Assembly: GCA_011375345.1 (NCBI GenBank)
Contig: DRLM01000136.1
Coordinates: 1-40,351 of the forward strand
Source: Gammaproteobacteria bacterium
GTDB taxonomy: Bacteria > Pseudomonadota > Gammaproteobacteria > DRLM01
Length of the DNA stretch: 40,351 nt
Reading direction: 5' to 3'
Of the stretch, positions 1-40,351 are shown in pieces. Within the stretch, counting starts at the first letter, position 1; every line of letters starts with the position of its first letter. Both the position numbers and the translations under genes were made by a program. The notes below the pieces were generated by a model. The model saw only the letters and a program-made list of their open reading frames with translations, was not told where the DNA came from and did not search any database.

Positions 1-640
1 ACACCCAGGCAAAAGCCGCCAGTTTCACCAGCCAGTTGACATAAGTCCACAGCACAGAGCGCCACAACGCCCGCCGGGTCCGGGGCAGGCCCGCCAGCAA
101 TTTGTCCAGCAAGGGGGCAAGCCGGCCTGTCCTTTCGCCCAGCCGGCGGCGCAGCAGCCCGGCAGCGCGGCTGAGCAGCCCGGGCAGGGGGAGCCAGGCC
201 GCCAAGACCGCCAGCCACCCTGCCCCGTCCAGCCAGGCCGCTCCCGCCAGCGCCGCCAGGCCCAGGGCGTGCAGATCCAGCACGCGAAACCAGGCCAGGG
301 CGGGGAGCGAGCGGGCCACGGGCACGGCGAAATAGCGGGACATCAGCCATGGAAAGCTGAACTCGCCGGTGCGCATGGGTAAAAGATTGTTCCACAGATT
401 GTGTTGCAGCATCAGCTTCACGCAGGCGCCGCCGCGGCCGCTCATGTCGGCGGCGAAATAGTCGTAAAAGCGCAGCGCCCGCAGGCCGTAGCTGGCCAGG
501 GTGAGCAGCGCCGCTGCCACCAGGGCCGCCGGCGGCAGCGCGGCCCAGGGCGCCAGCAATGCGCCCCAGCCGAGATAGACTTCAATGAACGCCACGAAGG
601 CGGCAAAAATCAGCACGCCGAGGATGCCGCGCCAGGTCAC
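1..640 (-). CDS. Flippase-like integral membrane protein (LPG-synthase TM / UPF0104 family), 3' end cut by window edge
   Basis: Reading the minus strand from about 640 gives an open frame running off the window. It encodes very hydrophobic segments around a conserved-looking core with LLPMRTGEFSFPWLM and LASYGLRALRFYDYF, which resembles the lysylphosphatidylglycerol-synthase transmembrane / YbhN-type flippase-like family (about 300 residues, several membrane helices). The in-frame stop just upstream is at about 728, and the only plausible initiator near the hydrophobic start is a GTG at 640, without a clear Shine-Dalgarno sequence, so the start is uncertain. An ATG at 729 is in another frame. 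Members of this family move or shield lipid-linked substrates. Which lipid is used here cannot be told, and the hopanoid-associated HpnL relatives are one alternative. It is divergent from fbp. At least 213 residues are visible. Confidence 0.7.
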   Translation of the reverse strand, partial: MTWRGILGVLIFAAFVAFIEVYLGWGALLAPWAALPPAALVAAALLTLASYGLRALRFYDYFAADMSGRGGACVKLMLQHNLWNNLLPMRTGEFSFPWLMSRYFAVPVARSLPALAWFRVLDLHALGLAALAGAAWLDGAGWLAVLAAWLPLPGLLSRAAGLLRRRLGERTGRLAPLLDKLLAGLPRTRRALWRSVLWTYVNWLVKLAAFAWV

Positions 641-769
641 GGCCCGGTGGCGGGCGGTGGGGATGGTATGCGTTGGCCCTGAAATGCTGTGATCCGTCCA
701 GGCTGGCGGCGGCGCGGCGGCCGCTCATGTCAAACCCGTGCGAAGGCGTGAAAACCCGCACGCGGCGGG

Positions 770-775
770 TATAAT
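770..775 (+). promoter_or_regulatory. Candidate -10 element upstream of fbp
   Basis: A perfect TATAAT sits 112 bases before the fbp start codon, inside the 247-base divergent gap. The matching -35 region (about 747-753) is poor, so an activator may be needed or this may be chance. The surrounding GTATAATAC is palindromic and could also read on the minus strand toward the flippase-like gene. Confidence 0.35.
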
Positions 776-887
776 ACCGCGGCGACGCGGGGCCCGGCCA
801 CCTGTCCGCTATTGTCAGATTTTGCCCGCGCCCCTGTGGCCGTCGGGTTCGGCACCGGTTTTTTCATATCAACTCAAGGACTTTGTC

Positions 888-1898
888 ATGAGCCTAGGTA
901 AGACGCTTACCCAATTCATCACCGAAGAACAACAGCGCAACAGCGCCCTGGACGCCGATTTCGTACATTTGCTGCACGATGTGGTGGTGGCCACCAAGGT
1001 CATTTCCAATGCCGTCAACAAAGGCGCCCTGGCGGGTGTGTTGGGCACCGCCGGCAGTGAAAACGTGCAGGGTGAGACCCAAAAGAAACTGGACATCATT
1101 TCCAACGAGATGTTAATTGAAGGCACCCAGGGGGGGGGTTACCTGGCCGCCATGGCCTCGGAGGAGATGGAGGAGTTCTACCCCATTCCGGGCGAATACC
1201 CCAAGGGTGACTATCTGCTGGTGTTTGATCCCCTGGACGGCTCGTCCAATATCGACGTCAACATCTCCGTGGGCACCATCTTTTCCGTTCTCAAGGCCCC
1301 CAACGGTTCCGGCGAGGTGAAAACCGAAGATTTCCTTCAGCCCGGCACGAAACAAATCTGTGCCGGCTATGCCCTTTACGGCCCGGCCACCATGCTGGTG
1401 CTCACCACCGGCAACGGCGTCAACGGCTTCACCCTGGACCGGGATATCGGCGAGTATCTGCTCACCCATCCCAATATGCGTATTCCGGAAGATACCGCCG
1501 AATTCGCCATCAATTGCTCCAACAGCCGCTTTTGGACGCCACCGGTCAGGCGCTATATCGACGAGTGCCTGGCAGGTGCGGAAGGGCCGCGAGGCAAGAA
1601 TTTCAACATGCGCTGGGTGGCTTCCATGGTGGCGGAAGTGCACCGCATCCTGTCCCGCGGCGGGATTTTCATGTACCCCCGCGACAACAAAGATCCCTCC
1701 AAACCCGGCCGTCTGCGCCTGATGTATGAAGCCAACCCCATGTCGTTTATCATCGAGCAGGCCGGCGGCATGAGTTCCACCGGTGAGCAGCGCATCATGG
1801 ACGTGCAGCCGCAAGGGCTGCACGACCGAGTGTCCGTTATTTTGGGTTCCAGGAAAGAAGTCGGGCAAATCGTGTCTTATTACGAAGACATGGCGTGA
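888..1898 (+). CDS. fbp: Class I fructose-1,6-bisphosphatase
   Basis: This 336-residue cytosolic enzyme hydrolyses fructose 1,6-bisphosphate to fructose 6-phosphate in gluconeogenesis, and in the Calvin cycle if the host is autotrophic. The metal-binding signature [10 protein letters not shown] lies at residues 112-121, preceded by the acidic SEEMEEF stretch (91-97) that supplies metal ligands, and the C-terminal part contains [20 protein letters not shown]. The length matches class I enzymes (about 330-340). The frame is open back to 738, but ATG 888 is chosen because it is preceded by AAGGA at 877-881 and gives the family's normal N-terminus. The gene is monocistronic, bounded by a candidate promoter and a strong intrinsic terminator. 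No RuBisCO or phosphoribulokinase gene is in the window, so the pathway assignment stays open. Confidence 0.96.
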
Positions 1899-1933
1899 TT
1901 CCCTGCGCTGTTTCTCCTCCATGCTTCCTTGTG

Positions 1934-1960
1934 ACCGGCCGCTCAGCGGCCGGTTTTTTT
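1934..1960 (+). terminator. Rho-independent terminator after fbp
   Basis: Perfect 9-bp stem ACCGGCCGC / GCGGCCGGT (1934-1942 and 1946-1954) with a TCA loop, followed directly by a run of seven T (1954-1960). It ends 62 bases after the fbp stop codon. Confidence 0.92.
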
Positions 1961-2002
1961 CTCCCGTCCCCACCGGCTCGGTTTCAGTAAAGCTCCCTCT
2001 TT

Positions 2003-2020
2003 TTCAGCCGATAGGCTGAA
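2003..2020. promoter_or_regulatory. Short perfect hairpin upstream of the VWA operon
   Basis: TTCAGCC, a four-base GATA loop and GGCTGAA form a perfect 7-bp inverted repeat 57 bases before the VWA gene. It lacks a following T tract on either strand, so it is not a terminator. It could be an operator or leader structure, or chance. Confidence 0.25.
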
Positions 2021-2076
2021 CAGGCTCGCCGCGGGAGGTTTGCCGGCGTTCAGGTGTTATCAATGCAGGGACGGTC

Positions 2077-3885
2077 ATGGAGTCAGGCCAGCGTGCAGGT
2101 GCTTTGATTGCTGCGCTCAGCGTCATGCTGAGCGTGCCCGCCTGGGTGTGCGCCGAGCCGGTGAACGATGTCCGCATTCTCATCGATGTTTCCGGCAGCA
2201 TGAAATGGAATGATCCGGACAACCTCCGCCGCCCTGCCCTGCGCATGCTCACGGGCCTGTTGCCCATGGGGGCCCGGGCCGGAGTGTGGACCTACGGCCG
2301 CTACGTCAATATGCTCGTGCCCCACGGCGAGGTCACCTCCGCCTGGCAGGACGGTGCCCGCCACGCCGCCGCCCAGATTCATTCCCACGGCCTCTACACC
2401 AATATCGAAGACGCTCTGCGCCGGGCCACCTGGGACTGGAAAAGCGCCGACCCGGGTGCCAGCCGCAGCCTGATCCTGCTCACCGACGGCCTGGTGGACG
2501 TGGCCAAGGATCAGGCCCGAAACGCCGCCTCCCGCCGCCGCATCGTCGAGGAACTGCTGCCGCGGCTGCGGGCGGCCGGTGTCACCGTGTATGCCGTCGC
2601 CCTGTCCGGTGAGGCTGACCACGCCTTGATGCGGCAAATGGCCTCGGTCACTGGCGGCTGGTTCGAACAGGTGAACGAAGCCGGGCAATTGCAGAAAGTC
2701 TTTCTGCGCCTGTTCGAAAAAGCCACGCAGCCGGATACCCTGCCGTTGGAAGAAAACGCGTTTTCGGTGGACGCCAGCGTGCAGGAAATGACGCTGCTGG
2801 TGTTTCGCCGAGCCGGTGCCGTGCCCACGGTGCTGGTGGCGCCAGACGGCCGGCGCATCGAACAGGCCGACGCCCGGCCCCCCCTGCGCTGGTACCACGA
2901 CCAGGGCTATGACCTCATTACCGTGGGCGGGCCTCAGCCAGGGCGGTGGCAGGTGATCGCTGACGTCGATGACGACAACCGCGTCACCGTGGTCACTGAT
3001 CTCAAACTGCGGGGCACCCGCTTGCCCAATGCCCTGCACCTTGGTGACCGCGTGACCGTCAACGCCCAGCTGCTGGAGCAGGGACGGGTGCTGGACGACC
3101 CGCGTTTTTTGGCCCTGACCCATTTCGAGCTGGTGCGCGAACAGGAAGGCCGGGAAGTGGAGCGCTGGCCCCTGGCCGATGACGGCCGGGCGCCGGATGT
3201 TTTCGCCGGGGACGGCACTTACAGCCTGCAGCTTGGTGAAACCTTGCCGGGGGGTGAACAGGAGCTGGTGCTGAGGGTGGAGAGCCCCACCTTCGTCCGG
3301 GTGCAGCGCCAAGCGATCAAGGTGTATGCCCAGGTCGCGGCAGTGAACCTCGATCCCCTGCCGCAGCATCCCGACGGCGTGCGGCTCACCGTGGTGCCCC
3401 ACGGCGGTCTGGTGGATCCGGAAAGCCTGAGCGTGGTGGCACAAGTGGAGACGTCCGGGGCGGCCAGGACATACCCGGTGGAGCGTGTGGGCCTTGCGGA
3501 GTGGCGGGCCGAGTTTACCGGTCTGCATCCCGGCCAGAGCACGCTCACCGTGCAGCTCTCCGGCCGTCGTGCGGATGGCCGGCGCATCAGCGACATCATC
3601 GGGCCCCTGGCCGTGGACGGGGGTGCCGTGGCAGCGGAGGGTCTGGCCGCCTCGCCTGCGGCCCAAGCGCCACCCGCCCAGGAACCCGATCTCCCCCCGG
3701 GGGCAGCACAAGAGGCTGCAGCGGATGAGGCACTCCCGGCCTTTTGGCGCGAGGCTGACTGGTTTGCCGTGGCCTGGCAATCCGCCGTCGCCAATGTGGT
3801 GCTGGGCCTGTTGTTCTTCATCGGCTACCGTCGCTGGAACCAGCCCCTGCCCGTCGTCACTCCTCCCACAAAGGCCTCATCATGA
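2077..3885 (+). CDS. Secreted/membrane-anchored von Willebrand factor A protein (TIGR03503-like)
   Basis: The 602-residue product has an N-terminal signal peptide (about 1-26, ending WVCA), a VWA domain with MIDAS motif DVSGSMK at 37-43 and LILLTDGLVD further on, a long beta-rich region (roughly 230-500), an Ala/Pro/Glu-rich linker, and one C-terminal membrane helix (about 569-583) followed by positive residues. The predicted topology is periplasmic domains with a C-terminal inner-membrane anchor. Blocks such as YTNIEDALRRAT, LPLEEN and YDLITVGGPQPGRW resemble the TIGR03503 family of marine gammaproteobacteria as I recall it. That family has no established function and is reported to share its phylogenetic distribution with GlyGly-CTERM sorting. 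ATG 2077 follows AGGGA at good spacing. It overlaps the next gene by four bases (ATGA), so it heads a coupled operon. Confidence 0.8.
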   Translation: MESGQRAGALIAALSVMLSVPAWVCAEPVNDVRILIDVSGSMKWNDPDNLRRPALRMLTGLLPMGARAGVWTYGRYVNMLVPHGEVTSAWQDGARHAAAQIHSHGLYTNIEDALRRATWDWKSADPGASRSLILLTDGLVDVAKDQARNAASRRRIVEELLPRLRAAGVTVYAVALSGEADHALMRQMASVTGGWFEQVNEAGQLQKVFLRLFEKATQPDTLPLEENAFSVDASVQEMTLLVFRRAGAVPTVLVAPDGRRIEQADARPPLRWYHDQGYDLITVGGPQPGRWQVIADVDDDNRVTVVTDLKLRGTRLPNALHLGDRVTVNAQLLEQGRVLDDPRFLALTHFELVREQEGREVERWPLADDGRAPDVFAGDGTYSLQLGETLPGGEQELVLRVESPTFVRVQRQAIKVYAQVAAVNLDPLPQHPDGVRLTVVPHGGLVDPESLSVVAQVETSGAARTYPVERVGLAEWRAEFTGLHPGQSTLTVQLSGRRADGRRISDIIGPLAVDGGAVAAEGLAASPAAQAPPAQEPDLPPGAAQEAAADEALPAFWREADWFAVAWQSAVANVVLGLLFFIGYRRWNQPLPVVTPPTKASS

Positions 3886-4793
3886 TTGTGACCGCACTTA
3901 TTGTCTTCGCTGAACTGGGCGCGATAGGACTCGTCGTGTTCCTCATTTGGTTGTTTCGCGCCCTGGGCCGGAAAAAGCGCGAGCGCGTTGCGGTGAACGC
4001 GCTGGTGGAAAACATCAATTCCCAGCAGAGCGAGCGGGTGGACCAGTTGGCCACCCTGATCAAGGATGCCGGGCAGGGCGATGACGCGGATGCCATGGAC
4101 AAAGCCAACGATTTGATTTCCCGGCAAAACGAGTTCTACCAGCAAACCATAGACATGTATTTCAGCCGCAACGATCAGCTGCTGGGCAAGTTCGACCAAC
4201 GCCTGGAGAGCGTATTGGAGCAATACCGCGCTGTCGTCGAAGGGGTGCTGGCGGGCGGGGTCAGTTCGGAGCTGAAAGACACTGTGGAGCGCCTCACCAA
4301 GGATATTCAGACTCTCAACAATGAAGTGTCGTCTCTCAGGGCGGAAAATGCAGACCTGCACATGAAGCTCAACGCCGCCGAGCAGGAGCTGGACCAATTG
4401 GGTCATGAATACGTTTCGGCCTTCAAGAAACAGAAAGAGCAGGCCGCCAAGGTCGCCGCTGCGGGCGGGGCGGCGCCAGCGCCGCTTGCCGCCTCCCCTG
4501 CGCCGGTGGCAGCGGCCGCGGTTGAGGAACCTGAGCCCGATCCCTTCGCCGAGGCAGCGGCTGCCCTGAGTGCCGGTCCGGGCGTTTCCGACGGTGCGGC
4601 CGCCGCACCAGAAAAAGAACACACCACCGTGGACCCCTATGCGGACGTGCTGGAACCGGGCGCGCCGCCGGCCGCCGGGGCGGATGTTGATGCCCGGATC
4701 GGCGCCAGTCAGGCGGAGGAGGACGCCGCCCCGTCTTTGGTGGATGAACTCAAGGCGGGTGCCGAAGCACCGTTGCGTCAGGCGCCGGACTGA
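3882..4793 (+). CDS. Membrane-anchored coiled-coil protein, second gene of VWA operon
   Basis: 303 residues. It starts with one strong membrane helix (about 4-26) and a basic stop-transfer patch (LGRKKRERV), then a long charged helical region (about 35-190) with heptad-like spacing, for example LTKDIQTLNNEVSSLRAENA, which predicts a coiled coil. The tail is Ala/Pro/Asp/Glu-rich and probably disordered and cytoplasmic. I do not recognise a catalytic domain. The start codon lies inside the end of the VWA gene (ATGA overlap), and its own stop overlaps the next start (TGATG), indicating translational coupling and probably a complex with the VWA protein in the inner membrane. It could be a scaffold or tether. 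Any more specific function would be a guess. Confidence 0.72.
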   Translation: MIVTALIVFAELGAIGLVVFLIWLFRALGRKKRERVAVNALVENINSQQSERVDQLATLIKDAGQGDDADAMDKANDLISRQNEFYQQTIDMYFSRNDQLLGKFDQRLESVLEQYRAVVEGVLAGGVSSELKDTVERLTKDIQTLNNEVSSLRAENADLHMKLNAAEQELDQLGHEYVSAFKKQKEQAAKVAAAGGAAPAPLAASPAPVAAAAVEEPEPDPFAEAAAALSAGPGVSDGAAAAPEKEHTTVDPYADVLEPGAPPAAGADVDARIGASQAEEDAAPSLVDELKAGAEAPLRQAPD

Positions 4794-5188
4794 TGTCCTC
4801 AGGGCCGGGGGGAGGTCCGGCCGCGATCCCGCCAGAGGGGGTTTATACTCCCACCCTCACCCAAGCCGAGAAGACCGCAGTGCCTGCCGAGCCACCCCGC
4901 GATGACGAGCGACCACTGGCTTCCATGGAAACGGAACGCCGGCTGCGTGAGACCTTCCCCATTGATACCCCACCGGATGAGTTTGCCGCCCGCGACGGCC
5001 TGGGGTGGTTGAACTTCCCATTTGCCCACTACCGCTACCGGGACGAAGAACTGGACCGCTGGATTCAGGCCGTCGGCGGTATTCTGCGCAATCCCAAGCG
5101 CCTGCAGGCCTGCCGCGACCGCTATTTGAATGAGGCGGAAAAGCGGCTCCTCCAGCGCTATTTGAACGAAGATTTCGGCGACGACTGA
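4793..5188 (+). CDS. Small acidic protein of unknown function, third gene of VWA operon
   Basis: 131 residues with no signal peptide or membrane helix. The first half is Pro/Gly/Glu-rich and probably flexible. The second half (about 60-131) is compact-looking, with WLNFPFAHYRYRDEELDRW and a charged helical end (LQACRDRYLNEAEKRLLQRY). I recognise no family. It begins by one-base overlap with the previous stop (TGATG), which supports a real cotranscribed gene and a function tied to the VWA and coiled-coil proteins. Its last 31 bases overlap the 3' end of the convergent matrixin gene. Confidence 0.6.
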   Translation: MSSGPGGGPAAIPPEGVYTPTLTQAEKTAVPAEPPRDDERPLASMETERRLRETFPIDTPPDEFAARDGLGWLNFPFAHYRYRDEELDRWIQAVGGILRNPKRLQACRDRYLNEAEKRLLQRYLNEDFGDD

Positions 5189-6048
5189 ACTCGAACCCGT
5201 CGTCCCAACAGCCAAAGTCCCAGCAGCAAGCCCGCGGCAGCCCCTCCCGTGGCGCCGCCGCCGCTGGCCCCGCCGCTGCTGGTGCTGCTGCCGGTGTTGC
5301 CGTTGGTGTTTGCGTTGTTATTGCCGCTGCCGGCGTATAAAAAGCTCAGGCCGGCAATGTCGTCCGCCTGCAGGCGGTTGATATCACCCACCCGGGAATT
5401 CATGATGGCGGTGACCGTTTGCGGCGGGACGGTCTCGTCCGGGTGCTCCAGGCCGGCCGCATGGCCCATTTCGTGCAAAAACACGCGGCGGAAATCGTGC
5501 GTTTCCCGGCCCAGAAAATCGGTGGTGACCGCCTGGTCCTGTTCGGGCGCCCAGCTTAGCGAGGGCGAGCTGTTCATCACCACGGCCACGTCCACGATGT
5601 GCCAGGGTTCCCCCTCAGTCTGTTCGGAGTAGCGGTGGGTCACCGCCAGGACATCATCGCCGAAGCCGTCCCCGGTGCAGGTGACGAAGGCGCGCCAGAA
5701 TGCCACTTTGACCGGCTCCGGGCGCGGCTGGCCCGCCACTGCAGGCGGCTCACCGCACAAGCTGTCCTCGGGGACCCGGGCATCCCCCGCCTGCCATTGC
5801 AAACGGGTGCCCACGGCATTCCACTCCCCCAGCACCTCGGCCGCCACCCGGTTGAAGCCCGCGCCGCGGCTGTCCAGGTTTAAATTGATGACCACGGCCT
5901 GGTCCGCCCACACCACGGGCTCGCCGCTGCTTTGTTTGTCCAGGGGCTCACCGCCCGGTACCGGGTTTTGCGCCAAGTAGGCGAAGGGCCAGGCCGCGGC
6001 GGGCACCGCCAAGGCCGCGGCGATCAGCATCAGCCTTGCCGCCGTCAT
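5158..6048 (-). CDS. Matrixin-type zinc metalloprotease with GlyGly-CTERM-like sorting tail
   Basis: 296 residues: signal peptide (about 1-19), pro/catalytic region, zinc site HEMGHAAGLEH at 192-202 (HExxHxxGxxH), the expected downstream Met-turn AIMNS with Met216, and FLYAG near the end of the catalytic fold. After an Asn/Thr/Ser linker comes a Gly-rich stretch (257-269), a short hydrophobic helix (about 270-282) and RR at 283-284, the layout of GlyGly-CTERM signals processed by rhombosortase in gammaproteobacteria. The protein is therefore expected to be exported, held in the inner membrane and then released or surface-linked. ATG 6048 overlaps the stop of the upstream gene (ATGA). The tail runs about 12 residues past the RR, longer than usual. 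No rhombosortase gene is visible in the window. Other metzincin subfamilies are possible. Confidence 0.85.
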   Translation of the reverse strand: MTAARLMLIAAALAVPAAAWPFAYLAQNPVPGGEPLDKQSSGEPVVWADQAVVINLNLDSRGAGFNRVAAEVLGEWNAVGTRLQWQAGDARVPEDSLCGEPPAVAGQPRPEPVKVAFWRAFVTCTGDGFGDDVLAVTHRYSEQTEGEPWHIVDVAVVMNSSPSLSWAPEQDQAVTTDFLGRETHDFRRVFLHEMGHAAGLEHPDETVPPQTVTAIMNSRVGDINRLQADDIAGLSFLYAGSGNNNANTNGNTGSSTSSGGASGGGATGGAAAGLLLGLWLLGRRVRVQSSPKSSFK

Positions 6049-6638
6049 GGCTGCCCCCCGCCATGCAAGCGTCCGCGGATACGGGCGGTGAAGGCCTCCA
6101 GGGTCATGGCTTCGCGCTGGGCGGCGCGGCCGGTGGTGGGGGCGGTCACCACGTGCCGGCCGAGGATGGCCACCACCGGCTTGCCCCCGGCGTCCAGCAC
6201 CCGGGCCGGGCCGCCACTTTGACGCAGGATCTGGAACATCCCCTGGTGCACCCCCACGACGGGGAAAAACAGCCGGCCGTTGCCTTTGACGAAGATCAGA
6301 TAGCGTTCGCCGGTCTTGAAACGGGGCAGGCCCGGAATGTCCAGCGCCCGGCCCGCCACCCGGCCGCCGGAGATACGCAGGGTGTAGTGGGTGCTGGGGA
6401 CCTCCCCCTTGATGAATTCCAGGTCGGTGAAGGTGATGTCGGTGTAGATCCACGGCCGCGGCCCGCCGGCGGGATCGGCGTAGCTGTGTTGTTCGCTCGC
6501 CGTGCCCACCAGCACCAGTTCGGCCCGGTCCACCAGCTCGCCGAAATCCCGTTCCACCACCGACAGGGCGGTGGCAGGGCCGGCCCACAGGGGCAGGCCC
6601 AACAGGGCGGCGAGGACGATTCCAGGTAGGTGTTTCAT
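6045..6638 (-). CDS. Secreted protein coupled to the matrixin; possible protease partner
   Basis: 197 residues with a clear signal peptide (about 1-25, MKHLPGIVLAALLGLPLWAG). The mature part has the pattern ELVLVGTASE, then a Thr/Asp beta region, LEFIKGEVPS, RISGGRVAG and FKTGERYLIFV, a small beta-barrel-like arrangement that loosely recalls NTR/TIMP-type OB folds. It has no cysteine, so it is not a classical TIMP. Its stop codon overlaps the matrixin start (ATGA), so the two proteins are probably made in fixed ratio and exported together. A role as inhibitor, chaperone or accessory subunit of the protease is inference from this coupling only. I cannot assign the family firmly. Confidence 0.65.
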   Translation of the reverse strand: MKHLPGIVLAALLGLPLWAGPATALSVVERDFGELVDRAELVLVGTASEQHSYADPAGGPRPWIYTDITFTDLEFIKGEVPSTHYTLRISGGRVAGRALDIPGLPRFKTGERYLIFVKGNGRLFFPVVGVHQGMFQILRQSGGPARVLDAGGKPVVAILGRHVVTAPTTGRAAQREAMTLEAFTARIRGRLHGGGQP

Positions 6639-6677
6639 TGCTTGCTCTTTCGTGGCGTCGCCTGCGGGTGGCGTGTG

Positions 6678-6683
6678 TTAGAT
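6678..6683 (+). promoter_or_regulatory. Candidate extended -10 close to the MarC-family start
   Basis: TTAGAT preceded by TGTG lies only 8 bases before the start codon at 6691, and no Shine-Dalgarno sequence is visible. If used, the transcript would begin at or next to the start codon (leaderless). The -35 region is weak. Confidence 0.25.
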
Positions 6684-6690
6684 TGCTGTC

Positions 6691-7314
6691 ATGGAAGGAT
6701 TGTTCAACACCTTCGTGGTCTTGTTCATCGTGATCGATCCTGTGGGCCTCGCGCCCATTTTCGCCGCCCTCACCGCGGGCATGATGCCGGCGGCCCGGCG
6801 GCGCACCGCGCTGCGTGGCACGGCGCTGGCCACGGTAATCCTGCTGGCGTTTTTGTTCAGCGGCGATGCCTTGTTCCAGGTATTGGGTATCAGCCTGGAG
6901 GCCTTCCGCATCGCCGGGGGCGCTTTGTTGTTTCTGCTGGCCATCGACATGGTGTTCGCGCGCCAGTCCGGTTTGCGTTCCACCACCGAGGGGGAACAAC
7001 GGGAAGCGGCCCACAAGCAGGACCTGTCTGTCTTCCCCCTGGCTTTTCCCCTCATCGCCGGCCCCGGTGCCCTGACCACGGTGCTGCTCATGGCCGCCAA
7101 CGCCGGCGACGCCTGGGCATTTGCCAGCGGCCTGGCCGTGTTGCTGGTGGTATTGGGTCTGGCCCTGGCCTCTTTGCTGGTCGCCGCCCGCCTGCAAGGC
7201 TGGCTGGGGGAGACCGGCGCCAACGTCATCAGCCGCCTGCTGGGCTTGATCCTGGCTGCCCTGGCGGTGCAGTACATGCTCGACGGTCTCAAGGCGGTGT
7301 TTGTTGCAGGCTGA
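6691..7314 (+). CDS. MarC/YchE-family integral membrane protein
   Basis: 207 residues and about six hydrophobic segments. The N-terminal signature LFIVIDPVGLAPIFAAL, the central FPLAFPLIAGPGALTTVLL and the C-terminal RLLGLILAALAVQYMLDGL are typical of the MarC (UPF0056) family of inner-membrane proteins, whose length is usually 200-220. The molecular function of the family is not settled, and the old link to multiple antibiotic resistance was withdrawn for E. coli MarC. It is divergent from the secreted-protein/matrixin operon with a 52-base gap and convergent with the LVIVD gene. The lack of an SD before ATG 6691 is noted, but the family N-terminus fits this start. Confidence 0.9.
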   Translation: MEGLFNTFVVLFIVIDPVGLAPIFAALTAGMMPAARRRTALRGTALATVILLAFLFSGDALFQVLGISLEAFRIAGGALLFLLAIDMVFARQSGLRSTTEGEQREAAHKQDLSVFPLAFPLIAGPGALTTVLLMAANAGDAWAFASGLAVLLVVLGLALASLLVAARLQGWLGETGANVISRLLGLILAALAVQYMLDGLKAVFVAG

Positions 7315-7380
7315 GCGAGCCAACCGCCCAGGGGGGCAGTTGTCACGGCCCCTTTGGTGGTCAATGCCAAACTTCAATTC

Positions 7381-10300
7381 TCACTTCTCACTGGCGCGGC
7401 GCCGCTGTTCCATGATGCGCTTCAAATCCTCCACGGTGAACCTGGGTTTGCCGAATTTGGGCATGGCTACCGTGAGGGCCCGGGGGAATCGCTGGAAGGT
7501 CCCGGCGCTGGCGATGCCGAGATCGTAGTCACCCAGGGGCAGGGATTTGTCCAGGGTGAGCTGGAAACGGCGTTCGTCCCTGCGCGCCGCGCCCAGCGGG
7601 GGCATGGGCTTTAGCGCGGTGACGATGTCCTGCCCCCCCAGATACACCGCCCCCGCCGCGGCGACCGCCAAGCCCCGGGCCGGGTTCAGCAGGGGTCGTT
7701 GTTCGATGATTCTGGGCCGCTGGATGTCGCTGGCATCGACGAGCCACAAGCTTCTCTCACCCAGAGCGTAGAGGTGCCGCTGTTCGGCCTTGAGTGCCCT
7801 GAGGGGGCCCAGCGCCACGGTGGCGCCTTCCCGCCAGCCTTCGCTGGTGCGACCCCACACGGTGACGCCCCCATGGCGGCGGTAAAGATACAGGCGTTCT
7901 GTTGTGCCGTGAGCCAGGCCGCGGTAGCCCGTGGCATGCCGGCTCAGTGGCGCAGCGGTCCAGTCCGCCGTGGCCCGCTGGTGCACGGTGCCGTCCCCTT
8001 CCACAAGCCACAGGCTGTCCCCGGTGAGCCACAGGGCCGCGGCGTCCACGGGCAGGCGTTCCACGATCCGCGGTTTGCGGGGGGTGGTGGCGTCAATTAC
8101 CAGCACGTCCCCCTCGTCCTGGGCAGCATAGACAGCGCCGTGGGCGACGGCCACGGCGGTGACGGCCTGATCGGTGTCAAGCCAGGCGGCCAGGCGGGCC
8201 TGGTAGGGATTGCTGATATCGATCAGCGCCAGGCCGGTCGGGGTGCCCACCGCCGCCAGGTCCCCGCTCACGGCCACCTGGCGGGCCGGGGCGGGCAGAT
8301 CCACCCCGGTTATCCAGGTGGGGTTGAGGGTGTTTTTGATGTCGAAAATCTGCAGCCCCCCCTCGTCCTGGGCGGCATAGAGATAGGGGCCCTGGGTGGC
8401 CAGGGTCTGGATCTCACCCCGGCGGTGGTACTGTCCGTTCAGGGTCGGGCGGCGGGGGTCGGAGAAATCCAGCACCTCGAACCCGCCCCACCAGTCAGCC
8501 ACGAACACGGTCTCGCCCCGGGCCTTGACGCCCCAGGCGGCCCCCGGCGTGTCGTAGCTGCCCAGCAGGCGCGGCCGGGCCGGGTTGCTTACGTCCACCG
8601 CGTGCACTCCCGCCAGCCAGTCGGCCAGGAACAAGGTTTGCCCCACCCGGTCCAGCCCGCGGGCGTTGCCCGGGGTGGCCAGCTCGGCCACCGGCTTGGG
8701 CCGCACCGGGTCGGCCACGTCCAGCACCTTGAGGCCTTGATCGAAGAAGGTGAGATAGGCCAGATCCTCTGCCACCAGCACGTCTTCCAGGCGGCCGCCG
8801 GGGTTGTACTGGGCCAGCAGCAGGGGCGTGGCCGGTTGCTGGACGTCGTAGATGAGCAGGCCGGCCTGGTCGTCGGCCACGTACAGGGTGTCGCCGGCGG
8901 GCTCGATACCCCAGGCCATGCCCGCCGTGGTCACGCTGGTGATGAGCCGAGGATGGAGGGGGTCAGCAATATCGATGATCTGAAAGCCGCCGCGGTGTCC
9001 GGCCAGGTAGAGCCGGTCGCCGGCCAGCTTGGGGATGTAGGCCAGCCCCGGGGTTGGGAGGTGAGCGACCAGGCGGGGCCGGCGCGGGTCAGCCACGTCC
9101 GCCACCTGCAGGCCGTGGTCGTCGTCGGCGATGAAGGCGTAATTCCCCCGCACCGCCACCCCCTTGGGGGAGCCGGGGGTGTGCAGGCTGGCCAGCAGGC
9201 GGGGTCGGGCGGGGTCGGCGATGTCGTACATATGGATGCCGGAGAACCAGTCCGCCACATACGCGACGTCACCCTGAAGCCACAGCCGCCGTTCGCCGCC
9301 GAAATTGACCCCCCGGCCCACATCCAGGCCCTCGTTGCCCAGGCGCGGGGTTTCCATGCCGAAATCCAGCCGCAGCAGGGCGCCGTCCTGCCCCAGCCAC
9401 AAGGTGCCCGGCGCGGCGGCGAAAGGGGCGGGCAGGGCGGCTGCGGGGAAGGCGGCGACAGTTTCGGGCATGTCGCCGATGCCGGCGTCCAGGGCCAGGA
9501 ACCGGCCGGCGGTGTTGCGCACCCAGACCCGGTCCGCCAGGGCGGTCACGCCGTCCACCTCCCCCAGGCGGCTGTGGCTGCCCAGCCAGCGGGGAGCGTC
9601 GGGGGCGCTCACATCCAGCACCAACAGCCCCCGCCGACCCAGGCCCACATAGGCGCGTTTCCCCGCCAGGGCCAGGGCGCGGGCGGGGCCGGTGCTGGGG
9701 TAGTCCGCCACCGGCTCCGGTGCGGTGGCATCGGCCCAGTTCCAGATTTGCACCCCGTTCGGGCCGGCGGCGAAATACAACCAGGCCCCCTGGGCCGCGA
9801 TGGCCTGGACGGTGAAGGGCAGGGGTCGCTCGGCCACGGCCCGGAGTCCGGTTGCCGCCGCCAGCTCCAGGATCTGCAAACGGCCGTCGGCCAGCACCAG
9901 GGCGGCGTAGCCGGGCCGGCCGGCGAACTGGCGGATGGCCGCCTCCGGCGCATAGTGGCCGATGACCGCCGGCGCCGCGGCGTCGGCCACATCGAACACG
10001 GTGAGGCCGCCGCTGTCGTCCAGGGCCAGCAGGGCCTCGCCGGCGCGGGCCAGGCGGCGGTAGTTGCCTGTTTCCAGCCGCGCCACCGGCTCCCCCGTGG
10101 CCCCGTCCACTGCCAGCAGCCCGGCTGCCCCCGCTGCCACCCACAGGGTGTTGCCCAGATGCAACACGTCGCGGGCCTCCGCCGGCAGCGCCAGGCGTTG
10201 GGTGATTGTGGGCACCGCCGGCAGCAGACTCAGACGGGCCTGTGCCGGCAGGGCTTCGGCCAGGGTGAGTTCCACCGTGGCGGATTTGCCGAAGGTGACG

Positions 10301-10389
10301 GTGGTGGGGTCTACGGTAATTTGGGGGGCGGCCGTGGCCAGCGAGGCTGTGAGGGCGAGGGCGGCGCACAGGTACGGCTTCATCTTCAT
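7381..10389 (-). CDS. Large exported LVIVD-repeat beta-propeller protein
   Basis: 1002 residues: signal peptide (first about 20, ending ATAAP), a short beta domain, then at least 14 LVIVD-type blades of the form h-hDh-DP--P-hh, such as MYDIADPARPRLLASL, VADVADPRRPRLVAHL, IIDIADPLHPRLITSV, VLDVADPVRPKPVAEL and AVDVSNPARPRLLGSY. The repeats would make one or two beta-propellers outside the cytoplasm. A final beta segment (LTLDKSLPLGDYDLGIASAG) and a basic helix close the protein, and there is no C-terminal membrane anchor or sorting tail. ATG 10389 gives a four-base ATGA overlap with the upstream tas-like gene and has no SD of its own, so translation is probably coupled. An ATG at 10383 is an alternative. 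LVIVD proteins are poorly characterised, and ligand or partner binding is the likely role. Confidence 0.85.
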   Translation of the reverse strand: MKMKPYLCAALALTASLATAAPQITVDPTTVTFGKSATVELTLAEALPAQARLSLLPAVPTITQRLALPAEARDVLHLGNTLWVAAGAAGLLAVDGATGEPVARLETGNYRRLARAGEALLALDDSGGLTVFDVADAAAPAVIGHYAPEAAIRQFAGRPGYAALVLADGRLQILELAAATGLRAVAERPLPFTVQAIAAQGAWLYFAAGPNGVQIWNWADATAPEPVADYPSTGPARALALAGKRAYVGLGRRGLLVLDVSAPDAPRWLGSHSRLGEVDGVTALADRVWVRNTAGRFLALDAGIGDMPETVAAFPAAALPAPFAAAPGTLWLGQDGALLRLDFGMETPRLGNEGLDVGRGVNFGGERRLWLQGDVAYVADWFSGIHMYDIADPARPRLLASLHTPGSPKGVAVRGNYAFIADDDHGLQVADVADPRRPRLVAHLPTPGLAYIPKLAGDRLYLAGHRGGFQIIDIADPLHPRLITSVTTAGMAWGIEPAGDTLYVADDQAGLLIYDVQQPATPLLLAQYNPGGRLEDVLVAEDLAYLTFFDQGLKVLDVADPVRPKPVAELATPGNARGLDRVGQTLFLADWLAGVHAVDVSNPARPRLLGSYDTPGAAWGVKARGETVFVADWWGGFEVLDFSDPRRPTLNGQYHRRGEIQTLATQGPYLYAAQDEGGLQIFDIKNTLNPTWITGVDLPAPARQVAVSGDLAAVGTPTGLALIDISNPYQARLAAWLDTDQAVTAVAVAHGAVYAAQDEGDVLVIDATTPRKPRIVERLPVDAAALWLTGDSLWLVEGDGTVHQRATADWTAAPLSRHATGYRGLAHGTTERLYLYRRHGGVTVWGRTSEGWREGATVALGPLRALKAEQRHLYALGERSLWLVDASDIQRPRIIEQRPLLNPARGLAVAAAGAVYLGGQDIVTALKPMPPLGAARRDERRFQLTLDKSLPLGDYDLGIASAGTFQRFPRALTVAMPKFGKPRFTVEDLKRIMEQRRRASEK

Positions 10390-11423
10390 GGGCACGGGTT
10401 GGGGTTGTTGTGGTGGATCTCGTCGATGCCCGCCAGCACCGTCGGTGGCAGGGTCAGCGCGGTGCTGGCGATGTTGCTTTTGAGCTGGTCCAAGGTGGTG
10501 GCGCCGATGAGGGTGCTGGTGACAAAGGGCCGGCTGGTGACAAAGGCCAGGGCCATCTGGGCCGGGTCCAGACCGTGGCGGCGGGCCAGTTGCACGTAGG
10601 CCTCGGCGGCGGCCTGACCGCGGGGCTTGGTGTAGCGGCTGAAACGGGCGTAGCGGCTGAGGCGTGCCCCGGCCGGTCTGGCGCCGCCCAGGTATTTGCC
10701 GCTCAAGGTACCGAAGCCCAAGGGTGAATAGGGCAAGAGGCCCACGTTCTCGCGGATGGCCATTTCCGCCAGCCCCACTTCAAAGCTGCGGTTGAGCAGG
10801 CTGTAGGGGTTCTGAATGCTCACCACCCGCGGCAGGCCCAGGCGGTCGGACAAACGCAGGGCCTCCGCCACCCCCCAGGGGGTTTCGTTGGACAGCCCGA
10901 TGTGGCGCACCTTGCCTGTCCGCACCAGTTCCGCCAGGGTCTGCAGGCTCTCTGCCAGGGGCACGGCCTGGTCCTGGGGATCGTGCTCGTAGCCCAGCCT
11001 GCCAAAGCAATTGGTGCGCCGGTCAGGCCAGTGGAGCTGGTAGAGGTCGATGTAGTCGGTCTGCAGGCGTGCCAGGCTGCCGTCCACCGCTGCCAGAATG
11101 TGCGCGCGGCTGAGGCGCGGCCCGCGGCGGATGTAGTTGAGATCGCTGGCCCGGCCGGTGACCTTGGTGGCCAGCACGAGCCGGTCGCGCCCGCCCCGCT
11201 TCTTCAGCCACCTGCCTATGATGGCCTCTGTGGCGCCAAAGGTCTCCGCCCGCGGTGGCACCGGATACATTTCCGCCGCGTCGATGAAGTTCACCCCGGC
11301 GGCCCGGGCGTAGTCCAGCTGGGCGTGGGCCTCGGACTCGCTGTTCTGTTCGCCGAAGGTCATGGTGCCCAGGCACAGGGCGCTGACCTTGAGATCCGTG
11401 CGGCCTAGGGAATGGTATTCCAT
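10386..11423 (-). CDS. tas: Aldo/keto reductase, Tas-like
   Basis: 345 residues of NAD(P)H-dependent oxidoreductase with the AKR barrel. LGTMTFGEQNSESEAHAQLD, AAEMYPVPPRAET, TNCFGRLGYEHDPQDQA and IQNPYSLLNRSFEVGLAE match E. coli Tas closely, and the catalytic Asp/Tyr (FIDAAEMYP), Lys (LATKVTG) and His (QLHWPDR) are all present. Tas can complement tyrosine auxotrophy in stationary E. coli, but the natural substrate is unknown. The start is ATG 11423 because AGGAG (11432-11436) is 8 bases away. The in-frame GTG at 11429 is too close to that SD. Its stop overlaps the start of the LVIVD gene, an unexpected operon partner for a cytosolic reductase. Confidence 0.92.
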   Translation of the reverse strand: MEYHSLGRTDLKVSALCLGTMTFGEQNSESEAHAQLDYARAAGVNFIDAAEMYPVPPRAETFGATEAIIGRWLKKRGGRDRLVLATKVTGRASDLNYIRRGPRLSRAHILAAVDGSLARLQTDYIDLYQLHWPDRRTNCFGRLGYEHDPQDQAVPLAESLQTLAELVRTGKVRHIGLSNETPWGVAEALRLSDRLGLPRVVSIQNPYSLLNRSFEVGLAEMAIRENVGLLPYSPLGFGTLSGKYLGGARPAGARLSRYARFSRYTKPRGQAAAEAYVQLARRHGLDPAQMALAFVTSRPFVTSTLIGATTLDQLKSNIASTALTLPPTVLAGIDEIHHNNPNPCP

Positions 11424-11573
11424 TTTCACTTCTCCTGGGGCAGGATTCGCTTGCCCGCCGTGCGCCGGGACGCGGGGACGGCGGCCATCTTACCAGCTAT
11501 GGCCAGGCCGCCGCAGCGACGCCTGCGGGCGGCAGTCGTGCTGTTTGTCCTTTTGGCGCCGGCTGGCGGCTGT

Positions 11574-11579
11574 TATGCT
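11574..11579 (+). promoter_or_regulatory. Candidate extended -10 for the lipase gene
   Basis: TGTTATGCT contains an extended -10 (TG, one base, TATGCT) 38 bases before the lipase start. The upstream TTTTGG at 11551-11556 is a 17-base-spaced but weak -35. Confidence 0.35.
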
Positions 11580-11617
11580 GCAAAGCGGGCAAGGGGAAAG
11601 ACACAGGGAGGAGCGCC

Positions 11618-12886
11618 ATGGCCGTTATCACCGCAAGTATTGATCACTACTACGTCCGCCTCAGCCGCGGCAGTCGTTTGCAGCTGAATGAGCGGGACAG
11701 CATCGAGTGGCAGGCGCTGATCGTCATGCAGGGCAAACCATGGCAGATCTTCGCTTTTTTCGTCAAGGATGTGGCCGCCGCCCCGCCCAATTTCCGCTCG
11801 CCCGTTGTTAACCGTTTGTTTGTCTTTTTGCCCCTGGAACACTACCCACACTGGCTGGATATACTCCGCAACGAGGCGCCGCTGGCCTTCGTGTTTGACG
11901 AGTGCCACCCGGCCGGGGCGGCGTTGGTCACTGCCGCTGAACCGGTGGGGGAAGGGGAGGCGGTCTGCTGTCCGCCGCAGGACAGCCGTCCTCCCGCCGG
12001 CGGTGATGCACCCCAAAGCGCCCCCTTCGATGCCTTTGAGCCCAATGCCCGGGATCATTCCTGGGCCAACAGTTATCTGCTGGCGGTGGCGTCCTATTAC
12101 ATCTATGGCGAAGGCGGCCAGCTCAACGCCGGCGGTGCGTTTTACGAGCAGTTTGTCGCCACCCTGCGGCCCTGGCTGGCCCCGCCGGAGGACAGCAGCG
12201 TGCGCTTCGATTTCGTCAGCGACGAAAACCTGCTGGGTGGCGCCGGCACCCAGGCCATGGTCATGTCCACCTCACGCTTCGTGCTGGTGATCTTTCGCGG
12301 CACCCAGACCGTGCTGTCCAATGTGCCCAGTGACTGGCTCACCAATGCCGCCTTTGCCGGCGCCCCGGCTCCGGTGCTGTGGGCCGAACCGGGGGTGGTG
12401 GCCCACAACGGCTGGCTTCACGCCGCCAATGCCACCTACGACGACATCATCGACCTGATCCATGCCCACCGGGACGGCCAGAACAAACCGCTATGGGTGG
12501 CCGGCCACAGCCTGGGCGGGGCTCTGACCCTGTTGCTGGCCCTGCGCATTCAGACCTCGGGCGATTACCAACTCAGCGGCGCCTGCACCTACGGCTGCCC
12601 GCCCACTGGCGGCGGATCTTTCTACCAGGCGTTCAACAATCAGGATCTGCAGCAACGGATCTACCGCTGGGTCAACAACGACGACATCGTGCCGCAACTG
12701 CCCCTGCTGGGTTACTCCGCGGTGGGGAGGAAGTTTTTCATCAACGAAAGCGGCACCGTGATTCCCGACGCCCCGCCAGCCGCACCCACCTTTCCCAGTA
12801 TCGCCGACCACAATATGCTGAGCTACGCCCGCCTGATCCACGCCAACCTGCCTGCCCAGCTGCAAAGCCGCCTGCCTTCCATCTGA
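11618..12886 (+). CDS. Lipase class 3 family alpha/beta hydrolase with unrecognised N-terminal domain
   Basis: 422 residues. The C-terminal half is a fungal-type (class 3) lipase fold: FVLVIFRGTQ, the nucleophile elbow GHSLGG with Ser298, the acid in NNDDIVPQLP (Asp356) and a likely catalytic His398 in IADHNMLSY. The first about 140 residues form a separate domain I do not recognise (LSRGSRLQLNERDSIEWQAL, RLFVFLPLEHYPHWLDIL) ending in a Pro-rich linker. No signal peptide is evident, so it is cytosolic or exported by another route. The start has a strong SD (AGGGAGGAG) just upstream. It likely cleaves acyl esters; substrate unknown. It stands alone between divergent tas and convergent cytochrome genes. 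Confidence 0.87.
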   Translation: MAVITASIDHYYVRLSRGSRLQLNERDSIEWQALIVMQGKPWQIFAFFVKDVAAAPPNFRSPVVNRLFVFLPLEHYPHWLDILRNEAPLAFVFDECHPAGAALVTAAEPVGEGEAVCCPPQDSRPPAGGDAPQSAPFDAFEPNARDHSWANSYLLAVASYYIYGEGGQLNAGGAFYEQFVATLRPWLAPPEDSSVRFDFVSDENLLGGAGTQAMVMSTSRFVLVIFRGTQTVLSNVPSDWLTNAAFAGAPAPVLWAEPGVVAHNGWLHAANATYDDIIDLIHAHRDGQNKPLWVAGHSLGGALTLLLALRIQTSGDYQLSGACTYGCPPTGGGSFYQAFNNQDLQQRIYRWVNNDDIVPQLPLLGYSAVGRKFFINESGTVIPDAPPAAPTFPSIADHNMLSYARLIHANLPAQLQSRLPSI

Positions 12887-13040
12887 CTGGAGGGGGATGG
12901 GGCGCATGCCCCGGAAACGGACCCCTCCGCGCACGCTGTTTGCCACTGTGCGGCAGGCCTTGGCGCACAGGGCGCTGACGGAACGGTCCTTCAGACGGGG
13001 CGCGCTTGGGCCGGCTGCGACGGCCGGGTTGCGGCTCTCC

Positions 13041-14375
13041 TCAGTGGGCTATCCTCGGCCAGTAGACGGCAAAGTCGAATTCCGGGCTGTGCGCTTGGGT
13101 GTGGCATTGCGCGCACATCCGCCGTCCCGGCCATCCCTTGTTGGCGGGGGCCTGGGCACCGGCGCTTTCAGCATGGGCGCGGGCGGCGCCGTGGCAGGAT
13201 TCGCATTGCACATTGGCCAGCTCAAAGGTAACGTCCAGGTCAATGAAGCCGCCCGGTTTGTCGAAACCCACGCTATGGCATCGGATGCAGTCGGGATCAA
13301 AGGCTTTGTTGCGCTCTTCCAGGGCGAGGAAGGCCTGGGCATGGCCGCTGTCGGTCCAGGTATCGTATTGGCTTTGATGGCAAGCCGCGCAGGCCTCGGC
13401 GCCGGCATAGGGGGTTTCGCCCCGGTCCTGGGCTTTGCGCAGTTCGGTGAGCCGCAGGTATTCGGTCTTGATGGCTGCGCTGTAGGCCGCGTACCAGTCG
13501 CGCAACGATGCCGCGTCGGGCACCGTGGCCGGGAGGGGGATGACTTGATGTTGCCAGCGGGCGATGCGGCCCGCCCCGTCCCGCTGGATGTCGACCCGGC
13601 CCAGGCGCATGCCCCGCGAGCCGGGCTGGAGTATCAGGGTGTGCGCATGTTGGCTGGCTTCGCCGTAGACTTCGTACTTGGCTTGCACCAACAGCACGTC
13701 CACCTGGGTCAGCGGTAAGGTGGTGATGGCCTGGTCCCGGCCGAGGGTGGTGCTGAGTACGGTGAGCGCCCCTCGGGCGCGGGCTCGCTTCAACTCCCGC
13801 TCCAGCGCGCTCAGGTCTTCGCCGACGGGCAGGGGCAGGCCGGCCATGTCCTTTTGCGGGGCGGTGGCCGGATCCAGCCAGGAAAAGAAAGCGAGCTTTT
13901 GTCCGCCGCGCTCGATGAGCCGGCTGGGGAGAAAATCTTCACCGCGCCAGTTGCTGCTAACCCAGGGGAGGGGGGCGCTGTTGATGAACGCCGCGCCGTA
14001 GCTCAAATCGGACCATTGCAGGCCCACAGCGTCGTAGTCCAGTGAGGCCATGCCCTTGAGGATGTACTCATTGGTCAGACGACCGTGGGCGGCAAAGGGG
14101 CTGAGCAGGCCCCCGCCGGAGATGAGGAACAGCCCCGGCGTGTTGTGCCGGAGTTGTCTGATCATGGTGGCGCGGCGCGATACGCCGCCGAGATTGCCAG
14201 CCATGCTGCAACCGCAGGGCTCCAGTTCGCCGTCGAGATTGCTGGAATAGATCAAGGTGATGGGCGGAGGGGTCGGACCGGCCTTTGCCACCGCGCCCGG
14301 GATCACAGCCAACATCATCAGGGCCAGGACGGCCCGATGCCATGGGCCGCGCGCTACGAAACCGTGTGTATCCAT
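13041..14375 (-). CDS. Metallophosphatase-like domain fused to a tetraheme cytochrome c554-type domain
   Basis: 444 residues. After an export signal (hydrophobic about 13-30), residues 38-300 resemble the 5'-nucleotidase/metallophosphatase fold of cytochrome-linked proteins (LIYSSNLDGELEPCGC at 41-56 and LFLISGGGLLSP). The C-terminal part has four CxxCH haem motifs: CAACH 329-333, CIRCH 363-367, CESCH 391-395 and CAQCH 421-425, in a cytochrome c554-like arrangement. The product is periplasmic and would carry four covalent haems. Several canonical metal ligands of true phosphatases (the early DxH, GNHD) are not obvious, so the first domain may be non-catalytic. It probably works in electron transfer; the partner is unknown. 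The start is ATG 14375 with a weak SD. It is transcribed away from the DUF4389 terminator. Confidence 0.82.
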   Translation of the reverse strand: MDTHGFVARGPWHRAVLALMMLAVIPGAVAKAGPTPPPITLIYSSNLDGELEPCGCSMAGNLGGVSRRATMIRQLRHNTPGLFLISGGGLLSPFAAHGRLTNEYILKGMASLDYDAVGLQWSDLSYGAAFINSAPLPWVSSNWRGEDFLPSRLIERGGQKLAFFSWLDPATAPQKDMAGLPLPVGEDLSALERELKRARARGALTVLSTTLGRDQAITTLPLTQVDVLLVQAKYEVYGEASQHAHTLILQPGSRGMRLGRVDIQRDGAGRIARWQHQVIPLPATVPDAASLRDWYAAYSAAIKTEYLRLTELRKAQDRGETPYAGAEACAACHQSQYDTWTDSGHAQAFLALEERNKAFDPDCIRCHSVGFDKPGGFIDLDVTFELANVQCESCHGAARAHAESAGAQAPANKGWPGRRMCAQCHTQAHSPEFDFAVYWPRIAH

Positions 14376-14452
14376 CGGTCAACACTTGCCTAAGGTCAAT
14401 GAGATCAAAAAGGATTCGCCGGAGAAACGGGTGCGCCGTCTCCCCGCTTTGG

Positions 14453-14485
14453 GAAAACGGGGCGTGATCGAGCCGACCACGCCCC
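14453..14485 (-). terminator. Intrinsic terminator after the DUF4389 gene
   Basis: Read on the minus strand, GGGGCGTG (14485-14478) pairs perfectly with CACGCCCC (14466-14459) around an 11-base loop and is followed after one G by four T. It lies 56 bases beyond the DUF4389 stop and separates that gene from the cytochrome fusion. Confidence 0.75.
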
Positions 14486-14541
14486 GGATCTTGGTCCCGG
14501 CCAGTGCCAGGAAACAGTTTGATGTAACCGCCCCTGAGGCC

Positions 14542-15036
14542 TCAGGGCGTTGCCGGCGGCGTGCTGTCGGAGGCGCCGGCGGCGGTTTTCTTGGTGGCGG
14601 TTTTGGCTCTCGTTCTGGTTTTGGCACTGCGCCTTGCTTTGGTTTTGCGTCGCGGTTTGCTTTCCGCCGGGCTGGCGTCGGCAGCTGGCGCCGGGGCGGG
14701 TTCAGCCGTGCTTTGGGCGGGGGGCGGTGCGGCGGGCTTCGCGCCTGGGCCGCTTGCCCCTTCTCCCGCGGCCGGGCCGCCTTGGGGCCAGGGTTCAAAG
14801 GGATAAGGCCGGTAGTCGCTGTTGAAAGTGAAGTACTGGCTGAGCTGATAAATGTAGGTGCTCAGGCTCTGGCCGAAGGCCTTGACCCGCTCATTGGGTT
14901 TGCCGGTGAACACCTGAACGATAAAAAGAAAGACCGCCACGACCGTGAGCACGATTTCAGCGATATTGAAAAAGACAGCAAAAAGAAGCATATACAGGCC
15001 GCGCAGCCAGGTATCTTGCATGCTTGGATGGTCCAT
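14542..15036 (-). CDS. DUF4389 membrane protein with long Ala/Lys/Arg-rich tail
   Basis: 164 residues. Residues 1-80 match the DUF4389 pattern: one or two membrane helices (LYMLLFAVFFNIAEIVLTVV), TGKPNERVKAFGQSL, YIYQLSQYFTFNSD and PYPFEPWP. The remaining about 80 residues are a low-complexity Ala/Pro then Lys/Arg/Ala/Thr tail (KPRRKTKARRSAKTRTRAK) resembling histone-H1/AlgP-like nucleoid-binding tails, not part of the usual family. ATG 15036 follows GAGAGGGA. The family has no known function. The basic tail would be cytoplasmic and could bind nucleic acid or the membrane; this is inference. It sits 124 bases downstream of the PilZ-like gene on the same strand. Confidence 0.78.
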   Translation of the reverse strand: MDHPSMQDTWLRGLYMLLFAVFFNIAEIVLTVVAVFLFIVQVFTGKPNERVKAFGQSLSTYIYQLSQYFTFNSDYRPYPFEPWPQGGPAAGEGASGPGAKPAAPPPAQSTAEPAPAPAADASPAESKPRRKTKARRSAKTRTRAKTATKKTAAGASDSTPPATP

Positions 15037-15160
15037 TTTGTTCCCTCTCTTCTTTGGATTTTGGCCGAGAGGCCGCATATTGTCCGTACTGCAACGGGGG
15101 CAATAGTAACCCCAGCCGGAAGCGGCCGCAAAAAAACGGTGGAAATGGGAAATGGCGTGA

Positions 15161-16708
15161 TCAGGGATGGTCGGCGAGATGGACAGCAAACGCCGAAAAC
15201 TCCGCCTGGCTGAGTTCGATATGACCCAGGGCGGCCGGCCGGCAGCGGCCATCGTGGTACACCGCCAGGCGCTCACCGGGTATGAAGTGATGACGGTTGT
15301 GGCACAAAAGGCGGGGTGCACCAGGGGCCGGCAGCAGTAAAAAGCCGGGCAGCAGCTCCGGGCGCTGGGCATCGAGGTCCTGCACCGTGACGGGGTGAAT
15401 GTCGCGGGCCAGCCGCGCCACCCCCATGAGCGTTCCCTCCTCCAGCGTCTTGAGGTGCACCACGTAGCCCAGGCCGGCACAGTCGTCCGGGCCCTCCCAG
15501 CTCAACAGGGCGCCCACCGCCGGAAGGGGGGAACGCAGCTCACGCAGGAAGAGGCGCAGGCCGCTGCTGCTCTGGTCCACCAAATCTCCCGTCAAGGCCA
15601 TTGCCGTTGCAGTGTGGCGCCAGCGGTGATGGACGGCGTCGAAACCGGTGTTGAGCGCCAACCGCCTTCCCGCCGGCGTCGTGCGGCGGCGGGCGCGGCG
15701 ATCCGTCCTCGCCAGCTTGCGGGCGCACAAGTCGAGAAAGGACAGCCCTTCGTGGTCGCCCAAACCGGGCAGGTGTCCCGGTGGCAGGTTGCCGCTGATC
15801 AGCCGGGCGCGATCCTCGTGCACCTCCTCGTGCAGCCTTTGCATGTCCAGCCACAGGCCGCGGCCGTGCACCTCTCCGCCCGGGTGCAGGGCGGGCGGCG
15901 CTTCCAGCGCCGGGGCCAGCCAGGCCAGTTTGCGGCGGTGATCGGCGGCCGGGGCGGCAGCGGCCAGGAGGGACCCGGGCGTGCGCCCCAGCAGGGTGCA
16001 CAGGGCGGGAATAAAGTGAGCGGGCCAGGCCGTGAGATCCATCAGGCCCAGTCCCTGGAGATGAAGATACAAAGCCGTGGCGTCGGCCCTGGGCGCCAGG
16101 CTGGCGAAAGGCAGGGGCGCCGCCAGGCCGAAGGTGTGATCCGCCGCGCTGTGGTCGCGCAGGGCAAAATACACTTGGTGGCTGTCCCGCCAGGCGCAGG
16201 CGGGTGGTTTTTTGTATTGCCGGGTGCGTACCAGCAGTTCCAGGCGCAGCACTTCGAGAATGCGAACACCGCTTGCCGCCAGGCCCGCGGCCGCGCCTGT
16301 CTGCCCTTCGCCCACTTCGCGGTGGTGGGCGGCGAAGGCCAGTTTGTAGCCGATGGCCAGGCGGCTGAGCAACTGGATCAGCTGCTCCAGTTCGCCGTGG
16401 CGGGGCACGGCCTGGCTCCAGTTGGTCAAGGCCGCCACCACGGCGGGTGCCGCCAGACGGAAAAAATCTTCCGTGAGAGCAAAACGCGCCGCTGGTGTGA
16501 TCTGGCACTGTTGACCCTCGCTCAAGGCCCGAATCAGGCAGGCGAGTCCGGCCGTTTCCCTGCCGGCGCCCGCTTGCGGCAGGAGCTGGCCGGGACGGCA
16601 CCGTGCCGCAGGCACCGGCATGTACAAACGCAAAGGCGCCCCGCGCCCTGCCCTCCCGGAAAGGGTGGCGCGGAAAGAAGGCATGCTGGCGCGGTTTTTT
16701 TGGCTCAT
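15161..16708 (-). CDS. Large protein of unknown function with PilZ-like C-terminal domain
   Basis: 515 residues, no signal peptide or clear membrane helix. The N-terminal 350 residues are mostly helical, rich in Leu/Ala/Arg and unrecognised. The C-terminal about 150 residues have the spacing of a PilZ fold: basic residues (RRARRRTTPAGRR), then LALNTGFDAVHHRW, then DQSSSGLRLFL (the DxSxxG part of the c-di-GMP motif), followed by beta strands (VGALLSWEG, LGYVVHLKTLEEGTLMGVAR). If correct, it would sense cyclic di-GMP. The arginine-rich first half of the motif is present but not in a perfectly canonical RxxxR form next to the fold. The start is ATG 16708 after CGAGG. The role and the N-terminal domain remain open. 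Confidence 0.5.
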   Translation of the reverse strand: MSQKNRASMPSFRATLSGRAGRGAPLRLYMPVPAARCRPGQLLPQAGAGRETAGLACLIRALSEGQQCQITPAARFALTEDFFRLAAPAVVAALTNWSQAVPRHGELEQLIQLLSRLAIGYKLAFAAHHREVGEGQTGAAAGLAASGVRILEVLRLELLVRTRQYKKPPACAWRDSHQVYFALRDHSAADHTFGLAAPLPFASLAPRADATALYLHLQGLGLMDLTAWPAHFIPALCTLLGRTPGSLLAAAAPAADHRRKLAWLAPALEAPPALHPGGEVHGRGLWLDMQRLHEEVHEDRARLISGNLPPGHLPGLGDHEGLSFLDLCARKLARTDRRARRRTTPAGRRLALNTGFDAVHHRWRHTATAMALTGDLVDQSSSGLRLFLRELRSPLPAVGALLSWEGPDDCAGLGYVVHLKTLEEGTLMGVARLARDIHPVTVQDLDAQRPELLPGFLLLPAPGAPRLLCHNRHHFIPGERLAVYHDGRCRPAALGHIELSQAEFSAFAVHLADHP

Positions 16709-16844
16709 GTCGGCCTCGGGAAGGGTGTGCGCGGGGTGTCTGTTCTGTGTCGGATGCGCGCGCCGGGGCCTTTAGCCGCAGACGGCTGCAAATCAGCCTG
16801 CTGCGTGCCGAACCCGCATACGGGCCCGGCCCGCGAGGCAGGAT

Positions 16845-17912
16845 TCAATGGGGCAATGGCGGCAAGGGGCCCGTCAGGCTCAACAAAAAGGCCTTGAGGG
16901 CGGCCTGCTCCGCGGCGCTCAGGCCCAGCGCTTTGATGCGCCGATCCTGGTGGGGGGTGCCGTCGCCGCCGCGGTTGTAATGGGCGATCACCTCATCCAG
17001 GGTGGCATAGCGCCCATCGTGCATGTAGGGGGCGGTGTGTTCCACATTGCGTAAGGTGGGGGTTTTGAAGGCCTTCCAGTCTTTCTCGTCGTGGGTCACC
17101 AGATAGCGGCCGGGATCGTCAGTGATACCGGCCCATTCAGTCAGGCCCATGCGCTTGGCGTCGAAGTGCAATATTCCGGCGTACGCGGGCTGGTCGAACA
17201 AGGGGTTGCGCTTGAGGCCGATGTTGTAAAAGCCGTAATCGGTGAAATTGGGGCCGTTGTGGCACTGGCTGCAGCCGGCCTTGCCCTGGAACAGGGCCAG
17301 GCCCTTCCGGGCAGCCTCGGACAAGGCCAGCTTGTCGCCCTTCATGTAGCGGTCAAAGGGACTGTCGCCGGTGACCAGGAAATGGCGTTGAAACACCGCC
17401 AGTGCTTTGCCGTAATCGGTGGGATTGGGTGCGCGGCCGTAGGCGGCCTGGAACCGCGCCACCATGTCCGGATCGGCGTTCAACACTGCCATCAGGCGCG
17501 GGATATCCTGCCCCTTGTGCACCGGGTTTCGGGTCGAGCCCAGGGCCTGCTTTTCCAGACTGGGCGCGCGGCCATCCCAGATCAGCGCCCGATTGTAGCC
17601 CACATTGATCAGCGTGGGCGGATTGCGCCGCTCCACAAAACCGTCGTTGGCCAGGGAAATGGCCAGAGGCAGCGTCCAGCCGTGGTCCGGCAGATGACAG
17701 GAACTGCAATTGAGCTTGCCGCTGGCGGAAATACGGTTGTCAAAAAACAACCGGCGCCCCAGCTCCATGCGGGCCGGGGTGGGCAGGTTGTCGGGATTGG
17801 CGGCCACCGGCGGCAAGGGCCCCAGGGCCGGAACCGTCTCCCCCGCGCCAAGAGGCAGGGCGGTGAGCAGGGCGAGGACGACGCTTGCGAGACGGGTGGG
17901 CAGCAGGAACAT
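16845..17912 (-). CDS. Di-heme cytochrome c peroxidase (CcpA/MauG family)
   Basis: 355 residues with a signal peptide (about 1-24, MFLLPTRLASVVLALLTALP). Two haem c motifs, CSSCH at 69-73 and CSQCH at 214-218, occur in the typical context LGRRLFFDNRISASG and GLALFQGKAGCSQCH, plus FKTPTLRNVEHTAPYMHDGR near the C-terminus, where the family keeps the distal/axial Met region. The product is periplasmic and most likely reduces hydrogen peroxide with electrons from small cytochromes, though MauG-like oxidation of a protein substrate is an alternative. The frame is open farther upstream, but ATG 17912 has AAGGAG at 7 bases and starts exactly at the signal peptide. It is divergent from the SNase gene with a 67-base gap. 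Confidence 0.92.
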   Translation of the reverse strand: MFLLPTRLASVVLALLTALPLGAGETVPALGPLPPVAANPDNLPTPARMELGRRLFFDNRISASGKLNCSSCHLPDHGWTLPLAISLANDGFVERRNPPTLINVGYNRALIWDGRAPSLEKQALGSTRNPVHKGQDIPRLMAVLNADPDMVARFQAAYGRAPNPTDYGKALAVFQRHFLVTGDSPFDRYMKGDKLALSEAARKGLALFQGKAGCSQCHNGPNFTDYGFYNIGLKRNPLFDQPAYAGILHFDAKRMGLTEWAGITDDPGRYLVTHDEKDWKAFKTPTLRNVEHTAPYMHDGRYATLDEVIAHYNRGGDGTPHQDRRIKALGLSAAEQAALKAFLLSLTGPLPPLPH

Positions 17913-17944
17913 GGACCATCTCCTTATGGGGGTGTCAGTCGCGC

Positions 17945-17950
17945 TATAGT
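17945..17950 (+). promoter_or_regulatory. Candidate -10 for the SNase-like gene
   Basis: TATAGT 29 bases before the start codon at 17980, in the 67-base divergent gap shared with the peroxidase gene. No good -35 at the right distance. Confidence 0.3.
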
Positions 17951-17979
17951 GTCCGGGTTTTACAACAGGGAAAGCAACA

Positions 17980-18336
17980 ATGGAACAAAACAAATACCAC
18001 TACCGGGCACGGGTGGTCAGTGTGTACGACGGCGACACCTGTACGGTGGACATCGACCTGGACCTGGGCGTCTGGCTGCGCGGCGAGAAATTGCGCCTGT
18101 CCCGCATCGATGCGCCGGAGGTGCGGGGTGAGGATCGGAAACAGGGCTTGCTGGCGCGGGATTACCTGCGCCGCCTGATAGACGGCAGGGAAATACTGCT
18201 GCATACCATAAAGGACAAAAAGGGCAAATACGGGCGCTATCTGGCCGATATCTGGCTGGCCGATGACCACGGCGGATGGCGCAACGTGAACGACCTGCTG
18301 GTGCAGGAAGGCTATGCCCGTTATTACCGCTATTAG
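17980..18336 (+). CDS. Small thermonuclease-family (SNase-like) protein
   Basis: 118 residues with a single SNase OB-fold domain: VVSVYDGDTCTVDIDLDLG (calcium-site aspartates 17 and 19), LRLSRIDAPEVRG with Arg42 and Glu47 at the catalytic positions, and KYGRYLADI with Arg86 as the third catalytic residue. All active-site residues are therefore present and it should hydrolyse DNA or RNA. No signal peptide is seen, unlike the secreted staphylococcal enzyme, so a cytosolic or repair/recycling role is more likely. It is slightly shorter than typical domains. ATG 17980 is preceded by AGGGAAAG. It ends 40 bases before the tRNA-Arg gene on the opposite strand. Confidence 0.88.
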   Translation: MEQNKYHYRARVVSVYDGDTCTVDIDLDLGVWLRGEKLRLSRIDAPEVRGEDRKQGLLARDYLRRLIDGREILLHTIKDKKGKYGRYLADIWLADDHGGWRNVNDLLVQEGYARYYRY

Positions 18337-18375
18337 CCCGCAGGGCCGGGAATCCGGACGGACGCGAAACGCAAG

Positions 18376-18452
<77 letters not shown>

Positions 18453-18532
18453 GAAACGAAGCGGCTCGCGGGGCCGGCGCCGGATTCGAGGGCAGCAGTC
18501 CCAGCGTCCGGCAGACCGGTAAAAGGCTCCGT

Positions 18533-18561
18533 AATATACCCCCCTCACCGGTGATCGTCCA
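18533..18561 (-). promoter_or_regulatory. Candidate sigma-70 promoter for tRNA-Arg
   Basis: Minus strand: TGGACG (18561-18556), 17-base spacer, TATATT (18538-18533). It lies about 80 bases upstream of the mature tRNA 5' end, which would leave a leader to be removed by RNase P. Confidence 0.4.
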
Positions 18562-18670
18562 GCCTGCCAACGGCTTGGGAGTAAACCGCGAAGGGTGCCA
18601 GGTACACAATGGCCAGGTCTGACCTTAGGGGTTCACCCGGGCATCCGCCCGGGGGAGAGGGCCGGCCAAA

Positions 18671-18698
18671 CACTTGGCGAACTTGGTGCTCTTTGCGG
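18671..18698 (-). repeat. Degenerate copy of a CGCAAAG-type dispersed repeat
   Basis: On the minus strand this 28-base stretch begins CCGCAAAG and ends CGCCAAGTG. It matches 29979-30006 at about 22 of 28 positions. Similar arrays of CGCAAAG-like units occur between genes in many environmental proteobacteria. Function unknown. Confidence 0.5.
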
Positions 18699-18769
18699 CT
18701 TGGTGTCGCGGCACCGGGAGGTGCCGCCATCGGCGCCAGCCAGTGGGAGTCAATAAATCCATTAATCTT

Positions 18770-18798
18770 TTGGAGACCTCTTTCGCAACAGGTACACT
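18770..18798 (+). promoter_or_regulatory. Candidate promoter for murJ
   Basis: TTGGAG (18770-18775), 17-base spacer, TACACT (18793-18798), followed by a leader of about 20 bases to the murJ start at 18826. Confidence 0.45.
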
Positions 18799-18825
18799 GG
18801 CCCGCTGTTAGCGTCCGGCGACACC

Positions 18826-20364
18826 ATGTCCAAACGTCTGCTGAAATCCACCGCCACTGTGAGCGGCATGACTTTCCTGTCGCGCCTCCTCGGCTTCGTG
18901 CGTGACATGGCCATTGCCCGGCTGTTCGGCGCGGGGGTGGGGGCGGATGCCTTTTTCGTTGCCTTCAAGATTCCCAATTTCCTGCGCCGTTTGTTCGCCG
19001 AAGGGGCTTTTTCCCAGGCCTTTGTGCCGGTGCTGGCGGAATACAAAAGCCGGCGGCCCGGCGAGGTGCGCGACCTGGTGGCCCACGTGGGCGGAGCGCT
19101 GGGCGGAGCGCTGCTGCTGATCACGGTATTGGGCGTGCTGGGGGCGCCCCTGCTCATCGCCCTCTTTGCGCCGGGCTTTATTGACGAACAGGAAAAGTAC
19201 GATCTTGCCAGCGCCATGCTGGCCATCACCTTTCCGTACATTCTGTTTATTTCCCTCACGGCGCTGGCCGGCGCCATTCTCAACACCTACGGCCGCTTCG
19301 CTGTGCCCGCTTTCACGCCAGTGCTGTTGAACCTGGCCTTGATCGGGGCGGCGCTGTTTTTGGCGCCGCGCATGGCGGAGCCGGTGATGGCCCTGGCCTG
19401 GGGGGTGTTCGTCGCCGGAGTGGCGCAGCTCCTGTTTCAACTGCCTTTTCTGTTGCGTCTGCGCCTGCTCCCACGGCCGCGTGTTCGCCGCAGACATGAA
19501 GGGGTGGGCAAAATCTGGAAGCTCATGCTGCCGGCCATTTTCGGCTCCTCGGTGGCGCAGATCAATTTGTTGGTGGATACGCTGATCGCCTCCTTTCTGG
19601 TCACCGGCAGCGTCTCCTGGCTGTATTACTCGGATCGGCTGGTGGAATTTCCCCTGGGGGTGTTTGGGATTGCGCTGGCCACGGTGATCCTGCCCAAGCT
19701 GTCCCAGCGCCACGCTGAAGCGGACCCGGCGCGCTTCCGCCACACCCTGGACTGGGGTCTGCGCTGGGTGGTGCTCATCGGGGTGCCGGCCACGGTGGGC
19801 CTGATGCTGCTGGCGGGCCCCATGCTCACCACCCTGTTCCAGTACGGTGCCTTCACCGCCGAAGACGTGCGCCGCGCGTCCTACAGCCTCATGGCCTATG
19901 CTGTTGGCCTGTTGGGGTTCATCTGGGTGAAGGTGCTGGCGGCGGCATATTTTTCCCGCCAGGACACCCGCACGCCGGTGAAAATCGCTCTCGTCGCCAT
20001 GGGTGCCAACATGGTCCTCAACGTGGCGCTGGTCTTTCCCCTGGCCCATGCCGGGCTGGCCCTGGCCACCTCTTTGTCCGCTCTGCTCAACGCGGGCCTG
20101 CTCTACCGGGGGTTGAAACGGGCGGGGGTGTACGTGGCCGGACCGGGCTGGCCGGCGTTGCTGGGGCGGGTGGGTTTTGCCTGCGCAGCCATGGCCGGCC
20201 TGCTGGCCTGGGGCAGCGCCGGGCTGGCGGCATGGACGAGCTGGGGGGCGGGGGAGCGGACCGGGCAACTCGCTCTGTGGGTGGGCGCGGGGGCCGCCGT
20301 TTACAGTGGGTGTCTCTTTATAAGCGGCTGGCGGCCGCGGCAGATGCAGGGACCGCGGCTTTGA
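18826..20364 (+). CDS. murJ: Lipid II flippase MurJ (MviN)
   Basis: 512 residues with about 14 membrane helices, the standard size. Family blocks are present: TFLSRLLGFVRDMAIARLFG at the N-terminus, FFVAFKIPNFLRRLFAEGAF, SWLYYSDRLVEFPLGVFGIA and FSRQDTRTPVKIALVAMGAN. The conserved arginines of the cavity (in RLLGFVRD and in the PNFLRR segment) are kept. It flips undecaprenyl-linked lipid II across the inner membrane for peptidoglycan synthesis and is normally essential. It is followed by a 260-base gap and ribF on the same strand, the order found in Pseudomonas and relatives. Confidence 0.97.
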   Translation: MSKRLLKSTATVSGMTFLSRLLGFVRDMAIARLFGAGVGADAFFVAFKIPNFLRRLFAEGAFSQAFVPVLAEYKSRRPGEVRDLVAHVGGALGGALLLITVLGVLGAPLLIALFAPGFIDEQEKYDLASAMLAITFPYILFISLTALAGAILNTYGRFAVPAFTPVLLNLALIGAALFLAPRMAEPVMALAWGVFVAGVAQLLFQLPFLLRLRLLPRPRVRRRHEGVGKIWKLMLPAIFGSSVAQINLLVDTLIASFLVTGSVSWLYYSDRLVEFPLGVFGIALATVILPKLSQRHAEADPARFRHTLDWGLRWVVLIGVPATVGLMLLAGPMLTTLFQYGAFTAEDVRRASYSLMAYAVGLLGFIWVKVLAAAYFSRQDTRTPVKIALVAMGANMVLNVALVFPLAHAGLALATSLSALLNAGLLYRGLKRAGVYVAGPGWPALLGRVGFACAAMAGLLAWGSAGLAAWTSWGAGERTGQLALWVGAGAAVYSGCLFISGWRPRQMQGPRL

Positions 20365-20516
20365 CCCGTCTGGGCGGCATACAAAGCCCGGGCCGCTCCC
20401 GCCAGGGCTCCTCTGACGTTCACCTCCCCGCCAACGGATCCTCCCGGACATACCGCACGTTGCCCATCCCACTCACCGTGTCATCGGCCACCGCGGGAGG
20501 TATCCTGCCTGTGCCG

Positions 20517-20545
20517 GACAGGCGCCGCCATCGGTGCGCCGTCCG
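20517..20545. other. Imperfect hairpin in the murJ-ribF gap
   Basis: GGAC-A-GGCGC pairs with GCGCC-GTCC around a 10-base loop. There is no T run after it, so it is at best a weak terminator or an RNA processing structure. The rest of the 260-base gap (20365-20624) shows no gene. Confidence 0.3.
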
Positions 20546-20568
20546 CTTTGTCAATGTTGAAAAAGGCT

Positions 20569-20599
20569 TTGGGCACAATCAGAGCCAGTCTTATATAAT
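20569..20599 (+). promoter_or_regulatory. Candidate promoter for ribF
   Basis: A perfect TATAAT at 20594-20599 with TTGGGC at 20569-20574 (19-base spacer), 25 bases before the ribF start. It suggests that ribF and perhaps the downstream genes have their own promoter in addition to any read-through from murJ. Confidence 0.45.
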
Positions 20600-20624
20600 T
20601 CCAAGCTTTTCGGCACACTGGCAG

Positions 20625-21572
20625 ATGAAGATAATACGCGGTCTCCACAATCTGCCCACCGCTCCCAAAGGCACGGTGGTCACCATCGGCAATTTCGACG
20701 GTGTTCACCTGGGGCACCAGGCCATCTTGGGGCAGCTGGCGGAGCGGGCGGCCGAGCTGGGCCTGCCCACGGTGGTCGTCACTTTCGAACCGCACCCGCT
20801 GGAGTTTTTCCGGCCCGGGCTGGCGCCGCCGCGCCTGACCCGGTTTCGGGAAAAGATGCACGCCCTCACGCGCTACTCAGTGGACCGGGTGGTGGTGCTC
20901 AGCTTCAACACCCGCCTCGCCGCCATGCCGGCCGTCGATTTCATCGAGCAGGTGCTGATAGCGGGCCTGAACGTGCGCTATCTGGTGGTGGGCGACGACT
21001 TCCGCTTCGGTCACCGCCGCGCCGGTGATTTTGACATGTTGAAACGGACCGGTGTGGCACGCGGTTTTCAAGTGGCGGCCATGCACAGCTTTTGCATCGA
21101 CGGCGAGCGCGTGAGCAGCACCCGCATCCGCGCGGCCCTGGGGCAGGACGACCTGGCCACAGCGGAAAAGCTGCTGGGCCGCCCCTACCGCATGTGCGGC
21201 CGCGTGGCCCACGGTGACCGCCGCGGCCGGCAGCTGGGCTTCCCCACCGCCAACATTCACCTGCACCGGGTCTCCGCGCCAGTGCAGGGGGTGTATGCGG
21301 TGGAGGTGTTCGGCCTGGATCCCGAACCCCTGGCCGGCGTCGCCAATGTGGGTAACCGCCCCACTGTGGGCGGGATGCGCAGCCAGCTGGAGGTGCATCT
21401 GTTGGACTTCGATCAAGACATTTACGGACGCTATGTGCACGTGGACTTTTTGCACAAAATCCGCCCCGAGCAACGCTTCGCCGGCGTGGGTGAACTCACC
21501 GCCCAGATTCAGCGCGACGTGGCCACTGCACGCGATTTTCATATGACCCGCGCGGCGCGGCAGCGGTCATGA
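20625..21572 (+). CDS. ribF: Bifunctional riboflavin kinase / FAD synthetase
   Basis: 315 residues. The N-terminal FAD synthetase (FMN adenylyltransferase) domain shows TIGNFDGVHLGHQAIL (nucleotidyltransferase GxFDxxHxGH motif), VVTFEPHPLEFF and ERVSSTRIRAAL. The C-terminal flavokinase domain (about from 180) shows GRQLGFPTANI, VANVGNRPTV and LEVHLLDFDQDIYGR. The enzyme makes FMN from riboflavin and then FAD. The frame is open much farther upstream, but ATG 20625 gives the family N-terminus (MKIIRGLHNL). ThiO further downstream is an FAD enzyme, though not linked in an operon. A 280-base gap with a repeat element separates ribF from ileS. Confidence 0.97.
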   Translation: MKIIRGLHNLPTAPKGTVVTIGNFDGVHLGHQAILGQLAERAAELGLPTVVVTFEPHPLEFFRPGLAPPRLTRFREKMHALTRYSVDRVVVLSFNTRLAAMPAVDFIEQVLIAGLNVRYLVVGDDFRFGHRRAGDFDMLKRTGVARGFQVAAMHSFCIDGERVSSTRIRAALGQDDLATAEKLLGRPYRMCGRVAHGDRRGRQLGFPTANIHLHRVSAPVQGVYAVEVFGLDPEPLAGVANVGNRPTVGGMRSQLEVHLLDFDQDIYGRYVHVDFLHKIRPEQRFAGVGELTAQIQRDVATARDFHMTRAARQRS

Positions 21573-21642
21573 ATACCCAAAGGGCGAAGAGCGCACAGAA
21601 CACAACATCAAACCGCGGCCTGCGCCCGGACCATTGTTTTTG

Positions 21643-21763
21643 TCCCCCCTTTGAAAAAGGGGAGCGAGAGGGGATTTTCAATTCCAGATTTCCCTTTCCA
21701 ACAACCAAACAAAGCATTGACCGGACAAAATCCCTTCCCGCGCTCCTTGTTGCAAAGGGGGGA
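21643..21763. repeat. 121-base inverted-repeat element (MITE/BIME-like) between ribF and ileS
   Basis: The left arm 21643-21678 begins TCCCCCCTTTG and ends GGGATTTT. The right arm 21727-21763 is its reverse complement with a few changes (it reads TCCCCCCTTTG inward from 21763, and GGGATTTT at its inner end). About 48 bases lie between. The arms share about 30 of 37 positions, and the left arm contains its own small palindrome (CCCCTTTGAAAAAGGGG). No coding capacity. This is a non-autonomous mobile or REP-pair type element of a kind common in environmental proteobacteria. Target duplications are not evident. Confidence 0.7.
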
Positions 21764-21852
21764 GTTGGGAGGCGGTCTGTTCACATCGACAAGTATCTTC
21801 GCGCCTGCTCACGCTCCTGGCGCTTACCCAAACTTTTCAGGACAAACGCCAC

Positions 21853-24699
21853 ATGGCTGATTACAAGCACACCTTGAACCTCCCCAAAACCGACTTCCCC
21901 ATGCGCGGCAACCTGGCCCAGCGGGAACCGGCCATGCTCAAACGCTGGCAGGACCTGAACCTCTACCAGCGGCTGCGCCAGATCCGCGCCGGCGCGCCCC
22001 GTTTCGTGCTGCACGACGGCCCGCCCTACGCCAACGGCGATATCCATCTCGGCCACGCCCTCAATAAAATCCTGAAAGACATCATTGTCAAAGCCCGCTC
22101 CCTGGACGGTTTCGATGCGCCCTATGTGCCGGGCTGGGACTGCCACGGCCTGCCCATTGAGCTGAACGTGGAAAAAAAAGTGGGCAAGCCGGGTTTCCAG
22201 GTGGACGCCAAAACCTTCCGCCAGGCCTGCCGCGACTATGCCCTCAGCCAAGTGGAGCGACAACGCCGGGCCTTCATCCGCTTAGGGGGGCTGGGTGACT
22301 GGGCACATCCCTATCTCACCATGGACTTCCAGTATGAGGCCGACATCCTGCGCAGCCTGGGCCGCGTCATTGCCAACGGCCATCTGCACCGGGGGGAAAA
22401 GCCGGTGCACTGGTGTTTGGACTGCGGTTCGGCCCTGGCGGAGGCGGAGGTGGAATACGAGGACAAGAACTCTCCCGCCATTGACGTGCGCTTTGGCGTG
22501 GCCGAGGAGGAGACCCTGCTCAGCCGCTGTCACCATGTGCCGCAGCGCGAGGGCCGGGGCCCCGTGTCGGTGGTGATCTGGACCACCACCCCCTGGACCC
22601 TGCCGGCCAACCAGGCGGTCGCTGTTCACCCGGAGCTGGACTATGTGGTGGTGCAGGCGGAAACCGCCCGCGGCCATGAGCGTCTGGTGGTGGCGGAGGC
22701 ATTGCTGAAAAACGTGATGGCCCGCTACGGGATCGAGGACTACCGGGTGATCGCCACCTGTCTGGGGGCCGACCTGGAGGGGCTGAGGCTGCGCCATCCC
22801 TTCTACCCGCGGGAAGTGCCCGTACTGCTCGGCGACTTTGTCACCACCGAGGCCGGCACCGGCTGCGTGCACACCGCCCCGGCCCACGGCGAGGATGACT
22901 ACCAGGTGGGCCGGCGCTACCACCTGGCGGTGGACAACCCGGTGGGCCCCGACGGCCGCTTTCTGCCCGAGACGCCCTTATTCGCCGGTCAGCACGTGTT
23001 GAGTGCCAACGACGAGGTCATCGAGGTTCTTAAAGCCCGCGGTGCCCTGCTGCACGAAGAACGCCTGACACACAGCTACCCCCATTGCTGGCGTCACAAA
23101 ACACCCATCATCTTCCGGGCCACGCCCCAGTGGTTCATCAGCATGGATCAAAACGGCCTGCGGCCGGCGGCCCTGGCCGCCATCAGGGAGGTGCAATGGA
23201 CACCGGAATGGGGCCAGGCCCGCATCACCAATATGGTCGCCAGCCGGCCCGACTGGTGCATCTCCCGGCAGCGCACCTGGGGCGTGCCCATCGCCCTGTT
23301 TGTGCACCGGCGCACGGGGGCGCTGCATCCGCGCACGACGGAACTCATCGAGGCCGTGGCCCGGCGCATGGAACAGGCCGGCGTGGACGCCTGGTTTGAG
23401 CTGGATCCGGCGGAGCTGCTGGGAAAGGAAGCGGCGGACTACCACAAAGTCACCGACACCCTGGATGTGTGGTTCGACTCCGGTGTCAGCCATGCCTGTG
23501 TGCTGGAGCGGCGCGCGGAACTGGGCGGACCGCCCGCGGCCCTGTACCTGGAAGGTTCGGATCAGCACCGCGGCTGGTTCCAAAGCGCCCTGCTCACGGG
23601 TATCGCCATGCGCGGCGCGGCACCCTACCGCGGCGTGCTCACCCACGGTTTCACGGTGGACGATCAGGGGCGGAAAATGGCCAAGTCGCTGGGCAACATC
23701 ATCCCGCCCCAGGACATCATCAATTCCCTGGGGGCCGACATCCTGCGCCTGTGGGTGGCCGCCACGGATTACCGCGGCGAGATGAGCCTGTCCAAAAACA
23801 TTCTCGCCCGCACCGCCGACGCCTATCGCCGCCTGCGCAACACCGCCCGCTTTTTGCTGGCCAATCTGGACGGTTTTGAGCCCGGGCGGGACAGCGTCGA
23901 GCCTGCCGCGCTGCTGGATCTGGACCGCTGGGCGCTGGAACACGCCCGCCGCCTGCAAGGCCAGATCATCGAGGCCTACGAGCGCTACGAATTCCATCAC
24001 GTGTATCAAAAGACCCACAACTTCTGCGTGCTGGAAATGGGCGGCTTTTATCTGGACATCATCAAAGACCGCATCTACACCATGCGGCGCGAAAGCGTGG
24101 GGCGGCGTTCAGCGCAAACGGCCATGTACCACATCATCCAGGCCATGGCCCGCTGGCTGGCGCCGGTGCTCAGCTTCACCGCCGATGAAATCTGGCAGCA
24201 CCTGCCCGGTGCAAAGAGCGACTCGGTGTTTCTGGAAACCTGGCACCCTTTTCCCGAGGTGTTTGCCTCGGCGGAAGAAGCTGATGCGGAAATGGCCCGC
24301 TGGCAAAACATCGTCGCCACCCGCGAGGCGGTGAGCAAGGAGCTGGAAGCTCTCAGAGTGGCCGGCGGCATCGGCGCCGGCCTGGATGCCACCGTAACAC
24401 TCTATTGCGGGCGGGAACTCCTGGACCAGCTCAAACCCCTGGGTGAGGAGCTGCGCTTCGTGTTCATCACCTCCGACGCCCGGGTGATGCCGGTCACCAC
24501 CCCCCCACCCGAGGCCCAGCACTACACCCTGCCTTCCAACGACGAATGCTGGGTGGCGGTGGCCCCCTCGGCAGAGCCCAAATGCCCCCGCTGCTGGCAC
24601 CACCGCGCCGATGTGGGCCTTGATCCGGCGCATCCGGCGCTGTGCGGCCGCTGCGCCAGCAACGTGGCCGGGCCTGGCGAAACCCGGCGCCACGCGTAA
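21853..24699 (+). CDS. ileS: Isoleucyl-tRNA synthetase
   Basis: 948 residues, the usual bacterial size. Class I motifs: HLGH in [18 protein letters not shown] (about 57-74) and KMSKS variant KMAKS in [13 protein letters not shown]. The CP1 editing domain lies between them with [14 protein letters not shown] and [11 protein letters not shown]. The C-terminal zinc site is formed by CPRC and CGRC (about 914-937). It charges tRNA-Ile and hydrolyses Val-tRNA-Ile. Start ATG 21853 with AGGA upstream. The stop overlaps the lspA start by one base (TAATG), giving the classical ileS-lspA coupling. Confidence 0.98.
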
Positions 24700-25235
24700 T
24701 GGGGCGCTGGTTGGGGCTGGCGGGCCTGATCATTGCCCTGGACCAGGCCAGCAAACACGCAGCGCAGGCGGCCTTCCGCCTGCACGAGACTCTGGCAGTG
24801 GTGCCGTTTTTCAATCTCACCCTGGCCTACAACGAGGGGGCGGCGTTCAGCTTTCTGGCCGGCGCGGGCGGCTGGCAGCGTTGGTTTTTCACCGCGCTGG
24901 CGCTGGTGGTGTGCGCGCTGTTGCTGCTCTGGCTGAAGCGCCTGCCGCCGGAGAAAAAACGGGAGGCAGCGGGCCTGGCTTTCATCCTCGGCGGCGCCTT
25001 GGGCAATGTCATCGACCGGCTTGCGCTCGGTCACGTTATCGACTTTGTCGATTTCTATTATCCCGCCGCCGACCGGTGCCTGCCGCTGTTCAGTCCCGTC
25101 ATGACCGCCACCGGCCTGCACTGCCACTGGCCCGCCTTCAACCTGGCCGATTCGGCCATTTTTCTCGGCGCCGCCTGCCTGGTGTGGGACAGCTTGCGGT
25201 CGCGGCGAAGCGCAGCAGAGGAAACGAACACGTAA
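24699..25235 (+). CDS. lspA: Lipoprotein signal peptidase II with an insertion between catalytic aspartates
   Basis: 178 residues, four membrane helices. Family motifs include [43 protein letters not shown] (catalytic Asp118) and FNLADSAIF (catalytic Asp151). The aspartates are separated by 33 residues, where E. coli and Pseudomonas have about 18-19, because of a loop [14 protein letters not shown]... carrying two cysteines before HWPAFN. It removes signal peptides from prolipoproteins after Lgt acts. Translation is coupled to ileS (TAATG). fkpB, often next in the operon, is missing; ispH follows after 86 bases. Confidence 0.95.
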
Positions 25236-25321
25236 AGACCGCATTCACCCCACGCCCGGCGCGTTTTTCACTGGCTGCATGGGGTACAATCCACCCGCTC
25301 GTCAACAAGACCGTCAACATC

Positions 25322-26260
25322 ATGCAACTCATTCTCGCCAACCCCCGTGGCTTCTGCGCCGGCGTGGACCGGGCCGTTCACATTGTCGAGCGCGCCCTGA
25401 GCTTGTTCGGCGCCCCCATCTATGTCCGCCATGAAGTGGTCCATAACCAGTACGTGGTGGACGGCCTGCGGGCCAAGGGGGTGGTGTTCGTGGACGAGCT
25501 GGACGAGGTGCCCGACGGCCGGTTGGTGATCTTCAGCGCCCACGGCGTCTCCAGGGCGGTGCGTGAGGAAGCGGCGCAGCGCGGCCTCAAGGTGTTCGAT
25601 GCCACCTGCCCCCTGGTCACCAAAGTGCATCTGGAAGTGGAGCGCTATCGCCGCGCCGGGCATGACTGTGTGCTTATCGGCCACGCCGGCCACCCCGAGG
25701 TGGAAGGCACCATGGGGCAGTGGGGCGAGGCATCCGAGGGGGCGCGCATGCATCTGGTCCAAAGCGCCGAGGACGCACGGCGGCTCCAGGTGCGCGACCC
25801 GCGCGCCGTGGCCTTCGTTACCCAGACCACGCTGTCGGTGGACGACACGACGGAGATTATTGACATACTGCGCAACCGTTTTCCGGCTATCATCGGACCG
25901 CGCAAAAACGATATCTGCTACGCCACGCAAAACCGGCAGGACGCCGTCAAACACCTGGCCGAACGCTGCGACCTGGTCCTGGTGGTGGGCTCGCCCAGCA
26001 GTTCCAACTCCAACCGCTTGCGCGAGCTGGCCGAAAAACGGGGGGTGAGCGCCTATTTGATCGACGGCGCCGACGAAATCAAACAACACTGGTTGACCGG
26101 CCGCCACGCCATCGGTATCACCGCCGGGGCCTCCGCGCCGGAAGTGCTGGTGCAGGCGGTGATCGCACGCTTGCAGGCGCTGGGCGCCCGGCCGCCGCAA
26201 GAGCTTGAAGGGCGCAAAGAACAGCTCACCTTCGCGCTGCCCAAAGAACTTGGCGCCTGA
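25322..26260 (+). CDS. ispH: 4-hydroxy-3-methylbut-2-enyl diphosphate reductase
   Basis: 312 residues. The three Fe-S cluster cysteines are Cys12 ([14 protein letters not shown]), Cys96 ([12 protein letters not shown]) and Cys199 ([11 protein letters not shown]). The proton-relay region [10 protein letters not shown] and the Ser-Ser-Asn motif [12 protein letters not shown] are intact. It carries out the last step of the MEP pathway, making IPP and DMAPP from HMBPP. ATG 25322 gives the family N-terminus; the open frame farther upstream only overlaps lspA. It is convergent with the minor pilin operon, with only 12 bases between stop codons. Confidence 0.98.
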
Positions 26261-26272
26261 GCCCCGGCCCCC

Positions 26273-26740
26273 TCACCAGCATCCCGCCGTGGCCGGTGCC
26301 CGACTGCCGTCGGAATGCAGCACATAGCTGCCGCAGGCGGTATCTGCGGCCTGGTCTCCTTGGGGGGTGGCGGTGAGCACAAAACACGGGGCCCCGCCGC
26401 AGCCGCTCACGTCCACTTGCGCCGCCACCGTATACACGGCGCCCCCGCCGGGGCTGAGGGCCTGGCCGTTACTGCCGAATTCCGCCGGGGAAGAGGGGTA
26501 GTTCAACAGGGTGAGATCGCTGGTGTATTGCCGGTTGTCGAAGTAATAGGCTTCCTGGCGCGCCGCCACTTCCAGCAGGGCGGATTTGGCCACGGTGCGC
26601 TTGCTTTTGCGGATATAGTCCACATAGGAGGGATAGGCCAGGGCGCCAATGATCCCGATCACCGCCAATACCATCATCAGCTCAACAAAACTGAATGCGC
26701 TTTGGGCCTGGCGCGTTGTTGCTCCCGCACGGTACGGCAT
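26273..26740 (-). CDS. pilE: Type IV minor pilin PilE-like, with Ala at the prepilin cleavage site
   Basis: 155 residues: leader of 15 residues (MPYRAGATTRQAQSA), then the class III prepilin helix FSFVELMMVLAVIGIIGALA with Glu at mature position 5, followed by a C-terminal head with a cysteine pair (SGCGGAPCF) and a final TACGSYVL...GCW disulfide region. The residue before the cleavage point is Ala (codon GCA) instead of the near-invariant Gly. Family knowledge says Ala is the only substitution reasonably tolerated by PilD-type peptidases. It is the last gene of the operon and overlaps pilX by one base (TGATG). It is expected to sit in the pilus initiation tip complex. Confidence 0.88.
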   Translation of the reverse strand: MPYRAGATTRQAQSAFSFVELMMVLAVIGIIGALAYPSYVDYIRKSKRTVAKSALLEVAARQEAYYFDNRQYTSDLTLLNYPSSPAEFGSNGQALSPGGGAVYTVAAQVDVSGCGGAPCFVLTATPQGDQAADTACGSYVLHSDGSRAPATAGCW

Positions 26741-27339
26741 CAGCGCATGCTCCAGGCGTAGCTTTCGTACACTTGCGGCACCGGCACACTCCCCGCCATG
26801 GGCCAGTTGGGGTCGCTGAGCGGCTGCACCCGCCGGCGGTAATGTTCTTGCACGATGCGGGCGGCGCCGCTGGCGTCCTGCGCCGCCACGCTGATGCGGT
26901 AGGTCTCCACATATTCCGCCGGGCGGGGACTGCCACATTCGCCCGCCCCCGCCGGCAGCGCCCGGCAGCCCAGGTACTCGATGACAAAACGGTCACCGCC
27001 GGCGGTGACGGCCGCAGTGAATGCATCCCAGTTAGCGATCTCCAGGGGATCGGCGGGCAGGGGATCGGGCACCGGCGTGTCGGCATGGGCGTAGTAGTGA
27101 TCCGGATCGCCCCAACTGAACGTGTCGGGCTGAAGCACCGCCCGAACCTGGTCCTCCGCGATCCGCAGCGCCGCTTCGGCCCGCGCCAGGGAATCGTAAG
27201 CGTCGCGGTTATTGGTGGCGATTTTCAGCTCCAGCAAGGACACGTTCATCACCGTCACCCCCAAGGCGGTGACCGCCAGCAGCAACATCAGGCTCACGAT
27301 GAGGGCTGCCCCGCTTTGTTTGTTGTAAGGCCCGTTCAT
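26740..27339 (-). CDS. pilX: Type IV pilus minor pilin PilX
   Basis: 199 residues: short leader MNGPYNKQSG, then hydrophobic helix AALIVSLMLLLAVTALGVTV followed by NVSLLELKIATNNRD and ALRIAEDQVRA, typical of PilX (the GspK-like tip pilin). Glu5 is absent, as is normal for PilX/GspK. The head domain has a Cys pair (LGCRALPAGAGECG). It is expected to cap the pilus tip or prime assembly with PilV, PilW and PilE. It starts 8 bases after the pilW stop and is coupled to pilE. In Pseudomonas pilX is followed by pilY1 and pilY2; here pilE follows directly. Confidence 0.85.
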   Translation of the reverse strand: MNGPYNKQSGAALIVSLMLLLAVTALGVTVMNVSLLELKIATNNRDAYDSLARAEAALRIAEDQVRAVLQPDTFSWGDPDHYYAHADTPVPDPLPADPLEIANWDAFTAAVTAGGDRFVIEYLGCRALPAGAGECGSPRPAEYVETYRISVAAQDASGAARIVQEHYRRRVQPLSDPNWPMAGSVPVPQVYESYAWSMR

Positions 27340-27347
27340 CTGCCCGT

Positions 27348-28358
27348 TCAGTTGCGCAGCGCCACGGTGCCACTGTACAGGTACCGCCGGAAAGCGGTCT
27401 GACTGGGCGTATAGTTCTTGTCGCCCATGACGTAAGTCGTGACGGGGTCAGTGTACCCGCTTTCCGGGCATTCATCCCGCACCAGCAGCCAAAAGCGTAC
27501 GGCGGCAACCTGGTTCCAGTCGGCAACGCCGTCGGCGTTTTGGTATTGATTGGCGATGCCGTCACCGTCGCTGTCCACGCCATACAAGACTTGCAACTGC
27601 TCCACCCCGGTGACCAGTTCCTCGCGCTGGGGAAAGCCTATGCTGCTCAGGTGCTCCCGCGCCAGGGCCGGGATCTGCACCCCCTCACAGCTGCGGGGCT
27701 GGCCGCCGGTGCCGTGGGCCTTGGTCACGTAGTAGGCATGGGCCCGCAGGTGATGGTAGCCCGTTATGGTGTCGCTCAGCGGACGGGGGAAAGGGAGGGG
27801 GGCAGTGCCCACCTGGGCCTCCAGGGCCGCGGCGAAGAGATACGATCTGCCGACAATGTCAAAGTTTGGATTATGGGTTTCCGCTGAAGCATAGCGCACC
27901 ACCAACACGTCGGTGCCCGCCCTGTGTTCGGTGATGCAGCGGTAACCGGTGGAGCTTTCGTTGAGACCGAACAGGCGCCGCCGCACCATAAGCCCCCAGC
28001 TGTTATTGCTGCTCGGGCAGCTGCCGTTGGGCGGTACATCGCCGCTCAGATTGCCATTGGCAATGGCGGTTTGCATATCCAGCATCCCCCAGTACCCGGC
28101 CCGGCGGAGGTCGTCGCTGATGATGTCGAAGGCATAGCGCGCGGTATCTTGCACGCGGCTCAGGGTGGTTTGAATCTCGAAGCTTTTCTTGCTGGCGGCA
28201 TAGATCTGCGCCAGGCCTGACAAGACCAACACGGCCAAAGCCACGGAGACCAGCAACTCCACCAGGGTGAAGCCCTGGTGCCTTTGTCCGCTGCGGGTAA
28301 CTACCGGGACCGTTCTATATCTCGAACGTGAAGGCGTAGCGTTTCTTGGAATTATCAT
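27348..28358 (-). CDS. pilW: Type IV pilus minor pilin PilW
   Basis: 336 residues. An unusually long leader (about 29 residues ending RHQG) precedes the canonical FTLVELLVSVALAVLVLSGL helix with Glu5, then IYAASKKSFEIQTTLSRVQD and DDLRRAGYWG, both PilW hallmarks. The large head has Cys residues (SCPSSN, RCITEH, RSCEGV, DECPE). ATG 28358 (after AGGGCG) is the only reasonable initiator before the helix and makes the gene overlap pilV by 44 bases, so the leader is encoded inside the pilV 3' end. It works in the pilus-priming complex with PilV and PilX. Confidence 0.86.
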   Translation of the reverse strand: MIIPRNATPSRSRYRTVPVVTRSGQRHQGFTLVELLVSVALAVLVLSGLAQIYAASKKSFEIQTTLSRVQDTARYAFDIISDDLRRAGYWGMLDMQTAIANGNLSGDVPPNGSCPSSNNSWGLMVRRRLFGLNESSTGYRCITEHRAGTDVLVVRYASAETHNPNFDIVGRSYLFAAALEAQVGTAPLPFPRPLSDTITGYHHLRAHAYYVTKAHGTGGQPRSCEGVQIPALAREHLSSIGFPQREELVTGVEQLQVLYGVDSDGDGIANQYQNADGVADWNQVAAVRFWLLVRDECPESGYTDPVTTYVMGDKNYTPSQTAFRRYLYSGTVALRN

Positions 28359-28788
28359 CGCCCTGACCCCAAAATATGGTGGCGGTAAACACCCTTGTGC
28401 CCGCCACACCCGGAACGGCGGAGATGGCCAGTTTCCCCTGCGGCAGCAAAGGCGCGCCGCGCGACAGCAGATCGTACCACTGCCACAGATCGTAAGCGGC
28501 CATTTCCTGGGGCGCACAGCCGCTGACGGTACAATCCTTTGGTGCCGCCAGGGCGCTGTCAGGGTCCAGTTCCACAGGGTAATAGCTGTCCCGCGCATCG
28601 GAATTGGCCTGTATGCGTTCCATGATATCCTGGGCCAGCTGACTGGCAAGGGTATATTCGTGGGCTTCGCTGCTCGCTTTGAGTCCGGTGAACTGCAAGC
28701 CCGCCATGCCCAGCAGGGCGATGGCCACCACGACCACGGTCACCAGGACTTCCATCAGCGAAAAACCGTCGCACCGCTGGACGCGCAT
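28315..28788 (-). CDS. pilV: Type IV pilus minor pilin PilV
   Basis: 157 residues. Short leader MRVQRCDG, then FSLMEVLVTVVVVAIALLG with Glu5 and the GMAGLQFTGLKASSEAHEYT continuation typical of PilV. ATG 28788 is chosen because GGAAGG lies 7 bases upstream; ATG 28803 has no SD. The SAVPGVAGTRVFTATIFWG end matches the PilV/GspI-like head. First gene of the operon pilV-pilW-pilX-pilE, reading toward ispH and divergent from thiO (100-base gap). fimU and fimT, normally upstream, are absent. Confidence 0.88.
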   Translation of the reverse strand: MRVQRCDGFSLMEVLVTVVVVAIALLGMAGLQFTGLKASSEAHEYTLASQLAQDIMERIQANSDARDSYYPVELDPDSALAAPKDCTVSGCAPQEMAAYDLWQWYDLLSRGAPLLPQGKLAISAVPGVAGTRVFTATIFWGQGDDNSKKRYAFTFEI

Positions 28789-28888
28789 TGTGTCGCCTTC
28801 CATTTTTATTTAATGTTTAACGCCGTGATTGTACCTCAAGCCACCCGGGCGGAAAGCCTTCCCTGCCGGGAACGGCCCTGAGCAGACC

Positions 28889-30031
28889 ATGAGCGATGTC
28901 ACCGTCATCGGCGGCGGCCTCATCGGCATGTTGACCGCCCGGGAGCTGGCCCTGGCCGGGGCCACGGTCACCCTGCTGGAACGCCGCACTGCGGGGCGGG
29001 AAGCCTCCTGGGCTGGCGGCGGCATCCTCTCGCCCCTCTATCCCTGGCGCTATCCCGCCGCGGTCTCGCGTCTGGCGCGTTGGAGCCAGGCCTGCTACCC
29101 CACCCTAGCGGGGGAACTGCTGGCGCACACCGGCATTGATCCCGAATACCAAGCCTGCGGCCTGCTGCTGCTGGACCAGGACGAAAACGCGCAGGCCCTG
29201 GGCTGGGCCGGCCAGTGGGGCTACGAACTCAGCCACGCCGGCGAGGCCGAACTCCGGGAACTGGAACCCCGTCTCAATCCTGCCTTCAGCCGCTCCCAAT
29301 GGTGGCCCACTCTCGGCCAGATCCGCAATCCCCGCCTGTTGCAGGCACTGGCGAGCCGGCTGGCGCAGCTCAAGGTGAAGGTGGTGGAGCACTGTGAAGT
29401 CCGGGGCTTGCGGACGCAGGCCGGCCGGCTTGCGGGCCTGGACACCACTCAGGGCCCCAGGAGCACCGCGCTGGCCGTGGTGGCCGGCGGCGCCTGGGCG
29501 GCAGAGATCTTGCGCCCCGCCGGCGCGTGCCTGCCGGTGCGACCGGTGCGGGGCCAGATGCTGTTGTTCAGCGGTCCCCCGGATCTGCTGCGCCATATTG
29601 TGCTCTATAACGGCCGTTATCTGGTCCCGCGGCGGGATGGCCGCGTTCTGGCGGGCAGCACGGTGGAAGAGGTGGGCTTCGACAAATCCACCACTCCCAC
29701 CGCGCTGGCGGACCTCCGCCGCGCCGCCTGCGAACTCATTCCCGCCCTGGAATCCCTGCCCATCGAACACCACTGGGCGGGGCTGCGGCCCGGCTCCCCC
29801 CAGGGCGTGCCCTTCATCGGCCCCTGTCCCGGTGTGCAGGGCCTTTACGTCAACGCGGGGCATTTTCGCAATGGCGTGGTCACCGGGCCGGCCTCCGCCC
29901 GCCTGCTGGCAGACATGATACTGAAGCGGCCACCGATACTGGACCCGGCCGCCTACCGGCCTCCGGCAGCGCACGCCACCGCAAAGGGCGCGAAGCACGC
30001 CAAGGGTGAGTGGTGCGAACCTGACACCTAG
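28889..30031 (+). CDS. thiO: Glycine oxidase ThiO (FAD-dependent)
   Basis: 380 residues. Rossmann FAD motif VTVIGGGLIGMLTARELA at the N-terminus, then REASWAGGGILSPLYPWRYP, LPVRPVRGQMLLF, and the C-terminal HHWAGLRPGSPQGVPFIG and GHFRNGVVTGPASARLLAD, all characteristic of the DadA/GlyOx family. It oxidises glycine to iminoglycine for the thiazole part of thiamine in organisms using ThiO. ATG 28889 gives the canonical N-terminus. The last about 20 residues (from AAHATAKGAKHAKG) are encoded by a CGCAAAG-type repeat and look like an acquired extension. A D-amino-acid oxidase-like activity is an alternative. No other thi gene is in the window. Confidence 0.88.
   Translation: MSDVTVIGGGLIGMLTARELALAGATVTLLERRTAGREASWAGGGILSPLYPWRYPAAVSRLARWSQACYPTLAGELLAHTGIDPEYQACGLLLLDQDENAQALGWAGQWGYELSHAGEAELRELEPRLNPAFSRSQWWPTLGQIRNPRLLQALASRLAQLKVKVVEHCEVRGLRTQAGRLAGLDTTQGPRSTALAVVAGGAWAAEILRPAGACLPVRPVRGQMLLFSGPPDLLRHIVLYNGRYLVPRRDGRVLAGSTVEEVGFDKSTTPTALADLRRAACELIPALESLPIEHHWAGLRPGSPQGVPFIGPCPGVQGLYVNAGHFRNGVVTGPASARLLADMILKRPPILDPAAYRPPAAHATAKGAKHAKGEWCEPDT
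29979..30006 (+). repeat. CGCAAAG-type dispersed repeat within the end of thiO
   Basis: 28-base stretch beginning CCGCAAAG and ending CGCCAAGGG, matching 18671-18698 (minus strand) at about 22 of 28 positions. It supplies in-frame codons for the tail of ThiO. Confidence 0.5.
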
Positions 30032-30127
30032 CGCCGCCGGCGCGTCCCGGCCTGCGCCCGCTTGTAAAACCGCTGTCAGCGGCCGATACCCCGGGGTGAC
30101 AAATAGACCTGGTCCAAAAACCTGACA

Positions 30128-30133
30128 TATAAT
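30128..30133 (+). promoter_or_regulatory. Perfect -10 element directly before the Irr-like gene
   Basis: TATAAT ends 8 bases before the ATG at 30142, and no SD sequence is present. Transcription from it would begin about 30139-30142, giving a leaderless or nearly leaderless mRNA. A convincing -35 was not found. Confidence 0.45.
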
Positions 30134-30141
30134 CCAGCATT

Positions 30142-30579
30142 ATGGAAGGAATTGACGACTTCCCCGCAGACAAAGCCGGGCTTGTGCGCCTTATGCGCGA
30201 GCGCGGAATCACGCCCACCCATCAGCGGGTGGAAATCGCTCTGATCCTGTTCGCCCGGCCTCAACACCTCTCCGCCGAACAGATTCTCGCCAGGGTGAAC
30301 GAGGACGGCACCCTGGTCTCCAAAGCCACGGTCTACAACACCCTGGGCCTGTTCGCCCGCAAGGGCCTGATCCGGGAGGTGATCGTGGATCCCACCAAGG
30401 TGTTCTACGACCCCACCACCAGCCCCCACCATCATTTCTACAATGTGGACGATGGCAGCCTGACAGACATCGACGCCGACGCCATCGGCCTCGGCGCCCT
30501 GCCCGCCCTGCCGCCGGGCACCACGGCAGAGGGTATTGAGGTGGTGATCCGGGTGCGCAACGTCCGTCCGCTGCCGTAG
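30142..30579 (+). CDS. Fur-family transcriptional regulator, Irr-like
   Basis: 145 residues. The winged-helix part contains ITPTHQRVEIALILF, LSAEQILARVNE and SKATVYNTLGLFARKGLIREV, the Fur-family DNA-binding signature. The dimerisation half has PHHHFYNVDDGSLTDID with three adjacent histidines (96-98), as in the haem/iron-responsive regulator Irr, and ends EVVIRVRNVRPLP. There is no cysteine, so the structural CxxC zinc sites of Fur/PerR are missing. Irr is best known from alphaproteobacteria; Irr-like proteins occur elsewhere. It probably controls iron or haem genes; no obvious target lies next to it. It could instead be a PerR-type sensor. Confidence 0.85.
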   Translation: MEGIDDFPADKAGLVRLMRERGITPTHQRVEIALILFARPQHLSAEQILARVNEDGTLVSKATVYNTLGLFARKGLIREVIVDPTKVFYDPTTSPHHHFYNVDDGSLTDIDADAIGLGALPALPPGTTAEGIEVVIRVRNVRPLP

Positions 30580-30595
30580 CGTGCGTGCCTCTTTG

Positions 30596-30624
30596 TTGTG
30601 GGCGGGCTGTGCCTTGGCTATACT
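30596..30624 (+). promoter_or_regulatory. Promoter of tRNA-Thr
   Basis: TTGTGG (30596-30601), 17-base spacer, TATACT (30619-30624), 10 bases before the mature tRNA 5' end. Confidence 0.6.
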
Positions 30625-30634
30625 CCCGCCTTTC

Positions 30635-30710
<76 letters not shown>

Positions 30711-30778
30711 CACTTTCCCGTAGTGTCGGACCCTTTTGCCGGTAGCATCGTGCTAGTTCGCCAGAGACTCACGGACTG

Positions 30779-33700
30779 ATGTCCTCCCTGCCGCTCAGCT
30801 TCTACGATCTGGAAGAACAACTCGACCCCCGCTACCTTGGTCGCGGTGAGGATTATTATTACCGGGATTACGTGGAAACCTGCCACATCAACCCGGATGG
30901 TCGGGTGGTCAGCGGCTTGGTGCGCGGCAGCGGCGCGCGCCATTACAAAGTGCATGTGGTTCTCCGCCCCACGGCGGACGGGCCGGACATCGAAGGCCAT
31001 TGCAGTTGTCCGGTGGGCGACAACTGCAAGCACGTGGCAGCCCTGCTGGTGGCGGCGCTGGATCAACAGGACGACGACGCGGCGGCGTCTCCGGCTCTGC
31101 CTGGCGGCCCTGACCACGCGCTGAATGACTGGTTGCGCGGCCTGCACGAGTCGTTGAAAACGCCGCCAGCGCGTGACAGCCACCCCCCGGATGTGCCCCA
31201 CCGCCTGCTTTATGTGCTGCGTCTGCGGGACTATGCCACGAGCAGTGTGCTGGAGGTGGCGTTTCAAACCGCCCGCGCGTTGAAAGCGGGCGGCTACGGC
31301 AAGGCCAGCGGCTACAACCCCGCCGCTTTGCTGAACCACGACCCGCCGCGCTATCTGCTGGACGCCGATATCGCCATTTTGCAAAAACTCAACGTCCGCC
31401 GCCTGCTGCACCACACCCCCCTCAATCAGCTCAGCGGGGCAGACAGCGGCGCCCTCCTGGCGGCCATGCTGGCCACGGGCCGCTGTCATTGGGAGGATAA
31501 AGACACACCGCCCCTGATGCTGGGCGAAACCCGCCGCGGCGAGGCCCGCTGGCAGGCGGACGAGACCGGCAGGCTGCGCCTGGCGCTGTTCAGCGAACCG
31601 GTCGCTGACCGCATCCTTCCCACCTCCCCGCCGTGGTATATCGACATTGCCCGGCAGGAATGCGGCCCGTTGGATCTGGCCCTGCCCGAAGCCCTGGTAC
31701 CGGCCCTGCTGCAATCGCCGGCGGTGATGCCGGAGCAAGTGGCCGAGCTGACCGCAAAGCTTGAGGGACTGCCGCTGCCGCCCCCGCCCCAGCAGACCAT
31801 CCGGGAACTGGAGCCCGTCACCCCCCGGCCGGTGCTTACCCTGTTCAAACAGGCCGTCACCCTGAGAAGCTTCTATCAGCTGCGCCAGGAGCAGCTGGAG
31901 ATCCCCGCCGCCCGGCTGGAGATGGACTACGCCGGCCGGCGGGTGGCCGTCGCCGACTCCGGCGATGTGCTGAGCTGGCGGGAGAACAACACCGTCTGCC
32001 GCCGCCCGCGCGACCGCCAGAGCGAGCACAACGCGCTCACCCGGCTGGAAAAACTCGGCCTTGCCCCCCTGGCCGGCGAACTGCCCCCCGGCAGCGGCGC
32101 GCCGCCCAATGCCTTTGTCTGGGATCTGCCCGCGGGGGAAGAAGCCGACGCCTGGATCAGACTGATGCTGGAGTACGTTCCCGCGCTGCGCCAGGAGGGC
32201 TGGCAGGTGGAGGTCAGCGAAGACTTTCCCTTCCGGATAGCCGAGGTCCAGGACTGGACCCTGGAGCTGGACGAGGGACCGCAGCAGGATTGGTTCGATC
32301 TGGATTTGGGGATACAGGTGGACGGTGAGCGGGTGAGCCTGCTGCCCATTTTAATGAATCTGCTGCGCCAGTTCCGCGGCAAACTGGACAGTCAGGCCTT
32401 GCGCCGGCTCCCCGAGGGCCACCGGTTTCTGGTGCCCCTGGAAGACGGCCGCCTGCTGCCCCTGCCGGGGGAGCGGGTGGCGCAGCTCTTGGGTGTGCTG
32501 GTGGACTTGTTCGACCCCGACGCGCTCAGCGCCGGCGGCCGCCTCAGCCTGCCCGCCCTGCGCGCCGCCGAGCTGGCGGAGCTGGAAGACAACCCGGCTT
32601 TGAAGCTGCGTTGGCTGGGTGGCGAACGGGTGAAAGAACTGGCCCGGCGGCTGCGTGATTTTCAGGGCATCCAGCCCGTTGCCGCGCCAAAACATTTCAC
32701 CGCCACGCTGCGCCCCTATCAACAGGCGGGGCTGGACTGGCTGCAGTTCCTGCGCGAGTACGGTCTGAACGGCATCCTGGCGGACGACATGGGCCTGGGC
32801 AAAACGGTGCAGGCCCTGGCCCACATCATGGTGGAAAAAAACGCCGGCCGCCTGGACCGGCCTTGTCTGGTGGTCGCTCCCACCAGTTTGATGGTGAACT
32901 GGTCCCAGGAGGCGGCCCGCTTCGCACCCACGCTGAAAACCCTGGTGTTGCACGGCCCCGACCGGGCCCGCCACTTCGATGCCATCAATGATCACGAGCT
33001 GGTGCTGACGACCTATCCGCTGCTGGGGCGGGATGAACAGGCCCTGGCCGCCCAGCCCTATCATCTGCTCATTCTGGACGAGGCCCAGCACATCAAAAAC
33101 CCCAAGGCCAAGGCGGCGCGGGTGGCGCAGTCCCTGGACGCCCGCCATCGCCTCTGTCTTACCGGCACGCCGCTGGAAAATCATTTGGGGGAGCTGTGGT
33201 CGTTGTTTCATTTTCTGATGCCGGGCCTGCTCGGAGACGAGCGCCAGTTCCGCCGCCTGTTTCGCACCCCCATCGAAAAACAGGGCCACGGGGAACGGGC
33301 GGCGCGGCTGGCCAAGCGCGTGGCCCCCTTCCTGTTGCGCCGCACCAAAGAAGACGTGGCCAGCGAACTGCCGCCCAAAACCGAAATCGTCCGCAGCGTG
33401 CCCCTGGCCGGCGGCCAGCGCGATCTTTACGAGAGCATCCGCCTGACGCTGCACGAAAAAGTGCGCCGGGCCATCGCCGCCAAGGGCCTGGCGCGCAGCC
33501 ACATTATCGTGCTGGATGCCCTGTTGAAACTGCGCCAGGCCTGTTGCGATCCGCGTTTGGTGAAGGTGGCCGCGGCGCAGAAGGTGAAACAGTCTGCCAA
33601 GCTGGAACTCTTGCTGGAACTGCTGCCGGAGCTGCTGGAAGAGGGACGGCGGGTGTTGCTGTTTTCCCAGTTCACCAGCATGCTGAGCCTGATCGAGGCG

Positions 33701-34102
33701 GAACTGAAACAGCGCGGCATCGGGTATGTCAAACTCACCGGCCAGACCCGCGACCGCAAAACCCCCATCCGCCGTTTTCAGGACGGGGAAGTACCGTTGT
33801 TTCTCATCAGCCTCAAAGCCGGTGGCACCGGGCTCAATCTCACCGCCGCCGACACAGTGATCCACTACGACCCCTGGTGGAACCCGGCGGTGGAAGCCCA
33901 GGCCAGCGATCGGGCCCACCGCATCGGCCAGGACAAGCCGGTGTTCGTCTACAAACTCATTACCGAAGGCACCGTGGAAGAACGCATCCAGGCCCTGCAG
34001 GCCCAAAAACGTCATCTGGCGGAAGGCTTGTTCGAAGGCGCCGGCAAGAAAAACGCCCTGCCGGCGCCGGAGGATCTGGAGGCTTTGTTCGAGCCGCTGT
34101 GA
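30779..34102 (+). CDS. SNF2-family DNA-dependent ATPase/helicase with N-terminal SWIM zinc finger
   Basis: 1107 residues. An N-terminal SWIM motif CSCPVGDNCKH (Cys75, Cys77, Cys83, His85), a long middle region (about 100-620) of bacterial SNF2-associated type, then the SF2 motor: LADDMGLGKTVQALAH (motif I, about 667), LVVAPTSLMVNW, LDEAQHIKN (motif II, DEAQ form, about 766), CLTGTPLENHLGELWS (motif III), LLFSQFTSMLSLIE, SLKAGGTGLNLTAAD (motif V) and ASDRAHRIGQDKPV (motif VI). It should translocate on double-stranded DNA and displace proteins such as RNA polymerase or nucleoid factors. No partner methylase, nuclease or defence gene is adjacent, so a housekeeping remodelling role is more likely than a defence island. 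Ends four bases from convergent cysQ. Confidence 0.94.
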   Translation: MSSLPLSFYDLEEQLDPRYLGRGEDYYYRDYVETCHINPDGRVVSGLVRGSGARHYKVHVVLRPTADGPDIEGHCSCPVGDNCKHVAALLVAALDQQDDDAAASPALPGGPDHALNDWLRGLHESLKTPPARDSHPPDVPHRLLYVLRLRDYATSSVLEVAFQTARALKAGGYGKASGYNPAALLNHDPPRYLLDADIAILQKLNVRRLLHHTPLNQLSGADSGALLAAMLATGRCHWEDKDTPPLMLGETRRGEARWQADETGRLRLALFSEPVADRILPTSPPWYIDIARQECGPLDLALPEALVPALLQSPAVMPEQVAELTAKLEGLPLPPPPQQTIRELEPVTPRPVLTLFKQAVTLRSFYQLRQEQLEIPAARLEMDYAGRRVAVADSGDVLSWRENNTVCRRPRDRQSEHNALTRLEKLGLAPLAGELPPGSGAPPNAFVWDLPAGEEADAWIRLMLEYVPALRQEGWQVEVSEDFPFRIAEVQDWTLELDEGPQQDWFDLDLGIQVDGERVSLLPILMNLLRQFRGKLDSQALRRLPEGHRFLVPLEDGRLLPLPGERVAQLLGVLVDLFDPDALSAGGRLSLPALRAAELAELEDNPALKLRWLGGERVKELARRLRDFQGIQPVAAPKHFTATLRPYQQAGLDWLQFLREYGLNGILADDMGLGKTVQALAHIMVEKNAGRLDRPCLVVAPTSLMVNWSQEAARFAPTLKTLVLHGPDRARHFDAINDHELVLTTYPLLGRDEQALAAQPYHLLILDEAQHIKNPKAKAARVAQSLDARHRLCLTGTPLENHLGELWSLFHFLMPGLLGDERQFRRLFRTPIEKQGHGERAARLAKRVAPFLLRRTKEDVASELPPKTEIVRSVPLAGGQRDLYESIRLTLHEKVRRAIAAKGLARSHIIVLDALLKLRQACCDPRLVKVAAAQKVKQSAKLELLLELLPELLEEGRRVLLFSQFTSMLSLIEAELKQRGIGYVKLTGQTRDRKTPIRRFQDGEVPLFLISLKAGGTGLNLTAADTVIHYDPWWNPAVEAQASDRAHRIGQDKPVFVYKLITEGTVEERIQALQAQKRHLAEGLFEGAGKKNALPAPEDLEALFEPL

Positions 34103-34106
34103 ACGC

Positions 34107-34916
34107 CTATTCCGGCAGATAGCGCCGCCAGTCGTGGCGGGCATCACCGCAGACGATGAAATGGGGGTTGAGCAGGGATTCTTTGGTGTTGTAACGCAAA
34201 CGCTGCAACCGGGTGTCCAGCAAACGGCCGCCCGCTTCCTCGACGATGCACTGGGCGGCGGCAGTGTCCCATTCCGAGGTGGGGCCGAGGCGGACGTAGA
34301 CATCCGCCTGCCCCTCCGCCACCAGGCAGGATTTCAGCGAGCTGCCCATGGAGACAATGTCGTAGTCACCCACTTTGGCAAGAAAGCGGTCGAAGGCGGG
34401 GGAGCGGTGGGAGCGGCTGCCAGCCACCACCAGCCTGCCGCCGTTCCAGGGGCGCACGTGAATGGGGACGGGCTCGTGGCCCGGCTCGTGCTTGTAGGCG
34501 CCGCCACCTTGACAGGCGTGATAGGTGACGCCACTCACGGGTACGTGGATCACGCCCAGCACGGGATAGCCGTCCCGGATCAGGGCGATGTTGACGGTGA
34601 ACTCGCCGTTGCGTTTGATGAACTCCCGGGTGCCGTCCAGAGGGTCCACCAGCCAGTATTCCAACCAGCGCTGCCGCTCGGCAAACGGCACGGCGGCGGA
34701 CTCTTCCGACAATACCGGCAGGGGCGGCTCCAGTGCCGTCAGGCCATCGACGATGAGGTGGTGGGCGGCCATGTCGGCCTCGGTGAGGGGCGAGCGGTCG
34801 TCTTTGTGCTCAACACTGAAGCCCTCGTTGTAAATACTGACGATGGCGCGGCCGGCGTCCTCGGCCAGGCGCACCACCGCCGGCAGCATTCCGGCCACGG
34901 CGTGGTGGGTGGTCAT
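34107..34916 (-). CDS. cysQ: 3'(2'),5'-bisphosphate nucleotidase CysQ
   Basis: 269 residues of the inositol-monophosphatase-like fold. Metal-binding motifs are VLSEESAAVPF (with Glu pair), WLVDPLDGTREFIKRNGEFT and EWDTAAAQCIVEEAGG. It removes phosphate from PAP, the by-product of sulfate assimilation and of phosphopantetheine transfer. ATG 34916 overlaps the nudE stop (ATGA), so it is translated as the second gene of a nudE-cysQ operon. An upstream in-frame region belongs to nudE. Confidence 0.95.
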   Translation of the reverse strand: MTTHHAVAGMLPAVVRLAEDAGRAIVSIYNEGFSVEHKDDRSPLTEADMAAHHLIVDGLTALEPPLPVLSEESAAVPFAERQRWLEYWLVDPLDGTREFIKRNGEFTVNIALIRDGYPVLGVIHVPVSGVTYHACQGGGAYKHEPGHEPVPIHVRPWNGGRLVVAGSRSHRSPAFDRFLAKVGDYDIVSMGSSLKSCLVAEGQADVYVRLGPTSEWDTAAAQCIVEEAGGRLLDTRLQRLRYNTKESLLNPHFIVCGDARHDWRRYLPE

Positions 34917-35470
34917 GCACTTGCTCCTTCTTGCTGTAACAGGTCCCGGGCCAGATACAAGGCGGCAATACTGCGCGCTTCCGAGCAATCCTCCCGTGCC
35001 ACCAGTTGGGAGAGGGCGCTGAGGCGCCAGGGCACCACTTCGACCTCCTCGGGCTCGTCCCCGGCCAGGCGGCGGGGATAGAGATCCCGCGCCAGGATGA
35101 TCTGGGTCATATGCTCGAAGTAACCCGGCGCCAGGGACAACGCGTTCAGCTGTTGCAGGCGCCGGGCGCCATAGCCCGTCTCTTCCATGAGTTCCCGGTT
35201 GGCCGCCGCCAGGGGATCTTCCTCCGGCTCCACCATGCCCTTGGGCAGGGCCAGCTCGTAGCGGTGGGTGCCGGCGGCGTATTCGCGGATGAGCAGCACG
35301 GTGTCGCCTTCCAGCAGGGGTACCACCAGTACCGCGCCCCGCGACGCCTGCAGGCGCTCGTAGCGCACCTCAGTGCCGTTGGCGAAGGCGAGGCCGATTT
35401 CTTCGATGTGGAACAGGCGGGTGCGGGCGAGGGTGGCCCTGCTGAGGATGCGGGGTTTTTGCCGGTCCAT
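34913..35470 (-). CDS. nudE: ADP compounds hydrolase NudE
   Basis: 185 residues, matching E. coli NudE (186). Nudix box GMVEPEEDPLAAANRELMEE followed by TGYG, plus VPLLEGDTVLLIREYAAGTH and LALPKG. The N-terminal RTRLFHIEEIGLAFANGTEV is also typical. It hydrolyses ADP-ribose, NADH and Ap3A-type nucleotides to AMP. ATG 35470 is preferred over the TTG at 35482. It is coupled to cysQ (both handle nucleotide by-products and release AMP) and divergent from yrfG with a 71-base gap, a pairing seen with an extra gene between in E. coli. Confidence 0.95.
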   Translation of the reverse strand: MDRQKPRILSRATLARTRLFHIEEIGLAFANGTEVRYERLQASRGAVLVVPLLEGDTVLLIREYAAGTHRYELALPKGMVEPEEDPLAAANRELMEETGYGARRLQQLNALSLAPGYFEHMTQIILARDLYPRRLAGDEPEEVEVVPWRLSALSQLVAREDCSEARSIAALYLARDLLQQEGASA

Positions 35471-35541
35471 AGTGTGCTGCAATACGCGCGGCGGCCAAAA
35501 AGCGATAGTATATCTTTTTTTCCCCTCTCGCTCGCGCTGGA

Positions 35542-36234
35542 ATGATGCCCCATTGGTCTGTGGTGCGCACGGTGCTGCTGGATATGGACGGCACCCTGCT
35601 GGATCTCAATTTCGACAATTATTTTTGGCAGGAACTGCTGCCGCGCCGCTACGCTGCGCGCCGGGGGCTGGATCTCCCCACCGCCAAAGCCCTGTTGGCA
35701 CCCCGGTTCGCCCGCGAGGCGGGCACCCTGAACTGGTACTGCCTGGACTACTGGAAGCGGGAGCTGGGCCTGGATCTGGCCCGCCTCAAACAAGAATGCG
35801 CCGACCTCATCGCGCTCAGGCCCCATGCCCTGACCTTTCTCGAGGCACTGGGCGCCACCCGGCGCCAGCGGGTGGTGGTGACCAACGCCCACCGGCGCAG
35901 CTTGGCGCTGAAACTGGAGCGCACCCGCCTGCATGCCCACGTGGACGCCATCGTCAGCGCCCACGATTTCGGCCTGCCCAAGGAATCACCGGCCTTCTGG
36001 GCACGGCTGCAAGCCAGGATCCCGTTCGACCCCGCCCGTACCCTGCTCATCGACGACAGCCTGGCGGTGCTGCGCTCGGCGCGGGACTGCGGCATATCCC
36101 AGTTGCTGGCGGTGCGCTGTCCCGATTCCCAAAGGGGGGTACAGGAGACGGCGGAATTCACCGCGGTGGACGATTTTCGCGCCATCATCCCGCCCACCCT
36201 GACCGCTGGCGGCCCATGCATACCGCGCTCCTGA
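35542..36234 (+). CDS. yrfG: HAD-family GMP/IMP nucleotidase YrfG
   Basis: 230 residues. HAD motif I is VLLDMDGTLLDLNFDNYFWQ (nucleophile Asp14), motif II VVVTNAHRR, motif III Lys in FGLPKESPAFW, motif IV TLLIDDSLAVLRSA. The NFDNYFW and GTLNWYCLDYW blocks are typical of YrfG, which dephosphorylates GMP and IMP. Two adjacent ATGs (35542, 35545) are possible starts; SD is weak. It leads a run of closely packed genes: the next ORF begins one base after its stop. Confidence 0.92.
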   Translation: MMPHWSVVRTVLLDMDGTLLDLNFDNYFWQELLPRRYAARRGLDLPTAKALLAPRFAREAGTLNWYCLDYWKRELGLDLARLKQECADLIALRPHALTFLEALGATRRQRVVVTNAHRRSLALKLERTRLHAHVDAIVSAHDFGLPKESPAFWARLQARIPFDPARTLLIDDSLAVLRSARDCGISQLLAVRCPDSQRGVQETAEFTAVDDFRAIIPPTLTAGGPCIPRS

Positions 36235-36235
36235 A

Positions 36236-36370
36236 ATGACCGGCCTCATCGCCCGCGGCATCGTCTGGCACTGGCTGCGCCCCGCCGGGGCCGGTCCGGC
36301 CCACGCCCGCGAGACACTCACCGCCCTCAGCCTGCTCACCCTGCCACCGTGGTTCGCAGGGCTGCAATGA
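36236..36370 (+). CDS. 44-codon ORF between yrfG and the glycosyltransferase
   Basis: Encodes 44 residues beginning MTGLIARGIVWHWLRP and ending LPPWFAGLQ. The end (LTALSLLTLPPWFAGL) is moderately hydrophobic but hardly long enough for a confident membrane helix. ATG 36236 begins one base after the yrfG stop (36232-36234), and the stop TGA overlaps the next ATG (ATGA at 36367-36370). The exact packing on both sides supports translation, at least as a coupling leader peptide. I recognise no family. It could also be a worn remnant of a gene. Confidence 0.45.
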   Translation: MTGLIARGIVWHWLRPAGAGPAHARETLTALSLLTLPPWFAGLQ

Positions 36371-37461
36371 ATCGCCATCTGGTGGTGGCCCTGTCCGGCC
36401 ACGGCTATGGCCACCTGGCCCAGGTGGCGCCGGTGCTGGAGGCGCTCAGGGCGCGCCTTCCGGCGCTGCGCCTCACCCTTCTGGGCGCCCTGCCCCGGTC
36501 CGTGGTGGCGGCCCGCCTCCCCCTGCCCTTCGCCTATCACCCGCGGTCGCTGGACGTGGGCATGGTCATGGAGGACGCCCTGACGGTGGATGTGGCAGCC
36601 TCCTGCCACGCGTATGCCCGCTTTCACGCCCGCTGGCAGCAGGGGATGGCGCAGGACGCCGCCCTGCTTGAACGCTTGGCCCCTGATTACCTGCTCTGCG
36701 ACGTGCCCTACCGCATCCTGGCGGCGGCGGCGCAGGTGGGCGTGCCGGCGGCAGCGCTCTGCTCTTTGAACTGGGCGGACATTTACGCCCACTTTTGCGG
36801 CCAGCAGGACACTGCCGCGGCCATTTTGGCCGAAATCGAGGCCGCTTACGGGCAGGCGGAGGTGTTCTATCAGCCTGCCCCCAGCATGCCCATGCCCCGC
36901 CTGCCCCACCGCCAGGCCATCGGACCCCTGGCGCGGTCCGGCCGCAGCCGCCGGGCAGAGTTGGCACAAGGCCTCAGGCTGAGGCCACAGGAGCGCTTGG
37001 GCCTGGTTTCCCTGGGCGGTATCCCCACCCGGCTCGATCTGAGCCGCTGGCCGTCCCAGCCGGGCTGGCGCTGGATTGTGCCCGCCGCCTGGCACGTGGA
37101 ACGGCCCGACCTGGTCGCCCTGGAGTCCCTGGCACTGCCCTTCCCGGACGTGCTCCGCAGTGCCGATGTGCTGCTTACCAAGCCGGGCTACGGCAGCTTC
37201 GCCGAGGCCGCCTGCAATGGCGTCCCTGTTCTCTACGTGCCCCGCAAGGACTGGCCGGAAGAACGTTGGCTGGTCAGCTGGCTCAAGCGGGTGGGACGCT
37301 GTGCCCCCTTAAGTCTCGCGGCGCTGCGCCAGGGCAGGGTGGTGGCGGCGGGCAACGCCCTGGTGGCAGACGGCCCGCCGCCGGCCCTCGCCCCCAGCGG
37401 CGTCGCCGCGCTGGCGGCGCGGTTGGCGGCGCGCTTGAGTGGAGGCGCAAGCAATGGATAA
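36367..37461 (+). CDS. GT28/MurG-like glycosyltransferase of unknown substrate
   Basis: 364 residues. N-terminal Rossmann start HLVVALSGHGYGHLAQVAPV has the GHGxGH motif of UGT/MurG-type enzymes. The C-terminal nucleotide-sugar region has LGGIPTRLD, VLLTKPGYGSFAEAACNGVP and LYVPRKDWPEERW, as in GT-B family 28. No membrane anchor. It would transfer a sugar from a nucleotide donor; neither donor nor acceptor is evident, and the neighbours (a nucleotidase and a NUDIX hydrolase) fit nucleotide-sugar metabolism. ATG 36367 overlaps the preceding small ORF by four bases and follows AGGG. Its end overlaps the NUDIX gene by 8 bases. Confidence 0.8.
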   Translation: MNRHLVVALSGHGYGHLAQVAPVLEALRARLPALRLTLLGALPRSVVAARLPLPFAYHPRSLDVGMVMEDALTVDVAASCHAYARFHARWQQGMAQDAALLERLAPDYLLCDVPYRILAAAAQVGVPAAALCSLNWADIYAHFCGQQDTAAAILAEIEAAYGQAEVFYQPAPSMPMPRLPHRQAIGPLARSGRSRRAELAQGLRLRPQERLGLVSLGGIPTRLDLSRWPSQPGWRWIVPAAWHVERPDLVALESLALPFPDVLRSADVLLTKPGYGSFAEAACNGVPVLYVPRKDWPEERWLVSWLKRVGRCAPLSLAALRQGRVVAAGNALVADGPPPALAPSGVAALAARLAARLSGGASNG

Positions 37462-37999
37462 AACACCCATGAACGGACAGACAGTCTATCAGGGACGGAT
37501 ACTGCGCCTGGAGGCGGGGGAGTTTCTCCTCCCCCACGGCCGCCGCACCCGGATGGAAGTGGTCCGTCACCCCGGCGGCGTGGCCATCGCCGCCCTCAAT
37601 GAACAAGGGGAACTGTGTCTGGTGCGGCAATACCGCCCGCCCCTGGAGGCATGGATCTGGGAACTGCCCGCGGGCAAGCGCGACAAGCACGAGCCACCCC
37701 TGGACACCGCCAGACGGGAATTGGAAGAGGAAGCCGGCTTGCGCGCCGCCCGCTGGGACATGCTGGGGGAGATCTACCCCGCACCGGGCTATAGTGATGA
37801 GGTCATTCATCTTTTTCTGGCGCGCCAGCTTTCCGCCGTCCCCCAGCGCCTGGAACCCGACGAGCTGCTGGAAAGTCACTGGATTCCCCTGCAACAGGCC
37901 CGCGGCTGGTTGTATGACGGCACCATCCGCGACGCCAAGTCACAAGTCGGCATTCATTTGCTTTGCAGCATCTGTTGCGCCCCCAAGCCAGAATGCTAA
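37454..37999 (+). CDS. NUDIX hydrolase, ADP-ribose pyrophosphatase-like
   Basis: 181 residues. Complete Nudix box GKRDKHEPPLDTARRELEEE followed by AGL, with the preceding LVRQYRPPLEAWIWELPAG that marks the ADP-ribose/sugar-nucleotide pyrophosphatase branch (NudF-like), and a Pro 16 residues after the box region (YPAPGYSDE) consistent with that branch. ATG 37454 is chosen because GGAGG is 8 bases upstream; an in-frame GTG at 37439 is less likely. It overlaps the glycosyltransferase end by 8 bases. It ends CAPKPEC with several terminal cysteines, which is uncommon. Confidence 0.9.
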   Translation: MDKTPMNGQTVYQGRILRLEAGEFLLPHGRRTRMEVVRHPGGVAIAALNEQGELCLVRQYRPPLEAWIWELPAGKRDKHEPPLDTARRELEEEAGLRAARWDMLGEIYPAPGYSDEVIHLFLARQLSAVPQRLEPDELLESHWIPLQQARGWLYDGTIRDAKSQVGIHLLCSICCAPKPEC

Positions 38000-38067
38000 T
38001 ATTGACCCACGTGATAGGAAATGAACAGGCTCAAAGCCTGACTGAACTCAACGAGAGGGCGAACACA

Positions 38068-38193
38068 ATGGAAACTCTGATTGCTACGCTGGTGGCCGTG
38101 GTCGGTTTGGTCGCAGTGGGGCTGACTGCTTATCTGACGGTGCTGATCTATCGCGACGAAGCTCGCCCGCCCACGCCCGACGAAAAACCCTAG
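38068..38193 (+). CDS. 41-residue single-span membrane peptide
   Basis: Begins METLIATLVAVVGLVAVGLT, continues into AYLTVLIYRDEARPP and ends with a Pro/Asp/Lys tail. One helix of about 24 residues with the positive and polar tail predicted cytoplasmic. ATG 38068 follows GAGAGG at about 8 bases, a good SD. It lies 68 bases after the NUDIX gene and before a hairpin. No family is recognised; small proteins of this kind are often regulatory subunits of membrane complexes, but nothing here says which. Confidence 0.55.
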   Translation: METLIATLVAVVGLVAVGLTAYLTVLIYRDEARPPTPDEKP

Positions 38194-38213
38194 ATTATGG
38201 TGCCGGCGCGGGT

Positions 38214-38243
38214 CGTCTCCGGGATAGCGCTTCCCGGGAGACG
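38214..38243 (+). terminator. Strong hairpin after the small membrane peptide gene
   Basis: CGTCTCC-GGGA pairs with TCCCGGGAGACG around a 7-base loop with one bulge, 20 bases after the stop. No T run follows, so it may be a Rho-assisted or processing hairpin. The rest of the gap to iscR (38244-38440) shows no gene. Confidence 0.4.
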
Positions 38244-38346
38244 GCCGGCCCTCTGCCCTGGAAGATACCTTTCCCCCCTGTCCTTGTCCTCCCACAGCCG
38301 CGCCCCCTTCATCCTTCCTGCGCTTTCCTCCCGCGCCCGGGCAAAG

Positions 38347-38382
38347 TTGACTAATTGACTGCGATATGACATTTTCTAGCGA
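38347..38382 (+). promoter_or_regulatory. Candidate iscR promoter/operator region
   Basis: Two TTGACT hexamers (38347-38352 and 38355-38360) eight bases apart. The second is followed after 16 bases by TAGCGA (38377-38382). The tandem AT-rich TTGACT units would suit a regulated promoter, possibly autoregulated by IscR, but the match to a known IscR box is only loose. Confidence 0.3.
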
Positions 38383-38440
38383 ACAACTTAGTTATTCGCT
38401 TCACCTGAAGGCTCGCCAACACACGAGGGGGAACAGCGCG

Positions 38441-38920
38441 ATGAAACTTTCCACCAAAGGCCGCTATGCGGTCACCGCCATGATGGACCTTGCCTTGCAT
38501 GAAGCCCATGGTCCCGTGACGCTGGCCGATATCTCGGTCTGCCAAGGCATCTCCCTGTCCTATCTCGAACAGATTTTCGCCCGCTTGCGCAAGGACGGGC
38601 TGATTGCCGGGACACGGGGCCCGCGCGGCGGCTACCGTCTGGCACGACCGGCCAAGGACATCAACGTGGCCGAAATCATCGCCGCGGTGGACGAAAACCT
38701 GGACACCACCCGCTGCAGCGGGATGAAAAACTGCCAGGAAGGTGATCGTTGCCTTACCCACGAATTGTGGTCAGAACTCAGCGACCGAATCTACAAATTC
38801 CTGGAAGGCATCACCCTGGCCCAGTTCGTGGAGCGCTCTGCCGTAAAAGAAGTCGCCCAGCGTCAAGACACGCTGCATTTTCGCCGCACTCCCCTGCATC
38901 CCCAGCACGACGCGGCCTGA
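38441..38920 (+). CDS. iscR: Rrf2-family Fe-S regulator IscR
   Basis: 159 residues. [20 protein letters not shown] begins the winged helix, followed by [19 protein letters not shown] and [11 protein letters not shown]. The Fe-S ligands Cys92, Cys98 and Cys104 with His107 ([20 protein letters not shown]) sit at the same residue numbers as in E. coli IscR. It senses [2Fe-2S] status and represses or activates Fe-S assembly and stress genes. The ATG is fixed by the family N-terminus; the frame is open farther upstream only by chance. It is followed by a terminator and slt, not iscS-iscU, so it is an orphan here. Confidence 0.95.
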
Positions 38921-39240
38921 CCGAAGCACTGCCGGTGAAAGCGGGCCCTCGGGCGCCCCGTTTTCAAGGCGGCGTATACCCCCTTTGGAAAGCGGATGGT
39001 CAAACCATCCGCTTTCACTTTCTTCACCAAGCTGCCAAAATCAGAGTTACTTTCTCGATTCCCAGATTCCGGAGGAGTCCCAGTGCTCTTTCGAGGTAAC
39101 AGGTGTGCTTGTCACCGCGCACAAAAACCGTGTGGGGGCGATGGACCTGTCATCGCCGCGCGGGGTAAATAACAACAAAACTGCCCACAATAAAGTTGCC
39201 GGCCGCGGCGACGATAACAGGCAGCAGGGGTGAATGACCC
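38921..39240. other. 320-base gap between iscR and slt
   Basis: No gene. It contains the iscR terminator and a perfect hairpin GGCGATG-GACCTGT-CATCGCC (39137-39157) in the probable slt leader. AT-rich stretches near 39165-39195 may hold the slt promoter, but no clear hexamer pair was found. Confidence 0.5.
38988..39025 (+). terminator. Terminator after iscR
   Basis: Perfect 12-bp stem GAAAGCGGATGG / CCATCCGCTTTC (38988-38999 and 39005-39016) with TCAAA loop, followed by the T-rich ACTTTCTTC. The GC-rich inner stem plus TTTC tail suits an intrinsic terminator. Confidence 0.7.
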
Positions 39241-40351
39241 ATGTGGGGACGTCAATATTTTTGTCTGGCGCTGATTTTGGCGCTGGCCTGGGGACCGGCC
39301 GCCGCCATTGCCGGTGACCCCGATTATGCGCTTGAACGCAAAAAATTCCGCCAGGCCGAGCAGGCCCTGGTTCAGGGCCAGCGCACCCGTTTCCACGCGC
39401 TGCTGGCGGAGCTGAAGCATTACCCGCTCTATCCCTATCTGCGCTACCGCGAACTGCGTCGTTACCTGTCCCGCGCCACGGCGCAGGAGATTGCCGCATT
39501 TTTAGACGAATACGGTGATACGCCCATGGCGCCGCGCCTGCGCCGGGCCTGGCTGCAACGTCTGGCGAAGCGTAAACGCTGGCGCGAATATCTCATCTTC
39601 TACACCCCCCAAAGCCGCGCCGCGCTGCAATGCAATTATCACCGCGCCCTGCTGGAAACCGGCCAGACCCGCGAAGCGCTGGAAGGCATTGAAGCGCTGT
39701 GGTTGGTGGGCAAATCCCAGCATGCCGCCTGCGACCCGGTGTTCCGCGCCTGGCGCAAGGCAGGGGGGCTGAGCCGCAAACTGGTATGGCAACGCATCGG
39801 GCTGGCCATGGCCAAACGGAATCGCAGCCTGGCCCGCTACCTCAGCCGCTACCTCCCGAAGCAAGACCTGCGCTTCGTCCGGCCGTGGATAGAGGTGGAC
39901 CGCAACCCGGCCCTGGTCACCCGCCACCCCCGCCTGCGCGAAGACAGCCCCCAGGCCCGTGATATTCTGGTTCACGGCATCCGCCGGCTGATGCGCACGA
40001 GCCTGGATCGCGCCGCCCGCGCCTGGGACACGCTGAAAGTGCGGTACGCCTTCTCCACCGAACAACGCGCCACCGTGGAGGGCCAGCTCGCCCTCCGTTA
40101 TGCCCTGCAAGGCCGTCCTCAGGCCCTGGAACGCCTGGCGGCCCTGGACCTGAGCCGGAACGAAGACGAGTCCTTGCGGGAATGGCGCATACGGGTTGCG
40201 CTCAAGCTCAAGGACTGGGAAGCGGTGCTTACCTGGGTGGAACACCTGCCCGAAGCGGAACGGGAAGAACCCCGCTGGCGCTACTGGCGGGCCCGCGCCC
40301 TGGAAGCGCTGGGGAACAACGAGGCCCGGGAAGAGTTTGAAGCCCTGGCCG
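39241..40351 (+). CDS. slt: Soluble lytic murein transglycosylase, N-terminal part
   Basis: About 370 residues are visible before the window ends. A signal peptide (about 1-22, LALILALAWGPAAAIA) is followed by the alpha-helical U/L superhelix of Slt70: YALERKKFRQAEQALVQGQR, HYPLYPYLRYRELRR, RAWLQRLAKRKRWREYLIFY and repeated short helices. The C-terminal catalytic SLT domain is not in the window. It cleaves peptidoglycan with 1,6-anhydro product formation in the periplasm. ATG 39241 is preceded by AGGGG at about 10 bases. Confidence 0.85.
   Translation, partial: MWGRQYFCLALILALAWGPAAAIAGDPDYALERKKFRQAEQALVQGQRTRFHALLAELKHYPLYPYLRYRELRRYLSRATAQEIAAFLDEYGDTPMAPRLRRAWLQRLAKRKRWREYLIFYTPQSRAALQCNYHRALLETGQTREALEGIEALWLVGKSQHAACDPVFRAWRKAGGLSRKLVWQRIGLAMAKRNRSLARYLSRYLPKQDLRFVRPWIEVDRNPALVTRHPRLREDSPQARDILVHGIRRLMRTSLDRAARAWDTLKVRYAFSTEQRATVEGQLALRYALQGRPQALERLAALDLSRNEDESLREWRIRVALKLKDWEAVLTWVEHLPEAEREEPRWRYWRARALEALGNNEAREEFEALA

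Follow-up and report, generated by a model that had tools for sequence, protein, structure and literature searches.

A VWA-domain gene heads an operon that runs tail to tail into a gene for a matrixin-like metalloprotease with a glycine-rich C-terminal end, and this arrangement raises the question of whether the operon serves the GlyGly-CTERM/rhombosortase export route. The sequence-only reading had proposed that it does. We analysed the locus in its window, the whole 40,351-nucleotide stretch of contig DRLM01000136.1 from a gammaproteobacterial assembly (GCA_011375345.1), and compared it with 276 genomes of the class, most of which are drafts.

Organisation of the locus

The features referred to below are listed by position.

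2077..3885, plus strand: VWA protein, 602 aa (PF00092, 46.6 bits)
2737..3591, plus strand: TIGR03503-like region, residues 221-505 of the VWA protein (136.6 bits against a cut-off of 305.6)
3793..3795, plus strand: codon of Asn573, within the C-terminal transmembrane (TM) helix of the VWA protein (invariant in 57/57 aligned rows)
3882..4793, plus strand: coiled-coil (CC) protein, 303 aa, conserved partner of the VWA gene
3912..3914, plus strand: codon of Glu11, within the CC TM helix (invariant in 31/31 aligned rows)
4793..5188, plus strand: ORF3, small acidic protein of 131 aa whose gene is coupled to that of CC
5158..6048, minus strand: matrixin-like zinc metalloprotease of 296 aa that carries a signal peptide (Peptidase_M10, PF00413, 27.0 bits, cut-off 24)
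5161..5280, minus strand: GlyGly-CTERM-like tail of the matrixin by a tripartite rule (Gly-rich motif, TM helix, RR), with a 12-residue extension
5443..5475, minus strand: zinc-binding motif HEMGHAAGLEH, residues 192-202, read from the sequence
6045..6638, minus strand: secreted 197-aa protein, overlapping the matrixin start by 4 bp

The VWA, CC and ORF3 genes are real and form a translationally coupled plus-strand operon. The VWA/CC junction is an ATGA overlap and the CC/ORF3 junction a TGATG overlap, which bears out the earlier description of two coupled partner genes, one for a membrane coiled-coil protein and one for a small acidic protein. The operon was also correctly described as convergent with the matrixin-type gene and touching it, the two overlapping by 31 bp. 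The same gene order (FBP, VWA, CC, ORF3, the reversed matrixin and 197-aa genes, MarC) was found in G001, G002 and G004, and at the G005 locus the contig stops at ORF3. The physical linkage of the operon to a likely sorting substrate is thus kept in all three family relatives with enough flanking sequence, which represent three genera, and the arrangement was seen only in the source bacterial family. Since the whole block is conserved, including flanking housekeeping genes, the linkage alone says little about function. ORF3 was likewise confined to the source family at the loci examined, and its product is probably a lineage-specific cytoplasmic partner of VWA-CC. Further along the window, positions 7381-10395 on the minus strand encode a protein of 1004 aa in which the LVIVD beta-propeller repeat recurs about ten times; homologues lie at the equivalent place in G001 and G004, so that it belongs to the conserved block of the family.

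Relationship of the VWA protein to TIGR03503

The VWA gene had been said to resemble TIGR03503. We observed a homologous region located after the VWA domain (E 1e-39, model positions 2-297 of 374), and in this sense the resemblance holds; membership does not, as the score lies far under the family cut-off. Among the 276 genomes a single protein exceeded that cut-off, a 439-aa protein of G131 (L080 1372-2691). It shares with the window protein the homologous region, a signal peptide and a C-terminal TM helix carrying an Asn, and differs in having neither a VWA domain nor a CC neighbour. It could be argued from the E value across residues 221-505 and from the shared Asn-bearing helix that the window protein truly belongs to TIGR03503 and just happens to bear a VWA domain, but a score of less than half the cut-off and the build of the only protein above it make this improbable. 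On the partial sub-cut-off match and the VWA-less G131 member, the window protein is better described as a relative of TIGR03503. Since the only protein of the class above the cut-off has no VWA domain, the comparison suggests that TIGR03503 may be one branch, devoid of the domain, of a broader family of VWA proteins. A published co-occurrence of TIGR03503 with GlyGly-CTERM/rhombosortase could not be traced in a literature search of limited scope; the 2011 rhombosortase paper gives at most 88 of 108 genomes for the next-best co-occurring families.

A coiled-coil gene is the conserved partner of the VWA gene

The VWA protein consists of a signal peptide, a VWA domain (residues 31-208), Ig/beta-sandwich domains, a disordered linker and a C-terminal TM helix (562-587). 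An AlphaFold model (pLDDT 88, pTM 0.81) was confident for the VWA domain, the beta domains and the TM helix, and a Foldseek search with it returned generic VWA and Ig-like structures only. The DxSxS, Thr and Asp positions of the MIDAS (D37, S39, S41, T108 and D137) are invariant in all 57 aligned rows. Beyond Arg408 the sole invariant residue is Asn573, the remainder of the C-terminal TM helix being variable in the same rows. With its probably periplasmic VWA domain, intact MIDAS and TM helix the protein resembles membrane-anchored MIDAS VWA proteins in general, and many VWA structures match its fold; what sets it apart is its partner, a coiled-coil protein that crosses the membrane once, carries a Glu within the membrane and is described by no Pfam model. 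At 23 named loci, among them L177 (4771-5664), the surroundings of the VWA gene include a gene resembling lipid A acyltransferases, which probably reflects lineage synteny.

CC is laid out as an N-terminal TM helix, a putatively cytoplasmic helical/coiled-coil region and an acidic disordered tail. In its AlphaFold model (pLDDT 77) a long helix at the N terminus is followed by a helical region, then by a helix of 65 residues and finally by a disordered tail; the TM helix is variable apart from Glu11 in the 31 aligned rows. Foldseek with the CC model returned nothing significant, and no Pfam family describes CC across its members. Assignments to TelA or similar Pfam families were rejected, as each was obtained for one member and amounts to coiled-coil noise.

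The CC gene lies directly downstream of the VWA gene in 57 of the 72 named loci with room for it (Sedimenticola, Thiodiazotropha, tubeworm symbionts, Methylophaga and Pleionea) and in 46/59 loci of the genome set, with a gap of usually a few bases or an overlap; some genomes belong to both sets. CC occurs in 54 of the 276 genomes, 51 of which are VWA-positive (odds ratio 128, p 3e-32, a statistic that ignores phylogeny). No other neighbour was conserved across lineages, and a conserved third gene was sought outside the family and was absent at the loci examined. The true partner of the VWA gene is the coiled-coil gene at 3882-4793. VWA-CC is a widespread bacterial inner-membrane protein pair, hitherto undescribed: our literature search, limited in scope, found no paper that describes the pair or names TIGR03503.

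A few genomes (G090, G104 and G210) carry CC without VWA. CC homologues without a VWA neighbour were also read in L253 (7993-8622), L254 (8109-8759), L255 (7394-7987) and L256 (8810-9679), and those of L253 and L254 retain the intramembrane Glu. In G034 the TM Asn of VWA and the TM Glu of CC are both absent together. The Asn is kept in 10/13 VWA-family proteins that have no adjacent CC, the VWA-less TIGR03503 protein included; for this reason we treat a pairing of Asn573 with Glu11 as a hypothesis, and the Asn may serve another partner or homodimerisation.

The matrixin and its C-terminal tail

Peptidase_M10 matched all four matrixin orthologues, in which the His and Glu ligand positions of the HExxHxxGxxH motif are invariant. 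The window matrixin ends in GGASGGGATGGAAAGLLLGLWLLGRRVRVQSSPKSSFK. The Gly-rich stretch and short helix ascribed to it earlier are present; the RR is not the terminus, as 12 residues follow it, and residues beyond the Arg cluster are also seen in some other tails of the source family. A profile search with TIGR03501, which had been proposed as a check, gave no match for this tail at the cut-off of 15.5 bits. The protein has the structural hallmarks of a GlyGly-CTERM substrate, namely a signal peptide, a Gly-rich motif without Cys, a TM helix and basic residues near the C-terminus, and the orthologues end in GGGGADGGWLLVGLGVLLATARRRHSRQIKG (G001), GGGGAWSPLALLLCMAGLGGALRQR (G002) and GGGGADLGWGILLLAAVTRAARRFYLDR (G004), all of the Gly-rich/TM/Arg type. 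When the tripartite rule was applied around the 59 VWA loci to 802 ORFs with a minimum length of 120 aa, it picked out only the four matrixins and one VWA protein, a count that shows rarity and is not an independent test, since the rule was written after the tails had been seen.

The other proposed check, a search for rhombosortase in the genome, was positive: contig C39 of the source genome encodes one (TIGR03902, 155.7 bits against a cut-off of 84), with the active-site Ser and His motifs GLSGALHG and VDAHLYG read in L006 5912-6514. The gene lies far from the VWA operon and is flanked by a glnD-like gene and a gene for a dapC-like aminotransferase. The type II secretion (T2SS) secretin GspD is also present (589 bits). 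Among distant matrixin homologues, those of G222, G170 and G214 carry a Gly-Gly/TM tail, weak in its basic end in G170, and all three genomes are rhombosortase-positive; those of G020 and G115 are tail-less and their genomes rhombosortase-negative. With the G274 homologue, cut by a contig end, left out of the complete cases, tails were found in 7/7 rhombosortase-positive and 0/2 rhombosortase-negative genomes.

The tail might be a mere C-terminal membrane anchor that rhombosortase never cuts, as its score below TIGR03501, its being overlooked by a family-specific tail model and the 12 residues beyond RR would allow. We consider this unlikely, because the orthologues end in a clear Gly-Gly/TM/Arg, tail and rhombosortase go together in 9/9 complete cases, and extended tails occur on other proteins of the family too. 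The orthologue tails and this concordance support the matrixin as a candidate substrate despite the poor score of its own tail, and it is probably processed by the GlyGly-CTERM/rhombosortase route. The Cys-less tripartite tail, the rhombosortase and the T2SS secretin resemble the known system (TIGR03501/TIGR03902), from which the locus differs in the sub-cut-off tail and in a VWA-CC pair not tied to the route. Distant homology was also seen to the myxosortase-dependent metalloprotease MXAN_2677/2678 (NF041905, MYXO-CTERM), the match extending through the tail in one matrixin orthologue (35.1 bits), but this is far under the 250-bit cut-off and the tail motif here has no Cys.

A homologue of the 6045-6638 gene adjoins the matrixin gene in 6/6 distant genomes, where neither has a VWA gene as neighbour. 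This gene is the conserved operon partner of the matrixin.

Is the VWA operon part of the sorting route?

According to the accessory-complex proposal, the three-gene operon assists GlyGly-CTERM/rhombosortase export, the matrixin being the substrate to which it is linked. The linkage in three genera of the source family speaks for it, as does a modest tendency of the VWA family and rhombosortase to occur in the same genomes: the VWA family was found in 77 genomes, rhombosortase in 105 and both in 45 (odds ratio 3.3, p 3e-5, uncorrected for phylogeny), against an odds ratio of 128 for CC with the VWA family. Set against this, rhombosortase is absent from 32/77 genomes with the VWA family and from 20/51 with VWA-CC, and the VWA family is absent from 60/105 rhombosortase genomes. 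The VWA loci examined outside the source family had no convincing GlyGly-CTERM neighbour, and the tripartite-rule matches beyond the matrixins were the VWA protein of G247 itself and one unrelated ORF (L210). In Vibrio cholerae the tag together with RssP is enough for association with the membrane, and secretion needs a second signal (PMC13393428). The family-only arrangement, the VWA-CC genomes without rhombosortase and the sufficiency of the tag plus RssP together make an accessory complex unlikely, and we give it very little credence. The suggestion had looked to conservation of the three-gene operon beside sorted proteins, which was seen only within the source family; VWA-CC often occurs without rhombosortase, and the matrixin elsewhere without a VWA neighbour.

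Proposed model

We favour, as the probable reading, two independent units placed tail to tail, a VWA-CC inner-membrane complex and a rhombosortase-processed surface metalloprotease unit. It builds on the structure and conservation of the genes, their adjacency and co-occurrence, the invariant residues and the presence of rhombosortase and GspD, from which we infer helix pairing, complex formation, signalling and matrixin processing. We read 2077-4793, with the family-specific third gene, as an undescribed two-protein inner-membrane complex and not as sorting machinery. By positive-inside reasoning the VWA domain would be periplasmic and the coiled coil cytoplasmic. The MIDAS ligand-binding domain and the Ig-like domains would thus be held outside by one C-terminal helix, and CC would cross the membrane once and extend inwards as a rod of helical/coiled-coil structure that ends in a disordered acidic tail. 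Asn573 and Glu11 may pair the two TM helices, and such pairing could couple MIDAS ligand binding outside to an organising or signalling scaffold inside. A bolder version, which we regard as rather doubtful, makes VWA-CC an undescribed gammaproteobacterial integrin-like outside-in receptor working through the Asn-Glu pair, with TIGR03503 as a branch that has lost both the VWA domain and the partner. In the two-unit reading, the matrixin would be a secreted metalloprotease and the 6045-6638 product its small partner, also secreted; the protease would be exported by Sec, cut by rhombosortase and anchored in the membrane, and then transferred to the surface by the T2SS.

Through these results the orphan TIGR03503 and its VWA relatives gain a definite partner gene, together with two residues within the membrane that can be tested. 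The results also argue against seeking the role of the family in C-terminal protein sorting.

Other candidate substrates in the source genome

Since the metalloprotease tail tracks rhombosortase though the standard model misses the window tail, substrate lists based on TIGR03501 appear to be incomplete. TIGR03501 matches in the source genome were rejected as substrates, being internal or unconvincing. The tail model specific to the family, from which the window matrixin tail had been left out, missed that tail in the source genome and picked out two further substrates, one clear and the other possible. A 773-aa frame in L167 (contig C36 of the source genome, match 1501-1587), which lies outside the TIGR03501 matches, ends in GSGGGGALDAAAIAVLLAGAAGRRRMRR and is probably another rhombosortase substrate. 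In L168 (contig C10), 1429-1992 on the minus strand encodes an RHS-repeat-like protein with a Gly-Gly/TM/Arg segment, SGGTGALGGAVLLILLLGTGLGCMRKAVK, near its end.
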